64,000 nt of DNA from Bizionia argentinensis JUB59 (GTDB lineage: Bacteria; Bacteroidota; Bacteroidia; Flavobacteriales; Flavobacteriaceae). Shown here piece by piece: positions 1-64,000 of the stretch (position 1 is the stretch's first letter; the number at the start of each line of letters is the position of its first letter). The notes beneath the pieces are model-generated. The model made no database searches, was not told the DNA's origin, and worked only from the letters and a program-made list of their open reading frames with translations. Where the stretch lies: positions 62,001 to 126,000 of the forward strand of contig NZ_AFXZ01000067.1 in the NCBI RefSeq assembly GCF_000224335.1, written 5' to 3'. A program made the position numbers and the translations under genes.

Positions 1-72
1 CAAACGCCCTTTTATAATTTCTGCTTCTGAAGTATATTGAAATACTGCTATAGTTGTAAATGTGTCTTGCAT
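1..72 (-). CDS. Partial DUF2007-like protein (N-terminus only)
   Basis: Reading leftwards from an ATG at 72, an open frame of 24 codons runs off the window edge. It contains TIAVFQYTSEAEIIKGRL, which resembles the N-terminus of DUF2007 'putative signal transducing' proteins, where a beta strand is followed by an E/A-rich helix ending in KGRL. The family is small, usually 70-130 residues, cytoplasmic, and of unknown biochemical role. It is divergent from the DUF2975/HTH pair at 196-911. Only about a third of the domain is visible, so the call rests on a short motif. Confidence 0.55.
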   Translation of the reverse strand, partial: MQDTFTTIAVFQYTSEAEIIKGRL

Positions 73-140
73 AGGAATCAAAAATAGGGAAGTAATTGGT
101 TGAAATGAATGTTTAAAAATTAAAATCACTAAATAAATTA

Positions 141-185
141 TTGTTTTACGATAATTTTTATATATTTGTTATCGCTAAACGATAA
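141..185 (+). promoter_or_regulatory. Promoter with overlapping CGATAA operator for the DUF2975/HTH pair
   Basis: A Bacteroidota-type promoter is visible: TTG at 141-143 and TATATTTG (matching TAnnTTTG) at 161-168, 17 nt apart. Immediately downstream lies the inverted repeat TTATCG-ctaaa-CGATAA (169-185). A third CGATAA half-site lies between the promoter boxes at 149-154. Half-sites at the -7 box and start point suggest repression, most simply by the HTH protein encoded at 705-911. The placement is seen in the sequence; the identity of the regulator is inference. Confidence 0.6.
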
Positions 186-195
186 TTTAATAATC

Positions 196-702
196 ATGAG
201 AAAACTAATTGTATTAAAAACAGTAATCGATTTTATTTGGATTGTAAGCTGTATTCCTAGTCTGATTTTTGGATTTGGATGGATTATTTATATGTTTTTT
301 GATAGTTCCATATTAGGAATTGTTGAATCAGATATTTTCAGTTCAGAATCACCTTTCTGGCAAAAACAGTTAATATTTTTACTGATTTACGCCATTGCTT
401 GTGGTTTTATATATGCTATATTTCTATTCCGAAAAACATTACGCTTTTTTCAAAAGCGGAAGCCTTTTGATGATTATGTAATAAAAACCTATAATTTAAT
501 AGGTAAGCTATTAATTGTTTTGAGCGTATTCAGTACGGCCTTAATGTTTGTTGTTAAATTAATTTTTAGCAGTAAGATGTTCTTAAATTTAGGTTTTAGT
601 CCTTATTTATTACTCATGTGTTTAGGTTTCTTTTTTATGGTATTAAGTGAATCCTTCAAAATTGCCAAACACGCCAAACACGATAGTGAATTAACAATAT
701 AA
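196..702 (+). CDS. DUF2975 family membrane protein
   Basis: A 168-residue protein with four hydrophobic segments (about residues 2-36, 55-80, 100-125 and 130-155) and the basic/aromatic stretch RFFQKRKPFDD after the second segment, as in DUF2975 inner-membrane proteins. An in-frame ATG at 166 exists, but it lies inside the -7 promoter box, so the ATG at 196 (MRKLIVLK) is the start. The stop is 2 nt before the HTH gene, so the two are co-transcribed. DUF2975 genes are commonly followed by a YozG-type regulator; their function is unknown. A role in sensing or modulating the regulator is only inference. Confidence 0.75.
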   Translation: MRKLIVLKTVIDFIWIVSCIPSLIFGFGWIIYMFFDSSILGIVESDIFSSESPFWQKQLIFLLIYAIACGFIYAIFLFRKTLRFFQKRKPFDDYVIKTYNLIGKLLIVLSVFSTALMFVVKLIFSSKMFLNLGFSPYLLLMCLGFFFMVLSESFKIAKHAKHDSELTI

Positions 703-704
703 TT

Positions 705-911
705 ATGGGCATACTTATAAATTTAGATGTGCAGTTGGAGAAGCGAAATATGAAAAGTTATGAATTGGCGGAACGTATTGGAATTACGACAGCCAATTTA
801 TCCATTTTAAAAACAGGAAAGGCACGTGCTATTCGGTTTTCAACGCTCGAAGCCATTTGTAAAATATTAGAGTGCCAGCCGGGGGATATTTTGGAATATG
901 TTCCTGAGTAG
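705..911 (+). CDS. YozG-like Cro/C1 helix-turn-helix regulator
   Basis: A 68-residue single-domain DNA-binding protein. The helix-turn-helix is clear: YELAERIGITTANLSILKTG (about residues 19-38), followed by a third-helix region and the conserved tail LEAICKILECQPGDILEYVP typical of the YozG/HTH_26 type. It begins 2 nt after the DUF2975 stop, so translation is probably coupled. The likely target is the CGATAA inverted repeat at 169-185, giving an autoregulated two-gene unit. The fold is confident; the target is inferred from position. Confidence 0.85.
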   Translation: MGILINLDVQLEKRNMKSYELAERIGITTANLSILKTGKARAIRFSTLEAICKILECQPGDILEYVPE

Positions 912-992
912 TTTTTTTAATTCCTTGTCATAGAAACTCTAATTAGACACAATTTCTGTTATCTTTATGCGGAGCTATTACTTGACGTTGGA

Positions 993-1030
993 ATACGTTC
1001 ATTTATGGGTAATACAATAAATAAACGTAT
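993..1030. promoter_or_regulatory. 14-bp inverted repeat upstream of umuD (candidate operator or leader hairpin)
   Basis: The arms ATACGTTCATTTAT (993-1006) and ATAAATAAACGTAT (1017-1030) are reverse complements except for one base, with a 10-nt spacer. The repeat ends 14 nt before the umuD ATG. A near-consensus -7 box, TATCTTTA, lies upstream at 960-967, so the repeat could fall in the leader RNA or act as a protein operator. It is not the classical LexA box of Gammaproteobacteria or Firmicutes. Confidence 0.55.
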
Positions 1031-1044
1031 AATATCGCATAATT

Positions 1045-1485
1045 ATGATACTTCAAACCGCCAAAAACTTAACATTTTTTACACCAGATTTAACAAGTGA
1101 TTCCGGTGCTGTATTTTTAGATACTGGTATTTCAGCAGGATTCCCGGCGCCAGTTGAAGATTTTCATGAGGAGCGCTTGTCTTTAGATTCTATGTTGGTT
1201 AAGAACAAAAAAACCACATTTTACGCACGTGTTTCTGGACAAAGTATGATTGATGCCGGATTAGATGATAATGATTTATTGGTTATTGATAGAAGCTTGG
1301 AGCCTGTAAACAATCGTATTGCCGTGTGTTTTTTAGACGGAGAATTTACGGTTAAACGCTTGCGTGTTGAAAAAGATGGTGTTTGGTTACAACCAGAAAA
1401 CACTATGTATCAACCGATAAAAATTACCGAGGATAATCAATTTGTTATTTGGGGCATCGTTACCAATGTGATTAAAAAAGTTTAA
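1045..1485 (+). CDS. umuD: UmuD-like S24 family autopeptidase (SOS mutagenesis)
   Basis: A 146-residue S24 peptidase. In E. coli, UmuD self-cleaves on RecA filaments and UmuD' joins UmuC as polymerase V. Key residues are present with E. coli spacing: cleavage site Ala31-Gly32 (SAGFPAPVED), catalytic Ser67 in SGQSM and Lys104 in FTVKR. The Ser-Lys distance of 37 residues equals that of E. coli Ser60/Lys97. The oddity is that no umuC follows: the next gene is a sodium symporter, 39 nt downstream. The partner polymerase must be elsewhere, or this copy is an orphan. A LexA-like S24 repressor is unlikely because there is no HTH domain. Confidence 0.9.
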   Translation: MILQTAKNLTFFTPDLTSDSGAVFLDTGISAGFPAPVEDFHEERLSLDSMLVKNKKTTFYARVSGQSMIDAGLDDNDLLVIDRSLEPVNNRIAVCFLDGEFTVKRLRVEKDGVWLQPENTMYQPIKITEDNQFVIWGIVTNVIKKV

Positions 1486-1524
1486 TTTATTAGAACGATT
1501 CTAAAGTAAAACCTTCAACTATCT

Positions 1525-3336
1525 ATGGTAGAATTATCCGTATTAGATGTCTCATTAATCATTGTCTTTTTTTTAATTACACTCTTTATAGGGATTTATG
1601 TATCCAAGCAATCAGGTAAAAGTGCTTCCGAGTATTTTCTTTCCGGTCGAAATATGCCGTGGTGGTTGTTAGGAGTTTCCATGGTAGCAACAACTTTTTC
1701 TACAGATACCCCAAATTTAGTAACGGATATTGTTAGAACCAATGGTGTTTCCGGTAACTGGGTTTGGTGGGCATTTTTGCTTACGGGGTTACTAACTGTG
1801 TTTGTTTATGCTAAATTATGGCGAAAATCTGAAGTCAATACCGATATTGAGTTTTATGAATTGCGTTATGGTGGTAAACCAGCGCGTTTTTTGCGAGGAT
1901 TCCGGGCTATTTATTTAGGAATTATTTTCAACATTTTGGCTATGTCGGCCGTTACCTTGGCTGCCATTAAAATTGGTGCCATTATGTTGGGTTTGCAACC
2001 CTGGGAAACCGTGATATACGCAGGAACGATTACCGTTATATTTAGTGCTTTGGGAGGTTTTAAAGGCGTTGTTTACACAGATTTCATTTTATTCTTTACC
2101 GCAATGGCAGGCGCTTTGGGTGCCGCTTATTATTTAGTGGGTTTGCCAGAAGTTGGTGGTTTGGAAGCTATGTTAGCCCATGAAAACGTTGCCGATAAAT
2201 TAAATATCTTACCAGATTTCACTAATGCCGAAGCAGTTATTACCTTATTAATTATTCCATTGGCAGTTCAGTGGTGGAGTTCTTGGTATCCAGGAGCCGA
2301 ACCTGGCGGTGGTGGTTATATTGCCCAACGTATGTTAGCAGCAAAAAATGAAAATCATGCTATTGGCGCCACTTTCTTTTTTAATATTATGCATTACGCT
2401 TTACGTCCTTGGCCTTGGATTATCGTGGCTTTAGCATCCTTGGTGGTGTTTCCAGATATTGCGAGCATTCAAGAAGCCTTTCCGTTAGTTGCTGAAGATA
2501 AACTAGGGCACGACTTAGCCTATTCTGCTATGTTGACGAAGTTACCAAGTGGATTGTTGGGATTAGTTTTAGCATCGCTTGTAGCGGCTTATATGAGTAC
2601 TATTTCAACGCATTTAAACTGGGGAGCTTCCTATATTGTAAATGATTATTATAAACAACAAATCAATAAAAATGCTTCTGAAAAACAATTAGTTGCAGTT
2701 GGTAGAATTGCAACAGTTGTATTGATGGTTTGTAGCGCATTATTAGCATTGGTACTAACGAATGCTTTACAGTTATTCGATATCATATTAATGTTTGGAG
2801 CTGGAACGGGACTGATATTTATTCTTCGTTGGTTTTGGTGGCGTATTAATGCGTGGAGTGAAATATCTGCTATGTTTGTTTCAGGAATTGTATCGGTTAT
2901 TTTAAATTTTACTGAATTAGGTCCGTATCTATTTGGAGATGAATCGTTAATGCCAGGATGGGCAAAGTTTCCTATGATTGTTTTAGTCACTACGATTGTT
3001 TGGGTAAGTGTTACTTTTTTAACGCAAGCCGAGAGTAAGGACGTTTTACAAAAGTTTTATAAGAAAATTCAACCGGGAGGCCCAGGATGGGATAAAGTTG
3101 TTAACGAGGCACGTGGTGAGAATTTAGAACTCGTTGATGCCAAAGAGGGTTGGAGTGTACCATCTGGTGTTTTAGCCATGTTGGTGGGTTGCGGCTTAAT
3201 TTACAGCCTCATGTTTGCTACGGGATACTTTATATATGGCGATTATTTCCACGCTTTATTGCTATCAGGTGCTTCGGTTATTTTTGGTGTTATTCTTGTG
3301 AAACTTTGGAAGAAGATTCGCGTGAATGTGTTATAA
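1525..3336 (+). CDS. Sodium:solute symporter (SSS family)
   Basis: A 603-residue polytopic inner-membrane protein with at least thirteen hydrophobic segments. The N-terminus (ASEYFLSGRNMPWWLLG) and the GGFKGVVYTD segment are typical of the SSS (SLC5) family, which couples substrate uptake to the sodium gradient. Conserved positions such as SLVAAYMSTISTHLNWGASY in the later membrane helices match sodium-site regions of the family. Substrate cannot be read from sequence; sugar, proline and organic-anion transporters all look like this. It follows umuD by 39 nt but has no evident functional link. A bidirectional terminator lies at 3572-3603. Confidence 0.85.
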   Translation: MVELSVLDVSLIIVFFLITLFIGIYVSKQSGKSASEYFLSGRNMPWWLLGVSMVATTFSTDTPNLVTDIVRTNGVSGNWVWWAFLLTGLLTVFVYAKLWRKSEVNTDIEFYELRYGGKPARFLRGFRAIYLGIIFNILAMSAVTLAAIKIGAIMLGLQPWETVIYAGTITVIFSALGGFKGVVYTDFILFFTAMAGALGAAYYLVGLPEVGGLEAMLAHENVADKLNILPDFTNAEAVITLLIIPLAVQWWSSWYPGAEPGGGGYIAQRMLAAKNENHAIGATFFFNIMHYALRPWPWIIVALASLVVFPDIASIQEAFPLVAEDKLGHDLAYSAMLTKLPSGLLGLVLASLVAAYMSTISTHLNWGASYIVNDYYKQQINKNASEKQLVAVGRIATVVLMVCSALLALVLTNALQLFDIILMFGAGTGLIFILRWFWWRINAWSEISAMFVSGIVSVILNFTELGPYLFGDESLMPGWAKFPMIVLVTTIVWVSVTFLTQAESKDVLQKFYKKIQPGGPGWDKVVNEARGENLELVDAKEGWSVPSGVLAMLVGCGLIYSLMFATGYFIYGDYFHALLLSGASVIFGVILVKLWKKIRVNVL

Positions 3337-3423
3337 ATAATTTAGAACGCTACGCTCTTTTAGAATCAAAAGAAAAGACTGAATTTGTAATGCAATGAAA
3401 GAAGTTTAAGTTAAATGTTTCAA

Positions 3424-3468
3424 TTAGAATACAATATTCAATATTGTTCATATATATAAATATTCTAA
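3424..3468. repeat. Nested inverted repeats downstream of the symporter
   Basis: ACAATATT (3431-3438) and AATATTGT (3440-3447) form an 8-bp perfect palindrome around one base. Outside it, TTAGAAT (3424-3430) and ATTCTAA (3462-3468) are also complementary. The block is very AT-rich and lies in the 292-bp gap between the symporter and atpC. No gene is visible there. Chance is possible in such AT-rich DNA. Confidence 0.3.
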
Positions 3469-3571
3469 AACTTAAATGAGTTAAAAACTTGATGTTTTTT
3501 AGTGGTTTGGGCTATTCTCTACTCTTTACAAGTCCCGATAGCTTTGAGTGCGATCTATATTCTTTAAATGC

Positions 3572-3603
3572 AAAAAGACCTTACTAATTAGTAAGGTCTT
3601 TTT
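3572..3603. terminator. Bidirectional intrinsic terminator
   Basis: A perfect 32-bp palindrome: AAAAAGACCTTACTAA (3572-3587) is the exact reverse complement of 3588-3603. The stem has A/T runs at both ends, so it can terminate the symporter transcript rightwards and the atpDC transcript leftwards. Confidence 0.9.
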
Positions 3604-3628
3604 GTATAAGTTGGTAATTAATTAGCGT

Positions 3629-3922
3629 TTAGTCAGCTAAAATAATCACTTTATTATCTTTCATTTCTAATGTTCCAGAATTGATTTTAATGGTTAACAC
3701 ATTTTTGTCATCATTATGGGGAGTAACAGATCCGTGTAACTCATCAAAAACCAAATGACTTTGAGAATGCGTGTTAATTTTAATAGTGCCTTCTTTTAAA
3801 ACCGATACAATAGGAGCGTGGTTTTTCAACATTTCGAATTCACCATGAACCCCAGGTACAGTTACAGAATCTACTTCCGAACTAAATAATGTTGCCTCTG
3901 GCGATACAATTTCTAAATACAT
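3629..3922 (-). CDS. atpC: F1 ATP synthase epsilon subunit (short form)
   Basis: The 97-residue product matches the N-terminal beta-sandwich of F1 epsilon: MYLEIVSPEATLFSSEVDSV at the start, then VPGVHGEFEMLKNHAPIVSVL. It contacts the gamma subunit and c-ring in the rotor. E. coli epsilon is about 138 residues and has a C-terminal two-helix domain that inhibits ATP hydrolysis; that domain is absent here, as in other short Bacteroidota epsilons. It is transcribed after atpD across a 78-nt gap containing an inverted repeat. The other ATP synthase genes are not in the window, consistent with the split operons common in this phylum. Confidence 0.95.
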   Translation of the reverse strand: MYLEIVSPEATLFSSEVDSVTVPGVHGEFEMLKNHAPIVSVLKEGTIKINTHSQSHLVFDELHGSVTPHNDDKNVLTIKINSGTLEMKDNKVIILAD

Positions 3923-3951
3923 ATCTCTTTTTAGTTATGAGTTATGAGCAA

Positions 3952-3997
3952 AGAGTTAAGAGTGCAATTTTGAACTCTTAACTCTGAACTCTAAACT
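3952..3997. repeat. AACTCT-type intergenic repeat with 12-bp inverted repeat (copy 1)
   Basis: Between atpD and atpC, AGAGTTAAGAGT (3952-3963) and ACTCTTAACTCT (3974-3985) are perfect inverted repeats with a 10-nt loop. The right arm continues as further AACTCT units to about 3996, ending AACTCTAAACTT. The 12-mer AAGTTTAGAGTT recurs on the opposite strand in the element at 56794-56838, so this looks like a small dispersed repeat family. Confidence 0.6.
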
Positions 3998-4000
3998 TGA

Positions 4001-5512
<1,512 letters not shown>

Positions 5513-5570
5513 TTATATGTTTAATATTATGCAATTGAATTCAATGAAAACACCTACTGTTTTCGCGCTG

Positions 5571-5602
5571 CAAAGATATGGGTTTTAAATTAAAAACCAT
5601 AT
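5571..5602 (-). promoter_or_regulatory. atpD promoter with overlapping 27-bp palindrome
   Basis: On the minus strand, TATCTTTG (plus strand 5571-5578) is a perfect TAnnTTTG -7 box about 62 nt before the atpD start. Overlapping and just upstream of it is a palindrome: ATATGGGTTTTAA (5576-5588), one central base, and TTAAAAACCATAT (5590-5602). The arms pair with one mismatch. It covers the -7 to -33 spacer, where a repressor or activator could bind. The promoter box is seen; regulation is inferred. Confidence 0.6.
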
Positions 5603-5628
5603 GAAAAATAGCGGCTTTTTTTTTCATA

Positions 5629-5657
5629 AAAAACGCCCCCATAATGAGAGCGTTTTT
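5629..5657 (-). terminator. Intrinsic terminator of the SGNH lipoprotein operon
   Basis: AAAAACGC (5629-5636) and GCGTTTTT (5650-5657) form a stem around a 13-nt loop. Read on the minus strand it ends in a T run, placed 22 nt after the stop of the gene at 5680. Confidence 0.75.
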
Positions 5658-5679
5658 GAAATCGATATTTAATGTATTT

Positions 5680-7230
5680 TTACTGTAATAAAGGTGAGTA
5701 ATTGGTGGGCAAAGAACCCGTATCTATTAGGCTGCCAGATGCTTCAAAGTTACTTCCGTAGGTAACATCAATAGCTTTCATCATTTCGTTTGCCATAATA
5801 GCATATCCTCTAGCCGTTAAATGAATACCATCTAAACTTATTAAACCACCAGTAACTAAATCAGTTGTGTAAACATTATTTCCAGATGGATAACCAGTGG
5901 TAGATGCTTGTTCTAAAATTGCTTTAAAATCAACAACCGCTAAACCTTTGTTTGCAGCTATTGATAGAATAGTAGCGTTATAAGCATCTGTAGCAGTTTT
6001 AACTAATAATTGCTCTTCTGGTGTTAACACCCATTTGTCTTCTAAAGGAATTTGAGTTCCATAGCCTTGAGGAATTAAAGAACTCAACGGTAAAACAAAT
6101 AAATCTTCTGCTGTTGCTTGTCTGTATTGAGGGATCCCAGCGAAAGCAGGATTAATTGCGCCTAAATCGGTTAGATCTTCATCAATAATAACTAAAGCAT
6201 TTCCTTCCCCTTCTGAAAAGTTAATTGTTCTTGTAGTAGCTTCTTCAGCAGTAAAGAGGCCAGATGCGCTTAAAGCGGCTAATGCTTGTTGAAGGCCTCC
6301 ATTATAAGCTGCATAACCTTGATTTAAGGCGGTTGCCGTGCCAGCATCTAAAGGAACTGGATTGTAAGGGACAGTAGTGAAATGTGCTAAAGTTGTAATG
6401 TAAGGTACATTTGCAACGACACCTTTAGCGCCATTAGCAGTTAAAGCATCTACAGTTGCGCTAAATGAAGCGGCAAAAACATTAGAGTCTGTTATATCAT
6501 TAGGTCCATAAGTTCCTGGCGACGTATTTCCTTCTTGTGAAACAGCATTTACATTATTTTTAGCATCATATCCACCTCCAATAGCAAAACTTAATACATC
6601 ATTTCCGCCGATTTCTGAAAGTGTGAAAAATGTTGGCGCTTGTCCAGCAGCTAACTGCATTACAGACGCATTAGGAGTAGCACCCGTCATTCGGGCAAAA
6701 TATGGGTTGGCATTGGGTAAATTAGACACATTTCCATAGCCCGGAGCCCCCAAGTGAAAACTTTTTAAGCCAGGTATACCAAAATTATTAAAAGGTCCTG
6801 CTGGATTGTTCACCATTAAATTAGTGGTAACCGTTACAGGTCCGATAACAGATTCTAATGGTTGTGGAGCTCCACCAGTTGTAACTAGTCGTGGTTCTAA
6901 AATACGAGTTCCACCTAAAAGCATTCCGCCATAGTTGTCATTCATTAATGGTTGTGTAAAAGAACCACCACCTACTAAAGCAAATTTTTGCGATAGCATA
7001 TTTGGGAATGAATTATTTTGCCCAGCTATAAACAGCGCATTATCTGTAAAACCTGCAGAAAAGGAAGCACCTACTGCAATGTATTTTGTAAAATCAGCAT
7101 CGCCAGCTACTAACGCAGGTTTTGGTGTTTCTACATTTGATGAACCATCATCATCGCTACTACAAGCAGATAAGGAAATGGATGCAGCCAGTAGGCAAAT
7201 ATATTTTATATTTCTTGTTGTCTTTTTCAT
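5680..7230 (-). CDS. SGNH/GDSL-hydrolase-like outer lipoprotein
   Basis: A 516-residue lipoprotein: the signal peptide ends in LSAC with Cys23 as the lipidation site, followed by an acidic/serine linker. SGNH blocks are visible: GASFSAG at residues 54-60 (block I serine), GGND in SEIGGNDVLS (block III), and DGIHLTARGYAIMA near the C-terminus (block V Asp-x-x-His). It is therefore probably an envelope esterase or lipase; the substrate is unknown. It starts 4 nt after the TonB receptor gene, the usual flavobacterial pairing of a receptor with a GDSL lipoprotein, so the lipoprotein probably acts on the ligand the receptor imports. Confidence 0.85.
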   Translation of the reverse strand: MKKTTRNIKYICLLAASISLSACSSDDDGSSNVETPKPALVAGDADFTKYIAVGASFSAGFTDNALFIAGQNNSFPNMLSQKFALVGGGSFTQPLMNDNYGGMLLGGTRILEPRLVTTGGAPQPLESVIGPVTVTTNLMVNNPAGPFNNFGIPGLKSFHLGAPGYGNVSNLPNANPYFARMTGATPNASVMQLAAGQAPTFFTLSEIGGNDVLSFAIGGGYDAKNNVNAVSQEGNTSPGTYGPNDITDSNVFAASFSATVDALTANGAKGVVANVPYITTLAHFTTVPYNPVPLDAGTATALNQGYAAYNGGLQQALAALSASGLFTAEEATTRTINFSEGEGNALVIIDEDLTDLGAINPAFAGIPQYRQATAEDLFVLPLSSLIPQGYGTQIPLEDKWVLTPEEQLLVKTATDAYNATILSIAANKGLAVVDFKAILEQASTTGYPSGNNVYTTDLVTGGLISLDGIHLTARGYAIMANEMMKAIDVTYGSNFEASGSLIDTGSLPTNYSPLLQ

Positions 7231-7234
7231 AATC

Positions 7235-9961
7235 TTATAAGTTGTTAATTACTATTGAAGCATAATACATAGAACCTATGTAACCTGTACCGATAGCCGA
7301 GTAGTACTCGTCACCTAATACATTGGTAGCACCTATTTTAATAACCGATTTGATTTTTGGAATTGTATAGCTAATTTGTGCATCTACAGTATGGTAGGCT
7401 GGGATGTCGCCATCTCCAAATGTTGCTTGCCAGAAGTAAGAATCACTCCATCTCCAGGCTAAATTAAACCCAAGATTCTTTACAACATTCGTATTACCAA
7501 AAGACATCTTTACTTTATGCTCTGGTGTATTAAAACTCGTTCTGAAATCCGGGTTACTAGCTTGATCAAATTCTTGTTTAGTAAAAGTATAGTTTGCACC
7601 TAAATCATAGTTTCCAAATACTTTAGTAGATAAACCAATAGCAGCACCATATGATTCAATTTTGGCATCCGAGTTTGTATAAGTCTGGTATGCATTAAAA
7701 TCACCATTTTGTAATGCTAATAATGATAAAGCGTTATCACCAACTTGGCCATATAATGGAACAACTACGGTTTCGTTTGAAATGAAATCTGAATAGGAAT
7801 TATAATAAACACTGGCGTCTACAATTAAACGATTTAATTTTCCACGGTATCCAATTTCCATGGAAGTTACTTGCTCTGGCTTAACGATATCTACATCTGA
7901 AGCAACTGGTGCGCCATTTTCAACGGAGTTAAGTGTAAATGAGTTTTCATAAGCAGCACGTCCAGAAATTACAGATGTGGAACCTTGGCCTAGTAATTGA
8001 CCACTAGCACTAACTTCATATGTTCTAATATCACGATCTAAATTAGATTCAGCTGAACCTACTAAAACAGCACGACCAGCATCTAAACCAATATATAAAT
8101 CTTGGGTAGTTGGGTTTCTAAATCCTGTTTGAAAAGATCCTCTAATGTTGTGGTTTTCATTAACAGTAAAACCGGCAGAAATTCTTGGAGATAAGAAACC
8201 ATCAAATAATTCTGATTTGTCATATCTAAGCGAACCTGTTAACTTTAACTGTACAGCTTCGTTTAATTCTAATTGCTTTTGGATTTGTGTATAGATACCG
8301 AATTCAGAGTATTTGATATGCCCATCATAATCCGTATAGATAGTTCCAAAAGAATTTAAGTCGTATTGTCTGTATGAAGCACCTACTTGAATTTCTGCAA
8401 AGTCAATTACATGACTAAAATTGTAGTTCGCATCCGCATGATAATACTGTGAAGCATCTTTGAATTGAGATCCTTGGGTTAGATCAGGATTCGCAATTAC
8501 TTTATCATAAGCATTTTTGAAGCCTTCTGATCCCGGTAATAAACGGCCCGTATCGGCAACAGCTCTTGCAGCAGTATGTGCGTCAGCTTCTGATGCACCA
8601 CCTAAAGTTGCACCAGCAAATGTACCGATATAATCTCCAAACCAATCCTTGTCACTTTTCCAAGATCTATTAATGTTGATACCTGTGAAAACCATATCAT
8701 AAGAATCACCAGCTTTATCAGCAACGACATAACCTCTTAAAAAGAAATTATCATTTTTCAATTCTATTTTGTGTTGTTGTTGGGTAAAGTTGTCAATGTT
8801 ATATCGGTTAGATCCTTGATAAATAGTTGTTCCTGTACCAACTTTACCTACATAAGCAATTTCAAAATCGTTTGCCCATGGACGGAAATATAATCCCCAG
8901 TCAGCTTTAACGCTTTCTGCATTATAATCTGTTAATTCACGTTCTAAATATCCAGTTCTACTCACATCAACATTTGGAATAATTCCTAAACCACCAGAAG
9001 CGGCTCTAATGTTTGTGGAAACTTCATCTCCATAAACGTTATATCCATCGTAATCTACTGAAGCTCTTGTAGCTCCTCCTCCAGGCTTCCCATTATAGTT
9101 GCTAGCAACCCAATCCGTACCTTTTAACCAGCCAAAGTTTACTTTTGCTGCAAATTTATCTGAAAACTTATGAGCCATACGGATACCTACATCTGTATAA
9201 CTGTTATCGCCACCTGCATCTTGAGAGGTGATCCCTTGTTTTACATAACCACTAATTCCCTCATGATCAAAAGGACTTTTACTACGCATAAATAAAATAC
9301 CGTTAAAAGCATTTGCACCATACAATGCTGATGCAGCTCCAGGTAATAATTCAACGCTTAATACATCCGTTTCTGTCATTCCTACTAAATTCCCGATTGG
9401 GAAGTTTAATGCAGGCGTCGAATTGTCCATACCATCTACTAACTGCATAAATCGCGTGTTAGAGAAGGAAGCGAATCCTCTTGTGTTTATAGATTTGAAT
9501 GTTAAACTGTTGGTATTAACATCTACACCTTTTAAGTTTTCAAGACCATCGTAAAAATCTGCAGAGGCCGTGTTTTTTATTTCTTTTAAACCGAAACGTT
9601 CAACCGTTACTGGCGATTCAAAAATACGTTCAGGTGTTCTAGATGCAGAAATAATTACTTCGTCTAATGCTGTTCCTTCCGAAAGGACTAGTTTAATAGT
9701 TTTATTGCTGGAAGTTACTTCAAGTGAAGCCGATTCAAAACCAATACTACTAGCTTGAATTGTAAACGGTGGATTTCGGGGAATTGTAAGTGAAAATGCA
9801 CCATCAAAATCAGTGATTGATCCTACTGATGTGCCTATTACAATGACGTTTGCGCCCGGAATAGGTTGTTCATTTCCATCCACAACTGTTCCTGAAATTG
9901 TTGTTTGAGCAAAGGTTATTGCACCGAAAAACAACAATAAAATTGAAAGAATTGATTTCAT
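7235..9961 (-). CDS. TonB-dependent receptor with carboxypeptidase-regulatory-like domain
   Basis: A 908-residue outer-membrane transporter. The signal peptide MKSILSILLLFFGAITFAQ is followed by a regulatory-like beta-sandwich (about residues 20-110: TISGTVVDGNEQPIPGANV). A plug domain follows (about 115-240, with TRGFASFSNTRFMQLVDGMD), then a long beta barrel. It ends in a weak C-terminal strand, SMYYASIVINNL. It precedes the SGNH lipoprotein by 4 nt. Such pairs import a ligand using TonB energy; the substrate cannot be read. A plug-domain SusC signature is not clear, so it is better described as a non-Sus TonB receptor. Confidence 0.92.
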   Translation of the reverse strand: MKSILSILLLFFGAITFAQTTISGTVVDGNEQPIPGANVIVIGTSVGSITDFDGAFSLTIPRNPPFTIQASSIGFESASLEVTSSNKTIKLVLSEGTALDEVIISASRTPERIFESPVTVERFGLKEIKNTASADFYDGLENLKGVDVNTNSLTFKSINTRGFASFSNTRFMQLVDGMDNSTPALNFPIGNLVGMTETDVLSVELLPGAASALYGANAFNGILFMRSKSPFDHEGISGYVKQGITSQDAGGDNSYTDVGIRMAHKFSDKFAAKVNFGWLKGTDWVASNYNGKPGGGATRASVDYDGYNVYGDEVSTNIRAASGGLGIIPNVDVSRTGYLERELTDYNAESVKADWGLYFRPWANDFEIAYVGKVGTGTTIYQGSNRYNIDNFTQQQHKIELKNDNFFLRGYVVADKAGDSYDMVFTGININRSWKSDKDWFGDYIGTFAGATLGGASEADAHTAARAVADTGRLLPGSEGFKNAYDKVIANPDLTQGSQFKDASQYYHADANYNFSHVIDFAEIQVGASYRQYDLNSFGTIYTDYDGHIKYSEFGIYTQIQKQLELNEAVQLKLTGSLRYDKSELFDGFLSPRISAGFTVNENHNIRGSFQTGFRNPTTQDLYIGLDAGRAVLVGSAESNLDRDIRTYEVSASGQLLGQGSTSVISGRAAYENSFTLNSVENGAPVASDVDIVKPEQVTSMEIGYRGKLNRLIVDASVYYNSYSDFISNETVVVPLYGQVGDNALSLLALQNGDFNAYQTYTNSDAKIESYGAAIGLSTKVFGNYDLGANYTFTKQEFDQASNPDFRTSFNTPEHKVKMSFGNTNVVKNLGFNLAWRWSDSYFWQATFGDGDIPAYHTVDAQISYTIPKIKSVIKIGATNVLGDEYYSAIGTGYIGSMYYASIVINNL

Positions 9962-10053
9962 TTTTTGTTAGAGTTAGTTATTATATCAGCAATATAGAGA
10001 AATATAACAAAACTTAATAAAAAATTTCAAAAAATTATGCGTGCATAATAAAA

Positions 10054-10084
10054 AATTCCATAGCGCAACATGCACTATGGAATT
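10054..10084 (-). terminator. Intrinsic terminator of the glmS operon
   Basis: AATTCCATAG (10054-10063) and CTATGGAATT (10075-10084) form a perfect 10-bp stem with an 11-nt loop. On the minus strand it is followed by a T-rich run (AAAAA on the plus strand just left of 10058). It lies 32 nt past the glmS stop. Confidence 0.85.
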
Positions 10085-10115
10085 CTCTATAAAAATATAG
10101 TTGATTAATGTAATC

Positions 10116-11963
10116 CTATTCTACGGTAACGGACTTCGCTAAATTGCGCGGTTGATCCACATTTCTTCCCAGCATAACAGCTATATGATAAGATAACAAC
10201 TGTAAAGGAATAGTTGTTAGCAAAGGAGAAAGTGATTCTAGTGTTTCAGGAACTTCAATTACGTGATCCGCTAATTGTTTCACGTTGGTGTCGCCTTCGG
10301 TGACTATACCAATAATTTTTCCTTTTCTAGCTTTAATCTCTTCTATATTACTCACTACCTTTTCGTAATGGCCTTTTTTAGTAGCAATAACAATTACAGG
10401 CATTTGTTCATCAATTAAAGCAATAGGACCGTGTTTCATTTCGGCGGCCGGATAACCTTCTGCGTGGATATAAGAAATTTCTTTAAGTTTTAAAGCACCT
10501 TCTAAAGCTACTGGGAAGTTGTAACCTCTTCCTAAATATAAACAGTTTTTAGCATTTTTATATATTTCAGCAACAGCTTGAATATGCGGATCGGACTGTA
10601 AAGCTTTTTCTACTTTTTCTGGAATTAATTCTAATTCTTGAAGATGATGGTGAAAATCTGAATTGGACATAGATCCATTGTTTTTAGCCAATTTCAAGGC
10701 AATCAACGTAAGAACTGTAATTTGAGTCGTAAATGCTTTGGTTGAAGCAACCCCAATCTCTGGGCCAGCATGGGTATAAGCACCTGCATGAGTTTCGCGT
10801 GCAATGGACGAGCCTACAACATTACAAACTCCAAAAACAAAGGCACCTCGAGATTTGGCTAACTTAATAGCAGCTAAAGTATCTGCAGTTTCACCAGATT
10901 GCGAAATAGCTATAACGACATCTTTATCGGAAATAATTGGGTTTCGGTATCTGAATTCCGAAGCATACTCCACTTCTACAGGGATACGAGCTAAATCTTC
11001 GAAAATATATTCGGCTACTAAACCAGCATGCCATGAAGTTCCACAAGCCACAATAATAATGCGTTTGGCATTAAGAAATCGTTCAATATTATCATCAATT
11101 CCAGCCATGCGAATAATACCTTCCTTGGCTAATAATCGACCTCTGTAGGTATCTTTAATTGCACTTGGTTGTTCAAATATCTCTTTGAGCATGAAATGTG
11201 GGTAACCACCTTTTTCAATCTGCTCTAAATTCATTTGTAATTCCTGAACATAAGGCACTACTAATGAATCATCTTTTATTTTTCTAACTTTCATAGGTTT
11301 CCCTAATCGGATTACAGCCATTTCTTCATCTTCTAAATACACCGCATTTTTGGTGTACTCAATAAATGGAGATGCATCACTTGCTATAAAAAATTCATTA
11401 TCACCAATACCAACTGCAAGCGGACTTCCTAAACGTGCAATTACAATTTCGTCTGGCTTGTTTTTATCAAAAACGGCAATAGCATAAGCACCAATAACTT
11501 GGTTTAAAGCAATTTGAACTGCTTTTCCTAGCTTAACGTTTTCATTTAATTTAACGTCTTCGATTAGGTTAATTAAAACTTCTGTATCCGTATCTGATTC
11601 AAAGGTGTAGCCTCTAGTGGTTAATTCTTTGCGAAGGGAGTCGTAGTTTTCAATAATTCCGTTATGAATTATTACTAAATCACCAGAATTGGAGAGGTGC
11701 GGATGTGCATTAATATCATTAGGTACACCGTGTGTAGCCCAACGTGTATGTCCAATAGCAATATTACCATTAGTGGTAATATCCTGTGCAACACGTGCTT
11801 CTAAATCGGCTACTTTCCCTTTAGTCTTGCATACTTTTAAATCAACACCATCATAAATAGCAACTCCAGCACTGTCATAACCTCGGTATTCTAAACGTTG
11901 AAGACCTTGTATTACAATTGGGTAGGCTTCACGATGGCCTATATATCCTACTATACCACACAT
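10116..11963 (-). CDS. glmS: Glutamine-fructose-6-phosphate aminotransferase (isomerizing)
   Basis: GlmS makes glucosamine-6-phosphate from fructose-6-phosphate and glutamine, the first step to UDP-GlcNAc for peptidoglycan and LPS. The 615 residues fit the family. The N-terminal MCGIVGYIG supplies the catalytic Cys after Met removal, the glutaminase domain spans about 1-220, and two SIS sugar-isomerase domains follow (SQSGETADTLAA and the later EGYPAAEMKHGPIAL). The C-terminus LAKSVTVE is the conserved active-site tail. It is the last gene of a minus-strand operon, 5 nt after the DUF4270 gene. No glmS ribozyme is visible, as expected outside Firmicutes. Confidence 0.98.
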   Translation of the reverse strand: MCGIVGYIGHREAYPIVIQGLQRLEYRGYDSAGVAIYDGVDLKVCKTKGKVADLEARVAQDITTNGNIAIGHTRWATHGVPNDINAHPHLSNSGDLVIIHNGIIENYDSLRKELTTRGYTFESDTDTEVLINLIEDVKLNENVKLGKAVQIALNQVIGAYAIAVFDKNKPDEIVIARLGSPLAVGIGDNEFFIASDASPFIEYTKNAVYLEDEEMAVIRLGKPMKVRKIKDDSLVVPYVQELQMNLEQIEKGGYPHFMLKEIFEQPSAIKDTYRGRLLAKEGIIRMAGIDDNIERFLNAKRIIIVACGTSWHAGLVAEYIFEDLARIPVEVEYASEFRYRNPIISDKDVVIAISQSGETADTLAAIKLAKSRGAFVFGVCNVVGSSIARETHAGAYTHAGPEIGVASTKAFTTQITVLTLIALKLAKNNGSMSNSDFHHHLQELELIPEKVEKALQSDPHIQAVAEIYKNAKNCLYLGRGYNFPVALEGALKLKEISYIHAEGYPAAEMKHGPIALIDEQMPVIVIATKKGHYEKVVSNIEEIKARKGKIIGIVTEGDTNVKQLADHVIEVPETLESLSPLLTTIPLQLLSYHIAVMLGRNVDQPRNLAKSVTVE

Positions 11964-11968
11964 ACTTT

Positions 11969-13600
11969 TTAATTATTAGGTTCTGTATAAAAAATTTCAA
12001 ATTTCATCTTTTTAGTGTTTGGTACACTAGGATTACTACCGTGTAAAACGGTTCCTCTTGGTGATAAAACAGCACCATTTGGTACTTTTTTATCTAATAC
12101 ATTAAGCAAACCTGCATTAGCAGTTACATTAATATTGGTAGTTACGTAAATACCTAATTGTAAGTTAGTAGAGTCACGTAATATAATATTGTTTATATGT
12201 TCCGTTAATCGGAATTTATAATATAGTCCTTTATCATTATCATCACGCTTTAATCTGTTGGCGTAATTGGTTTTGGACAATAATGGATTTGTAGTATTTG
12301 CTATAGGATCTAAAAAGTAATCTATGATTGGTGTGTTATTTTTTAAATCATAAAGTACCACGCGTTCTGGTTCTTGACCTGAATTATTGACTTCACTTTG
12401 ATCTACAAAAACAGTTAAACTGGCTTCATTAATAAGCCATTTTCCTTTTTTACTTTTAATATAGTCTATAGTTGAAATAGTATTACCGGTATCATCTTGC
12501 ATGTTTCCTGTAAATAAATCAATTATTGCAAAACTACCTTCACCTCCTTTTAAAAATACTTTATTATCACCGTCTACCAAATCGGTATTGGACGTAGCAT
12601 TATTAATTAATGTTTCAACATCATTAGAGTTTTCAAAGATATTAACCCGATTTCCAGAAAGGGCTAAAGTAATTTTTCTATCATCACGTATATCAACAGG
12701 GTTTCCATTGCCATCATCTTCGGTACCAGTTTTCGAACTGTAATTGATAAGGATGGTTCCTTTAGAGAAGTCTAACATGGTCATGTTTCCTTCTGTACTA
12801 GCATCTGCAGCCTTAAAATATAAACCTCTAAAATAATTTTTAAAATTATTAACGTTACTTAACTGCGGCTGGGATCCTGGATTGGCGGTTCCAAAGAAAA
12901 ATAAATTATCCCAAAATTCATTATTATTTTCTAATTCGACATGAAGACTAGGTGTCATTCTTCTCACTTCTTCTAAAAGGCCGGTTTCTTCATTAATTTC
13001 TTCTACAGGTATGCCTAAATTGCTTGGCTTGAATGCAGGTTCATCAAAAAGTAATTCTCCAAGATAATTATCGAAATTTATAGTCTGATTAGAATTCGAA
13101 TAGAATTTCTGTGAATCAACATTATTACTACCGGGATCAAAATCACGTAAAAAATAGGTGTTTTGGTAAATACTAAGTTTAATGTTTTGATTAGAACCGT
13201 AGGTAGAATCTAGTTTATATGTTTTGTTCCCGTCGGTATCCGTGGCATCCACTTTCGAGTAATAAGGAATAGTTAGGTAAACGGATTCCACACGTGGGTC
13301 GTCACCAAAATTGAAGTCGAAAATAGTAGGTATAGCTTGTATAACAACACTTGCTGTAGTTTTCCCATAAATTTTATCATTGTAAATTCCGAGTAAATTG
13401 GATGATAAAGCATTGGTTTGAACTGGCTCCAGCTTTTGGTCGTACATAACAGCAGAGAAAACTTTACCGTCTGTTGTAAAGTTTTTTATCCCTTCTATTT
13501 CACTTTCTATCGATGAGAAATCTTTTTCGCAGGCAACAACTGTTAATAGTAAACAGCCTACTAATGCTAAGGAATTATAAAGTTTCATTGTTTTTTTCAT
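11969..13600 (-). CDS. DUF4270 family lipoprotein
   Basis: A 543-residue lipoprotein, signal peptide ending VVAC with lipidated Cys24, followed by EKDFSSIESEIEG. The family feature is an N-terminal segment describing 'FSAVMYDQKLEPVQTNALSS' and repeated beta-rich blocks; no catalytic motif is evident. DUF4270 genes in this phylum are commonly found between a glycogen-synthase-like gene and glmS, as here. The role is unknown; outer-membrane or surface exposure is likely but not proven. The start could be the ATG four codons later (MKLYNS); both keep the lipobox. Confidence 0.8.
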   Translation of the reverse strand: MKKTMKLYNSLALVGCLLLTVVACEKDFSSIESEIEGIKNFTTDGKVFSAVMYDQKLEPVQTNALSSNLLGIYNDKIYGKTTASVVIQAIPTIFDFNFGDDPRVESVYLTIPYYSKVDATDTDGNKTYKLDSTYGSNQNIKLSIYQNTYFLRDFDPGSNNVDSQKFYSNSNQTINFDNYLGELLFDEPAFKPSNLGIPVEEINEETGLLEEVRRMTPSLHVELENNNEFWDNLFFFGTANPGSQPQLSNVNNFKNYFRGLYFKAADASTEGNMTMLDFSKGTILINYSSKTGTEDDGNGNPVDIRDDRKITLALSGNRVNIFENSNDVETLINNATSNTDLVDGDNKVFLKGGEGSFAIIDLFTGNMQDDTGNTISTIDYIKSKKGKWLINEASLTVFVDQSEVNNSGQEPERVVLYDLKNNTPIIDYFLDPIANTTNPLLSKTNYANRLKRDDNDKGLYYKFRLTEHINNIILRDSTNLQLGIYVTTNINVTANAGLLNVLDKKVPNGAVLSPRGTVLHGSNPSVPNTKKMKFEIFYTEPNN

Positions 13601-13623
13601 AGTTATTATTTAACTCCAAAAAT

Positions 13624-14433
13624 TTAGCTCAATACCTGATTATTGTAAAAATCTGCGTACGCTTCACTAAACTCATCTTTGGCCTTGTAATCTAAAACAG
13701 GTTTTTTAGAATCTTTTAAATGTTTTGTTAAATCTTCTGGAAGATCTTCTGAACCAATAATTAAGGCATCCGAATAATTGATGGCAACCTTCATCATGTT
13801 GTTATATGTTGGTTTTTCCAATATTTTAATCGCGTCTTCGTCAATGTTATCAAATTTTATTTTGTTTAACATGTCTTCATTTAACGTGCCTTCAAAGCTT
13901 TGATTGTATACAGAGGTAACTATTTTACTTTCGTTGAATAATGGCTCATCTTTATAAAATTCTTTCAAATAAAGCGGTAATAGAGCTGCTAGCCACCCGT
14001 GGACATGGATAATATCTGGCGCCCAGTTTAATTTTTTAACAGTTTCAATCACACCTTTTGCAAAGAAAATAGCGCGTTCGTCATTATCTGGGAATAAATT
14101 TCCATCCTCGTCTGTTAGTGTAGCTTTACGTTTAAAGTATTCGTCATTGTCTATAAAATAAACTTGAATGCGTTCTTTTGGTATAGAAGCAACTTTAATA
14201 ATGAGTGGCATATCCAAATCATTAATAACTAAATTGATTCCAGATAGCCTAATAACCTCGTGCAATTGGTGTCTGCGCTCATTAATGTTGCCGTATCGTG
14301 GCATGAAAATTCGAATTTGTCCACCCAATTGATTCACCATTCTAGGTGTTTCAAATGACATGGATGAAATTTCTGTTTCTGGTAAATACGGAACAACTTC
14401 AGATGAGACATATAATATCCTCTTATCTTTCAT
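13624..14433 (-). CDS. Glycogen/starch synthase N-terminal (GT5) domain protein, truncated
   Basis: A 269-residue protein beginning MKDKRILYVSSEVVPYLPET. The frame stays open upstream to 14484, but those codons cover the TACTTTTG promoter box, so the ATG at 14433 is preferred. It resembles only the N-terminal Rossmann half of GT5 glycogen synthases: the ILYVSSEV start and PDIIHVHGWLAALLPLYL. The C-terminal nucleotide-sugar half is missing. The KTGGL ADP-glucose-binding motif near residue 15 is replaced by PETEISSMSF. Complete glycogen synthase needs about 470 residues, so classical activity is unlikely. It starts the operon with DUF4270 and glmS and is divergent from panC. Confidence 0.8.
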   Translation of the reverse strand: MKDKRILYVSSEVVPYLPETEISSMSFETPRMVNQLGGQIRIFMPRYGNINERRHQLHEVIRLSGINLVINDLDMPLIIKVASIPKERIQVYFIDNDEYFKRKATLTDEDGNLFPDNDERAIFFAKGVIETVKKLNWAPDIIHVHGWLAALLPLYLKEFYKDEPLFNESKIVTSVYNQSFEGTLNEDMLNKIKFDNIDEDAIKILEKPTYNNMMKVAINYSDALIIGSEDLPEDLTKHLKDSKKPVLDYKAKDEFSEAYADFYNNQVLS

Positions 14434-14473
14434 AATGTTAAATAGGTTTTGAAAATTCGAAATAAAAAACACG

Positions 14474-14481
14474 CAAAAGTA
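14474..14481 (-). promoter_or_regulatory. -7 box for the GT5-DUF4270-glmS operon
   Basis: Minus-strand TACTTTTG matches TAnnTTTG, about 40 nt before the start at 14433. It is back to back with the panC promoter at 14513-14520 in the 108-bp divergent region. No strong -33 box is visible. Confidence 0.5.
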
Positions 14482-14512
14482 CAAAATTTTATGCAGATTG
14501 CTTGTAAAATAT

Positions 14513-14520
14513 TAAGTTTG
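14513..14520 (+). promoter_or_regulatory. -7 box for the panC operon
   Basis: TAAGTTTG matches TAnnTTTG and lies 21 nt before the GTG start of panC. The predicted leader is only about 15 nt. The upstream -33 element is weak. Confidence 0.5.
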
Positions 14521-14541
14521 CACGCGTTAAAAGAACAATAG

Positions 14542-15390
14542 GTGAACATTTTTACAGAAAAGAAGCAAATTCAAAACTATCTGAAGCCCTTAAAAAACAA
14601 GCGGTTTAGCATTGGTTTTGTACCAACAATGGGTGCGTTACACCAAGGACATCTGTCTTTGGTGAAGGAAGCGCTTCAGCATAATGATTATGTTGTAGTG
14701 AGTATTTTTGTCAATCCAACTCAGTTTGATAATGCTACCGATTTAAAAAATTATCCACGAACTTTAGAGCGAGATACTGAACTTTTAGAGACGCTTTCTG
14801 GTAATTTGGTGATTTACGCACCGGAAGTGTCAGATTTATACGGCGATAATGCCAAATCTGAACAGTTTAATTTTGACGGTTTGGAATTTGAAATGGAAGG
14901 ACGTTTTCGTCAAGGACATTTTGATGGCGTAGGAACCATTGTTAAGCGTTTATTTGAAATCGTATTGCCCGATCATGCTTATTTTGGACAAAAGGATTTT
15001 CAGCAATTAGCTATTATTAAAAAACTAGTGGAAAAACATAAACTTCCGCTAACTGTTCACGGCTGTCCAATTCATAGAGAAGAAAATGGTTTAGCCTTAA
15101 GTTCCCGAAATGAACGGTTAAAATCGGATTATAAAGAAGCTGCGCCATTTATTTATAAAACACTAAAAGATGCCAAAAAACAGTTTGGCACAAAAAGTGC
15201 TAAAACAGTAACAGAATGGGTTGAAAAAGAGTTTAGAAATCACGACTTATTAAAATTAGAATATTTTATCATCGCTGATGAAGACACTTTGAAAACCGTA
15301 AACCGCAAATCAGAAACCAAAACGTATAGAGCTTTTATAGCGGTCTATGCAGATGATATTAGACTAATAGATAATATCGCGTTAAATTAA
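14542..15390 (+). CDS. panC: Pantoate-beta-alanine ligase
   Basis: PanC joins D-pantoate and beta-alanine with ATP to make pantothenate, the CoA precursor. The 282 residues fit. The adenylation HIGH-like motif is [14 protein letters not shown] (about residues 28-41), followed by SIFVNPTQF and [14 protein letters not shown]. The start is GTG (MNIFTEKK); no ATG is available nearby. panD follows 13 nt later and supplies the beta-alanine, so the two steps are co-expressed. The adjacent YbhN gene continues the operon. Confidence 0.97.
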
Positions 15391-15403
15391 TTATCTTTAC
15401 CAT

Positions 15404-15754
15404 ATGCAAATTCAAGTTGTTAAATCGAAAATTCACCGCGTAAAATGCACGGGTGCAGAACTTCACTACATTGGTAGTATTACTATTGATGAAGATTTGA
15501 TGGAGGCTGCCAATATTATTCAAGGTGAAAAAGTACAAATCGTGAATAACAATAATGGCGAACGTTTAGAAACCTATTGTATTCCTGGGCCACGAAATAG
15601 TGGCGAAATCACCTTAAATGGTGCGGCTGCAAGAAAAGTATCGCCTGGCGATATTTTAATATTAATCACTTATGCAACTATGGATTTTGAAGAAGCGAAA
15701 GTTTTTAAGCCATCTTTGGTCTTTCCTAACGAGGACAATAACCTTTTGCAATAA
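15404..15754 (+). CDS. panD: Aspartate 1-decarboxylase proenzyme
   Basis: PanD decarboxylates aspartate to beta-alanine using a pyruvoyl group made by self-cleavage. The cleavage site Gly24-Ser25 is visible in [10 protein letters not shown]. Other family features are [13 protein letters not shown] and [20 protein letters not shown]. At 116 residues it is the usual size. It follows panC by 13 nt and precedes the YbhN gene by 3 nt. No PanM/PanZ maturation factor is seen nearby. Confidence 0.97.
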
Positions 15755-15757
15755 ATA

Positions 15758-16735
15758 GTGAACAAAACAGTAAAGAAATATCTTAAAATTATACTCCCAA
15801 TTCTGTTGGGAGTTTTTTTAATAGGCTATTCTTTATCTAAAGTGCCATTAGCAGAGTTGTTGGACTATTTTAAAAACGCTAATTATTTCTATGTAATTCT
15901 AGGAACGTTTTTCGGATTTTTAAGTCATGTATCGCGCGCCTACCGTTGGTTGTTTCAATTGGAACCAATGGGTTATAAAGTAAGATTAGGAAATAGTCTG
16001 ATGGCCGTTTTTTCGGCATATCTTATTAATTATACCATTCCACGAGCTGGTGAAGTGGCGCGAGCATCCATTTTAACAACTTATGAGGGCGTCCCTTTCG
16101 AAAAAGGTTTTGGCTCCATTGTTGCGGAGCGCTTTGCCGATTTTATAATGCTTATGAGTATTATAGCTATTACATTGGTGTTGCAGTTCGATTTTATTTC
16201 CTCCTTTTTCCTGGAGCGCTTTAATCCTATAAATCTTTTAATTTATCTAGGAATAGCTTTATCGCTTTTAGCGGTAATTATTTTTTATATTCGAAAAAGC
16301 ACTAATGGTTTCGCATTAAAAATTAAAAATTTTTTAAGAGGATTAGCGGAAGGTGCCTTTTCCATTTTTAAAATGAAGAAGAAATGGGCGTTCTTATTCC
16401 ACACTGTTTTTATTTGGGCCATGTATGTGCTTATGTTTTATACAACAACTTTCGCTGTAGATGCTTTAAATGGTATTCCGTTTGGCGCCGTTTTAATTGG
16501 GTTTATATCTGCAACTTTTAGTATTGCGGCCACTAATGGAGGTATTGGATCGTATCCTGTAGCTATTTATGCCGCCTTTTCTATCTTCGCTATTGCCGAA
16601 GCGCCAAGTATTGGATTTGGTTGGATTATTTGGACTTCTCAAACATTGCTTGTTATTGTTGTTGGTGGATTATCATTAGTTTACTTACCTATATTTAATA
16701 GAAATAAGCAATCTTCACAAATCATTTCTAAGTAA
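15758..16735 (+). CDS. YbhN/UPF0104 family membrane protein (LPG synthase transmembrane-like)
   Basis: A 325-residue polytopic inner-membrane protein with about eight hydrophobic helices. The motifs SHVSRAYRWLFQLEPMGYKV, PRAGEVARASILTTYEGVPFEKGFGSIVAERFAD (given here as two neighbouring blocks) and TNGGIGSYPVAIYAAF are those of the UPF0104/'flippase-like' fold found in MprF N-terminal domains and YbhN. The start is GTG. The family is thought to act on lipids, but this protein lacks the MprF aminoacyltransferase domain. It lies 3 nt after panD; the functional link with pantothenate is unknown. Confidence 0.85.
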   Translation: MNKTVKKYLKIILPILLGVFLIGYSLSKVPLAELLDYFKNANYFYVILGTFFGFLSHVSRAYRWLFQLEPMGYKVRLGNSLMAVFSAYLINYTIPRAGEVARASILTTYEGVPFEKGFGSIVAERFADFIMLMSIIAITLVLQFDFISSFFLERFNPINLLIYLGIALSLLAVIIFYIRKSTNGFALKIKNFLRGLAEGAFSIFKMKKKWAFLFHTVFIWAMYVLMFYTTTFAVDALNGIPFGAVLIGFISATFSIAATNGGIGSYPVAIYAAFSIFAIAEAPSIGFGWIIWTSQTLLVIVVGGLSLVYLPIFNRNKQSSQIISK

Positions 16736-16808
16736 AGCATTGTTGCATTTTATTATTAAACTTTAGGCTTAATTTCATAACTTGCCAGAAATAATTTATA
16801 GTATTAAA

Positions 16809-17957
16809 ATGAAAAAAACCGCCCTATTATTTGTTCTGTTTTTTAGTGCTTCTATCCTATATTCACAAGTAATTTATCACCCGTTAGAATCGGCTAAATT
16901 AGGCGAAACGCGTGAAATAAAGATACAATTGCCACGTGGTTATGATACGAATACTGATAAGTCTTACCCTGTAATTGTTGTCTTGGATGGCGATTATATG
17001 TTTGAAGTTGTTGCCGGAAATGTCGATTACTATTCATATTGGGAAGATATGCCAGAAAGTATTGTGGTTGGCATAAACCAGGTAGGAAGTCGTTCAGCAG
17101 ATGTGTATTATTCGGAGCAAAACTCCTTGCCAATGGATACGGGTGCTACTTTTTATGAGTTTTTAAGTATGGAATTGTTGCCCTACATTAATAAAACATA
17201 TAGAACGGTTAACTTTCGCGCTATCGTAGGTCATGATCGAACTGCAAATTTTATTAATTATTTTCTTTTGAAAGAAAAGCCGTTATTTCAAGCTTATGTG
17301 GCTGTTAGTCCAGATTTAGCGCCAGACATGCAAAGATATTTAGTTGATAAATTACCAAAATTAGAAAGTTATATATTTTATTATTTAGCAACTTCAGAAA
17401 ATGATATTGATAGATTAAAATCAGAAGCCGTTTCTTTAAATGCCAAGATTTCAGGGATAGAGAGCAACAATTTATTATTCAAATTTGATATGTTTGATAA
17501 AGCATCTCATTACGCTCTACCAGCACATGCTATTCCAAATGCGTTAGAAGATATTTTCTTTGTTTTTCAAGCCATTAGTAAAACTGAATATACGGATACG
17601 ATTTTAAAATTAGAAGGTTCGCCAGTAATATATTTATCGGAAAAATATGAAACAATTAAAACCTTGTTTGATATTGATAAACCCATTTTGATAAACGATT
17701 TTAATGCAATTGAAGCCGCAATTAATAAATCTGAAAAATTTGAATATTTGGAAGAATTAGGAAAAATTGCGCGTAAGCAATATCCAGATACACTTTTAGG
17801 GAACTATTATATAGCTCGTTTTTATGAAGAAACAGGTTCGCCTAAAAAAGCAATGAAAGCGTATCAAAATGCTTTTGTTTTGGAGGAATTTGGCGGAATT
17901 ACTAAAGAAGAGGTGTTACGTCGTGCCGATGCTATAAAAGCCGATTTCGGTTATTAA
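16809..17957 (+). CDS. Secreted esterase-D-like alpha/beta-hydrolase-fold protein lacking the nucleophile serine, with C-terminal TPR
   Basis: A 382-residue protein; the signal peptide MKKTALLFVLFFSASILYSQ supports the ATG at 16809. Residues about 25-260 follow the esterase D (PF00756) fold: YPVIVVLDGDYMF, SMELLPYINKTYRT, then the nucleophile-elbow region IVGHDRTANF. The canonical elbow is GHSxGG; here the serine position is Asp143 and the following glycines are missing. The histidine region ASHYALP (His234) is kept. A TPR-like helical pair follows (about 320-375: NYYIARFYEETGSPKKAMKAYQ in part). Classical esterase activity is therefore doubtful; it may be a binding protein. Confidence 0.75.
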   Translation: MKKTALLFVLFFSASILYSQVIYHPLESAKLGETREIKIQLPRGYDTNTDKSYPVIVVLDGDYMFEVVAGNVDYYSYWEDMPESIVVGINQVGSRSADVYYSEQNSLPMDTGATFYEFLSMELLPYINKTYRTVNFRAIVGHDRTANFINYFLLKEKPLFQAYVAVSPDLAPDMQRYLVDKLPKLESYIFYYLATSENDIDRLKSEAVSLNAKISGIESNNLLFKFDMFDKASHYALPAHAIPNALEDIFFVFQAISKTEYTDTILKLEGSPVIYLSEKYETIKTLFDIDKPILINDFNAIEAAINKSEKFEYLEELGKIARKQYPDTLLGNYYIARFYEETGSPKKAMKAYQNAFVLEEFGGITKEEVLRRADAIKADFGY

Positions 17958-18020
17958 TTACAGAAGTAAATTAAATAAAAATAATTATTTTATCTCCTTT
18001 GGAGAGGTTAGGAGAAGAAC

Positions 18021-19382
18021 ATGGCTAAATTAAAAACAACTTTTTTTTGTCAGAATTGTGGCTCGCAATACAGCAAGTGGCAAGGACAATGTACATCATG
18101 TAAAGAATGGAATACTATTTCGGAAGAAGTGCTTCAGAAACCCGAAAAAAGCGATTGGAAAACACCTTCTTCTACCAGCACGAAACGTGTATCCAGACCA
18201 TTGTTGATTAATGAAATTGATGTATCACAAGAAGCTCGTATGCAAACCGAGGATGCGGAATTTAATCGTGTTTTGGGTGGCGGAATCGTTCCAGGATCTT
18301 TAACGCTTTTGGGAGGAGAACCAGGAATAGGGAAAAGTACGCTATTACTACAAATTGCGTTGAAATTACCATATAAAACATTATATATTTCAGGTGAAGA
18401 AAGCCAGAAACAAATAAAAATGCGTGCTGAACGGATTAATCCAAGCAGTAATAATTGCTACATTTTAACTGAAACCAAAACCCAAAATATTTTTAAGCAA
18501 ATTGAAGAGTTGGAGCCGGATATTGTGGTAGTCGATTCTATTCAAACTCTGCATAGCGATTATATCGAATCTTCTTCGGGAAGTATTTCTCAAATAAAAG
18601 AATGTACAACAGAACTTATTAAATTCGCCAAAGAAACAGCGACGCCTGTTATTTTAATCGGACACATTACTAAAGATGGTAATATTGCTGGACCAAAAAT
18701 TTTAGAACATATGGTGGATACGGTTTTGCAATTTGAAGGCGATCGGAATCACGTTTTCAGAATTTTGCGCGCCAACAAAAACCGGTTTGGTTCTACCAAC
18801 GAACTAGGGATTTACGAAATGCAAGGTTCTGGATTGCGTGAAGTTTCCAATCCTTCGGAAATATTGATTACTCAAAAGGACGAAGAATTATCAGGTAATG
18901 CTATCGCTGCAACTTTGGAAGGTATGCGTCCACTTTTAATAGAAGTTCAAGCTTTGGTAAGTACCGCCGTTTATGGAACACCACAACGTAGTGCCACTGG
19001 TTTTAACGCCAAGCGCTTAAACATGTTATTAGCCGTTTTAGAAAAACGTGCTGGTTTTCGTCTGGGTGCTAAAGATGTGTTTTTAAATATTACAGGTGGC
19101 ATAACAGTAGACGATCCCGCTATGGACTTGGCAGTCGTTGCCGCTATTTTATCATCTAATGAAGATGAAGCCTTGCCTAAAGATTACTGCTTTGCAGCCG
19201 AAGTTGGTTTGTCTGGTGAAATTCGCCCTGTTCAACGCGTAGAACAACGAATTGTGGAAGCTGAAAAACTCGGGTTCTCAACTATCTTTGTTTCGAAATA
19301 CAATAAGATTTCTTTAAAAAACACGAAAATAAAAATTCAGCTGATTTCTAAAATTGAGGATTTGGTTGATTTTATTGTTTAA
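18021..19382 (+). CDS. radA: DNA repair protein RadA
   Basis: RadA (Sms) is a RecA-like ATPase that drives branch migration in recombination. The 453-residue protein has the N-terminal C4 zinc finger (Cys10, Cys13, Cys24, Cys27), Walker A GGEPGIGKST at 98-107, the RadA-specific KNRFGSTNE motif, and a C-terminal Lon-protease-like domain (ITGGITVDDPAMDLAVVAAI). It is 63 nt downstream of the esterase-like gene. A small CTCC-TTT-GGAG hairpin (17994-18004) lies just before the start. Confidence 0.97.
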   Translation: MAKLKTTFFCQNCGSQYSKWQGQCTSCKEWNTISEEVLQKPEKSDWKTPSSTSTKRVSRPLLINEIDVSQEARMQTEDAEFNRVLGGGIVPGSLTLLGGEPGIGKSTLLLQIALKLPYKTLYISGEESQKQIKMRAERINPSSNNCYILTETKTQNIFKQIEELEPDIVVVDSIQTLHSDYIESSSGSISQIKECTTELIKFAKETATPVILIGHITKDGNIAGPKILEHMVDTVLQFEGDRNHVFRILRANKNRFGSTNELGIYEMQGSGLREVSNPSEILITQKDEELSGNAIAATLEGMRPLLIEVQALVSTAVYGTPQRSATGFNAKRLNMLLAVLEKRAGFRLGAKDVFLNITGGITVDDPAMDLAVVAAILSSNEDEALPKDYCFAAEVGLSGEIRPVQRVEQRIVEAEKLGFSTIFVSKYNKISLKNTKIKIQLISKIEDLVDFIV

Positions 19383-19695
19383 TCTACAATGAGTCTTTGA
19401 TGTCGCAATTCGCGACCTCATGTAATGTATGTTTGTTTTAAAATCTGTGTTTTCAATATTACAGGTTTTTAGTCTTGGTTCTAAAAGCGCAGCGGTCTTA
19501 ATTCTTTCTCCAAAATATTATTATTTCAATTCCGCCTTCAATCATCCGTTTTATTGTCTAAAGTTGTTTGTCGTTAGAGCACTCATCTTTCCAATAATCG
19601 CACTTTAATCATTTTCTTCTCTATTTCGCTTTAAATTCAACAGGTATTTATCTAAAAATCATTAATTTCGCGGGTCGAAACGAATGAATGATATT
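19383..19695. other. Intergenic region before ileS, no gene seen
   Basis: This 313-bp gap has no coding frame with recognisable content. It has a small hairpin GTCGC-aattc-GCGAC (19402-19416) after radA with no T run, and a pyrimidine-rich stretch on the plus strand around 19500-19640. The patch at 19472-19503 (TTTTAGTCTTGGTTCTAAAA and following) may be a decayed dispersed repeat. A near-consensus -7 box, TAATTTCG (19663-19670), lies 25 nt before the preferred ileS start. Confidence 0.5.
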
Positions 19696-22600
19696 ATGAG
19701 TAATAAATTCACTGTATACAAAGGACTTGACTTGCCACAAGTAGCAAGTGACATCCTTGATTATTGGAAACAAAATAACGTATTTGAAAAAAGTATCACC
19801 TCGCGAGAAGGCGCAAAACCTTTCGTGTTTTTTGAGGGCCCGCCGTCCGCAAACGGTTTGCCAGGTGTACACCACGTTTTAGCACGTGCTATTAAAGATA
19901 TTTTTCCACGTTATAAAACCATGAAAGGCTATCAAGTAAAGCGTAAAGCTGGATGGGATACACACGGTTTACCTATAGAATTGGGTGTTGAAAAGGAATT
20001 AGGTATTACCAAAGAAGATATTGGTAAAACCATTTCAGTGGAGGACTACAACGCAGCTTGCCGTAAAGCAGTTATGCGTTATACAGACGTTTGGAATGAT
20101 CTTACCGAAAAAATGGGCTACTGGGTGGATATGGATAATCCGTATGTTACTTACGATCCGAAATACATGGAATCCGTTTGGTGGTTACTAAAGGAAATTT
20201 ACAATAAAAGCTTAATTTATAAAGGTTACACTATTCAGCCATATTCGCCAAAAGCGGGTACAGGTTTAAGTTCCCATGAGTTAAACCAACCAGGAACGTA
20301 TCAAGATGTTACGGATACCACGGCGGTTGCACAGTTTAAAGCAAATGAAAAATCACTTCCAGATTTCTTACAAAATGAAGGTGATATATACTTTCTTGCT
20401 TGGACTACGACGCCTTGGACCTTACCAAGCAATACAGCCTTAACGGTTGGTCCAAAAATTGACTATGTATTAGTAGAAACTTATAACCAATACACATTTG
20501 AGCCTATAAATGTAGTGTTGGCAAAACTATTAGTCAATAATCAATTTGATGGTAAATTCAAACGTGTTGACACCAAACCAGAATTATTAGACTACAAATC
20601 TGGAGATAAAAAAATTCCATATTTCGTTGTTAAAGAATTTAAAGGAACGGATTTAGTAGGCATTACGTATGAGCAATTATTGCCCTATGCATTGCCAAAT
20701 GATAATCCTGAAAACGCGTTTAGAATTATTTCTGGCGATTTCGTAACCACAGAAGATGGTACCGGAATTGTTCATACAGCACCAACTTTTGGAGCTGATG
20801 ATGCGCTGGTTGCTAAACAGGCCACGCCGCCAATTCCACCAATGTTGGTAAAAGACGAAAATGGTAATTTAGTACCTTTGGTTAATTTACAAGGAAAATT
20901 TCGCCCAGAAATGGGAGAATTTGCTGGTAAATACGTTAAAAACGAATATTATCCAGATGGTGAAGCACCAGAGCGTTCTATTGACGTGGAATTAGCCATT
21001 AAATTAAAGGAAGAAAACAAAGCCTTTAAGGTTGAAAAATATAAACACAGCTATCCAAACTGTTGGCGTACGGATAAACCAATTCTATATTATCCATTAG
21101 ATTCTTGGTTTATTAAAGTTACCGATGTTAAGGACAGAATGTATGAGCTGAATGAAACGATCAATTGGAAGCCAAAATCGACAGGAACAGGTCGTTTTGG
21201 AAACTGGTTAGCCAATGCAAATGATTGGAACTTATCACGCTCTCGTTATTGGGGGATTCCATTACCAATCTGGCGTACGGAAGATGGGATGGAAGAAATC
21301 TGTATCGGTTCTGTTGAAGAATTAAAAGGCGAAATGGCGAAAGCTGTTGAAGCTGGTGTGCTTGAAAAAGATATTTTTGAAGAGTTCGAAATCGGTAATA
21401 ACTCCGATGAAAACTATGCGAAAATCGATTTACATAAAAATATAGTGGATGAAATCGTTCTGGTTTCACCATCAGGAAAACCAATGAATCGCGAAGCTGA
21501 TTTAATAGATGTTTGGTTCGATTCTGGTTCTATGCCTTATGCACAATGGCACTATCCATTTGAAAACAAGGAAAAAGTAGACACTGTTTGGAGAAAAGCT
21601 GACTTTATTGCGGAAGGTGTCGACCAAACAAGAGGTTGGTTTTATACACTTCATGCTATTGCCACCATGATTTTTGATGATGTGGCTTATAAAAACGTTG
21701 TATCCAACGGACTTGTTCTAGACAAAAACGGTCAGAAAATGTCCAAACGTTTAGGCAATGCTGCCGATCCGTTTGAAACTTTATCAACTTATGGCGCTGA
21801 TGCGACACGTTGGTACATGATTGCCAATGCAAATCCATGGGATAACTTAAAGTTCGATTTAGAAGGCATAGAAGAGGTGAAGCGTAAATTCTTCGGAACA
21901 CTTTACAATACGTATTCATTTTTTAGTCTATATACCAATTTAGATAATTTTACTTACGAAGAAGCTGAAGTTCCTTTAGAAAACCGACCGGAATTAGACC
22001 GTTGGATTCTTTCGGAATTGCATACGTTGATTCAAAAAGTAGATACGTTTTACGAAGAGTATGAACCGACAAGAGCAGCTCGTGCTATTTCCGATTTCAC
22101 ACAAGATTTTGTTAGTAACTGGTATGTCCGCTTAAGTAGAAGACGTTTTTGGAAAGGGGATTATCAAACCGATAAAATTTCGGCTTACCAAACGCTTTAT
22201 ACCTGTATGATTACTATTTCCAAGTTGGCAGCACCCATTGCACCTTTCTTTATGGATAGATTGTATATGGATTTAAATGCAGTAACTAAAAAGGAAGCTT
22301 TTGAAAGTGTGCATTTAGCAAATTTTCCTGTGTTCGATGCCAGTTTTGTTGATAAATCTTTAGAGCGAAAAATGGAAGCGGCTCAAACAATTTCATCACT
22401 TGTTTTATCCTTACGTGCTAAAGAAAAAATTAAAGTACGTCAGCCATTACAGAAAATTATGATTCCTGTAGATAGTAATCAGCAGAAAGAGGAGATTTTA
22501 GCCGTTGCCGATCTTATTAAATATGAAGTAAATATTAAAGAAATTGAGGTTTTAGAAGATGCTTCTGAAATATTAGTGAAGCAAATAAAACCAAACTTTA

Positions 22601-23097
22601 AAACGCTTGGGCCACGTTTTGGAAAGGATATGAAGCTAATTGCAAATACTATTCAAGGATTTGATGCTTCACATATTAAAGAAATCGAGCAAAATGGTGA
22701 AATTGATGTTGAGATTAACGGGAAAAAGATTACTTTAGATCGCGCGGATGTAGAAATCACATCGCAAGATATTGAAGGTTGGCTGGTAGCAAATGAAGGT
22801 TTGCTAACTGTTGCTTTAGATGTTACGATTTCTGAAGCATTACGTAATGAAGGTATTGCTCGCGAGCTCGTAAATCGTATTCAAAACCTACGTAAAGATT
22901 CTGGTTTTGAAGTCACGGATAGAATAAGTGTCACACTTCAAAAGCATCCCGAAATTATGGAAGCTATAGATGAAAATCTAGCGTATATTAAAGCCGAAAC
23001 GCTTACCGAAGCGTTGGAGATAAAAGATGAAATAGAAGATGGTATAGAGATTGCGTTTGATGCAATTATTACTAAACTGTCCATTAAAAAATATTAG
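19696..23097 (+). CDS. ileS: Isoleucyl-tRNA synthetase (eukaryote-like type)
   Basis: Charges tRNA-Ile with isoleucine. The preferred start MSNKFTVYKGLDLPQVAS gives 1133 residues. An ATG four codons earlier (19684) is only 13 nt after the -7 box, so the later start is favoured but not certain. HIGH-like motif: GPPSANGLPGVHHVLAR; KMSKR: KNGQKMSKRLGN, followed by an anticodon-binding domain (ELDRWILSELHTL, SNWYVRLSRRRFW). The length and C-terminal extension fit the IleRS2 type, often less sensitive to mupirocin (known of the family, not tested here). The DksA-like gene follows 4 nt after the stop. Confidence 0.97.
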   Translation: MSNKFTVYKGLDLPQVASDILDYWKQNNVFEKSITSREGAKPFVFFEGPPSANGLPGVHHVLARAIKDIFPRYKTMKGYQVKRKAGWDTHGLPIELGVEKELGITKEDIGKTISVEDYNAACRKAVMRYTDVWNDLTEKMGYWVDMDNPYVTYDPKYMESVWWLLKEIYNKSLIYKGYTIQPYSPKAGTGLSSHELNQPGTYQDVTDTTAVAQFKANEKSLPDFLQNEGDIYFLAWTTTPWTLPSNTALTVGPKIDYVLVETYNQYTFEPINVVLAKLLVNNQFDGKFKRVDTKPELLDYKSGDKKIPYFVVKEFKGTDLVGITYEQLLPYALPNDNPENAFRIISGDFVTTEDGTGIVHTAPTFGADDALVAKQATPPIPPMLVKDENGNLVPLVNLQGKFRPEMGEFAGKYVKNEYYPDGEAPERSIDVELAIKLKEENKAFKVEKYKHSYPNCWRTDKPILYYPLDSWFIKVTDVKDRMYELNETINWKPKSTGTGRFGNWLANANDWNLSRSRYWGIPLPIWRTEDGMEEICIGSVEELKGEMAKAVEAGVLEKDIFEEFEIGNNSDENYAKIDLHKNIVDEIVLVSPSGKPMNREADLIDVWFDSGSMPYAQWHYPFENKEKVDTVWRKADFIAEGVDQTRGWFYTLHAIATMIFDDVAYKNVVSNGLVLDKNGQKMSKRLGNAADPFETLSTYGADATRWYMIANANPWDNLKFDLEGIEEVKRKFFGTLYNTYSFFSLYTNLDNFTYEEAEVPLENRPELDRWILSELHTLIQKVDTFYEEYEPTRAARAISDFTQDFVSNWYVRLSRRRFWKGDYQTDKISAYQTLYTCMITISKLAAPIAPFFMDRLYMDLNAVTKKEAFESVHLANFPVFDASFVDKSLERKMEAAQTISSLVLSLRAKEKIKVRQPLQKIMIPVDSNQQKEEILAVADLIKYEVNIKEIEVLEDASEILVKQIKPNFKTLGPRFGKDMKLIANTIQGFDASHIKEIEQNGEIDVEINGKKITLDRADVEITSQDIEGWLVANEGLLTVALDVTISEALRNEGIARELVNRIQNLRKDSGFEVTDRISVTLQKHPEIMEAIDENLAYIKAETLTEALEIKDEIEDGIEIAFDAIITKLSIKKY

Positions 23098-23101
23098 AAA
23101 C

Positions 23102-23485
23102 ATGGGAGAAGATATCAATGTTAGGTACTCAGATAAAGATTTAGCTGAATTTAAAGTGCTTATTCAAGAAAAAATAGAAAAAGCAAAGCATGATTTAGAG
23201 CTTATTAAAAGTGCTTATATGAACAATTCAAACAACGGAACCGATGATACATCGCCAACGTTTAAAGCATTTGAAGAAGGAAGCGAAACCATGAGCAAGG
23301 AAGCGAATTCGCAATTGGCAATTCGTCAAGAAAAATTTATTCGCGATTTGAAAAATGCGTTAATCCGTATAGAAAGCAAAACCTATGGCGTTTGCCGTGT
23401 TACAGGTAAATTGATTGCTAAAGAGCGTTTAAAGCTTGTTCCTCATGCTACTTTAAGTATTGAAGCTAAAAATATGCAACAATAA
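23102..23485 (+). CDS. TraR/DksA family protein without zinc-finger cysteines
   Basis: A 127-residue protein starting MGEDINVRYSDKDLAEF, 4 nt after ileS. An N-terminal coiled-coil (about residues 12-100) is followed by YGVCRVTGKLIAKERLKLVP and HATLSIEAK, the DksA-like C-terminal fold. Only one cysteine remains of the C4 zinc site. DksA-family proteins insert their coiled-coil into the RNA polymerase secondary channel and tune transcription with ppGpp; whether this one does is inference. It probably shares the ileS transcript, which ends in the terminator at 23512-23547. Confidence 0.85.
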   Translation: MGEDINVRYSDKDLAEFKVLIQEKIEKAKHDLELIKSAYMNNSNNGTDDTSPTFKAFEEGSETMSKEANSQLAIRQEKFIRDLKNALIRIESKTYGVCRVTGKLIAKERLKLVPHATLSIEAKNMQQ

Positions 23486-23511
23486 AATTTTAGATTTTTA
23501 AATAATAAATT

Positions 23512-23547
23512 AACGCTTCAATTTTACATTGGAGCGTTTTTGTTTTT
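23512..23547 (+). terminator. Intrinsic terminator directly abutting the next start codon
   Basis: AACGCTTCAA (23512-23521) and TTGGAGCGTT (23529-23538) form a stem with one G-T type mismatch, followed by a T-rich tract to 23547. The ATG of the next gene is at 23548, with no room for a separate leader. Confidence 0.8.
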
Positions 23548-24174
23548 ATGAAAACGTCAGTAACACTATTATTATTATTATTTCTACTTTCGGCATCTAT
23601 TTATGCTCAAAAAAGTATGCAACGAATTTTAGATGTTTCAAGCATATCAACGATTGATGTTGCTGGTAATACGATGTTTAAAATTAAAATTACTACAAAA
23701 CGTATTCAAACAATTTCTATGGATTTACGGGTTGAAGGCGAAAATAATGAACAAATTGTTTTACAAACAAACATTTCCAATGATACGCTATTTATAGGAA
23801 GCGCCTATCAACCTATGTTTATAAAACCTGATGATAAATTAGCTGCTCATAAAAAAATATCGATCGAATTGACTCTGGAAATTCCAGAGAACTTAAATGT
23901 CTTGATAAGTAGTGATATTGCATCAGTTTTTGCAAATGGCAGCTATAAATTTCTAACTGCCGAATTATTAAATGGTCATTTTTTAGCAAAAAAATTCCAA
24001 GGAAATCTGCAGGTAGATACCTTGCATGGTAATATATCATTAGAAACACTAGCGGGCTTATTAGATGTTCACACTAAAAACGGCACGATAGAAAAAGCAA
24101 ATATACCATTAGGTAGAAACCAAATAACGCTCAATTCTATAAACGGAAATATTAGCGTAAAAAGAACCCGATAA
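23548..24174 (+). CDS. Secreted DUF4097-like/adhesin-type beta protein
   Basis: A 208-residue protein with a clear signal peptide (MKTSVTLLLLLFLLSASIYA). The mature part is beta-rich; from about residue 125 it shows short repeating strands (ANGSYKFLTAELLNGHFLAK, LHGNISLETLAGLLDVHTKN, NSINGNISVKR), as in DUF4097 putative adhesin domains that fold as a beta helix. No catalytic motif is seen. The start codon sits directly on the end of the upstream terminator. The following gene lspA has its own promoter. Function unknown. Confidence 0.6.
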   Translation: MKTSVTLLLLLFLLSASIYAQKSMQRILDVSSISTIDVAGNTMFKIKITTKRIQTISMDLRVEGENNEQIVLQTNISNDTLFIGSAYQPMFIKPDDKLAAHKKISIELTLEIPENLNVLISSDIASVFANGSYKFLTAELLNGHFLAKKFQGNLQVDTLHGNISLETLAGLLDVHTKNGTIEKANIPLGRNQITLNSINGNISVKRTR

Positions 24175-24233
24175 TATGCTTACTTTTGCTTTTTATTTTT
24201 AATGTAAAATGTATTTTAATTTTATAGAAATAA

Positions 24234-24241
24234 TACATTTG
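24234..24241 (+). promoter_or_regulatory. -7 box for lspA
   Basis: TACATTTG matches TAnnTTTG, 36 nt before the lspA start, with a T-rich -33 region (TTTTAATTTT around 24213-24222). A second match, TACTTTTG at 24181-24188, lies upstream. Confidence 0.5.
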
Positions 24242-24277
24242 AATTACTAAAAAACAGTCCTATTTTATCGAAACACT

Positions 24278-24895
24278 ATGTCTTTAAAAAAATCCATTCT
24301 TTTTATAATACTTATTTTACTGGTTGATCAGGTGAGTAAAATATATATAAAAACCCATTTTATTCTAGGCGAAGATGTTACCGTTTTTAATTGGTTTAAA
24401 ATTTACTTTATAGAAAATGATGGCATGGCCTGGGGAACCAAGATTAGCGATTTTGTTAGTTTTATTTCCGACAGAACGGCAAAAATAGCACTCACTGTTT
24501 TTAGAATTGTAGCAATTTTTGGGATTGGTTATTGGTTATATGATGCTACTAGAAAGCAAAATTCGCAAATACTAATATGGGCAGTTGCACTTATTTTTGC
24601 TGGTGCTTTAGGGAATATCATCGATTCGGTTTTTTATGGCGTTCTATTTGATGACAGCTTCGGTCAGGTAGCGAGTTTTATGCCAGCTTCTGGAGGTTAT
24701 GATGGTTTGTTACATGGAAAAGTGGTAGATATGCTCTATTTTCCATTATGGAAAGGCTATTTACCAGAATGGTTACCATTTTATGGCGGGACATACTTCA
24801 CTTTTTTCGATCCTGTTTTTAATATTGCCGATATGGCTATCAGTACAGGTTTTGGTTTACTTATAGTATTTAATAAAAGAGCGTTTGCAGATTAA
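24278..24895 (+). CDS. lspA: Signal peptidase II (prolipoprotein signal peptidase)
   Basis: LspA removes the signal peptide of lipoproteins after lipidation, at the inner membrane. It has four membrane segments and both catalytic aspartates: Asp116 in GALGNIIDS and Asp185 in FNIADMAIS. At 205 residues it is longer than E. coli LspA (164). The extra length is a periplasmic loop between about residues 118 and 175 (SFGQVASFMPASGGYDG and onward), typical of the Bacteroidota form. It processes the many lipoproteins encoded in this window. Confidence 0.97.
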   Translation: MSLKKSILFIILILLVDQVSKIYIKTHFILGEDVTVFNWFKIYFIENDGMAWGTKISDFVSFISDRTAKIALTVFRIVAIFGIGYWLYDATRKQNSQILIWAVALIFAGALGNIIDSVFYGVLFDDSFGQVASFMPASGGYDGLLHGKVVDMLYFPLWKGYLPEWLPFYGGTYFTFFDPVFNIADMAISTGFGLLIVFNKRAFAD

Positions 24896-25025
24896 CTCTT
24901 ATTGTTTTTGGTGAAATTTTAAAGCAAAAATATTATAGTGAATTAGGAATCTGATTCTTGTAAAAAAACGAGACTAATCCTATTTAATTTATTATTGAAA
25001 AAGAGAAATGTAAACGTTTAGATAA

Positions 25026-25589
25026 TTAAAATGTATACGTTTTATTAGGAGTAACGCAATAATTTAAAGGGATATCTGTATCAAAAATACCTTTTATTTC
25101 GTTTTCAGCTTCAAAAAAGGACAACCCTATTTTTATAGTTTCAGGTTTGCATTTACTTAAAAACGTATCGTAAAATCCTTTACCGTATCCAACACGATGC
25201 CCTAGCTTATCAAAAGCTAATAAGGGAATAAATACCACATCTATTAAACTATTGTCTATGGGAATGCCATCAACTGGTTCTGGAATATTATAGGCGTTTT
25301 TCTTGATAACTGTGGCGTCTGTTAACAAAAAATTAGCCATGCTTCTCGTTTCAAAATCAGTTTTGGAAACAATGATGTGCTTATCTTTCCCAGAGAGAAT
25401 ACTTAAAATGTAATCCGTATTAATTTCTTTATGTTCAGTTATTGAGAGAAATATATGGTAGTATAAAGAATCCCAAATAGGTAATTCTAAAAGTTTATTA
25501 GCAATTTGCAGGCTTAATTCGTCTAGCGTCTCGTTGGAAAGCTCCTGTCGATTTTGCTTGTAAATTTTCCGTAATTCTTGCTTGGTCAT
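25026..25589 (-). CDS. 5-formyltetrahydrofolate cyclo-ligase
   Basis: A 187-residue MTHFS-family enzyme that converts 5-formyl-THF to 5,10-methenyl-THF with ATP. The N-terminal MTKQELRKIYKQNRQELS and the C-terminal nucleotide-binding motif GHRVGYGKGFYDTFL are diagnostic. It is last in the operon, 16 nt after the aspartoacylase-like gene; rimK and rimB come first. Its grouping with glutamate-ligase and glutamate-cleaving-type enzymes is notable because cellular folates carry polyglutamate tails. Confidence 0.93.
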   Translation of the reverse strand: MTKQELRKIYKQNRQELSNETLDELSLQIANKLLELPIWDSLYYHIFLSITEHKEINTDYILSILSGKDKHIIVSKTDFETRSMANFLLTDATVIKKNAYNIPEPVDGIPIDNSLIDVVFIPLLAFDKLGHRVGYGKGFYDTFLSKCKPETIKIGLSFFEAENEIKGIFDTDIPLNYCVTPNKTYTF

Positions 25590-25605
25590 ACAACAATCTA
25601 AATAA

Positions 25606-26574
25606 CTATTGGTTTTTTAATTTCGAGGTAATATGAAACAAGGCATCACCTTGATAAACAATTGGCGATTCATTCACATTAATAATATATCCCGAACTAT
25701 TGGCGCGTACAAAGTGGTTGAACTTTCCGTAAGGATCGGTGATATTGCCAATAATATCATCATTTTCAACTTTGGTGCTTATGGCAACCGAAGCTTTGAA
25801 CATACCGGAAAAATTAGCGCGTTGCCATTTACTAGCTGTAATAAAAACAGATTCTTTTTTAGGTTTACTCACCTTAAATTTAGAGTTTAACATACCCAAT
25901 CCATGCAACACACGTTTGGCTCCATTAACACCAGTATTAGTAACATTATCATCAATATGATTGGACTTTCCACCTTCATACAGCAACATAGGAATATGCG
26001 CCTTATAAGCTGTGCTTCTAAAGGATTTCTTTAGGTTTGAGGCATACAGTACAAATGGTGCACCAAAAGTTTTTGCTAAAGCATCTAGCTTGGAACTGTT
26101 TTTAGCAATACGTACTTGCGGTGCATTAAATCGACCGGAGCCACCGGTGTGAAAATCTATGACAAAATCTACTTCAGTAAGTACATCATTCACCAATTTA
26201 TAAGCAACGCGACTGGCAAGCGATCCGTTTTTTAGGCCTGGAAAGACCCGGTTTAAATCGCGACCATCCGGAAACTCGCGACTTAAGTTTATAAAACCAA
26301 AAATATTAATAACAGGAATGCAGATTACAGTTCCGCTTTTAGGCTTATTGATACCTTTGGCAATGAGTTGTCGGACTATTTCAACACCATTCACTTCATC
26401 GCCATGGATACCCGCTGTAAATAATACAGTTGGTCCAGGTTTTTTAGAGCGTTCTATAATAATAGGAACGTCAATAGATGAGGCCGTGTGTAATTTGGCA
26501 ACATCAAAATCAAGCTCATAGCTTTTGCCTGGCTCAATATTTTCTCCTAGAATAGTGATGATTTTTTGCGACAT
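25606..26574 (-). CDS. Succinylglutamate desuccinylase/aspartoacylase family zinc hydrolase
   Basis: A 322-residue M14-like metal-dependent amidohydrolase. Zinc ligands are visible: His57 and Glu60 in AGIHGDEVNG and His142 in VIDFHTGG. The NLSREFPDGRDLNRVFPG block and LLYEGG (catalytic Glu) complete the family pattern. The C-terminal beta domain ends in YQGDALFHITSK. Members remove acyl groups from amino acids (AstE, aspartoacylase), but this branch is often next to RimK and its substrate is unknown. It lies 2 nt after rimK and 16 nt before MTHFS. Confidence 0.88.
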   Translation of the reverse strand: MSQKIITILGENIEPGKSYELDFDVAKLHTASSIDVPIIIERSKKPGPTVLFTAGIHGDEVNGVEIVRQLIAKGINKPKSGTVICIPVINIFGFINLSREFPDGRDLNRVFPGLKNGSLASRVAYKLVNDVLTEVDFVIDFHTGGSGRFNAPQVRIAKNSSKLDALAKTFGAPFVLYASNLKKSFRSTAYKAHIPMLLYEGGKSNHIDDNVTNTGVNGAKRVLHGLGMLNSKFKVSKPKKESVFITASKWQRANFSGMFKASVAISTKVENDDIIGNITDPYGKFNHFVRANSSGYIINVNESPIVYQGDALFHITSKLKNQ

Positions 26575-26576
26575 AT

Positions 26577-27452
26577 TTATTTTCTATTTCGCTCAATAAA
26601 AGAAATAATAGATTTCGCAATATTTTTTCCTGTAGCGTCTTCAATACCTTCAAGACCTGGCGTAGAATTTACTTCTAATAATAAAGGACCCCTAGATGAT
26701 TGCAGCATGTCTACACCGCAAACAGGTAATTTTAAAGCCCGTGCAGATTCCATAGCTAAACGAAGTTCATCCTCGCTTAATTTGATAATGTTTGCCGTTC
26801 CTCCTCTATGTAAATTAGAACGAAATTCGCCTTCTTTACCTTGGCGTTTCATGGCACCAACCACTTGTCCGTCCACTACTAAAGCCCTTAAATCGGCCCC
26901 TTTAGCTTCTTTAATAAACTCTTGAACAATTACGCGCGCCTCTAAACCATTAAAAGCTTCTAAAACTGATTCGGCAGCGTTTTTAGTTTCTGCTAAAACT
27001 ACACCCAAACCTTGTGTGCCTTCTAGTAATTTAATAATTACCGGTGCACCTCCAACATGGGCAAGAACTTCTTTTGCGTCACGTGAATAATTGGTGAAAA
27101 CTGTTTTGGGCATACCAACTCCAGCTTTACTTAAAAGTTGTAAGCTTTTTAGTTTGTCGCGAGATCGTAAAATAGAGCCAGAAGAAACGATTGAGAATGC
27201 ACCCATCATTTCAAACTGTCTTACAACCGCACAGCCGTAAAAAGTAATAGATGCGCCAATTCTTGGAATAACAGCATCTACATAATCCAAATAACGGTCT
27301 TTATAATAAATGGTAGGTTTTTCTTTTTCTATGATGATGTCGCATTTTAACGGATCGATAACTTCAACTTTATGATTGCGTTTTTCTGCTTCTTCAACTA
27401 AACGTTTGGTTGAATATAAATGGGGGTTTCTGGATAGAATTACTATGTTCAT
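26577..27452 (-). CDS. rimK: RimK-type alpha-L-glutamate ligase (ATP-grasp)
   Basis: A 291-residue ATP-grasp ligase. The N-terminal [38 protein letters not shown] in the ATP-binding loop, LHRGGTANI and [14 protein letters not shown] are typical RimK motifs. E. coli RimK adds glutamates to the C-terminus of ribosomal protein S6 and makes poly-alpha-glutamate in vitro. It sits between the RimB-like protease (2 nt upstream) and the M14 hydrolase (2 nt downstream), so the three are translationally linked. Whether S6 is the substrate here is unproven. Confidence 0.93.
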
Positions 27453-27454
27453 AA

Positions 27455-27874
27455 TTATTTTTTATTAAATGATAGGTTTTGCACGTCCACATCGACTAGA
27501 AATTTTTTAGCTAAAAATTGTCTGCCAATCAATACGGGAAATCGCATATCATCACGTGTGCTTAAAGTTAGATTAATCTTATATGTTTTGCCAAAGAATA
27601 TGACTTCAGACTTTATTTTAAATCGGTTTTCCTTAAAGCCATTACTGCTTTTAACATTCGTTCGAGAGTATTCCGAAAATACAACCTCCTTGCCACTAAA
27701 ATTAGGGTGTCCTTTGCTGTAAAACTTGCAGCGTAAAGTACTGTTTTCTTCCGTTATTTCTGAACAATGAATCGCAGAAGTATATGCACCCGAGTCTATC
27801 TTAGCGTCAATTTCAAATAAATTAAGTTTAGGGAAGTCTATTTTATCAACCCTACCTATGAGTTGTTTTTTCAT
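27455..27874 (-). CDS. RimB-like retropepsin-type aspartic protease
   Basis: A 139-residue single-domain protein of the PF05618/'ATP-dependent zinc protease' group, now regarded as retropepsin-like. The catalytic Asp-Ser-Gly is at 27-29 in [12 protein letters not shown]. The closing strand motif [10 protein letters not shown] resembles the hydrophobic-hydrophobic-Gly feature of retropepsins. There is no signal peptide, so it is cytoplasmic, which fits RimB but not the periplasmic relatives. In Pseudomonas, RimB is encoded beside RimK and modulates its glutamylation. It is the first gene of this four-gene operon. Confidence 0.8.
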
Positions 27875-27995
27875 GTTCTAGTTTTTAAAAAAGTGGCGCA
27901 AGTTAGTTAATCAGTTATTTTTTTGAAACAATTTAACTATAAAAATTAACAGGTTTTTGTTCAACTAAATATATACTTAAAATTTTAGAAATAAG

Positions 27996-28003
27996 TATCT
28001 TTG
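27996..28003 (+). promoter_or_regulatory. -7 box for uvrC, very close to the start codon
   Basis: TATCTTTG is a perfect TAnnTTTG box, but it ends only 5 nt before the uvrC ATG at 28009. Transcription would start at or next to the ATG, suggesting a leaderless mRNA if this box is used. Confidence 0.5.
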
Positions 28004-28008
28004 ATGAT

Positions 28009-29802
28009 ATGCCAGAAACTGCTTTAGAAATACAATTAAAAACCTTGCCAAATGAGCCTGGTGTTTATCAATATTATGATAGCGAAGGTAAGATTTTATA
28101 TGTAGGTAAAGCAAAAAATTTAAAAAAACGAGTTAGCTCCTATTTCACAAAAACTCATGATAGTGGCAAGACACGCGTACTTGTTAAAAAAATAGTGAGT
28201 ATAAAACACATTGTTGTAAACACGGAAACCGATGCTTTATTACTTGAAAACAATCTAATTAAAAAGTATAGGCCACGTTATAATGTGTTATTAAAGGATG
28301 ATAAAACCTACCCTTGGATTTGTATTAAAAAAGAACGATTTCCTCGCGTATTTTCTACTAGGCGCGTTATAAAAGATGGCTCGGAGTATTTTGGACCCTA
28401 CACAAGCATGAAAACGGTATCCACGTTACTGGATCTAATTCGTGGACTTTTTCTATTACGAACTTGTAATTACGACTTATCAGAAGAGAAAATAGACACC
28501 GGTAAATATAAAGTTTGTTTAGAGTATCATTTAGGTAATTGCAAGGGGCCTTGTGAAGGTCTCGAGAGTGAAGTGGCATATCAGGAGAATATTATGGCAA
28601 TTAAAGAAATTCTTAAAGGTAATTTTAAAACGTCCTTGATTCAATTTAAAGCTCAAATGAAAGCGCTCGCTGCAAATATGCAGTTTGAAGAAGCTCAAAA
28701 AATTAAAGAAAAAATTGATGTGCTTGAAAATTACCAAGCAAAATCCACCATTGTTAATCCGAAAATTAGCAATGTAGATGTGTTTACAATTATGAGCGAT
28801 GAGGAATATGGTTATATTAATTTTCTGCAAATTTCTTATGGCTCTATTATCCGTTCGCACACATTAGAAATTAAAAAGAAATTGGATGAACCCGATAAAG
28901 AATTGTTGGAATTAGCCATTACAGAAATTCGCCAACGTTTTAATTCTAATTCTAAAGAACTCTATGTTCCGTTTGAAGTCGATTTGGGAGAAGATTTAAA
29001 AATCACCATTCCGCAATTGGGGGATAAAAAGCATATATTAGATCTGTCTTTGCGCAATGCGAAATATTATAGAATGGAACGCTTTAAGCAAGCGAAAATT
29101 ACAGATCCAGACCGACATGTAAATAGGATCATGGCACAAATGAAAACTGATTTACGTCTGCCAAAAGAGCCGCGGCACATTGAGTGTTTTGATAACTCTA
29201 ATATTCAAGGAACGCATCCAGTGGCAGCTTGTGTGGTCTTTAAAAATGGAAAACCTAGTAAGAAAGATTATAGACATTTCAATATAAAATCAGTAGTAGG
29301 TCCCGATGATTTTGCTTCTATGGAAGAGGTGGTTTACAGACGTTACAAGCGTTTATTGGATGAAGATCAGCCTTTGCCGCAGCTTGTAATTATTGATGGA
29401 GGAAAAGGGCAATTATCATCATCACTAAAAAGTTTGGACGCTTTAAATTTGCGAGGAAAAATTGCAATCATCGGAATTGCAAAACGTTTAGAGGAATTAT
29501 TCTATCCAGACGATCCAATTCCCTTATATTTAGATAAAAAAAGTGAAACACTTAAAATAATTCAACAATTACGAAATGAAGCCCATCGTTTTGGATTGGA
29601 ACACCACCGAAATAAACGTAGTAAAACGGCGTTAAATACGGAGTTGGAAACTATTCCAGGCATAGGCGAAAAAACAATTGTAGATTTACTAAAGCATTTT
29701 AAAAGTACAAAACGTATTTCCGAAGCAACCAAACAAGAATTAGAAGCTGTAGTTGGGGTTTCTCGAGCAAGTAAAGTTTTTAATTATTATCACAAGTTAT
29801 GA
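28009..29802 (+). CDS. uvrC: Excinuclease ABC subunit C
   Basis: UvrC makes the two incisions in nucleotide excision repair. The 597-residue protein has, in order, the GIY-YIG nuclease (GVYQYYDSEGKILYVGKAKN, about residues 18-37), the cysteine-containing spacer, a UVR helix pair (about 200-235), the RNase H-like C-terminal nuclease starting at ECFDNSNIQGTHPVA, and a helix-hairpin-helix (IPGIGEKTIVDLLKHF). The start matches the family N-terminus. It overlaps the patatin gene by 4 nt (ATGA), giving translational coupling. Confidence 0.97.
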   Translation: MPETALEIQLKTLPNEPGVYQYYDSEGKILYVGKAKNLKKRVSSYFTKTHDSGKTRVLVKKIVSIKHIVVNTETDALLLENNLIKKYRPRYNVLLKDDKTYPWICIKKERFPRVFSTRRVIKDGSEYFGPYTSMKTVSTLLDLIRGLFLLRTCNYDLSEEKIDTGKYKVCLEYHLGNCKGPCEGLESEVAYQENIMAIKEILKGNFKTSLIQFKAQMKALAANMQFEEAQKIKEKIDVLENYQAKSTIVNPKISNVDVFTIMSDEEYGYINFLQISYGSIIRSHTLEIKKKLDEPDKELLELAITEIRQRFNSNSKELYVPFEVDLGEDLKITIPQLGDKKHILDLSLRNAKYYRMERFKQAKITDPDRHVNRIMAQMKTDLRLPKEPRHIECFDNSNIQGTHPVAACVVFKNGKPSKKDYRHFNIKSVVGPDDFASMEEVVYRRYKRLLDEDQPLPQLVIIDGGKGQLSSSLKSLDALNLRGKIAIIGIAKRLEELFYPDDPIPLYLDKKSETLKIIQQLRNEAHRFGLEHHRNKRSKTALNTELETIPGIGEKTIVDLLKHFKSTKRISEATKQELEAVVGVSRASKVFNYYHKL

Positions 29803-32030
29803 AGTACCGTATATTAGTTTTTTGTTTTTTTGTCTTCATGACTGGGTTTTCACAAACCCAAGATTCTGAAATGGATGTGAAAGTCGGTTTGGTTTTAAGT
29901 GGTGGTGGCGCTAAAGGTTTGGCACATATTGGTGTGCTCAAAGTTATTGACAGTTTGGGTATTCGTATAGATTATGTGGCAGGAACTAGTATGGGCGCCA
30001 TTATTGGTTCGTTATATGCGGCAGGATATTCAGGAAAACAGATTGATACTATTTTTCGAGATGTTGATTTTGATAAAATCGTAAATGACAATTTACCACG
30101 TGCAGCCAAAACATTTTACGAGCGTGATAATGCGGAAAGATATGCCGTTATTTTACCTTTCGATAAATTTAAACTTAAATTACCTTCAGCTTTATCTAGA
30201 GGTCAAAACACGTTAAGCTTGCTGTCCAAACTAACTTTGCACGTAAGTGATGTGGACGATTTCAGTAAACTACCTATCCCATTTTTTTGTGTTGCCACTG
30301 ATGTAGAAACGGGTAAAGCTGTGATTTTAGATAAAGGTAGTTTGGCACAATCTACATTGGCTAGCGGTGCATTTCCATCGCTATTTCAGCCAGTTGTTAT
30401 TGATGATCAAATTTTAATTGATGGTGGTGTGGTAAATAATTATCCGATAGACGAGCTGAAGGCAAAAGGCATGGATATTATTATTGGGGTGGATGTTCAA
30501 GATGGCTTAGCAACGCGAGAAGCTTTGAAGTCTGCGCCGGATATTATTCTTCAAATTAATAATTATCGAACTATTAATGATATGATATGGAAGTCTAAAA
30601 AAACGGATGTTTACATAAAACCTGATATTACTGACTATACAGTGGTCTCTTTTGGTGAAGGTGCTAAAATTATTTCAAATGGTGTTTTGGCGGCACAAAA
30701 AGAATCCGAAATTTTAGAGCGTATTGTAAGACAGCAAATTGTTAAACCCAAAGTGTTTACGCCAATAAATGTAAGTGATAGTATTCGTATAAACAATATA
30801 AATATAAAGGGAATTGAAAAGTATTCGCGCGCTTTTGTTCTAGGTAAATTGAAGATTAAACCAGATAAAAAAATTGAATATAACACGTTTATTGAAGGTG
30901 TTAATAATTTGGCAGCTACTAATAACTTTGATTCTGTTATGCATCAATTGGTAGCTACAGGAAATGAAGAGGAGTACGATTTAGATGTTAACGTCATAGA
31001 AACGCAAACACGAACCTTTTTCAAGGTAGGTTTGCATTATGACGATTTATATAAAACAGGTGTTTTGCTTAATTTAACGCGAAAACGTTTGTTGCTAAAC
31101 GATGATGTGGCTTCTTTAGATTTTGTTTTAGGTGATAATATTCGATATAATTTTGATTACTATATAGATAAAGGTTTTTATTGGAGTGTGGGTTTAACCT
31201 CACGCTATAATCAATTTAAAAAAAATGTTCTAGCATCTTCCTTATTATCTGATGATGATTTAATGACAATCAATGTAAATAAATTGGATATCGAGGTTTC
31301 AGATTTTACCAATCAGTTTTACGTGCAAACTTTATTAGGTAATGATTTCTCATTAGCCTTGGGTGCCGAGCATAAGCGGTTTAAAGCTATTTCTGAAACT
31401 ATTTTAACGAGTTCTAGTACTGAAGAAACTACCTTTGATAATAGTGACTATTTAAGTGTTTATGGTAAACTAAAATTAGATACTTACGATAATAAGTATT
31501 TCCCAAATGAAGGATTTTTCTTTGATGGAGATTTTCATTTATATTTATATTCATCGGACTATAATGATAATTTTTCAGAATTTTCAATTGGGAAAGCTAC
31601 AATGGGTTATGCTAAAAGTCTTGGTAAATTTTCTACTAATATTACGATGCAAGGTGGATTTAAAATAGGAGAAGATCCTTCACCTTATTTAGAATTTGTA
31701 TTGGGTGGATATGGCCATAATCTAATTAATAATTTTACTTCTTTTTATGGTTATGATTATTTGTCAATTCCAGGAAATAGCTTCGTTAAAACAACGGTAA
31801 CTCTAGATTATGAATTGTTTAAAAAACAACATATTATAGCATCTGGTAATTTCGCTAATGTGGCTGATAACATTTTTGATTCTGGAGAATGGTTTACCTC
31901 ACCAAATTATACGGGCTATGCACTTGGTTATTCCATAGAAACATTTATTGGTCCTATTGAAGCCAAATACAGCTGGTCTCCCGAAGTTAAAAAAAGCATT
32001 TGGTATTTTAATCTAGGCTTCTGGTTTTAG
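29799..32030 (+). CDS. Patatin-like phospholipase with POTRA and outer-membrane barrel
   Basis: A 743-residue secreted protein with signal peptide MKYRILVFCFFVFMTGFSQ. The patatin domain (about residues 28-220) has GGGAKGLAH, the catalytic serine in GTSMG (Ser64) and the catalytic Asp208 in DGGV. A POTRA-like segment follows (about 325-405), then a beta-barrel of the surface-antigen/BamA class ending in the aromatic strand WYFNLGFWF. The architecture resembles type Vd autotransporters such as PlpD, placing a lipase in or across the outer membrane. It overlaps the uvrC stop by 4 nt, an unexplained pairing. Confidence 0.9.
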   Translation: MKYRILVFCFFVFMTGFSQTQDSEMDVKVGLVLSGGGAKGLAHIGVLKVIDSLGIRIDYVAGTSMGAIIGSLYAAGYSGKQIDTIFRDVDFDKIVNDNLPRAAKTFYERDNAERYAVILPFDKFKLKLPSALSRGQNTLSLLSKLTLHVSDVDDFSKLPIPFFCVATDVETGKAVILDKGSLAQSTLASGAFPSLFQPVVIDDQILIDGGVVNNYPIDELKAKGMDIIIGVDVQDGLATREALKSAPDIILQINNYRTINDMIWKSKKTDVYIKPDITDYTVVSFGEGAKIISNGVLAAQKESEILERIVRQQIVKPKVFTPINVSDSIRINNINIKGIEKYSRAFVLGKLKIKPDKKIEYNTFIEGVNNLAATNNFDSVMHQLVATGNEEEYDLDVNVIETQTRTFFKVGLHYDDLYKTGVLLNLTRKRLLLNDDVASLDFVLGDNIRYNFDYYIDKGFYWSVGLTSRYNQFKKNVLASSLLSDDDLMTINVNKLDIEVSDFTNQFYVQTLLGNDFSLALGAEHKRFKAISETILTSSSTEETTFDNSDYLSVYGKLKLDTYDNKYFPNEGFFFDGDFHLYLYSSDYNDNFSEFSIGKATMGYAKSLGKFSTNITMQGGFKIGEDPSPYLEFVLGGYGHNLINNFTSFYGYDYLSIPGNSFVKTTVTLDYELFKKQHIIASGNFANVADNIFDSGEWFTSPNYTGYALGYSIETFIGPIEAKYSWSPEVKKSIWYFNLGFWF

Positions 32031-32300
32031 AACTAATAAAATATCTATAGGAAATTCATGTTTTTTTCTCCATATTTGTCAACTATGACACATTTCTGGA
32101 TCGATTTATTAACCCATCTTCAGTTTCTTATCAAAAGAAAACCAGAGTAGTACGCTTACATGTTATAATTTCTAGTCCCATGATTATCGGGGAATTCATA
32201 TTAATTTCAGTATATTTATCTAGTTTATAACGTGGTGTTCATTGCAAATACAGCTAAAGGTATTGGCAGACTAAAACATCCAATTTAAAAATAAAGAATC

Positions 32301-33461
32301 ATGCCTTTTTATCATAAATTAGGGAAAATTCCGCCTAAACGTCACACACAATTTAGAAAATCAGATGGCAGTTTATATTATGAGCAGCTTTTTGGTACTG
32401 TTGGTTTTGATGGAATGTCTACAAACTCTTATCACGAACAACGGCCAACTCAAGTAAAGGAAATAAGAAACCAATACAGCGTTGCGCCAAAAATTGCTAA
32501 AGAAAATAGCATTCAATCGTATAGATTTCGTGGATTTCAAGTAAAACCAGAAAATGATTATTTAGAAAGTCGGAAAACCGTTTTAATAAATAGTGATTGC
32601 GCTATAATTTTAGCTGCTCCTAAACAATCAACAAGTGATTATTTTTATAAAAACACCGATGCAGATGAGTTGATTTTTATTCATAAAGGAACTGGAAAAC
32701 TCCGCACCATGCTTGGTAATTTGGATTTTAAATACGGCGATTATTTAGTCGTTCCTCGTGGTATTATTTATAAAATAGATTTCGACACAGAGGATAATCG
32801 TTTGTTTATCGTGGAATCCAAGCATCCAATTTACACACCAAAACGTTATAGAAACTGGTTTGGACAACTATTGGAGCATTCGCCATTTTGTGAGCGCGAC
32901 TTAAGGCAACCACAAGAATTAGAAACCCATAACGAAACAGGAAATTTTTTAATAAAGGTTAAAAAGCAAGACGATATTTTTGAAATGGTTTATGCTTCAC
33001 ATCCTTTTGATGTGGTTGGTTACGACGGTTTTAATTACCCGTATGCTTTTTCAATTCACGATTTTGAGCCTATTACAGGGCGTATTCATCAGCCACCTCC
33101 AGTTCATCAAACGTTTGAAACGGCAGCTTTTGTAGTTTGTAGCTTCGTGCCACGTTTATACGATTATCATCCAGATTCTATTCCAGCGCCTTATAATCAC
33201 AGTAATATAGATAGTGATGAGGTGTTGTATTACGTGGATGGCGATTTTATGAGTAGAAACGATATTGATGCTGGACATATTTCCTTGCATCCCGCTGGAA
33301 TTCCACACGGGCCACACCCAGGAGCTACCGAAAGGAGTATTGGAAAGACAAAAACAGAAGAATTAGCAGTCATGGTAGATACATTTAAACCATTAAAAGT
33401 AACCGAAGAAGCTATGAAAATAGCCGACGAAGATTATTATAAATCATGGTTGGAACACTAA
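32301..33461 (+). CDS. hmgA: Homogentisate 1,2-dioxygenase
   Basis: HmgA opens the homogentisate ring in tyrosine catabolism, using non-heme iron. The iron-site region HPAGIPHGPHPGATERS is conserved. The N-terminal MPFYHKLGKIPPKRHTQFRK and the cupin-like SIHDFEPITGRIHQPPPVHQ (with likely second-shell His) fit the family. At 386 residues it is the shorter bacterial form, versus about 445 in human and Pseudomonas. hppD follows after a 132-bp gap that holds an intergenic repeat element, so the two may be transcribed together. The maleylacetoacetate isomerase and fumarylacetoacetase genes are not in the window. Confidence 0.95.
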   Translation: MPFYHKLGKIPPKRHTQFRKSDGSLYYEQLFGTVGFDGMSTNSYHEQRPTQVKEIRNQYSVAPKIAKENSIQSYRFRGFQVKPENDYLESRKTVLINSDCAIILAAPKQSTSDYFYKNTDADELIFIHKGTGKLRTMLGNLDFKYGDYLVVPRGIIYKIDFDTEDNRLFIVESKHPIYTPKRYRNWFGQLLEHSPFCERDLRQPQELETHNETGNFLIKVKKQDDIFEMVYASHPFDVVGYDGFNYPYAFSIHDFEPITGRIHQPPPVHQTFETAAFVVCSFVPRLYDYHPDSIPAPYNHSNIDSDEVLYYVDGDFMSRNDIDAGHISLHPAGIPHGPHPGATERSIGKTKTEELAVMVDTFKPLKVTEEAMKIADEDYYKSWLEH

Positions 33462-33470
33462 TAATAAGAA

Positions 33471-33535
33471 GCTACCTGCCTTCCGCTGTATCTTTTTTCG
33501 TACCTCAAAAATAGATGCCGTTTCAGTCAGGGCTA
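33471..33535 (-). repeat. Dispersed structured intergenic element, copy A
   Basis: Read on the minus strand, the block starts TAGCCCTGACTGAAACGGCA, runs into a T-rich arm, a short loop, an A-rich arm (AAAAAAGATACAGCGG), and ends near GTAGC. Copy B at 59841-59912 on the plus strand has the same order: TAGCCC, GA, a T-rich arm, an A-rich arm, AGCGG and TAGCT. The T-rich and A-rich arms can pair. It lies between hmgA and hppD. It looks like a flavobacterial dispersed element or small structured RNA. Confidence 0.6.
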
Positions 33536-33593
33536 AAATAAAATACAGTCGTTATTAATTTAACCACTTAATGAATCAACAATTAAAAACATT

Positions 33594-34757
33594 ATGAGTA
33601 AAAAAGAGATTAAATCAGTAGAATACGGATTAGAGAAAATATTTGAAGGCGCACAGGACTTTTTGCCTTTATTAGGTACAGACTATGTTGAGTTTTACGT
33701 AGGAAACGCCAAGCAAGCAGCCCATTATTATAAAACAGCTTTTGGATTTCAATCCTATGCTTATCGAGGATTAGAAACCGGTTCGAGAGATCAAGTAAGC
33801 TATGTATTAAAGCAAGATAAAATTCGTTTAGTTTTAACAACGCCTTTAAACAGTAAGTCCCCAATTAACGATCATATTGTAAAGCATGGTGATGGTGTAA
33901 AAGTAATTGCTCTTTGGGTGGATGACGCCAGAAGTGCTTACGAAGAAACAACTAAACGAGGCGCCAAATCATATATGGAGCCAACTGTTGATAAAGACGA
34001 GCATGGCGAAATTGTACGTGCTGGAATTTATACTTACGGTGAAACTGTACACATGTTTGTAGAGCGTAAAAACTACAAAGGGACGTTTATGCCAGGTTTT
34101 GTGGCGTGGAAATCGGATTATAATCCAGAGCCAACAGGTTTAAAATTTATCGATCACATGGTTGGAAACGTGGGTTGGAACGAAATGAACACTTGGGTAA
34201 AATGGTATGAAGATGTTATGGGCTTCGTTAACTTCTTGTCTTTTGACGATAAGCAAATCCACACCGAGTATTCCGCTTTAATGAGTAAGGTGATGAGTAA
34301 CGGAAATGGCCGTATTAAATTCCCAATTAACGAACCTGCAGAAGGCGCAAAAAAATCGCAAATTGAAGAGTATTTAGATTTTTATGAAAGTCCAGGCGTG
34401 CAACATATTGCCGTAGCAACCGATGATATTATTTCAACCGTATCAGATATGCGTGCTCGTGGAATTGAATTCTTATCTACACCTCCAGAAGAGTATTATA
34501 GGGCAGTTCCTGGCAGATTAGAAGAATTTAGTCACGAATTACAGGAAGATATTGAAAAGTTAATGGCTTTAGGAATCATGATTGACGCCGATGAAGAAGG
34601 TTATTTATTACAAATTTTCACCAAACCAGTGGAAGACAGACCAACCTTGTTCTTTGAAATTATTCAACGTATGGGAGCTAAAGGTTTCGGAGCTGGAAAC
34701 TTTAAAGCACTTTTTCAGTCTATTGAGCGTGAACAAGCCCTAAGAGGAACTTTGTAA
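33594..34757 (+). CDS. hppD: 4-hydroxyphenylpyruvate dioxygenase
   Basis: HppD converts 4-hydroxyphenylpyruvate to homogentisate, the step before HmgA. The 387-residue protein has two vicinal-oxygen-chelate domains. The iron ligands can be read as His188 (FIDHMVGNVG), His271 (GVQHIAVATDD) and Glu355 (PTLFFEIIQRMG). The C-terminal GAGNFKALFQSIE is typical. It is followed by a terminator at 34783-34818. Confidence is high because all three ligands and both partner genes agree. Confidence 0.97.
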   Translation: MSKKEIKSVEYGLEKIFEGAQDFLPLLGTDYVEFYVGNAKQAAHYYKTAFGFQSYAYRGLETGSRDQVSYVLKQDKIRLVLTTPLNSKSPINDHIVKHGDGVKVIALWVDDARSAYEETTKRGAKSYMEPTVDKDEHGEIVRAGIYTYGETVHMFVERKNYKGTFMPGFVAWKSDYNPEPTGLKFIDHMVGNVGWNEMNTWVKWYEDVMGFVNFLSFDDKQIHTEYSALMSKVMSNGNGRIKFPINEPAEGAKKSQIEEYLDFYESPGVQHIAVATDDIISTVSDMRARGIEFLSTPPEEYYRAVPGRLEEFSHELQEDIEKLMALGIMIDADEEGYLLQIFTKPVEDRPTLFFEIIQRMGAKGFGAGNFKALFQSIEREQALRGTL

Positions 34758-34782
34758 TCGTAAAATATCTTATAAAAAGCAT

Positions 34783-34818
34783 AAAAACTCTATCTTAAAT
34801 AACCGATAGAGTTTTTTG
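34783..34818 (+). terminator. Intrinsic terminator after hppD
   Basis: AAAAACTCTATC (34783-34794) and GATAGAGTTTTT (34805-34816) form a perfect 12-bp stem with a 10-nt loop and a T tract. It separates hmgA-hppD from DUF3108-kynA. Confidence 0.9.
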
Positions 34819-34897
34819 TTTTCTATTTTTGGAATGGAAATTGTAATCTAATGCACAGGACAGCGTTAAGTTGTAATATAAAATTAGAATCAAGCTT

Positions 34898-35680
34898 ATG
34901 AAAAAAATAATATTAATCATAGTAGCCTTTATTTCTATAAATCAAGCATTTTCACAAATTGAAACTGCATATGGGACGGGAGAGTGGTTTCGCTTTAAAA
35001 TGAGTTACAGTGGATGGATGAAAGCTGGTGAAGCAACATTATCTGTTAATGACTCTTATTATAAAGGTAAGCCCGTATATCATGTAGTTGGAAAAGGATG
35101 GACAACAGGTGCAGTAAGTTGGTTTTTTAAAGTGGAAGATCAGTATGAGAGCTATTTTGATAAAAATTTAAATGTACCCTATAAATTCATTAGAAATATT
35201 AATGAAGGCGGTCATACCAAAAATATTGAAATAGAATTTGATCAAGATAAAAACAAAGCCTATGTTCACAACATAAAACACGACAGTAAAAAGTCCTTTG
35301 ACACGAAGCCAAATATTCAGGATATGGTTTCAACATTTTATTATTTGCGTAATAATTTGGATATTGATAATCTAAAAGTAAATGATGAAGTTAAAGTTGA
35401 TATGTTTTTCGACGAAGAAAACTACGGCTTTAAATTAAAGTATCTGGGCACCGAGGTTTTAACTACCAGTTTTGGTAAGGTTCATACCTTAAAATTCAGA
35501 CCTTATGTTATGGCTGGGCGTGTATTTAAAGAAGAGGAAAGCCTAACGTTATGGGTTTCGAATGATAAAAATAGAATACCTTTACGTATACAAGCCAATT
35601 TAGCAGTAGGATCTTTACGAGCAGATTTAGATGCTTTTAAAGGCTTAAAACACCCATTTCAAATTGTTATACAAAATTAA
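34898..35680 (+). CDS. DUF3108 family periplasmic protein
   Basis: A 260-residue protein with signal peptide MKKIILIIVAFISINQAFS. The DUF3108 pattern is present: GEWFRFKMSYSGWMKAGEAT, VVGKGWTTGAVSWFFKVEDQ, RNINEGGHTKNIEIEFD, and ESLTLWVSNDKNRIPLRIQ near the end. The family folds as a beta-rich domain of unknown function and is exported. It is 8 nt before kynA, so the genes share an operon; the tryptophan link is unexplained. No catalytic residues are evident. Confidence 0.85.
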   Translation: MKKIILIIVAFISINQAFSQIETAYGTGEWFRFKMSYSGWMKAGEATLSVNDSYYKGKPVYHVVGKGWTTGAVSWFFKVEDQYESYFDKNLNVPYKFIRNINEGGHTKNIEIEFDQDKNKAYVHNIKHDSKKSFDTKPNIQDMVSTFYYLRNNLDIDNLKVNDEVKVDMFFDEENYGFKLKYLGTEVLTTSFGKVHTLKFRPYVMAGRVFKEEESLTLWVSNDKNRIPLRIQANLAVGSLRADLDAFKGLKHPFQIVIQN

Positions 35681-35688
35681 TTAATAGT

Positions 35689-36606
35689 ATGAATGACGAA
35701 ATAACCAAGCAACTCAAAGAAAAATTTGATAATATTGGTCAAGATTTAGACGTACACTTAAAAGGATTATTATATAGTAAACCAATTAATTATTGGGATT
35801 ACGTTCAAACGGATGCCCTTTTAGATTTGCAAACGCAACGCACGGTTTTACCCGACGAAATGGTGTTTATTATGTATCATCAAATAAACGAGCTATTGTT
35901 TAAAATGATACTGTGGGAAATTGATCAAGTGGCTACAGCTGAAAAATTGACGGCCGATTTCTTTTCAACCAAGCTAATGCGTATTAGTCGTTATTTTGAT
36001 ATGCTAACATCTTCATTCGAAATTATGCGAGGTGGCATGGATGTGGAGCAGTACAATAAATTCCGACTTACTTTAACACCCGCAAGTGGTTTTCAAAGTG
36101 CGCAATATCGCAAAATTGAAATTTCATCAACCGAACTGATCAATTTAATAGATAATCGCTTCCGAGAAACTATTGATAGAGATACACCTTTCGAACATGC
36201 TTTCGAACATTTATATTGGCAGGCAGCTGGAAAAGACTATAAAACTGGTAAGAAAACCTATTTATTAACAGTTTTTGAAGAAAGATACAAAGAGGAATTC
36301 ATTAGATTTGCGAAATTCTACAACACAAGTAACCTTTGGACCAAGTTTAAAGAATTGCCGGAAGCTGTTAGGGAAAATGAAGATTTAGTAAATGCCATGC
36401 GTCATTATGACTATACAGTTAATATTAAATGGGTTATGGCACATTATAATACGGCTAATCACTATTTAAATATTGGCGGTAAAACAAAAGAAGCAACAGG
36501 AGGAAGTGAATGGGTAAAGTATATGCATCCAAAATATCAAAGACGAATATTTTTTCCAGAGTTATGGAGCAAACAAGAATTAGCAGATTGGGGAGAGAAT
36601 ATATAA
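35689..36606 (+). CDS. kynA: Tryptophan 2,3-dioxygenase
   Basis: KynA is the heme enzyme that converts tryptophan to N-formylkynurenine. The 305-residue protein is helical with the family blocks PDEMVFIMYHQINELLFKMI (distal histidine), LTPASGFQSAQYRKIE and ATGGSEWVKYMHPKYQ. The heme-ligand histidine lies in the WVMAHYNTANHYL region. The downstream kynurenine-pathway genes are not in the window. Its stop overlaps the M23 start (TAATG), so translation is coupled. Confidence 0.95.
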   Translation: MNDEITKQLKEKFDNIGQDLDVHLKGLLYSKPINYWDYVQTDALLDLQTQRTVLPDEMVFIMYHQINELLFKMILWEIDQVATAEKLTADFFSTKLMRISRYFDMLTSSFEIMRGGMDVEQYNKFRLTLTPASGFQSAQYRKIEISSTELINLIDNRFRETIDRDTPFEHAFEHLYWQAAGKDYKTGKKTYLLTVFEERYKEEFIRFAKFYNTSNLWTKFKELPEAVRENEDLVNAMRHYDYTVNIKWVMAHYNTANHYLNIGGKTKEATGGSEWVKYMHPKYQRRIFFPELWSKQELADWGENI

Positions 36607-37877
36607 TGGCTTTTGCCTTATTAATAACATTAGTAAGTTGCAAGGATAAGGAGCCAGAAGAAGTTTTTGAAGAAGACGAATTTGCTGCGGTTATTGAGCC
36701 AGAAGAGCTTAAGGAATTTGGTTTTAACCTAAATGATTACGTTGTAAAACGCGATACAATCCGCAATGGAGATAGTTTTGGCCTTATTATGGAACGTTAT
36801 AATGTTGGCTATCCTAAAATTTTTCATATTGCGGAACAAACCAAGGAAAGTTATGATATCCGAAAACTTCAGATAGGAAAACCATATACTGTTTTATGTT
36901 CTAAGGACTCTTTACAACAAGCACTTTCATTTATTTATCAGCCCAATCGTGAAGAATATGTCGTTCTGAATTTTCAAGATTCTATTCATGCGTTTACCAG
37001 CAGAAAGCCAATTACGTACGTTGAAAAGGAATTTTTAGGCGTTATTACAAGTAATATTTCACAAACGTTGGCAGATGGTGGGAAGAGTTTGCTTTTAGCT
37101 TACAAAATGTCAGATATTTATGCGTGGACGATTGATTTTACTAGACTTCAAAAGGGCGATCACTTTAAAGTTGTTTACACAGATAAATATATTGACGATA
37201 CCATTTATGCTGGAATTGATAAAATTAAAGCCGCTTATTTTGAGCATAAAAGTGAGCCGTTCTATGCATTCGAATTTGAAACGGATTCCATTAAAAGGTT
37301 AAGTGATTATTTTAATGACGAAGCTAAAAATCTACGTCGCGCCTTTTTAAAAGCTCCTGTAGAATATAAGCGTATTTCATCTCGTTATAATCTAAGAAGG
37401 CGTATTGCGCTTTACGGTAATAAAATTAGACCACATAAAGGAACGGATTTTGCCGCTAATATTGGCACACCTATCCGTGCAACTGCAAACGGAACAGTTA
37501 CCAAGTCCGCTTATACACGTGGTAATGGGAATTATGTAAAAATAAGACATAACTCTGCGTACGAAACCCAATACTTACACATGAAAAGTCAGAATGTTAA
37601 GGCAGGGCAATTCGTTAAGCAAGGCGATGTTATTGGTTGGGTTGGTATGACCGGGAATACATCTGGGCCTCATGTATGTTATCGTTTTTGGAAAAATGGT
37701 GTACAAGTAGACCCTTTCAAACAAAAACTACCAGAAGCGGAACCTATTTCAGATAGTTTAAGAACGGAGTTTTTAGAATTTATCAAGCCGTTGAAATCAA
37801 AATTAGATTCAATTAATGTTCAGGAGGCGATAATTTTAGAAGGTTCGCCAGAAGATTTAATTACGCAATTAGACTAA
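36606..37877 (+). CDS. M23 family metallopeptidase lipoprotein
   Basis: A 423-residue lipoprotein whose ATG overlaps the kynA stop. The short signal MAFALLITLVSC puts lipidated Cys at residue 12. A longer in-frame ORF begins inside kynA but would bury this signal, so 36606 is preferred. Residues about 20-130 resemble a LysM/OapA-like binding region. The M23 domain (about 275-385) has HKGTD (zinc His and Asp), YLHMKS, and GPHVCYRFW. The usual final HxH is H-V-C here, so a cysteine stands at a zinc-ligand position. The likely role is peptidoglycan hydrolysis at the envelope. Confidence 0.88.
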   Translation: MAFALLITLVSCKDKEPEEVFEEDEFAAVIEPEELKEFGFNLNDYVVKRDTIRNGDSFGLIMERYNVGYPKIFHIAEQTKESYDIRKLQIGKPYTVLCSKDSLQQALSFIYQPNREEYVVLNFQDSIHAFTSRKPITYVEKEFLGVITSNISQTLADGGKSLLLAYKMSDIYAWTIDFTRLQKGDHFKVVYTDKYIDDTIYAGIDKIKAAYFEHKSEPFYAFEFETDSIKRLSDYFNDEAKNLRRAFLKAPVEYKRISSRYNLRRRIALYGNKIRPHKGTDFAANIGTPIRATANGTVTKSAYTRGNGNYVKIRHNSAYETQYLHMKSQNVKAGQFVKQGDVIGWVGMTGNTSGPHVCYRFWKNGVQVDPFKQKLPEAEPISDSLRTEFLEFIKPLKSKLDSINVQEAIILEGSPEDLITQLD

Positions 37878-37881
37878 AATC

Positions 37882-39522
37882 ATGTCATTACCTAAAATTA
37901 ATCCGACAACCACAAAAGCATGGCAAGATCTTCTTGAGCATTTTTCAAGAATACAAAATGTAAAAATGACCGATTTGTTTGCTAAAGATGCAAATCGAGC
38001 TAACATGTTTTTAATTGAGTGGGAAGATTTTTATATCGATTTTTCAAAAAACAGAATTACAGAAGAAACATTAGCCTTACTGTTAAAATTAGCAGAACAA
38101 GTCAATCTAAAAGAAGCAATTGCCAGCCAGTTTTCCGGTAATATTATCAATGAAACTGAAAACAGGGCTGTATTACACGCTGCGTTACGGGCACCCGAAA
38201 CGGAAACTATTTTGGTAAATGGTGAAAACATTATTCCCGAAATAGCTCAAGTTAAAAGAAACATCAAAACCTTTACAAACCAAGTCTTAACCGGAAAGCT
38301 TATGGGGTTTACGGGCAAGGCCTTTACGGATGTGGTTAATATTGGTATTGGCGGTTCGGATTTAGGGCCAAACATGGTAGTAGAATCCTTAAAGTACTAT
38401 AAAAACCATATAAACACACACTTTGTTAGTAATGTGGACGGGGATCATATTCATGAAGTTATTAAAAAAATAAACCCGGAAACGACACTTTTTATAATCG
38501 TTTCTAAAACATTTACAACCCAAGAAACACTTTCCAATGCTTATACCATAAAGAAATGGTTTTTAAGCCATGCTTCAGAAGAAGCTGTTTCTAAACATTT
38601 TGTTGCAGTTTCTGCACATGGGAAAATCGCGGAAAAATTCGGAATTTTGCCAGATCGAGTATTTCCTATGTGGGATTGGGTTGGTGGCAGATTTTCTTTA
38701 TGGAGCGCTGTTGGATTATCAATAAGCTTATCCATTGGTTATGATAATTTTGAAAAGCTCTTAAAGGGTGCTCATAAAATGGATATTCATTTTAAAACAG
38801 CGGATTTCGATAAAAACATACCTGTTATTTTAGCGTTAATAAGTGTTTGGTATAATAATTTTTTCGAAGCGGAAAGTGAAGCTGTTATTCCTTACACACA
38901 ATACTTTGATAGATTTACAACCTACTTACAGCAGGCTGTCATGGAAAGTAATGGAAAATCTACAGATAGAAATGGAGAGCCCGTAAACTACCAAACAGGA
39001 AGCATAATTTGGGGTAGACCTGGTACAAATGCGCAACACGCTTTTTTTCAATTACTTCATCAAGGTACTAAATTAATACCAGCTGATTTTATTGGGTTTG
39101 GCGAGTCATTGCACGGAAACCAGGATCATCAGGACAACTTAATTTCTAACTTTATAGCACAGACTGAGGCTTTACTTAACGGAAAAAGCAAGAAAGAGGT
39201 CATCGAAGAGCTCAAGCTAAAGGGCAAAACTGTAGAGGAAATTAAAACGGTGTTACCATTTAAAGTGTTTGAAGGAAATAAACCAACAAACACCATCTTC
39301 ATTAAAAAGCTTACACCAGAAAGTCTAGGAAAGCTAATTGCACTTTATGAGCATAAAATTTTTATCCAAGGTGTTATTTGGAATATTTTTAGTTACGATC
39401 AATTTGGAGTCGAGCTTGGTAAAGAGTTGTCGCAAAATATTCTTCAAGATATAAAAAATAACACTTTTAGTAATTATGACCCTTCAACTGCCAATATTTT
39501 GAAGTTTTATTTGAAAAAGTAA
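37882..39522 (+). CDS. pgi: Glucose-6-phosphate isomerase
   Basis: Interconverts glucose-6-phosphate and fructose-6-phosphate in the cytoplasm. The 546-residue protein has both family signatures: WVGGRFSLWSAVGLSI and SYDQFGVELGKEL. The SIS domain pattern NIGIGGSDLGPNMV is present. It begins 4 nt after the M23 gene, so it probably shares that operon. Its product fructose-6-phosphate also feeds GlmS at 10116-11963, though no regulatory connection is visible. Confidence 0.98.
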   Translation: MSLPKINPTTTKAWQDLLEHFSRIQNVKMTDLFAKDANRANMFLIEWEDFYIDFSKNRITEETLALLLKLAEQVNLKEAIASQFSGNIINETENRAVLHAALRAPETETILVNGENIIPEIAQVKRNIKTFTNQVLTGKLMGFTGKAFTDVVNIGIGGSDLGPNMVVESLKYYKNHINTHFVSNVDGDHIHEVIKKINPETTLFIIVSKTFTTQETLSNAYTIKKWFLSHASEEAVSKHFVAVSAHGKIAEKFGILPDRVFPMWDWVGGRFSLWSAVGLSISLSIGYDNFEKLLKGAHKMDIHFKTADFDKNIPVILALISVWYNNFFEAESEAVIPYTQYFDRFTTYLQQAVMESNGKSTDRNGEPVNYQTGSIIWGRPGTNAQHAFFQLLHQGTKLIPADFIGFGESLHGNQDHQDNLISNFIAQTEALLNGKSKKEVIEELKLKGKTVEEIKTVLPFKVFEGNKPTNTIFIKKLTPESLGKLIALYEHKIFIQGVIWNIFSYDQFGVELGKELSQNILQDIKNNTFSNYDPSTANILKFYLKK

Positions 39523-39648
39523 ATTAAAATTGTTGAAAAGACTGTTAATAGTTTTATTTTTAATCATTATGATAGTTTAAAATATTCTATATCTTTAGGG
39601 AGAGAGAAAATGTTAACCTTTAGTTAATGTTAATTTGCTTTAATAACT

Positions 39649-39656
39649 TAATTTTG
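39649..39656 (+). promoter_or_regulatory. -7 box for the solo TonB receptor
   Basis: TAATTTTG matches TAnnTTTG, 32 nt before the receptor start at 39689. A TTG at 39635-39637 is too close to be a normal -33 box. Confidence 0.4.
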
Positions 39657-39688
39657 TCTGAAACTTAGAAACCAATCTTTTTAATGCA

Positions 39689-42292
39689 ATGAAAAAAATT
39701 ACAAGATTATTATTTTTAGCAGTAGCGTTTTTGTTTACTGGAATTACAATGGCCCAAAGTACTGTAACGGGTACTATAATGGATGCCGAAATGAACGCGC
39801 CGTTGCCAGGTGCAAACATCATTGAAAAAGGTACTACTAACGGTGTATCTTCAGACTTTGATGGTAAATTTACTATTACAACAAGAAGTGTAAATACTAT
39901 ATTAGTAGTTTCTTATGTTGGATACGAAGCTAAAACCTACACGATTACGGGTACTAGAGATTTAGGTCAAATCGCTTTGAATAGCGATAACACATTAGAA
40001 GAAGTGGTTATTGTAGGATCCGGAGTTATTGATTTAGCTGAAGATAGAGCTACACCAATTGCCGTTTCTACAATTAAAAGATCAGAAATTCAAGAACGTG
40101 CCGTCGGTAACGTAGAGGTTTCTGAAATTATTAAAAACACACCATCTGTTTATGTTTCAGGACAATCAGGTTTTGGTGATTCACAATTATTCCTACGTGG
40201 TTTCGATCAAACAAACATTGCTGTGTTGTTAAATGGTCAGCCAGTAAATGGTATGGAAGATGGTAAAGTATATTGGTCTAACTGGGCTGGTATTGCAGAT
40301 GTTGCTAACGGCGTGCAAGTGCAACGAGGTTTAGGTTCATCTAAGTTAGCTATTTCTTCAGTAGGTGGTACTATGAACTTAATCATGAAATCTACGGATA
40401 GAACTAAAGGTGGTTTTGCTCGTTTTATGGGTGGTAATGATAGTTACTTTAAAGGAACTGTTTCTTATGATACAGGTTTAAATGAAAACGGGTGGTCTTT
40501 TTCAGTATTATTGGACCACTGGCAAGCACATAGAAAATGGGCTCAAGGTACATTTGGTTCAGGTCAAACATACTTTTTGTCTGCTGGATATAAGCCAAAT
40601 GAAAATCACACATTTAATGTTTTACTTACCGGTGCGCCACAACAGCACGGTCAGAGATGGTCTCAAAGTGAAGAAACTTTGAAAGAGACTCCTAAATTTA
40701 ACCAACACTGGGGTTATACTGAAGGTTTAAATGGAAATCAATATTCAGAGAAAATTCAGTCTGAAAGAACAAACTATTACCATAAGCCAGTATTTAACTT
40801 AAACTGGGACTGGGAACTTTCTGAAAAATCAGAATTGTCAACAGTTGCTTATGCATCATGGGGACGCGGTGGCGGAACTGGTGATCGTGGTCGTGGTAGA
40901 TTAAGAACAGCAGATGGTCAAATGGACTATTTTGCAATAGAACAACAAGCATTAGCTGATAACAATGGTATTGGTAATGAAAGCGGTGAGAGTAACTCAA
41001 GTTACATCCGTCGTTCATCAGTTAACAATCACTCATGGTATGGTTTAGTTACAAACTTTAGTCATGATTTAACGGATAACTTAAGTTTTAACGTGGGTGC
41101 TGATATTCGTTTATATAGAGGTGATCACTTCCGTCAAGCAACAGATTTTTATGGTCTTTCAGGTTGGGCTAATGACCGTCCAGATGGTGGTATTATAACG
41201 GAAACGTTTGATGCAAAACCATGGGCGTCTTTATTTAACTATGCTGATAAAGATCAAAGAATGGCTTATGACTATTCAGAAAACATTAACTATCAAGGTG
41301 CTTTTGGCCAAATTGAATATGCTAATGATAATTTCTCTGTATTTTTCCAAGGAGCTGTTTCAAACCAATCTTACCAAAGAGATGGTCGTTTTGACAATGG
41401 CGGTGGCGAAGGTTTAGGTAAATCTGAAAAGTTAAATAAAATGGGTTATAACCTAAAAGGTGGTGTTTCTTATGCTATTGATCCGGCAACAAGTCGTATT
41501 TATTTAAATGCGGGTTTCTATTCAAGACAACCATTTTTAGATAATATCTTTAAAGATATTAGAGGTTCAAACCAAATTTTAAGTCCAGAAGTGGATAACG
41601 AAGAAATTACAAGTATTGAACTAGGATATAAATTTAAAGTTGAAAATTTCAGAGCTGACTTTAACTTCTACTATACTGATTGGGATAACCGTGTAATTCT
41701 TGGTTTTGATAGACTTGATAATGGTACACCTAATGATGATACAGATGATATTGAAATTAATATTTTTGATAGAGGAGTACGTCAAATCCATAGAGGTGTT
41801 GAGTTAGATATGGAGTACCGCCTTTCTAATATTCTTAGCTTAACTGGATATCTTTCTGGTGGTTCTTGGGAGTATGATGGAACATCTGATGTATCAGTTT
41901 ATGATGATCGTACAGGTAACTTGATTTCTGAAACTTCAGGAACAAACAGAGATGGTATTAAAATCACTAATGCTCCACAATTTACTGCTGGTTTTGGTGC
42001 AAGAGCTAAAGTAACGGATGGTTTGTCACTTTATGGTAATATAAACTATTACGAACGTATTTTTATGAATGACGGAAATGATGTACAAACAGAAAATGTT
42101 GGTACGCTACGTCCTTATTCTATGACAGATTTAGGTTTATCTTATAACTTTGAGTTTGGTGGTCAGCGTTTAACGTTGGTTGGAAACGTTTATAACTTAT
42201 TTGATCAAGAAAGAATTCAATTCACAGATAACTTTGGTGTTGTTAAGTCAAATGGTATGACTTTTAACGCATCAGTTAAATATATCTTCTAA
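39689..42292 (+). CDS. TonB-dependent receptor with carboxypeptidase-regulatory-like domain
   Basis: An 867-residue outer-membrane receptor. Signal peptide MKKITRLLFLAVAFLFTGITMAQ; regulatory-like domain about 25-105 (TVTGTIMDAEMNAPLPGANI); plug about 110-240 (IKNTPSVYVSGQSGFGDSQL, QTNIAVLLNGQPVNGMEDGK); then the barrel, ending in the consensus final strand MTFNASVKYIF. It stands alone with its own -7 box and terminator (42317-42346). No SusD-like or lipoprotein partner is adjacent, so the ligand is unknown. Confidence 0.92.
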   Translation: MKKITRLLFLAVAFLFTGITMAQSTVTGTIMDAEMNAPLPGANIIEKGTTNGVSSDFDGKFTITTRSVNTILVVSYVGYEAKTYTITGTRDLGQIALNSDNTLEEVVIVGSGVIDLAEDRATPIAVSTIKRSEIQERAVGNVEVSEIIKNTPSVYVSGQSGFGDSQLFLRGFDQTNIAVLLNGQPVNGMEDGKVYWSNWAGIADVANGVQVQRGLGSSKLAISSVGGTMNLIMKSTDRTKGGFARFMGGNDSYFKGTVSYDTGLNENGWSFSVLLDHWQAHRKWAQGTFGSGQTYFLSAGYKPNENHTFNVLLTGAPQQHGQRWSQSEETLKETPKFNQHWGYTEGLNGNQYSEKIQSERTNYYHKPVFNLNWDWELSEKSELSTVAYASWGRGGGTGDRGRGRLRTADGQMDYFAIEQQALADNNGIGNESGESNSSYIRRSSVNNHSWYGLVTNFSHDLTDNLSFNVGADIRLYRGDHFRQATDFYGLSGWANDRPDGGIITETFDAKPWASLFNYADKDQRMAYDYSENINYQGAFGQIEYANDNFSVFFQGAVSNQSYQRDGRFDNGGGEGLGKSEKLNKMGYNLKGGVSYAIDPATSRIYLNAGFYSRQPFLDNIFKDIRGSNQILSPEVDNEEITSIELGYKFKVENFRADFNFYYTDWDNRVILGFDRLDNGTPNDDTDDIEINIFDRGVRQIHRGVELDMEYRLSNILSLTGYLSGGSWEYDGTSDVSVYDDRTGNLISETSGTNRDGIKITNAPQFTAGFGARAKVTDGLSLYGNINYYERIFMNDGNDVQTENVGTLRPYSMTDLGLSYNFEFGGQRLTLVGNVYNLFDQERIQFTDNFGVVKSNGMTFNASVKYIF

Positions 42293-42316
42293 TTAATATT
42301 GGAATAATATTCTTAA

Positions 42317-42346
42317 AACCGCTTCTTAACCGAAGCGGTTTTTTTA
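42317..42346 (+). terminator. Intrinsic terminator after the solo TonB receptor
   Basis: AACCGCTTC (42317-42325) and GAAGCGGTT (42332-42340) form a perfect 9-bp stem with a 6-nt loop, followed by a T run. Confidence 0.92.
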
Positions 42347-42360
42347 TGCGCTTAATTTGT

Positions 42361-42368
42361 TACATTTG
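42361..42368 (+). promoter_or_regulatory. -7 box for the small membrane protein gene
   Basis: TACATTTG matches TAnnTTTG and lies 27 nt before the ATG at 42396, directly after the upstream terminator. A T-rich stretch at 42339-42345 could serve as the -33 region. Confidence 0.55.
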
Positions 42369-42395
42369 TATCACTAACTATAAAATATAATAAAC

Positions 42396-42833
42396 ATGTA
42401 TAATACCGTAAACATTTTACATTCCTACTGGGCATATTTGGTGCTCTTAATACTGGTTTTAGCTACTTTTAATGCCATTATTAAAGCCGTTGCGGGAAAG
42501 GAATATTCAGCTAAAGATTTTAGAATTTCATTATTTACTTTAATTGTATCGCATATTCAGTTGCTTTTAGGTATTGTGCTATATTTTGTAGGACCTTATA
42601 TTTCGTTAATTGGCGATATGGGAATGGGCGCAATTATGAAAGATAGTACCTTACGGTCTAATATCGTAGAGCATCCATTAACTATGATTATTGCAGTTGC
42701 ATTAATTACTATTGGTTATTCTAAACATAAAAAGAAATTGACATCTAAAGCTAAACTTAGAATGATTGCAATTTTCTATTCAATAGCACTAATATTAATT
42801 TTAGCCAAAATTCCATGGAGTGTTTGGATGTAA
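42396..42833 (+). CDS. Conserved flavobacterial four-helix membrane protein, function unknown
   Basis: A 145-residue protein with four hydrophobic helices (about residues 12-30, 45-68, 93-108, 122-142). Histidines occur at HSYWAYL near the first helix, IVSHIQLLLG in the second and VEHPLTM before the third. Helix-facing histidines recall heme-b membrane proteins such as cytochrome b561, but no full motif is present, so that is a weak guess. The basic loop SKHKKKLTSKAKLR suggests the orientation. It has its own promoter and terminator. Confidence 0.55.
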   Translation: MYNTVNILHSYWAYLVLLILVLATFNAIIKAVAGKEYSAKDFRISLFTLIVSHIQLLLGIVLYFVGPYISLIGDMGMGAIMKDSTLRSNIVEHPLTMIIAVALITIGYSKHKKKLTSKAKLRMIAIFYSIALILILAKIPWSVWM

Positions 42834-42852
42834 TATTAAGTGACTGACACAT

Positions 42853-42900
42853 AAAAAAAGCGCCTTTTAATTACTCTCGTAATTAAAAGGCGTTTTTTTT
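42853..42900. terminator. Bidirectional intrinsic terminator
   Basis: CGCCTTTTAATTAC (42861-42874) and GTAATTAAAAGGCG (42879-42892) form a perfect 14-bp stem with a TCTC loop, flanked by A and T runs. It separates convergent genes at 42396 and 42919. Confidence 0.95.
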
Positions 42901-42918
42901 ATGATGATAATCTACCTG

Positions 42919-43974
42919 TTATTTTACTTCTTTTATTAAGTAGATATATGTGGGGAAGTGGTCACTAAAACCATCACTAAAACCACCGTCGGCAAAACTA
43001 CGGAAAGGGTAGCCCTTGTAGCGTCCTTTTTTAGTTACTAAATAACTTTTATTAAAAATTCCAGCTTGATAAAAACGGAAGGATGAGTAGTCTTTTTCTA
43101 AAAATGGCTTCGTTAGCATTATCTGATCAAATAAACTCCAACTATCTCGGTAAGCATTCGAGCCTAGCCCATTGCGATGAAAGTTTTCCATCGGATTATA
43201 AATACCTTTAAGATTAACATTTTCTTTATCTTTTTCGGTTTTTAAAATCTCCTTTAAACTGATGTTAGTAGGATTGTCATTAAAATCGCCCATCATAATA
43301 ATTTTAGCATAGGGATCTATAGTTTGTAAAGAGTCTATAATTTTCTTGCTTAACTTAGCGGCTGCAATACGATTCGGTCGACTTTTAGCTTCGCCGCCGC
43401 GCCTAGATGGCCAATGATTTACCAATATGTGAATTAGGTCTTCTTCTAATTTTCCGCTTACTAAAAGCTGATCTCTAGTATAAACACGTTTATGTGAAGC
43501 ATTATCAAAAATTAGTAACTCATGACTACTAGTACTAATCGGCGTAAAGAATTTCTTCTGGTATATTAACCCGACATCAATACCGCGACGATCTGGCGAC
43601 TCGTAATGCACAATACCATAATCTTTAGCTATAAGTTCGGGGTCATTTATTACGTCTTTTAAAACCTCTTTATTTTCTACTTCTGCAACACCGATTATAA
43701 CTGGTGAGTTTGGAATTAAGTCCGTACCAATATCCGCCAATACACGCGCCAAGTTCTGCACTTTCTTTAAATAAGCATTGCCTCTATGACTGACGCTCAT
43801 TTCCATCATGGGACTGGCTTCGTCATTTTTTGATGGGTCATTAATCGTGTCAAATAAGTTTTCTAAATTATAAAATGCCACTGTATGAATTTTAAATTTT
43901 TTGCCATCCTGTGCTTTTGCGCTGATAGTAAAACACGCAATGATCATGATTATATAAATTTTAAAATGTTTCAT
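42919..43974 (-). CDS. Secreted endonuclease/exonuclease/phosphatase (EEP) family protein
   Basis: A 351-residue EEP-fold hydrolase with signal peptide MKHFKIYIIMIIACFTISAKA, so it acts outside the cytoplasm. EEP motifs in order: VAFYNLENLFDT (metal-site Asn/Glu), VIIGVAEVENKEVL (Glu), VNHWPSRRGG (catalytic His), KIIMMGDFNDNP (Asp/Asn), and GFSDHFPTYIY (final Asp-His). The fold cleaves phosphodiesters in DNA, RNA, or lipid headgroups. It is divergent from the TonB receptor at 44102 and has a paralogue at 48779, enclosing a receptor/lipoprotein cassette. An extracellular nuclease role is likely but the substrate is inferred. Confidence 0.85.
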   Translation of the reverse strand: MKHFKIYIIMIIACFTISAKAQDGKKFKIHTVAFYNLENLFDTINDPSKNDEASPMMEMSVSHRGNAYLKKVQNLARVLADIGTDLIPNSPVIIGVAEVENKEVLKDVINDPELIAKDYGIVHYESPDRRGIDVGLIYQKKFFTPISTSSHELLIFDNASHKRVYTRDQLLVSGKLEEDLIHILVNHWPSRRGGEAKSRPNRIAAAKLSKKIIDSLQTIDPYAKIIMMGDFNDNPTNISLKEILKTEKDKENVNLKGIYNPMENFHRNGLGSNAYRDSWSLFDQIMLTKPFLEKDYSSFRFYQAGIFNKSYLVTKKGRYKGYPFRSFADGGFSDGFSDHFPTYIYLIKEVK

Positions 43975-43997
43975 GTAGTCAAAGAATTATGTTTATT

Positions 43998-44055
43998 TTT
44001 AATTATGAATTTTATAATTAAATGAAGTTTTCATTATAAATAATGTAAATTACAT
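43998..44055. promoter_or_regulatory. Two inverted repeats in the EEP/TonB receptor divergent region
   Basis: TTTAATTAT (43998-44006) and ATAATTAAA (44014-44022) form a 9-bp inverted repeat with a 7-nt loop. ATGTAA-A-TTACAT (44043-44055) is a second perfect palindrome. Both lie in the 127-bp divergent gap and could coordinate the two transcripts. The DNA is very AT-rich, so chance must be weighed. Confidence 0.35.
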
Positions 44056-44101
44056 GGCAATTTAATAAATATTACACGCTAATTCTCAATTTTTTTGAAT
44101 T

Positions 44102-46849
44102 ATGAAAAACAGTTCAATTATTATATTGTTAGGATTTTTATCGACTGTTACAGTTTTTGCGCAACAAACTATTGTAAAAGGAAGTGTTACAGAAGGTATT
44201 TCTTTTAATCCAATTCCTAAAGTAGCAGTTACTATAGAAGGAACTAGTTTGACAACCTTAACGGATGATTTGGGGCTGTTTGAGTTTATTTCAGATTTGC
44301 CTTTAGGAAATCAGATTTTAAGAATATCTAAAAATGACTACCTATTTAAAAGGTATCCAATTGTTATCAATGAAGGGCAAACTGTAAATATTACAGATAT
44401 GACTTTGCAGAAAGATAATACTGCCGATTTATTTACCATTAACTTAACCGATGATGAGTTGGACGATGATATTGGCGGAATGGATAATGTTTCAGGATTA
44501 TTGCAAGCCTCCAAAGACGTGTTTCAGCGTACCGCGGCATTCGAGTTCAGTTCATCATTCTTTAAAGTAAGAGGTTTAGGTTCTGAAAATGCTATGGTTT
44601 TAATTAATGGTATTGAAATGAACAAAATTTATGATGGTCGGCCACAATGGAGTAATTGGGGTGGTTTAAATGATATGCTTCGGAATCAAGAGTTAACATC
44701 AGGATTAACACCTTCACCCTATAATTTTGGCGGAATTATAGGTGCTACGAATATAAACACACGGGCGTCTCAATATCGAAAAGGAGGTCGTTTCACCTAC
44801 TCGGCAGCCAATAGAAGTTATACCAATCGTGCTATGGCCAGTTATGCTTCTGGTTTAATAAAAGGTGGCTGGTCCTATGCGGTAATGGCTGGAAGACGTT
44901 GGGGAGATGAAGGGTATCAAGAAGCAACATTATATGATTCTAATTCATTTTTTACTTCAGTAGAAAACAAACTTAATGAGAAACATAGCTTGAATTTTAC
45001 AGCAATTTATACCCCAAACCGTCGTGGAAAATCATCGCCTAATACACAGGAAGTTTACGACTTAAAAGGTATTAAATACAACGAGTATTGGGGGGATTTG
45101 GAAGGTGAAAAGAAAAATTCACGAGTCAAAGAAATTGAGGAACCGATTTTAATGTTAAACCATTATTGGGATGTAAATAGTAAAACGACCTTAAACACTA
45201 ATATCGGTTACCAATTTGGTAAAATAGGAAATAGTCGTTTAGATTACGGTGGTGGCGGAAATCCAAGTCCAGCTTATTATCAAGACCTACCGAGTTATTT
45301 TTTAGCTGATGTTAAGGGACCAAATTATGCAGATGCTTATCTAGCGCAACAAAATTTTATTAATGATGGTCAAATGAATTGGAAACGTATTTTAGATGCA
45401 AACATAACAAGATCATCTCAAGATCAAACAAATGCATATGTACTATATGAAGATCGTGCAGATGATAAGCAATTAACGGCAAACGCTATTTTTAGTACGG
45501 AGATCAATGAGCGTATTATTTTGAATGCCGCTATTAATTATAGGTCTTTAAAATCAGAAAATTTTGGTAATATAATTGATTTATTAGGTGGTACCGGCGT
45601 TTTAAATGTGGATTCGTTTGACGGGTTTCAATATGATTCTCAAAACCCAGACCGTGTAATTGTCGAAGGTGATAAGTTTCGTTATAACTATAATATGTTT
45701 GCTAATATTATTTCAGGATATGCGCAAGCACAATTCAATTATAGTAAATTCAATTTTTATTTATCAGGAAGTTTTGCAAGTACATCTTATCAACGCGAGG
45801 GACTATGGGAACATGATTACTTTGCTGGTGATTTATCATACGGGAAAAGCGAGAAACTAAACTTTACAGGTTTCGGCGGTAAAGGTGGATTCACTTACAA
45901 AATTACTGGTAAACATATATTAGATATAAATGCCGGATATATAGCTAAAGCGCCTTCTATAAGAAACTCGTTTTCAAACTCTAGAGATAATAATAGTGTT
46001 GTAGAAAATATTTTAGTAGAAAAAATCACGTCTATTGATGTCAGTTATATTTTTAGGTCTTCAAATGTTAAAGCTAAATTAACAGGATATTATTCTAAAA
46101 TTGCAGATGCTAATGAAATTTCATTTTACTACGCAGATGGTATTACAAACATTGGTGAAGAGTTTAATGATACATCCGCATTTGTCCAGGAAATTTCGCA
46201 AGGTGTCGATAAAAAACAAATAGGTGCCGAACTAGGTATTGAAGCGCAAGTAATACCAACTATTAAATTAAAAGGAGTTGCAGCTGTAGGTCAATTTACA
46301 TATGATAATAACCCAGATTTGTATTTAACATCTTCAAGTTTTAATAGATCGCCAACATATACAGCTAACCTAAAAGGCTATAAAGTTGCAGGTGGACCAC
46401 AACAAGCATACTCCTTTGGCTTTGAGTACCGCGATCCAGATTATTGGTGGTTTGGTGCAACGGTTAACTATTTTTCAAATACTTATGTAGATGTTAGCCC
46501 GCTTTTAAGAACAGAAAACTTTTACCTAGCTAATGATGGCTTGCCTATTAATAATTACGACCAAGAGGTAGCGTCAGAGTTGTTAAAGCAAGAAGAATTT
46601 GATGCGTATTTTACGGTAAATTTAACTGGAGGTAAGTCTTGGAAAATAGGCAATTACTACATTGGTGTTTTTGTAAGCATAAATAACTTGTTAGATGAAT
46701 TATACAAAACAGGTGGTTTTGAACAAGGTAGAAATGCTAATTACACCGAGCTTTTATCTGATAATCGGACACCTAAACGTAAGTTTGGACCCAAATATTG
46801 GTACGGTCGTGGCGCTTCTTATTTTGTGAATCTAAACTTTAGATTCTAG
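44102..46849 (+). CDS. TonB-dependent receptor of the EEP/DUF5689 cassette
   Basis: A 915-residue outer-membrane receptor. Signal peptide MKNSSIIILLGFLSTVTVFA; regulatory-like domain about 25-105 (TIVKGSVTEGISFNPIPKVA); plug about 115-235 (FKVRGLGSENAMVLINGIEM); then the barrel ending YFVNLNFRF, a good C-terminal strand. The DUF5689 lipoprotein follows 26 nt after its stop, and EEP genes flank both. This suggests uptake of a product released by surface phosphodiester hydrolysis. The ligand is not readable. Confidence 0.92.
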   Translation: MKNSSIIILLGFLSTVTVFAQQTIVKGSVTEGISFNPIPKVAVTIEGTSLTTLTDDLGLFEFISDLPLGNQILRISKNDYLFKRYPIVINEGQTVNITDMTLQKDNTADLFTINLTDDELDDDIGGMDNVSGLLQASKDVFQRTAAFEFSSSFFKVRGLGSENAMVLINGIEMNKIYDGRPQWSNWGGLNDMLRNQELTSGLTPSPYNFGGIIGATNINTRASQYRKGGRFTYSAANRSYTNRAMASYASGLIKGGWSYAVMAGRRWGDEGYQEATLYDSNSFFTSVENKLNEKHSLNFTAIYTPNRRGKSSPNTQEVYDLKGIKYNEYWGDLEGEKKNSRVKEIEEPILMLNHYWDVNSKTTLNTNIGYQFGKIGNSRLDYGGGGNPSPAYYQDLPSYFLADVKGPNYADAYLAQQNFINDGQMNWKRILDANITRSSQDQTNAYVLYEDRADDKQLTANAIFSTEINERIILNAAINYRSLKSENFGNIIDLLGGTGVLNVDSFDGFQYDSQNPDRVIVEGDKFRYNYNMFANIISGYAQAQFNYSKFNFYLSGSFASTSYQREGLWEHDYFAGDLSYGKSEKLNFTGFGGKGGFTYKITGKHILDINAGYIAKAPSIRNSFSNSRDNNSVVENILVEKITSIDVSYIFRSSNVKAKLTGYYSKIADANEISFYYADGITNIGEEFNDTSAFVQEISQGVDKKQIGAELGIEAQVIPTIKLKGVAAVGQFTYDNNPDLYLTSSSFNRSPTYTANLKGYKVAGGPQQAYSFGFEYRDPDYWWFGATVNYFSNTYVDVSPLLRTENFYLANDGLPINNYDQEVASELLKQEEFDAYFTVNLTGGKSWKIGNYYIGVFVSINNLLDELYKTGGFEQGRNANYTELLSDNRTPKRKFGPKYWYGRGASYFVNLNFRF

Positions 46850-46875
46850 AAAATTATTTTAAAATATTTTTGATT

Positions 46876-48321
46876 ATGAAAACAAATAAATTTTTAGGCC
46901 TATTATTAATAAGCGTAGCTAGTTTGGTTTTGGTATCATGTGTGCAAGACGACGATTATGTTATTCCTATTAGTTTAGGAGATGAAGAAAACGCACGGTT
47001 AAACAAGTTGTTAACTAACGGAACATATATTACTATGGCAGAAGCGAAAAACATGTATAGCTCTGATCCCAATGGTGACGGTGATACGACTGATGCAATT
47101 CCTTTTAGCCCTGATGAAAATATTTATATAAAAGGGTATGTGTCAAGTTCTGATAAAACAGGTAATTTTTTTAAAGAATTCTTTATTCAAGATAGCCCAA
47201 CCAACCCTACTATAGCTATTAAAGTTGCAATAAATCAAGTAGATTTGTACAACCAATTTAACTTTGGTCGTGAGGTTTATGTAAGTTTACAAGGGTTATT
47301 TATTGGGGAAGAGCGGGTTGCAAGCGGTGTTACCACTATTGGTGGTGGCGTAGAAAACGATCGTTTTGGTGGGAAAATCACAAAATTAAATGAGACACGC
47401 ACAAGTACACATATTTTCAGGTCGCCAGTAACAGAAGATATTATTCCTTTAAAAGTTCCACTATCTCAAATTGGAGCAAGGTTAGTAGGTGTTTATGTGC
47501 AAGTGGAAGATGTCGAGTTCGCTGATGATTTAGCAGGTAAGCGCTATTTTGATCCTATGGAAGATTTTGACACAAAAAGAATGTTACAGGACTGTAGCGG
47601 ATTTTTATATAGTGAATTGCTTCTTGAAACTAGTTCTTTTTCTAATTTTAAAAACGAATTACTACCCATTAAGAATGGTTCAATTTCTGCCGTGGTAAAC
47701 AAAACATTTGATGGTGGTACAATTGTGTTAGCTGTAAACTCTCTTGAAGATGTTGATATGAACAACCCTAGATGTTCACTTTTAGATATTGCTGATTTTA
47801 CTGCAATCTATAAAGAAGATTTTGATGCTGCCACGGACAATACTGATCTTACCTTTCCAGGATGGATTAATTTTCCTGAAGCAGGATCTCGTGTATGGCG
47901 TGAAAAATTCTTGCTCGGAAATGGATATACGGAGTTTAGTCCATTTGGGTCCGTACAACCATCAAATATTGGCTGGTTGGTATCGCCTGGTATTAATTTG
48001 ACTGGATATAGTAATGTTTATTTAAACTTTAAATCAGCGCAACACCATTTAACTCAAGATTCTCCAGAAAACGCTCTAGAGGTTTTTGTGTCTACAGATT
48101 TTGATGGCACGGACGTTTTAAGAGCGACTTGGAATCCGGTTTCGGCAAGTTTGGCAAATGAATCTGATGATTTTTATATATTTGCAGATTCTGGGCTTAT
48201 CGATATTTCTGCATATATTAGCGGAACTTTATACATAGCTTTTAAAGCTAATGGTTCCGGCACGCTTGCAGGTCTAGCTGGTTCGTATATGATAGATGAT
48301 TTAAAAATTTTAGTTAACTAG
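46876..48321 (+). CDS. DUF5689 lipoprotein with choice-of-anchor-J-like domain
   Basis: A 481-residue lipoprotein starting MKTNKFLGLL; the in-frame TTG at 46870 is less likely. Lipobox LVSC, then acidic residues. The DUF5689 domain (about residues 25-300) includes ENIYIKGYVSSSDKTGNFFK and FFIQDSPTNPTIAIK, an OB-like nucleic-acid-binding-type fold in related families. The C-terminal part (about 310-480) has the jelly-roll pattern of choice-of-anchor J domains: WLVSPGINLTGYSNVYLNFK and GSYMIDDLKILVN. It is 26 nt after the TonB receptor and probably binds its ligand at the cell surface. Confidence 0.82.
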   Translation: MKTNKFLGLLLISVASLVLVSCVQDDDYVIPISLGDEENARLNKLLTNGTYITMAEAKNMYSSDPNGDGDTTDAIPFSPDENIYIKGYVSSSDKTGNFFKEFFIQDSPTNPTIAIKVAINQVDLYNQFNFGREVYVSLQGLFIGEERVASGVTTIGGGVENDRFGGKITKLNETRTSTHIFRSPVTEDIIPLKVPLSQIGARLVGVYVQVEDVEFADDLAGKRYFDPMEDFDTKRMLQDCSGFLYSELLLETSSFSNFKNELLPIKNGSISAVVNKTFDGGTIVLAVNSLEDVDMNNPRCSLLDIADFTAIYKEDFDAATDNTDLTFPGWINFPEAGSRVWREKFLLGNGYTEFSPFGSVQPSNIGWLVSPGINLTGYSNVYLNFKSAQHHLTQDSPENALEVFVSTDFDGTDVLRATWNPVSASLANESDDFYIFADSGLIDISAYISGTLYIAFKANGSGTLAGLAGSYMIDDLKILVN

Positions 48322-48396
48322 TTTTACCTATTTATTATATCATAAAATCAGCTAATTTTGTAGTGACAGTTCTTTAATTTTATTCCAAAAATATCT

Positions 48397-48768
48397 ATGT
48401 TTGATTCTCTTTTTTTTATCGTGTTTAAACACTATAAAAATCTCAAAGTAAAAAAAGCAAATCAGTTTGCAACAATCTATATTTCCATTTTACAATGTTT
48501 AATTTTATTGTTATTGGGAATGTTTTTTGCAGGATTTTTTAATCAGATGAATTTAAATACGTTGTCTCAAGACAAAGTATGGATCCTATTTGCTATGGCA
48601 TCCATTTTTATATTTTTTAAAAACTGGATACAATATGCAGGAAGAAAGCGTAAGGTATTAAATGCCAAAATGCTTAGTAAGAAATCTCAAAAATACCCTG
48701 CTTATATGCTTTACTTGCTTCCAGTTGCATGCTTTGTACTATCAATAATACTCTGGCAGGCCGTTTAA
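48397..48768 (+). CDS. Small membrane protein, function unknown
   Basis: A 123-residue protein with three hydrophobic helices (about residues 28-50, 61-75, 100-120) and basic loops (KNLKVKKAN, AGRKRKVLNAKMLSKKSQK). The N-terminal MFDSLFFIVFKHYKNLKVKK recurs in other flavobacterial small membrane proteins as far as I can judge, but I assign no function. It lies downstream of the DUF5689 gene and converges with the second EEP gene, 10 nt away. Its presence between the two EEP genes makes it a candidate member of the cassette. Confidence 0.6.
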   Translation: MFDSLFFIVFKHYKNLKVKKANQFATIYISILQCLILLLLGMFFAGFFNQMNLNTLSQDKVWILFAMASIFIFFKNWIQYAGRKRKVLNAKMLSKKSQKYPAYMLYLLPVACFVLSIILWQAV

Positions 48769-48778
48769 GTCAGTTTTC

Positions 48779-49744
48779 TTATTTCGTCAAGGTAATGTAA
48801 ACCGGAAAATGGTCGCTATAACCTCCTTTATGTTTTTCGCCAGCATAGGTTCTAAAAGGTGTTCCTTTATATTTTCCTTTGTATTCTTTTAAAAATTCAG
48901 GATCAAAAATATTAGCTTCTTCAAACTCTAAATGCGTGTCATCTGGTTTGAAAAAATTAGTGGTTATCATAATCTGATCAAATAAGTGCCATTTTAAATG
49001 ATGCACCAAACTACCTCGGTTAAAAGACCGCAAGGTATTCATAGGGTTGAACAAATTATTGTTCTCCACCAATTGTGTAATGCTATTGCAATTAGGGTCA
49101 TCGTTAAAATCGCCCATAACTATTATTTTAGCCTCTGGTTGCGCTTGTTTTAAGCTTTGTATAATAGTACCGACTTTTGTTGAAGACTGCATCCGTTTGG
49201 CCTCGGAAAGTCTCGTGCCCTCACGTCTGGACGCCCAATGGTTTACAAGTATCGAAATAGTCTCGCCATTAAGAGTTCCGGTAACTAATAAAATATCGCG
49301 TGTAAAATCGTCGCCACCTTCAGGTCTATCAAAAATTATCGAGAAAATTTCAGAATGTGTCACTGTAAAATCCTTTTTATTGTACAATAATGCCACATCC
49401 ATACCGCGTTCGTCTTTAGAGTTAAAGTGAACAAAGTCATAAGGAATATCCTTCAAGTTAGCTGTATTCAGTAAGTCGCGAATAACTTTTCCGTTTTCAA
49501 CTTCGGCTAAGCCAATAATACTCGGAGGATTATCGGTTTCGGCTTCACCAATTTTTGAAATAGATAATCCTATTTTTTGTAGCTTATTATAGTAGCGTTT
49601 CTTGGTCCAATGCTTATCCGAATTAGGTAAATAATCCCGATCGTTTTTAGAGCGATCGTTGTAAATATCAAACAAATTTTCGGTATTGTAAAAAGCTACG
49701 GTGTAAATATCCGGAGAAATTGGGTTTTGGGGTGCTTCAGTCAT
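48779..49744 (-). CDS. Endonuclease/exonuclease/phosphatase family protein, no signal peptide
   Basis: A 321-residue EEP protein similar throughout to the one at 42919: VAFYNTENLFDIYNDRSKND, IIGLAEVENGKVI, ILVNHWASRREGTR, KIIVMGDFNDDPNC, LFDQIMITTNFF, GGYSDHFPVYITL. All catalytic positions are kept. Unlike its paralogue it has no signal peptide: the start MTEAPQNPISPDIYTVAF leads directly into the fold, and the upstream DNA holds the hflX promoter. It is therefore probably cytoplasmic, so the two EEP proteins may act on the two sides of the envelope. Confidence 0.83.
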   Translation of the reverse strand: MTEAPQNPISPDIYTVAFYNTENLFDIYNDRSKNDRDYLPNSDKHWTKKRYYNKLQKIGLSISKIGEAETDNPPSIIGLAEVENGKVIRDLLNTANLKDIPYDFVHFNSKDERGMDVALLYNKKDFTVTHSEIFSIIFDRPEGGDDFTRDILLVTGTLNGETISILVNHWASRREGTRLSEAKRMQSSTKVGTIIQSLKQAQPEAKIIVMGDFNDDPNCNSITQLVENNNLFNPMNTLRSFNRGSLVHHLKWHLFDQIMITTNFFKPDDTHLEFEEANIFDPEFLKEYKGKYKGTPFRTYAGEKHKGGYSDHFPVYITLTK

Positions 49745-49796
49745 TATTTTCAGTATTCGCGTTAAAAATATGCAAATTAAACTGCTTTCAATTGTT

Positions 49797-49804
49797 TAAC
49801 TTTG
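49797..49804 (+). promoter_or_regulatory. -7 box for hflX
   Basis: TAACTTTG matches TAnnTTTG, 15 nt before the ATG at 49819. The expected start of transcription near 49811 implies a very short leader and rules out the upstream in-frame ATG at 49720. Confidence 0.55.
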
Positions 49805-49818
49805 TACTTTTAATGCTT

Positions 49819-51030
49819 ATGATAGAAAAAGTTGATATTTCGCACGAACGTGCCGTCTTAATTGGTGTAGTTACCAAAAATCAAGGAGAAGAACAATCTA
49901 AAGAATATTTAGACGAGTTAGAGTTTTTAACGTTTACCGCTGGTGGGGAAGTAATAAAACGCTTCACTCAAAAAATGGATATTCCAAACCCGAAAACCTT
50001 CATTGGAACGGGTAAAATGGAAGAAGTCCGCCAGTTTATTGAAGATAATGATATTGGAACCGCTATTTTTGATGATGAACTTTCTGCTGCCCAAGAACGT
50101 AATATTAGTAAAATACTGGAATGTAAAGTTCTGGATAGAACGAATTTAATTCTCGATATTTTTGCCCAACGCGCTCAAACAAGCTATGCTAGAACGCAAG
50201 TGGAGCTGGCGCAGTGTGAATACCTATTACCGCGACTTAAAGGAATGTGGACGCATTTAGAGCGTCAACGTGGTGGGATTGGAATGCGTGGTCCTGGTGA
50301 AACTGAAATAGAAACAGATAGACGTATTGTACGCGATAGAATTTCCTTGTTAAAAGACAAAATTAAGGTCATTGATAAGCAAATGGGCGTGCAACGTGGT
50401 AATCGTGGTAAAATGGTGCGTGTCGCTTTAGTTGGTTATACTAACGTTGGGAAATCTACACTGATGAATACCATTAGCAAAAGTGATGTTTTTGCCGAAG
50501 ATAAGTTGTTTGCCACATTAGATACTACAGTCCGTAAAGTGGTAATTCAAAATTTACCGTTTTTACTTACCGATACCGTTGGATTTATTAGAAAGCTGCC
50601 AACGCAATTGGTTGATAGTTTTAAAAGTACATTGGACGAAGTGCGCGAAGCCGATCTATTACTTCACGTTGTTGATATTTCTCATCATAATTTTGAAGAA
50701 CAGATTAATTCTGTAAATAAAATTTTAGGTGAAATTGATAGTGGTGATAAGCCAACTATTATGGTTTTCAATAAAATTGATGCATATAAAGCAGAACCGT
50801 ATGATGAAACGGATTTAGAAGTGGAACGTACCGAGTTGCATTATTCTTTAGAAGAATGGAGAAAAACATGGATGAATCGCGTTGGTGATAATGCCCTATT
50901 TATATCAGCTTTAAACAAGCAGAATATGGAAGAGTTTAAAAAACGTATTTATGATGAGGTACGTGAAATTCATGTCACCCGTTTTCCCTATAATAATTTC
51001 TTATATCCAGATTACGAGGAGGAGGAATAG
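49819..51030 (+). CDS. hflX: GTPase HflX
   Basis: HflX is a ribosome-splitting GTPase. The 403-residue protein begins MIEKVDISHERAVLIGVV; an ATG two codons earlier is possible. The N-terminal HflX domain contains PNPKTFIGTGKMEEVRQFIE and GPGETEIETDRR. The GTPase domain has G1 GYTNVGKST, G3 DTVGF and G4 FNKID. A longer frame back to 49720 lacks family similarity and spans the promoter. It is divergent from the EEP gene at 48779. Confidence 0.96.
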   Translation: MIEKVDISHERAVLIGVVTKNQGEEQSKEYLDELEFLTFTAGGEVIKRFTQKMDIPNPKTFIGTGKMEEVRQFIEDNDIGTAIFDDELSAAQERNISKILECKVLDRTNLILDIFAQRAQTSYARTQVELAQCEYLLPRLKGMWTHLERQRGGIGMRGPGETEIETDRRIVRDRISLLKDKIKVIDKQMGVQRGNRGKMVRVALVGYTNVGKSTLMNTISKSDVFAEDKLFATLDTTVRKVVIQNLPFLLTDTVGFIRKLPTQLVDSFKSTLDEVREADLLLHVVDISHHNFEEQINSVNKILGEIDSGDKPTIMVFNKIDAYKAEPYDETDLEVERTELHYSLEEWRKTWMNRVGDNALFISALNKQNMEEFKKRIYDEVREIHVTRFPYNNFLYPDYEEEE

Positions 51031-51093
51031 TCCTAAACCCGTTTTTTTCTAATCAATTTACATAAAAAGAAGAATCCTACATTTCTATAAACC

Positions 51094-53349
51094 ATGGATA
51101 AATTACGTGTATTTTTTAAAAAAACTTGGGTGAAATGGTCCTTGATACTGATAGCGGTAATCATTTCATTTTTCGTTTTTTTGTATGCTGGTATATATTT
51201 CGGAGTGTTTGGAAGCGTGCCAACACATGCTGAATTAGGTGCTTTAAAACAAGCCGAGGCTACACAGGTTTTAGACAAAAACGAAAAGTTAATTGGTAAA
51301 TATTATATCTATGACAGGCAACCTTTAGATTATGAGGATCTCCCAAAACATTTAATAGATGCTTTGGTTGCAACCGAAGATGTTCGTTTTTACGAGCATG
51401 ACGGTGTGGATAATGTAAGTTTAATGCGCGTATTTTTTAAAAGTATTTTGCTTCGTGATAAATCCGCTGGTGGTGGAAGCACTATCACGTTACAATTGGC
51501 GAAAAATTTATATGGTCGAAAAAATTATGCAGCATTTGGCATGCTTATTAATAAGTTTAAAGAGTCTATTGTTGCTAAACGAATTGAAGACGTTTATTCC
51601 AAACAAGAAATTTTAACGCTTTATTTTAATACTGTTCCATTTCCAGATAATACCTATGGAATTGAAAGTGCTGCTCAAAAATTTTTTAATAAAACGGCAA
51701 GAAAATTGACCGTTCCAGAAGCCGCTACATTGGTTGGCACGCTAAAAGCGAATAATTATTACAACCCGCGATTGTCAATTAGTAATAGTCGAAAGCGTAG
51801 AAACGTCGTACTTAATCAAATGGTTAAATATGACTATTTAGATGAGACGAAGTGTGAAACTTATAAAAAAGATTCTCTCGTTTTAAACTACTATTCCTTT
51901 AATCACGATCTAGGTTTAGCGCCATATTTCAGGGCACAAGTAAAAGATCAGTTACAAACAATACTAAAAGCCTATAAAAAACCGAATGGTGATACTTACG
52001 ATTTGTATAAAGATGGTTTAATAGTTCATACCACACTAGATGCCAAAATGCAAACAATGGCTGAAGAAGCTATGGCGGAGCATCTCACCAAACTTCAGGA
52101 AGCTTATGAAGCATCTCATGGAAAAAATGCCCCATGGATTTCTAATAAAAAACTGATTAAAAAAGCTATGATGGCTTTACCGGAATATAAACGCTTAAAA
52201 AAAGCTGGTGTTCCTGAAGCTGCTATTGAAGACTCGTTATCCGTTAAACGCGATATGGATGTATTTACTTGGAAAGGCGATAGCACGCAATTGTTATCCG
52301 TTAAGGATAGTTTGCAGCATTATCTGAAACTTTTAAATACAGGTATGTTGTCCATCGATCCAAAATCTGGTGCCATTCAAAGTTATATTGGTGGCATTGA
52401 TTATCGCTATTTTAAATACGATCATGTATCACAAAGTGAGCGCCAAGTAGGTTCAACTTTTAAGCCTTTTGTATATACTGCGGCTATAGAAAACGGTATG
52501 AAACCGTGTAAATATTACTCTATTGATGCTGTAACCTATACCAATTATAAAAACTGGACGCCAACCAATGCGGGACAGGATCCTAACGAAAAAACGGATA
52601 TCAATTATAATTTAGAAATGGCATTAAGCAACTCCGTAAATACCATTGCTGTAAAAGTTTTAAATGATGTCGGGATTTCTAATGTAAAAAAGCAAGCAGA
52701 GAAAATGGGCATCACTAAAAAGTTGCCAAATCAACCATCCTTGGCTTTGGGTGTTGCGGAAATAAGTTTAAAAGAGTTAATTGGTGCTTATGCGAGTTTT
52801 GTGAACAATAGTTATGGTGTAAAACCCTATATGATTACGAAGATAACCGATAGAAATGGCCAAGAAATCGTTTCTTTTGAACCTGAAATATTAGAAAAAC
52901 AAGCCTATAGCGATTATACGCGACAAGTTTTACTGGAAATGATGAAAGCAACAGTTGATAATGGAACAGCTTCACGTTTACGAAGTACTTATAATTTGAG
53001 CAATGAAATAGCTGGAAAAACAGGAACAACGCAAGATAATAAAGATGGTTGGTTTGTGGGAATTACGCCACGCCTGGTAACCATAACTTGGGTTGGAAAT
53101 GATAATTTTGGTATTGGGTTTAAAACTACGGCTTTAGGGCAAGGTGCCAATTCAGCCCTACCAATGTTCGCCAGATTTTATCAGAAGTTAAATAGTGATT
53201 CTACATTTAATGAAATTACTAAAAGTCATTTTGAAAAACCGAGTGCTGATGTTTTGGATGATTTGGATTGCAAGCTAGAAAAAGAAGATGGCTTCTTCAA
53301 AAAACTTTTTAAAAGTAAGAAAAAGAGTAAAAAATTTAAAGGTGATTAA
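51094..53349 (+). CDS. Bifunctional penicillin-binding protein 1A-like (transglycosylase/transpeptidase)
   Basis: A 751-residue class A PBP that polymerises and cross-links peptidoglycan. A membrane anchor (about residues 15-38) is followed by the GT51 domain with catalytic Glu95 in VATEDVRFYEHDGVD and GGGSTITLQLAKNL. The transpeptidase has SxxK in GSTFKPF (about residue 454), SxN in SNSVN, and KTG in AGKTGTTQDNKDGW (about 641). The C-terminal tail is lysine-rich. The gene follows hflX by 63 nt and ends at a shared bidirectional terminator. Confidence 0.95.
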   Translation: MDKLRVFFKKTWVKWSLILIAVIISFFVFLYAGIYFGVFGSVPTHAELGALKQAEATQVLDKNEKLIGKYYIYDRQPLDYEDLPKHLIDALVATEDVRFYEHDGVDNVSLMRVFFKSILLRDKSAGGGSTITLQLAKNLYGRKNYAAFGMLINKFKESIVAKRIEDVYSKQEILTLYFNTVPFPDNTYGIESAAQKFFNKTARKLTVPEAATLVGTLKANNYYNPRLSISNSRKRRNVVLNQMVKYDYLDETKCETYKKDSLVLNYYSFNHDLGLAPYFRAQVKDQLQTILKAYKKPNGDTYDLYKDGLIVHTTLDAKMQTMAEEAMAEHLTKLQEAYEASHGKNAPWISNKKLIKKAMMALPEYKRLKKAGVPEAAIEDSLSVKRDMDVFTWKGDSTQLLSVKDSLQHYLKLLNTGMLSIDPKSGAIQSYIGGIDYRYFKYDHVSQSERQVGSTFKPFVYTAAIENGMKPCKYYSIDAVTYTNYKNWTPTNAGQDPNEKTDINYNLEMALSNSVNTIAVKVLNDVGISNVKKQAEKMGITKKLPNQPSLALGVAEISLKELIGAYASFVNNSYGVKPYMITKITDRNGQEIVSFEPEILEKQAYSDYTRQVLLEMMKATVDNGTASRLRSTYNLSNEIAGKTGTTQDNKDGWFVGITPRLVTITWVGNDNFGIGFKTTALGQGANSALPMFARFYQKLNSDSTFNEITKSHFEKPSADVLDDLDCKLEKEDGFFKKLFKSKKKSKKFKGD

Positions 53350-53367
53350 TATCAAATATCCACCAAC

Positions 53368-53416
53368 AAAAAAAAGCACCGTACTTTGGATTTTACCAAA
53401 TACGGTGCTTTTTTTA
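53368..53416. terminator. Bidirectional intrinsic terminator
   Basis: GCACCGTA (53376-53383) pairs with TACGGTGC (53401-53408), with A and T runs outside and a further TTTGG/CCAAA stem inside across one bulged base. It separates the convergent PBP1A and DUF3078 genes. Confidence 0.93.
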
Positions 53417-53433
53417 TTGTGATGCTATCGGGT

Positions 53434-54369
53434 TTAGAACGCGTAGCTCAATCCAAAAGTAGTATAAACTTGTAATTTATTATCTACGTTATCAAAACCT
53501 GGTTCAGGGTTTGTTCCTGCAGGATCCCATTGTTTAAAAGCATAATTAACAGCTTCTTGATTGTTGTCTCTTAAACCTAGCTCAAAACCTAGTCCAATAC
53601 CTTTCCATAACTTATAACTTACAGCGTTAATCCATGTCCAGTTAGATAAATTGGAGTCTTTATAGCTCATAAAAGCAGATAGGTTAGAATTTAAACCTAG
53701 TTTGCCAAAAGAGCGACTGTAATTAGCAACAACTTTAGCACCTAAAGATGAATCGAAAATAGCATCATTGTCAGCAAATACAAAGTTGTAGTTTAATGGA
53801 TGAACCACGACTACTAAATTAGAAATAGGCGTCCATGTTACACCTACACCAACATCTAAATATCCAGGATCATTAAAATTGTTAATTAATGTTGTACGAT
53901 ATTCTGCTAGGGTAGAAGCGGCCAAGTTTTTAGCAATTTTATAACCAAAAAGTGACGTGACGTTAAATACATCATTAGCTTCTCTAAAGCTATCGTCATC
54001 ACTTGGGTCGTCTTTATCATCAAACTTTACCCAACTTAAATTAATGTTTGCCGTGTTGTACCAGAAATATTTTTCGTTATCCAATTTTGCAAAAGGATTT
54101 ACAGTTACCGATATGTTTCCAGAAGCATTGTTGGGCGTTCCTTGTCCATACCAGTTGTTAAATTCTGAAAAGCTAGCACCAACAGTACCAAAAGCACCAA
54201 ATTTCCAACCCGGTAAATTATCAATTTGCTTTTGTAACGCATCTGCTTCAGATTGTAAAGCATTAGCTGCAGCTTGTTTTTTTGCCTTCTGTTCTTTTAA
54301 TTCTTCTTTCGTTTGAGAAAATGAGGCTGTTGCAACCAACATCAAGCTCATGATAAAAATTTTTTTCAT
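53434..54369 (-). CDS. DUF3078 family outer-membrane protein
   Basis: A 311-residue protein with signal peptide MKKIFIMSLMLVATASFS, a short coiled-coil (TKEELKEQKAKKQAAANAL), and a beta-rich body starting GWKFGAFGTVGASFSEFNNW. It ends in YTTFGLSYAF, a terminal aromatic strand typical of outer-membrane barrels. DUF3078 proteins of this phylum are often found close to the SUF operon. Function is unknown. It is downstream of DUF2480 on the same strand with a 43-nt gap. Confidence 0.82.
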   Translation of the reverse strand: MKKIFIMSLMLVATASFSQTKEELKEQKAKKQAAANALQSEADALQKQIDNLPGWKFGAFGTVGASFSEFNNWYGQGTPNNASGNISVTVNPFAKLDNEKYFWYNTANINLSWVKFDDKDDPSDDDSFREANDVFNVTSLFGYKIAKNLAASTLAEYRTTLINNFNDPGYLDVGVGVTWTPISNLVVVVHPLNYNFVFADNDAIFDSSLGAKVVANYSRSFGKLGLNSNLSAFMSYKDSNLSNWTWINAVSYKLWKGIGLGFELGLRDNNQEAVNYAFKQWDPAGTNPEPGFDNVDNKLQVYTTFGLSYAF

Positions 54370-54412
54370 AAGGGTAAAGGATTAAATATGGTTTAATATT
54401 ACTGCAAAAATA

Positions 54413-54919
54413 CTATTTTCTTTTAAATAAAGGTACGCTGGAGCAGGCTTCCCCAAACATAATTGATTTTGCCACTGTTTTTAATTTTGTAGTAATCAAC
54501 AAATAAGCATTTACAGGAACCGGTTTTTTAGCGCAACCTTTTACAATAACAGGCTTATCTTGAAACTCTGAAACATCTATATTGGAAATGATATCTTGAT
54601 ATAAAGCTGTCTCTAACATATCTAAATCACCTAAAATGGTTCTTTTTGCTATGGATTCCAATGAAATGGTCATTAGCATATAAGCCCAAGCAGGTACAAT
54701 GGCATCCGTTGAACAGTGTAAAGCTACATAAGCATCTTGGTATTGATTCCAGTCGTGATTTTTTACATATTCCCTAAAGTCCTTTTCGCGCAGTACAATG
54801 CCTTCAAGCAACCAATCTTTAATATCGATTTGTAAGCGTGTGCCTTTTGGGTAATAATCTTCTAAATCGAAGGTTACCAGTTTACTGCTGGCAACTCTAT
54901 TGATTATTTCATTTTCCAT
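54413..54919 (-). CDS. DUF2480 family protein
   Basis: A 168-residue cytoplasmic protein with the DUF2480 pattern: INRVASSKLVTFDLEDYYP, KNHDWNQYQDAYVALHCSTD, IVPAWAYMLMTISL, and KGCAKKPVPVNAYLLITTKL. Conserved His and Cys residues (HCSTD, KGC) could bind metal, but this is untested. In flavobacterial genomes it commonly sits beside SUF genes, as here. It is 18 nt after the ABC transporter gene. Function unknown. Confidence 0.85.
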   Translation of the reverse strand: MENEIINRVASSKLVTFDLEDYYPKGTRLQIDIKDWLLEGIVLREKDFREYVKNHDWNQYQDAYVALHCSTDAIVPAWAYMLMTISLESIAKRTILGDLDMLETALYQDIISNIDVSEFQDKPVIVKGCAKKPVPVNAYLLITTKLKTVAKSIMFGEACSSVPLFKRK

Positions 54920-54937
54920 AATACAAAATTAAGTTAT

Positions 54938-56773
54938 TTATTGATATCCTTCAGCTTGCAACTGGAAGAGTTGAGCATATAACGCTTTATTAGCCATTAA
55001 TGTTTCGTGTGTTCCAATTTCCAATACGCTGCCTTCTTCTAAAACTAATATACGATCTGCTTGTCTTACGGTGCTGAATCTGTGTGAAATGATAATGCTT
55101 GTTTTGCCTTGAGTTAAACCAATAAAGCGTTTAAAAACATCGCTTTCTGCTTTCGCATCTAACGCAGATGTCGGTTCATCTAAAATCATTACCTCGGCAT
55201 CTTTCATATATGCTCTGGCTAAAGCTACTTTTTGCCACTGTCCACCCGAAAGCTCTTGTCCTCTATAAAAACGCTTACCAAGTTGTTGATCATATCCTTT
55301 TTTAAAATCAGAAATTACATCTTTTGCTAAACTCAATTCGGCAGCATTCTCAATTTTTTCTTGATTATGCAATTCATCGATATTACCAATAGCAATATTT
55401 TCACGTACTGTAAATTCATAACGGAAAAAATCTTGAAATATAACGCCGAAAAATTTCTGATAATCTGTTTGTTTAAAACGATTAATATTGACGCCATCTA
55501 AAAGTATTTCACCTGAAGTAGGTTCATAAAATCGCAATAGTAATTTGGTGAGTGTGGTTTTTCCCGCGCCATTTTGACCTACAAAAGCCATTTTTTCACC
55601 AGCAGAAATTTTAAAGCTAACACCTTTTAGTATTTCTTTATCAGAGTCTGGATAGGAGAAATGAACGTTTCTGAATTCAAAACCAGTCTGAATTTTATCT
55701 GGTAAAAGTTGATCTTCATCATGTTTAGGAACGATAGAAAGATCAATAAATTCGAAGTAATCTTTTAAATAAAGTGAGCTTTCAGTAATTCTAGTAAACT
55801 TGGAAAAAAAGTCTTGAAGATTTCGTGTTAATCTGTTAAAAGATCCTGATAAAAATGTTAATTCACCAAGCGTAATGACACCAGAAACAACCCGATAAAT
55901 AATAAAAATATAAGCACCATAATAACTTAAAGTTCCTAATACATTGAATAAAAAGCCCAGAGAGGAACGTTTTACAGCGAGTTTCTTGTTTAATTGATAA
56001 TACTCTTCTGATAAGTTTTTAAAACGGTCGACAATAAAATCTGTCAGTCCAAAAAGTTTAATCTCTTTGGCAGTTTGATTGTTCGCGCCTATAAATCGTA
56101 AATAATCGAGTTCGCGTCTTTCTGCCGTCCAGCCCCTAGCTAAAGAATATTGCTGCTGGCTAAACCAAATTTCATTTATAAAAGAGGGTATGATGCTTAA
56201 CACCAAAAGAATAATTAAATACGGCTCGAAATAAATTAATCCAGCAACAAGCGTTGCAATGGAAATTAAACTTTGAACTTCGCCCAAGGCGTTTGATATT
56301 AATCCAACACGTCCAGAGGTTTGAGTTCGTGCGCGTTCAAGCTTGTCATAAAATTCGGAATCTTCTAAAAGACTAATATCTATCTGATTGGTCTTTTTAA
56401 TAATTGTTACAGAAGAATCAATAGAGTAGGCATCACCCAGCAAACTATCGGTTAGTGAAATAGCGCGACTAACCAAATCCGATAAAACTACCAAAACAAA
56501 CTCTATAGCAACATAGGTCCAAAGTCTGGTAAAATCTGTTACTTCAGCGCCAGCCTGTAAAATTATTTCATCAATAATTATTTTACCAACCCACAAAATT
56601 ATCACTGGCAAAACAGCGCCTATTAATCTGCAAAAAGCCGATATAATAAAGCGTTTCTTATTTGTTTTCCAAATTTCCTTGAAAAATCGTGGAATATAAA
56701 TTAAAGCACTAAAAGATTTTCTTAAACTTGTTTTCTCTTTGTCTTTTAAGGATTTAAGTCTGGATTTTGCCAT
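54938..56773 (-). CDS. ABC transporter, fused permease and ATPase
   Basis: A 611-residue half-size exporter: six membrane helices (about residues 40-310) followed by an ATPase domain. Walker A is GQNGAGKTT, the Q-loop region VIFQDFFRYEF, the signature ELSGGQWQKVALARAYM and Walker B VMILDEPTSALD. It would function as a homodimer or pair with a partner not seen here. The N-terminal MAKSRLKSLKDKEKTSLRK is basic. The substrate is unknown; position beside the SUF genes is suggestive only. Confidence 0.9.
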   Translation of the reverse strand: MAKSRLKSLKDKEKTSLRKSFSALIYIPRFFKEIWKTNKKRFIISAFCRLIGAVLPVIILWVGKIIIDEIILQAGAEVTDFTRLWTYVAIEFVLVVLSDLVSRAISLTDSLLGDAYSIDSSVTIIKKTNQIDISLLEDSEFYDKLERARTQTSGRVGLISNALGEVQSLISIATLVAGLIYFEPYLIILLVLSIIPSFINEIWFSQQQYSLARGWTAERRELDYLRFIGANNQTAKEIKLFGLTDFIVDRFKNLSEEYYQLNKKLAVKRSSLGFLFNVLGTLSYYGAYIFIIYRVVSGVITLGELTFLSGSFNRLTRNLQDFFSKFTRITESSLYLKDYFEFIDLSIVPKHDEDQLLPDKIQTGFEFRNVHFSYPDSDKEILKGVSFKISAGEKMAFVGQNGAGKTTLTKLLLRFYEPTSGEILLDGVNINRFKQTDYQKFFGVIFQDFFRYEFTVRENIAIGNIDELHNQEKIENAAELSLAKDVISDFKKGYDQQLGKRFYRGQELSGGQWQKVALARAYMKDAEVMILDEPTSALDAKAESDVFKRFIGLTQGKTSIIISHRFSTVRQADRILVLEEGSVLEIGTHETLMANKALYAQLFQLQAEGYQ

Positions 56774-56792
56774 GGTTTAGCTTCCGTTTCAA

Positions 56793-56838
56793 AGTTTAGA
56801 GTTCAATTTATAACTGGACGTTATCTATTGAACTCTAA
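56793..56838. repeat. AACTCT-type intergenic repeat with 12-bp inverted repeat (copy 2)
   Basis: TTAGAGTTCAAT (56796-56807) and ATTGAACTCTAA (56827-56838) are perfect inverted repeats with a 19-nt loop, between sufT and the ABC transporter gene. AAGTTTAGAGTT at the left end (56793-56804) matches the complement of the AACTCTAAACTT end of copy 1 near 3986-3997. Confidence 0.55.
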
Positions 56839-56853
56839 TTATTGTCAACTAAA

Positions 56854-57177
56854 TTATAGCATTCCACACTCTAACATTGCTTCTTCGCTCATTAATTCTT
56901 GTGTCCAAGGCGGATCGAAAGTCATTTCAACTTCAACAGATTTTACGCTGTCTATGGATTTTACTTTTTCTTCAACCTCTAAAGGTAAGGATTCTGCTAC
57001 TGGGCAATTAGGAGTTGTTAAGGTCATTAGGATTTTTACATCGTAATCTTCATTCACAAAAACGTCGTAAATTAAACCAAGCTCGTAAATATCCACAGGA
57101 ATTTCTGGATCGAATATGGTTTTTATAACACGAACAATCTCTTCGCCTAATGCTGCTGTATCTATTGTTTCACTCAT
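56854..57177 (-). CDS. sufT: SufT/MIP18-like Fe-S assembly protein (DUF59)
   Basis: A 107-residue DUF59 protein: IKTIFDPEIPVDIYELGLIY at about residues 18-37 contains the conserved DPE motif, and TLTTPNCPVAESLP carries the conserved cysteine. The C-terminal VEMTFDPPWTQELMSEEA is typical of the SUF-associated form. Such proteins help mature or transfer iron-sulfur clusters. It follows sufE on the same strand with a 75-nt gap and is the last SUF gene seen. Confidence 0.9.
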   Translation of the reverse strand: MSETIDTAALGEEIVRVIKTIFDPEIPVDIYELGLIYDVFVNEDYDVKILMTLTTPNCPVAESLPLEVEEKVKSIDSVKSVEVEMTFDPPWTQELMSEEAMLECGML

Positions 57178-57252
57178 TTTCTTGTCGTTTTATGTTCAGT
57201 TGTTTTTTGTTTAGTCGTTTTTATTTGGTAAACCTCACGCTAAACAACGAAA

Positions 57253-57675
57253 CTAATTAAGTTGTGTTTGGTACGCAATGGCGTACATTTTAATTTGTTT
57301 AATCATGCTTACTAAACCATTAGCCCGTGTTGGCGATAAATGATCTTTTAATCCAATTTCATCAATGAAATCCGTTTTCGCGCTAATAATATTTTTGGGT
57401 TCTTGATTTGAAAACGAACGAATTAATATAGCAATAATACCTTTGGTAATAATAGCATCACTATCCGCAGTAAAAATAATCTTGTTATCCACTAAGTCAG
57501 CGTGAACCCAAACCTTACTTTGGCAACCTTTAATTAGGTTGTTGTCGGTTTTATATTGGGCGTCAATTAAGGGTAGTGATTTCCCTAAATCAATCATATA
57601 TTGATACCGTTCTTGCCAGTCGTCAAACATGGAGAATTCGTCTATAATTTCGTTTTGGATTTCTTCAATTTGCAT
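57253..57675 (-). CDS. sufE: SufE, cysteine desulfurase sulfur acceptor
   Basis: SufE accepts persulfide sulfur from SufS. The protein is 140 residues from the start MQIEEIQNEIID; the catalytic cysteine is Cys51 in LIKGCQSKVWV, the same number as in E. coli. An in-frame ATG at 57693 overlaps the TATTTTTG promoter box (57691-57698), so the later start is chosen. It lies downstream of sufS and the META lipoprotein, so its own promoter may allow separate expression. Confidence 0.96.
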   Translation of the reverse strand: MQIEEIQNEIIDEFSMFDDWQERYQYMIDLGKSLPLIDAQYKTDNNLIKGCQSKVWVHADLVDNKIIFTADSDAIITKGIIAILIRSFSNQEPKNIISAKTDFIDEIGLKDHLSPTRANGLVSMIKQIKMYAIAYQTQLN

Positions 57676-57690
57676 AGGAATAATTTTATA

Positions 57691-57698
57691 CAAAAATA
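57691..57698 (-). promoter_or_regulatory. -7 box for sufE
   Basis: Minus-strand TATTTTTG matches TAnnTTTG, 15 nt before the sufE ATG at 57675. It suggests an internal promoter in the SUF gene cluster giving a short-leader sufE-sufT transcript. Confidence 0.45.
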
Positions 57699-57725
57699 CA
57701 ATAAGTAACGCAGCTATTCAATTAT

Positions 57726-58523
57726 TTATAGCTTTTCAGTTGGTGCCATTAATTCTAAAATAAGGGCTTCAATGGCCTTTGGTGGATTTCCAGCATCAAA
57801 TGAAGGTGTTGTATAAGTTAGTCCATTTTTAGTTACTTTTAAAGCGGCAATACGCGCGCCATCATATTGATGTGCTGTAGATGGCGGCTCTAATGTTGTT
57901 AACGCTTTTAAATCTAAAGCTTCTAGTTTTTTATCAAGCGAAGCCAATTCAGTATTGGATAAGTCTATTGTTTGTGTTTTAATATTTCTATCCTTTTGAA
58001 ATGATAATTTATTGTTTTCATAAGTTATCATCATAAATGATCCACGAGAAATTTCAGAGTATTCTACATGATAACCGTTTTGGGTATCGGTTGCTTTGGC
58101 ACTTGTCATATCTGATTTCTCCAATGTTAAAATAGTAAAGTGTGCTTCATCATAAAAGTGAATTTTATCATCAGTAATGGAATAATTTTTCGTGTCCTGC
58201 AAAGCTTTTAAAACATGTTGCTCTAAAGTGTTAGATTCTGGATGACACATTTTACGTGTTGTTGCTAAGGGGCCAAATTCTAATTTTGAATCTCCGGAGG
58301 CGTAATTTCCATTAAATAAATTACAGCCAGTGCTTCCTGAAATGGTGTTTTTTTCTTTGTCAAACGTAATTGTAACAGCTTCAGAAAGAGATGAATTAAC
58401 ACCAACGGCAGTAATAATATAATCGCCTAATAAGGGCTTTTGTTTATTCATAGCTGCAGCGTCTCTGGCATTTCCGCATGAAAGCATATAAAGACTGATA
58501 AAAATTAAACCGATGTATTTCAT
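57726..58523 (-). CDS. META-domain lipoprotein inside the SUF cluster
   Basis: A 265-residue lipoprotein from the start MKYIGLIFISLYMLSCG; upstream ATGs lack a good signal. The META (HslJ-like) domain spans about residues 30-125: ITFDKEKNTISGSTGCNLFN and KLEFGPLATTRKMCHPES hold its conserved GxTGCN and TKMAC-like motifs. The C-terminal half (about 140-265: RGSFMMITYENNKLSFQKD and LKVTKNGLTYTTPSFDAGNP) is an unassigned domain. It sits between sufS and sufE. Function is unknown; META proteins are often stress-linked. Confidence 0.8.
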   Translation of the reverse strand: MKYIGLIFISLYMLSCGNARDAAAMNKQKPLLGDYIITAVGVNSSLSEAVTITFDKEKNTISGSTGCNLFNGNYASGDSKLEFGPLATTRKMCHPESNTLEQHVLKALQDTKNYSITDDKIHFYDEAHFTILTLEKSDMTSAKATDTQNGYHVEYSEISRGSFMMITYENNKLSFQKDRNIKTQTIDLSNTELASLDKKLEALDLKALTTLEPPSTAHQYDGARIAALKVTKNGLTYTTPSFDAGNPPKAIEALILELMAPTEKL

Positions 58524-58610
58524 AATCATTGTTTTTAAGTCTCTTTGCAAAAAGAAAGCCAAACTGTTTTAAGCTAATCTTCCCACACTAAATATAAGAT
58601 AAACCTAATG

Positions 58611-59825
58611 TTAAGCTAACATCCTTTGTGCTGTTTTAACCCCTGAAACCAAGGCGTCCACTTCTGCTTTGGTATTGTAAAATGCAAAAGAGGCTCTAAC
58701 GGTTCCTGGAATATTAAAGAAACTCATAATTGGCTGTGCACAATGATGTCCAGTACGGACAGCAATGCCCATTTTATCTAAAAGCGTTCCAATATCATAG
58801 GGATGAATGCCTTCTAAATTAAACGAAATAACCGATGTTTTATTTTTGGCAGTTCCAAAAATTTTCAAGTTTTCAATTTTCAGTAATTCAGCCGTTGCAT
58901 ATTCTAGAAGTTCATGTTCGTACTTATCAATAGCTTCAAATCCAATGGTATTCATATAATCAATGGCAGCTCCAAAAGCAATTCCTCCACAGATATTTGG
59001 TGTTCCTGCTTCAAATTTATGAGGTAAACCAGCGTAGGTTGTTTTTTCAAAACTCACTTCAGCAATCATTTCGCCACCACCTTGATATGGCGGTAATTTA
59101 TTAAGCCACTCTTCTTTCCCATAAAGCATGCCAACGCCAGTTGGGCCACACATTTTATGAGCTGAAACTACATAAAAGTCTACATCCAACGCTTGCATAT
59201 CTGCTTTTATATGCGGACAGGCCTGCGCGCCATCCACTAAAACAGCAGCGCCAACCTGATGCGCCTTGGTTATTATTTCTTCAATTGGATTAATGGTTCC
59301 AAGTGCATTGGAAATATGATTTACAAAAACCAACTTGGTTTTTTCTGAAAGCAATTGATTGTAATCTGCCATAATCAATTCGCCATCAGTATTCATGGGA
59401 ATCACTTTTAATGTAGCACCAGTTTTTTCACAAAGCATTTGCCAAGGCACAATATTACTATGGTGCTCCAAGGCTGAAACTAAAACTTCATCTCCTTTTG
59501 TTAATATGGAGGCGAAACCATGGGCAACTAAATTTATGCCATGAGTGGTGCCAGCTGTCAGAATAATTTCATGAGCTTCTTTGGCATTAAAATGTTTTTG
59601 AACGGTTAGTCTGGCTGCTTCGTATTTATCCGTAGCTTCTTGACTTAAGGTGTGCACGCCGCGGTGAATATTAGCATTGTAATGCGTGTAATAATCTACA
59701 ATAGCATCAATAACCTGTTGTGGGGTTTGTGATGTAGCTGCATTATCCAAATAAATTAACGCTTTGCCGTTAACTTCTCTTTGAAGAATGGGGAAATCTT
59801 TTCTTATTTTTTCTACGTTAAACAT
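58611..59825 (-). CDS. sufS: Cysteine desulfurase SufS
   Basis: A PLP enzyme supplying sulfur for iron-sulfur clusters. The 404-residue protein has Lys224 in VSAHKMCGPTG (PLP Schiff base) and Cys362 in RTGHHCAQPI (persulfide carrier). The N-terminal LIYLDNAATSQTP and HRGVHTLSQEAT are characteristic of class II desulfurases. It is downstream of sufD, separated by 137 nt that contain the dispersed element copy B. SufE downstream is its sulfur acceptor. Confidence 0.97.
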   Translation of the reverse strand: MFNVEKIRKDFPILQREVNGKALIYLDNAATSQTPQQVIDAIVDYYTHYNANIHRGVHTLSQEATDKYEAARLTVQKHFNAKEAHEIILTAGTTHGINLVAHGFASILTKGDEVLVSALEHHSNIVPWQMLCEKTGATLKVIPMNTDGELIMADYNQLLSEKTKLVFVNHISNALGTINPIEEIITKAHQVGAAVLVDGAQACPHIKADMQALDVDFYVVSAHKMCGPTGVGMLYGKEEWLNKLPPYQGGGEMIAEVSFEKTTYAGLPHKFEAGTPNICGGIAFGAAIDYMNTIGFEAIDKYEHELLEYATAELLKIENLKIFGTAKNKTSVISFNLEGIHPYDIGTLLDKMGIAVRTGHHCAQPIMSFFNIPGTVRASFAFYNTKAEVDALVSGVKTAQRMLA

Positions 59826-59840
59826 AATTTTGTTTTAAAA

Positions 59841-59912
59841 TAGCCCCGATAGTAGTGCTTTCCTTTTTGCTTTTTTAGCAATCAGGTAAAAACGAATAGC
59901 GGGAAATAGCTA
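59841..59912 (+). repeat. Dispersed structured intergenic element, copy B
   Basis: On the plus strand the block reads TAGCCCCGATAGTAGTGCTT, then a T-rich arm (CCTTTTTGCTTTTTT), an A-rich arm (GGTAAAAACG), then AATAGCGGGAAATAGCTAC. It shares order and motifs with copy A (33471-33535, minus strand). TAGCC and CCG near the left end can pair with CGGG and AGCTA near the right end. It lies antisense between sufD and sufS. Confidence 0.6.
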
Positions 59913-59938
59913 CAAAAAGAATAGTTTATTTCCCGCTA
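59897..59938. repeat. 12-bp inverted repeat at the end of element copy B
   Basis: TAGCGGGAAATA (59897-59908) and TATTTCCCGCTA (59927-59938) are a perfect inverted repeat with an 18-nt loop. The left arm is also the right end of the dispersed element, so two mutually exclusive foldings are possible. On the minus strand it is followed after 4 nt by a five-T run, so it may weakly attenuate suf transcription after sufD. Confidence 0.55.
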
Positions 59939-59962
59939 AATGTAATTATATTTATATTTTAA

Positions 59963-61276
59963 CTACAGATCGAAACCAATATTTACACCCAATTTATTAG
60001 CTATAATTTTGGTGATACGTTCCTTAATTTCAGGAATTTTAACCGAACTCAATACGTTATTACTAAAGGCAAACATAAGTAACGCTTTGGCTTCTTTTTC
60101 AGGAATACCACGGGAACGCATGTAAAACATAGCGCTTTCGTCTAGTTGGCCAATAGTACAACCATGAGTACATTTCACGTCGTCTGCAAAAATTTCTAAT
60201 TGCGGTTTGGTATTAATACTCGCTTTATCACTTAATAAAATGTTATTGTTAGCTTGAAATGCGTTAGTTTTTTGCGCTTCTTTGCTTACGAGCACTTTAC
60301 CATTGAAAACACCTGAAGAACTATCAGCATAAATGCCTTTGTAGTCTTGGTGACTTTCGCAATTTGGCTCAATATGATGCACCAATGTGTTATGATCTAC
60401 ATGTTGCTTTTTACCAATAATTGTTACACCTTTTAAAGTAGAATCAATACGTTCGCCATTTTGAAAGAAACTCAAATTGTTACGAGTTAATTTTCCACCA
60501 AAAGAGAATGTGTGAACAGAACTATGACTTTCGCGCTTCTGATTCACAAACGTGTTGTCAATTAAAGAGGCGTTTTCGTTATCATTCTGAATTTTATAAT
60601 AATCTACAATTGCTCGCTTGTTTGAATATATTTCGGTGACACTGTTGGTTAAAACGGGATTGTCCGTTAAACTTTGGTGACGCTCGATAATTTGTACATG
60701 CGAATTTTCATCCACCACAATTAAATTTCGTGGTTGTAACATTAAAGCCGATTCGTTTCCAGTTGCAAAATGAATAATTTGAATTGGTTTAGCAACCAGT
60801 TTGTTTTTCGGAATATGAATATAAGCACCTTCTTGCGAAAACGCCGTATTCAAGGATGTGATACTATCTTTACCAGCAATTTTATTGAAATAATTTTCAA
60901 TAATTAAACGGTATTTTGGTTTGTTTAATGCTGATGACATTAAGCATACATCAATTCCTTCGTGTGTTGTTTCAGATAAATACGATGAGTATTTTCCGTC
61001 AACAAAAACAATTTTATAGGTGTCGATATCGTGGATAAAATATTTTTTTACCGCTTGGTAATCGATGTGATTTTCTTGCTTTGGAAATACGCTATAATCG
61101 TGTTTTAAAACACTTTTTAAAGAGGTATATTTCCAGTCTTCATTTTTTTTACCCGGGAAACCATCGGCTTCAAAGGTTTTCATCGCTTCACTTCTAATAT
61201 CGTGTACTGGCGAATCGACATCAATACGATCTTCGAAAGCCATAAATGAGGTTACTAATTTATCTTTTAATTCCAT
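59963..61276 (-). CDS. sufD: SUF Fe-S cluster assembly protein SufD
   Basis: SufD pairs with SufB and SufC in the cluster scaffold. The 437-residue protein shows the SufD pattern: an N-terminal helical region (FPGKKNEDWKYTSLKSVLKH), a right-handed beta-helix core (VQIIERHQSLTDNPVLTNSV, HNTLVHHIEPNCESHQDYKG) and the C-terminal LEIFADDVKCTHGCTIGQLD. The conserved GCTIG histidine region is present. It lies after sufC with a 121-nt gap. No catalytic residue is missing that I can identify. Confidence 0.96.
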   Translation of the reverse strand: MELKDKLVTSFMAFEDRIDVDSPVHDIRSEAMKTFEADGFPGKKNEDWKYTSLKSVLKHDYSVFPKQENHIDYQAVKKYFIHDIDTYKIVFVDGKYSSYLSETTHEGIDVCLMSSALNKPKYRLIIENYFNKIAGKDSITSLNTAFSQEGAYIHIPKNKLVAKPIQIIHFATGNESALMLQPRNLIVVDENSHVQIIERHQSLTDNPVLTNSVTEIYSNKRAIVDYYKIQNDNENASLIDNTFVNQKRESHSSVHTFSFGGKLTRNNLSFFQNGERIDSTLKGVTIIGKKQHVDHNTLVHHIEPNCESHQDYKGIYADSSSGVFNGKVLVSKEAQKTNAFQANNNILLSDKASINTKPQLEIFADDVKCTHGCTIGQLDESAMFYMRSRGIPEKEAKALLMFAFSNNVLSSVKIPEIKERITKIIANKLGVNIGFDL

Positions 61277-61397
61277 GTTTTTAAGTTTTCAGTCTCACTT
61301 TTCAGTAAAATAAAAAATAGACTGTTTGCCATTTTTGAAAATTTTGAATATTCCGGATTCAGCTTATCTATTGCCAAGCTTTACAGAAAGCAAACTT

Positions 61398-62153
61398 TTA
61401 CGCGTTTGCTTCTTCTTCTTTAATCCAGTCGTAACCTTTTTCTTCAAGCTCGTATGCAAGTTCTTTGGTTCCCGTTTTTACAATACGACCATTATGAATT
61501 ACATGAACAAAATCTGGAACAATATGATCTAATAAACGTTGGTAGTGTGTAATAACAATTACTGCATTGTCCTTGCTTTTAAATTTGTTGACACCATCGG
61601 CAACAATTCGTAACGCATCAATATCCAAACCTGAATCGGTTTCATCTAAAATAGCCAATTTAGGTTCTAACATAGCCATTTGGAAAATTTCATTACGTTT
61701 TTTCTCACCACCTGAAAAACCTTCGTTTAAAGAACGTGATAAAAACTTTCTGTCGATTGCTAACATTTCCGATTTTTCACGAATCATTTTTAGCATCTCT
61801 TTTGCCGGCATATTGTCAAGACCTTTTGCTTTACGTGTCTCGTTAATGGCTGTTTTGATGAAATTGGTTACAGAAACGCCTGGAATTTCAATAGGGTATT
61901 GAAAGGATAAGAAAATACCTTTATGTGCACGTTCTTCAGCGTCCATTTCATCCAGGATATCGCCTCCGAATGAAATAGAACCTTCAGTTACTTCATATTC
62001 TTCTTTTCCAGCAATTACAGAAGCTAGCGTACTTTTTCCAGAGCCGTTAGGCCCCATAATAGCGTGAACTTCACCTGGTTTTACTTCTAAATTGATGCCT
62101 TTTAAAATGGCTTTGTCGTTAACACTTGCGTGTAAGTTGCTTATTTTTAACAT
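61398..62153 (-). CDS. sufC: SUF Fe-S assembly ATPase SufC
   Basis: A 251-residue ABC-type ATPase that energises the SufBC2D scaffold. Walker A is GPNGSGKST, the signature region GFSGGEKKRNEIFQMAMLEP, Walker B LAILDETDSGLDID and the switch histidine in VITHYQRLLDHI. There is no membrane domain, consistent with the soluble scaffold. It is immediately downstream of the NlpE-like lipoprotein gene (1-nt gap) and upstream of sufD. Confidence 0.98.
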   Translation of the reverse strand: MLKISNLHASVNDKAILKGINLEVKPGEVHAIMGPNGSGKSTLASVIAGKEEYEVTEGSISFGGDILDEMDAEERAHKGIFLSFQYPIEIPGVSVTNFIKTAINETRKAKGLDNMPAKEMLKMIREKSEMLAIDRKFLSRSLNEGFSGGEKKRNEIFQMAMLEPKLAILDETDSGLDIDALRIVADGVNKFKSKDNAVIVITHYQRLLDHIVPDFVHVIHNGRIVKTGTKELAYELEEKGYDWIKEEEANA

Positions 62154-62154
62154 G

Positions 62155-62586
62155 TTATTTGGATTCCAATTTTACTACATTATTGGCTTCAGGTTTTGAG
62201 GCTGAAACACTTAAAATTTCTTTTATTTCTATACGAAAAGGCCAGCCTTCTTCGTTTTCTGGTTTAGATATAACTTTACCTCGAATGGATACTGTGGTAT
62301 AATCTGTCGCTTCTTTTTTGTAAGCTTTCGCCATTTTATTGAGTTCCGTTACTTTATCATCGAGAACAACACCATAGATTTCACGATTTGTTTGTAAAAC
62401 GGCTGCATCACCGTAATAAACAAATTCACCTTGCAATAAGGTTAATCCATCACTTTGTTTTTTGGTGCGATCAGGTCCATCCAATTCACTAGATTCTATT
62501 TCCTGAATGGTTTCATCAGTTTTACTGTCATTTTTACAGCTAGTAAAACCTAGAGTTATAAATAAAATAAGGATTAATTTTCTCAT
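62155..62586 (-). CDS. NlpE-like (OB-fold) lipoprotein in the SUF operon
   Basis: A 143-residue lipoprotein from the start MRKLILILFITLGFTSC (lipobox FTSC); a start five codons earlier is less likely. The body LLQGEFVYYGDAAVLQTNRE followed by YGVVLDDKVTELNKMAKAY and VSIRGKVISKPENEEGWPF resembles the C-terminal OB-like domain of NlpE, but without other cysteines. NlpE-type proteins sense envelope stress in E. coli; the role here is unknown. It is wedged between sufB (19-nt gap) and sufC (1-nt gap), so it is firmly part of the operon. Confidence 0.65.
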   Translation of the reverse strand: MRKLILILFITLGFTSCKNDSKTDETIQEIESSELDGPDRTKKQSDGLTLLQGEFVYYGDAAVLQTNREIYGVVLDDKVTELNKMAKAYKKEATDYTTVSIRGKVISKPENEEGWPFRIEIKEILSVSASKPEANNVVKLESK

Positions 62587-62605
62587 AAAAAGCGTTTTCA
62601 TTTAA

Positions 62606-64000
62606 TTATCCTACGGATCCTTCTAAACTAATTTCTAATAGTTTTTGCGCTTCTACAGCAAATTCCATTGGTAGTTTATTTAATACTTCTTTACTAAAAC
62701 CATTTACAATAAGTGCAATGGCTTTTTCGGTATCAATTCCACGTTGGTTACAATAGAATATTTGGTCTTCACCAATTTTACTAGTGGTGGCTTCGTGTTC
62801 TATGATGGACGTTTTATTCTTCGCTTCAATATATGGGAAGGTGTGTGCGCCACATTCATTACCCATTAATAAACTATCACATTGTGAAAAGTTTCTGGCA
62901 TTTTCGGCACGTGATGCAATTTGAACCAAACCTCTATATGAGTTTTGTGATTTACCTGCTGAAATACCTTTAGAAATAATGGTCGATTTAGTATTTTTTC
63001 CTAAATGAATCATTTTGGTTCCTGTATCGGCTTGCTGGTAATTATTAGTAACGGCAATAGAATAAAATTCACCAACAGAGTTGTCACCTTTTAATATACA
63101 GCTCGGATATTTCCATGTTACTGCAGAACCTGTTTCTACTTGTGTCCAAGAAATTTTTGCGTTCTTTTCACAAATACCACGCTTGGTTACAAAGTTGAAA
63201 ACACCACCTTTTCCTTGATTGTTTCCAGGGTACCAGTTTTGTACGGTTGAATATTTTATTTCAGCATCGTCCATAGCAATAAGTTCTACAACTGCCGCAT
63301 GTAATTGATTTTCATCACGACTTGGTGCTGTACAACCTTCTAGATAACTTACGTAACTTCCTTCATCTGCTATAACCAGTGTTCTTTCAAACTGTCCAGT
63401 TCCTGCTTGGTTAATTCTAAAGTAAGTTGATAATTCCATCGGACAACGAACGCCTTTTGGAATATAGCAGAAAGATCCATCACTAAAAACAGCCGAGTTT
63501 AAAGCGGCATAGAAGTTATCTGATTGTGGAACTACTGTTCCTAAATGTTTTCTTACTAATTCAGGATGTTTTTGGATAGCTTCGGAAATACTCATGAAAA
63601 TAATTCCCTTTTCACCTAGCGACTTTTTAAAACTTGTTGCTACCGAAACAGAGTCGATAACCACATCCATGGCTACACCTGCAAGCATTTTCTGCTCGTC
63701 CATAGAAATACCTAGTTTCTTGAAAGTTTCCAATAACTCGGGATCTACTTCATCTAAACTGTCGAGTTTTGGTTTGGTGTTTGGTGCAGAGTAATAGGAA
63801 ATTGCCTGAAAATCGGGTTTTTCGTAATGCACGTTAGCCCAATCTGGCTCTTCCATGGTCTGCCAAATGCGGAACGCTTCAAGTCGCCACTCCGTCATCC
63901 ATTCAGGTTCTTCTTTCTTTTTAGAAATAGCCCGAACAACATCTTCATTTAAACCAACAGGAAATGTTTCAGATTCTATATCTGTATAGAAACCGTATTC
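62606..64000 (-). CDS. sufB: SUF Fe-S cluster assembly protein SufB (5' end outside window)
   Basis: SufB is the main scaffold subunit that builds the iron-sulfur cluster with SufC and SufD. The frame stays open to the window edge: the 34 codons upstream of the internal ATG at 63898 read on as [20 protein letters not shown], which belongs to SufB, so the internal ATG is not the start. About 464 residues are visible. The conserved cysteine region [19 protein letters not shown] and the C-terminal [19 protein letters not shown] are typical. The missing N-terminus is probably 10-20 residues. Confidence 0.96.

Follow-up and report, generated by a model that had tools for sequence, protein, structure and literature searches.

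A RimK ligase and an AstE/AspA-type hydrolase as the conserved core of a candidate poly-alpha-glutamate cycle in flavobacteria

The locus lies in a window of 64,000 nucleotides of the Bizionia argentinensis genome, to which all coordinates refer, and was characterized by reading through the open reading frame (ORF) list together with Pfam and NCBI equivalog profiles. Four minus-strand ORFs, separated in that list by gaps of 2, 2 and 16 nt, are enclosed by two plus-strand genes:

28009..29802, plus strand: uvrC, one border of the locus (homologues by tblastn)
27455..27874, minus strand: RimB-like retropepsin (PF05618), 139 aa (ORF, Pfam, motif)
26577..27452, minus strand: RimK alpha-L-glutamate ligase (ATP-grasp), 291 aa (ORF, Pfam, equivalog score)
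25606..26574, minus strand: AstE/AspA-type zinc amidohydrolase, RimK-linked subfamily, 322 aa (ORF, Pfam, residues)
25026..25589, minus strand: MTHFS (5-formyltetrahydrofolate cyclo-ligase), 187 aa (ORF, Pfam, TIGR02727)
24278..24895, plus strand: lspA-type gene, the opposite border (homologues by tblastn)

The border genes are presumably uvrC and lspA, giving the order lspA, MTHFS, rim cassette, uvrC, and MTHFS is probably co-transcribed with the trio of RimB-like, RimK and hydrolase genes. An earlier note on this DNA had described four minus-strand genes with these gaps, as the ORF coordinates bear out, and the residues it had placed at D27-S28-G29 in the first protein and His57/Glu60/His142 in the third lie where it put them. 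Only these four genes stand between the lspA-type gene and uvrC, and none encodes an EAL-domain RimA, whose gene, according to PMC12239564, occurs in the rim locus of only some Pseudomonas.

RimK scores 143.7 bits against PF18030 and 218.3 bits against PF08443, and it passes the S6--L-glutamate ligase equivalog (PRK10446) with 378.7 bits against a cut-off of 331. All 16 positions checked by alignment, taken from the P. aeruginosa structure paper (PMC10092738), are identical to those of P. aeruginosa RimK; seven contact the glutamate chain, six contact ADP and three line the cleft. Profiles, equivalog score and site residues thus agree with the previous call of an ATP-grasp alpha-glutamate ligase. 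The protein falls below the equivalogs for the tetrahydromethanopterin ligase MptN (160.7 vs 350) and the F420 ligase CofF (93.5 vs 300). Pseudomonas makes poly-alpha-glutamate as a free polymer in vivo (PMC11957791), and the RimK of the window would do likewise.

RimK is named for ribosomal protein S6, yet the S6 of this clade carries no terminal glutamate. The S6 of the genome ends in ...RRRVKLKEKA and so lacks the canonical C-terminal glutamate for which a check had been proposed. A C-terminal Glu occurs in 0 of the 28 readable S6 sequences, this one included (RimK-positive genomes supplied 19 of them and RimK-negative ones 9; of the original 30 loci, two were left out for want of a readable S6). 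Judged by these termini, S6 is an unlikely target of RimK here. The Pseudomonas scheme, in which RimK polyglutamylates S6 and two hydrolases reverse the modification, agrees with the equivalog score and with the published editing of S6 by RimB-RimK in P. fluorescens; faced with a KLKEKA end and 28 S6 sequences without a final Glu, it is very unlikely to operate in this clade.

The first gene encodes a member of the retropepsin family PF05618 (Zn_protease; 53.4 bits against a cut-off of 27). In this respect its former designation as a RimB homologue stands, but the NCBI RimB equivalog NF052261 is not reached (56.1 bits vs 200), and the protein is therefore called RimB-like. The named loci used in the comparisons below comprise the best 80 among 577 confirmed relatives and so lean to near relatives. 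Among 39 aligned RimB sequences, from the window and 38 named loci, D27 and G29 are invariant, and the motif reads DTG in 36 and DSG in 3. By analogy with P. fluorescens RimB, which stimulates poly-alpha-Glu synthesis, cleaves Glu stretches once they reach about five residues and also cuts terminal polyGlu on a further protein (PMC11957791), this protein is a predicted endopeptidase for oligo-alpha-glutamate. In P. aeruginosa, the RimK ATPase is lowered, not raised, by RimB (PMC10092738). Because RimB was not found in 40/80 named loci, where the locus itself was searched, it is no essential member of the unit.

The third enzyme scores 116 bits against PF24827 (AstE_AspA_cat; cut-off 25). Of its earlier description as an M14 hydrolase, the resemblance to aspartoacylase/desuccinylase-type zinc enzymes holds, whereas a classical M14 carboxypeptidase is not what was found; it is an AstE/AspA-type amidohydrolase. 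In the alignment it keeps HxxE...H (H57, E60, H142), N108-R109 and E200, and we take the first three residues to be the zinc ligands and E200 to be the catalytic glutamate. It scores below the equivalogs for DoeB (TIGR02994; 72.6 vs 402.7) and AstE (TIGR03242; 19.6 vs 305.65). A six-residue signature (R148, N150, R155, R186, W250, R252) is present in 80/80 named loci and in all 16 aligned RimK-linked hydrolases, and is absent from 10/10 comparators, which include two PDB entries irrespective of RimK linkage: 2qj8 lacks all six residues and a partial stretch of 3cdx the four that it covers. These groups omit two haloarchaeal sequences, in which the signature is present, and a degenerate one from Legionella lytica.

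The predicted hydrolase fold matches DoeB (Z 33.0), CphZ (8eip; Z 26.1, with 19% identity over 298 aligned residues, a shared fold that shows no function), the D,L-carboxypeptidase Csd4 (Z 19.5), aspartoacylase (ASPA; Z 17.9) and CCP5 (Z 17.3 over 216 residues). The nine folds with the highest Z comprise a dipeptide hydrolase and members of the deacylase family, several of which have no assigned function; this list re-examines Foldseek's own matches and leaves room for families outside it. DoeB, an N-acetyl-diaminobutyrate deacetylase of the AstE/AspA family (PF24827), shares the HxxE...H, N-R and Glu residues and the overall fold, whereas the six signature residues set the RimK-linked subfamily apart. 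As the best-matched characterized relative, a deacetylase of a diamino acid, it counts against an oligoglutamate role. These likenesses would suit a pathway in which RimK extends an N-acyl acidic amino acid by Glu, with the AspA-like enzyme removing the acyl group from the product or its precursor, as modelled by mammalian RIMKLA and aspartoacylase with N-acetylaspartylglutamate; the matches to aspartoacylase and DoeB and the retained catalytic pattern agree with it. However, RimK keeps a long poly-Glu binding site, many loci have a linked or fused RimB, a polyglutamate endopeptidase for which an N-acyl dipeptide would have no need, and no acetyltransferase is annotated in six plasmid loci that carry the trio. 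An N-acyl pathway is accordingly given low odds.

In eukaryotes, TTLL ligases and CCP deglutamylases form a pair that acts on protein side-chain tails of tubulin, and here too a glutamate ligase faces a zinc enzyme, one whose fold is broadly the same. RimK might similarly alpha-glutamylate one or several proteins other than S6 at the C-terminus, with RimB and the zinc hydrolase removing the tail. The chemistry of the RimK family, the fold matches to CCP5 and Csd4, and the cleavage of terminal polyGlu on a further protein by RimB (PMC11957791) speak for such editing. In contrast, the best folds are those of deacylases and a dipeptide hydrolase, Pseudomonas makes free polymer in vivo, and a non-systematic look at the annotated neighbours of the trio in six plasmid loci revealed no obvious conserved substrate or target gene; elsewhere, neighbours were ORFs of at least 90 aa. 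Editing of this kind is unlikely, if conceivable.

RimK and the AstE/AspA-type hydrolase are the conserved core of the locus. Among 148 Bacteroidota genomes, 44 have both, 1 has the hydrolase alone, 4 have RimK alone and 99 have neither; Fisher tests on this sample ignore shared ancestry and thereby overstate independence. The pair is adjacent in 34/44 of these genomes, and in 5/44 the two genes are unlinked without a fusion-length RimK. Within the Flavobacteriaceae (199 genomes; presence taken from full positive lists, adjacency counts being lower bounds), RimK is present in 143/143 hydrolase-positive genomes and the hydrolase in 0/32 RimK-negative ones. The hydrolase is not obligatory, being absent from 24/167 RimK-positive family genomes, in three of which a stand-alone RimK still lies by MTHFS. 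The arrangement of the two genes is more than chance, because RimK adjoins the hydrolase in 70/80 named loci, and 58 of the 69 measured gaps are 30 nt or shorter (genes were started at the first ATG, and some overlaps may be overlong starts). In the other 10 named loci RimK is not beside the hydrolase, and all 10 genomes encode a RimB-RimK fusion elsewhere, with both domains in 10/10. The earlier proposal of a writer with erasers is therefore sustained insofar as co-occurrence, adjacency, fusions and conserved residues join RimK and the hydrolases as one functional unit, but not in its link to folate.

Outside the phylum, RimB, RimK and the hydrolase adjoin in two Salinivibrio, two Vibrio, one Photobacterium, Phaeobacter and Acaryochloris. 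In three haloarchaea, a fusion in reversed order, RimK first (order by Pfam in one), stands beside the divergent hydrolase at 115-162 bp between matched stretches; such a fusion neighbours the hydrolase in only 3 of 26 haloarchaeal records among the matches listed. The hydrolase of Haloferax larsenii bears the full signature, yet no RimK lies within 4 kb, and a plasmid copy in Vibrio parahaemolyticus has no RimK nearby. Plasmid records with a hydrolase match number 111, of which 13 were examined (three of them reached through RimK matches), and those with a RimK match number 37, with surroundings examined in 13; in 10 of these 13 loci around RimK matches there is no hydrolase match within 4 kb.

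The fourth gene encodes MTHFS, which scores 91.1 bits against PF01812 (5-FTHF cyclo-ligase; cut-off 27) and passes the TIGR02727 equivalog (112.6 vs 84.9). On the strength of this gene, the earlier note had raised the possibility that the edited tail is on folates, and it had set conservation of MTHFS with the other three genes as a test; RimK would then alpha-glutamylate folates, the other enzymes would remove the tail and MTHFS would act in the pathway. Within the family, MTHFS does share the locus of the hydrolase in 78/80 named loci (median gap 0 nt, n=78) and lies within 5 kb of it in at least 102/143 genomes sampled. A glutamate tail on the C1 carrier methylofuran in Methylorubrum (PMC8141765) and RimK homologues that serve methanogen coenzymes lend the idea some analogy. 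Nevertheless, the lspA-MTHFS-uvrC place is kept without any rim gene in 19/20 regions examined within the family and also in three genomes with the RimK-hydrolase pair elsewhere. Of 21 hydrolase-negative genomes for which an MTHFS match was listed, 19 supplied one region each, and the twentieth region is from G099, which has a hydrolase fragment elsewhere; in the remaining two of the 21, G042 and G142, RimK lies beside MTHFS. MTHFS is not conserved with the trio outside the family: it lies within 5 kb of the hydrolase in 0/32 non-family hydrolase-positive genomes, 30 of which have MTHFS, and is not annotated within 4 kb in any of six trio loci outside the phylum. RimK also falls short of both pterin- and F420-type coenzyme ligase equivalogs. 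Because of this synteny folate is rejected as the conserved link, and folate-tail editing is extremely improbable; MTHFS seems to be a positional neighbour only, not part of the conserved unit.

Taken as a unit, the first three genes most plausibly form a poly-alpha-glutamate cycle, to which we assign a probability of about 0.55. RimK would link L-glutamate into alpha-joined chains at the expense of ATP. The RimB-like retropepsin would cut chains from about five residues upwards and might also modulate RimK, and the zinc hydrolase would finish short oligoglutamates or trim chain ends to free glutamate. In this clade the product would be either unattached polymer or a tail carried by a molecule other than S6. 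MTHFS would be a long-standing resident of the interval between lspA and uvrC, with the cassette placed next to it. From the present analysis the cycle draws on gene content, active-site residues, co-occurrence, adjacency, fusions, S6 ends and MTHFS synteny, whereas poly-alpha-glutamate synthesis and RimB cleavage come from published Pseudomonas work. Free polymer from the RimK of the window, oligoglutamate cleavage by the third enzyme, whose function is predicted, and an osmotic or ionic purpose are parts that we infer.

The trio's division of labour resembles that of the cyanophycin enzymes CphA, CphB and CphZ, an ATP-grasp polymerase (CphA), a polymer-specific peptidase and a finishing hydrolase, the last with the fold of the third enzyme (Z ~26). 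It is an analogue, not a member, of that system, and the third enzyme's role is predicted: the polymer differs, and CphB is an exopeptidase releasing dipeptides, whereas RimB is an aspartic endopeptidase. Pseudomonas RimK-RimB (RimABK) is alike in its ATP-grasp ligase, with the 16 identical positions, and its RimB-family retropepsin; here, in contrast, RimK is accompanied more constantly by the AstE/AspA-type hydrolase than by RimB, which many of the loci lack, and S6 has no C-terminal Glu. No publication pairing RimK with this hydrolase was found among the records listed by a title- and abstract-level search that left most subscription papers outside, and the pairing is not claimed to be unpublished; a 2009 amidoligase survey by Iyer and colleagues may reportedly describe RimK neighbourhoods with such peptidases. 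RloA-RloB-RloC of P. aeruginosa likewise combines a retropepsin with an ATP-grasp enzyme and polyGlu cleavage, but RloA is secreted, RloB, a membrane protein, is an inactive transglutaminase, and the operon as described has no AstE/AspA hydrolase (PMC12239564).

That system has a hypo-osmotic phenotype (PMC12239564). MscS, MgtE and/or CorA flank the RimK-hydrolase pair in 5 of the 6 Vibrionaceae loci examined, and in a published transcriptome Photobacterium damselae rimK, irrespective of any hydrolase neighbour, is induced 52-fold at 1% relative to 3% NaCl. These neighbours and this induction at low salinity, from one family and one transcriptome, suggest osmotic or ionic adjustment as the trio's purpose. 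A search for MscS, MgtE, CorA, ZntB, PsiE and Usp neighbours in 86 flavobacterial loci gave one match (MscS-like). It is conceivable, though doubtful, that RimK, RimB and the hydrolase act as an osmotic buffer in bacteria and haloarchaea. At low salinity, part of the glutamate osmolyte would be polymerized to poly-alpha-glutamate, so that fewer particles remain but the negative charge balancing K+ and Mg2+ is preserved; when salinity is high, RimB and the hydrolase would return the polymer to free glutamate. The hydrolase nearly tracks RimK across the phylum, and the two are also neighbours in Proteobacteria, in a cyanobacterium and, with the fusion, in haloarchaea, which points to a poly-alpha-glutamate economy. 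If so, the physiological amino-acid polymers would include poly-alpha-glutamate alongside poly-gamma-glutamate and cyanophycin.

Phage carriage of the hydrolase was considered and set aside, the matches being just weak ones (24-28% identity, in 6 records). By eye, and among ORFs of at least 90 aa, flavobacterial RimK-hydrolase pairs located away from uvrC have succinate-dehydrogenase-like or otherwise variable flanks.

The four-gene arrangement described in the earlier note is borne out, with all four gene families matched by Pfam at the spacing listed here, and the active-site residues that it cited are found in the window proteins.

25026-27874, minus strand: four-gene locus, gaps of 2, 2 and 16 nt
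First gene, minus strand: RimB-like retropepsin (PF05618)
Second gene, minus strand: RimK (PF18030 and PF08443)
Third gene, minus strand: AstE/AspA-type zinc amidohydrolase (PF24827), here the hydrolase
Fourth gene, minus strand: 5-formyl-THF cyclo-ligase, MTHFS (PF01812)

RimK scores above the NCBI equivalog cut-off for S6--L-glutamate ligase (378.7 vs 331) and below those of the tetrahydromethanopterin, F420 and LysX ligases. RimB stays under its own NCBI equivalog cut-off (56.1 vs 200), and the hydrolase under those of DoeB and AstE.

RimK and the hydrolase form a conserved core. Among 40 relatives, an identical set of 23 genomes carries the hydrolase together with a strong RimK match (E below 1e-80), and the other 17 carry neither, two of them showing a weak ATP-grasp match. 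In raw counts, uncorrected for shared ancestry, the hydrolase occurs in 143 and RimK in 167 of 199 sampled family genomes; RimK is present in all 143 hydrolase-positive genomes, and the hydrolase in none of the 32 RimK-negative ones. Equally raw counts from 148 high-quality genomes of the phylum give 44 with both, one with the hydrolase only (the weakest match, perhaps a paralogue), four with RimK only and 99 with neither; 34 of the 44 pairs are adjacent, five have a fusion-length RimK elsewhere and five are unlinked. Within the named Flavobacteriaceae loci (the best 80 of 577 confirmed relatives), RimK lies beside the hydrolase in 70, with a median gap of 4 nt (n = 69), and RimB is matched in 40. 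The remaining ten loci have a hydrolase without adjoining RimK, and all ten genomes encode RimB (first third) and RimK (remainder) as a single frame elsewhere, one of which is also seen by Pfam; the hydrolase is thus retained where stand-alone RimK is absent and the fusion is present.

Adjacency of RimB, RimK and the hydrolase extends to Salinivibrio kushneri, S. proteolyticus, Vibrio europaeus, V. nigripulchritudo, Photobacterium sp. DA100, Phaeobacter inhibens and Acaryochloris, and RimK adjoins the hydrolase, with no RimB match, in Photobacterium sp. GJ3. The Halorarius fusion places RimK first and RimB second (Pfam), an order reported for Halobacteria in 2008 (PMC2530865). In Halorarius, Salinirubellus and Halolamina, the fusion and the hydrolase are divergently arranged, with 115-162 bp separating their matched stretches; this amounts to 3 of 11 haloarchaeal records with a fusion match and 3 of 26 among the hydrolase matches listed. 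Because linkage holds for either order of the fusion and across distant lineages, these sequences argue for RimK, RimB and the hydrolase being one functional unit, a linkage that is not general in haloarchaeal plasmids. The parts are of known kinds; the wider role of RimK becomes testable through a third partner that is nearly constant, widespread and marked by a signature of its own.

The window hydrolase retains H57, E60, H142, E200 and N108-R109. Six further residues (R148, N150, R155, R186, W250 and R252) are common to all 80 named loci, again the best 80 of 577, and to 16 of 16 aligned RimK-linked hydrolases (the window, seven other Flavobacteriales, six Vibrionaceae, Phaeobacter and Acaryochloris). 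Two haloarchaeal relatives share them, from Halorarius (beside the fusion) and Haloferax (no RimK nearby). None of the six is present, where covered, in any of ten comparators: two partly covered PDB proteins, two from Cytobacillus and six flavobacterial paralogues on contigs other than that of RimK. The additional arginines would fit an acidic substrate. The AlphaFold2 model (pLDDT 88.8) is closest to 3cdx (Z 34.6) and DoeB (33.0), followed by other family entries, then the cyanophycin dipeptide hydrolase CphZ (26.1), with Csd4 (19.5), AstE (18.6), ASPA (17.9) and CCP5 (17.3) lower. A relative on a Legionella lytica plasmid (L219:4001-5026), in neither alignment group, has both zinc-ligand histidines and the catalytic glutamate replaced and is probably inactive.

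The earlier note suggested that RimK may write, and hydrolases erase, a glutamate tail, possibly on folate rather than, or as well as, a ribosomal protein. That pairing of writer and erasers gains partial support and is extended here; neither folate nor S6 is supported as its target. MTHFS occurs in 78 of the 80 named loci (best 80 of 577), at a gap of 30 nt or less in 58 of the 78, and is probably co-transcribed with the cassette at present. Three genomes (G006, G016 and G023) keep the order ileS-lspA-MTHFS-uvrC without any rim gene, with RimK and the hydrolase at another site, and lspA-MTHFS-uvrC is kept in 19 of 20 further cassette-free regions; the single region with MTHFS outside this neighbourhood is L171, from genome G199. 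In the family sample, MTHFS lies within 5 kb in at least 102 of the 143 hydrolase-positive genomes, and in at least 27 the listed MTHFS is elsewhere (one on a short contig). Of the hydrolase-positive genomes in the phylum sample, 9 of 13 within the family and none of 32 from outside it have MTHFS within 5 kb, although 30 of those 32 possess the gene (nearest 15.8 kb, start to start). It is annotated in none of six trio loci from other phyla, and the window MTHFS found no tblastn match in 23 plasmid stretches. MTHFS keeps its place without the cassette and is not nearby outside the family; the position of the cassette between uvrC and MTHFS is therefore a feature of one large lineage. MTHFS is a neighbour by position, and nothing seen requires a folate function. 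S6 is an unlikely target here: the organism's own S6 (112 aa) ends in RRRVKLKEKA, and none of 28 readable S6 proteins from 30 loci (19 from RimK-positive genomes, nine from RimK-negative) has a C-terminal glutamate. A 2025 RimB paper likewise mentions some RimK-bearing bacteria with no Glu-ended RpsF (PMC11957791).

A poly-alpha-glutamate cycle is the preferred reading, in which RimK would polymerise, RimB would act as endopeptidase and the hydrolase would finish degradation, closing the cycle. In P. fluorescens, RimB increases the specific ATPase activity of RimK about fourfold, polymer is seen in vitro only with both proteins, in chains of up to 28-36 residues, in vivo levels are low, and RimB requires about five or six contiguous glutamates (PMC11957791). 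In P. aeruginosa, by contrast, RimB decreases RimK ATPase, and the RimK crystal structure includes a glutamate chain (PMC10092738). Window RimK is identical to P. aeruginosa RimK at 16 of 16 positions taken from that report; four of these are changed in the ten flavobacterial fusions. In the cyanophycin cycle, CphA, CphB and CphZ have roles parallel to those proposed for RimK, RimB and the hydrolase, although CphB is an exopeptidase (PMC12661447).

The Vibrionaceae neighbours offer a lead to the purpose of the RimK-hydrolase pair. MscS, MgtE and/or CorA flank it, in varied gene orders, at five of six loci (Salinivibrio twice, V. europaeus, V. nigripulchritudo with MscS only, and Photobacterium GJ3) and were not found at the Photobacterium DA100 locus. 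The Phaeobacter trio neighbours zntB and psiE, that of Acaryochloris has a cation:proton antiporter at greater distance, and one of 86 flavobacterial loci has an MscS/MgtE/CorA/ZntB/PsiE/Usp match. Published salinity data agree with this lead in direction. For the brackish/marine comparison, we take the glutamate-modification KO to be rimK (K05844). Brackish genomes carry that KO, a mechanosensitive channel (K03282) and a magnesium-uptake KO (K03284) more often than marine ones (PMC10219603). Photobacterium damselae shows a 52.24-fold rise of rimK and a 5.35-fold rise of MgtE at 1% relative to 3% NaCl, the rimK rise being interpreted by the authors as ribosome modification (PMC10308900). Related RloA proteases cleave polyGlu and are required under hypo-osmotic stress, and their authors suggest glutamate as an osmolyte (PMC12239564). 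Because neighbours and low-salinity data agree in direction, the cycle might serve as an osmotic buffer, with glutamate polymerised at low salinity and freed at high salinity, a reading to which we assign a probability of roughly one in five.

Exceptions to the pairing occur. The hydrolase is missing from 24 of 167 RimK-positive family genomes; 14 of these are among the RimK matches listed, 11 with fusion-length RimK and three (G042, G142 and G186) with stand-alone RimK adjoining MTHFS. Around 13 plasmid RimK matches, the hydrolase lies within 4 kb in three and not in ten: RimK with RimB in Vibrio campbellii, Vibrio sp. THAF190c and Halomonas sp. PA16-9; RimK alone in Leisingera caerulea, Allocoleopsis and Aeromonas caviae; and both in one frame in two Thioclava, Aureibacter (Pfam) and Persicobacter. 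Conversely, no RimK match lies within 4 kb of the hydrolases of Haloferax larsenii and a Vibrio parahaemolyticus plasmid (L222), the latter an unannotated two-piece match, probably a broken gene or sequencing error. Ten family genomes (L236-L245) carry tandem RimK copies before the hydrolase, seven with a RimB frame between them. Alanine replaces arginine at Glu-binding-site position 8 in nine of ten first copies, and the second keeps arginine in nine of nine readable cases, a possible division of labour.

On the Aureibacter tunicatorum plasmid (L227:3521-7849), the genes after the fusion encode three tandem 56-aa DUF1843 proteins ending in Lys, not Glu, one radical SAM protein and one methyltransferase; this could be a peptide-modification cluster. 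RimK-like genes (32-34% identity) also occur in Synechococcus cyanophages (records H156-H169), which agrees with a 2008 report of RimK on phage-like marine contigs (PMC2530865). Downstream of uvrC in the window, 29799-32030 encodes a large protein. Its N-terminus resembles patatin, with GXSXG and DGG spotted by eye, and its C-terminus is probably a beta-barrel; homologues adjoin uvrC in what look like most of the loci reaching that far.
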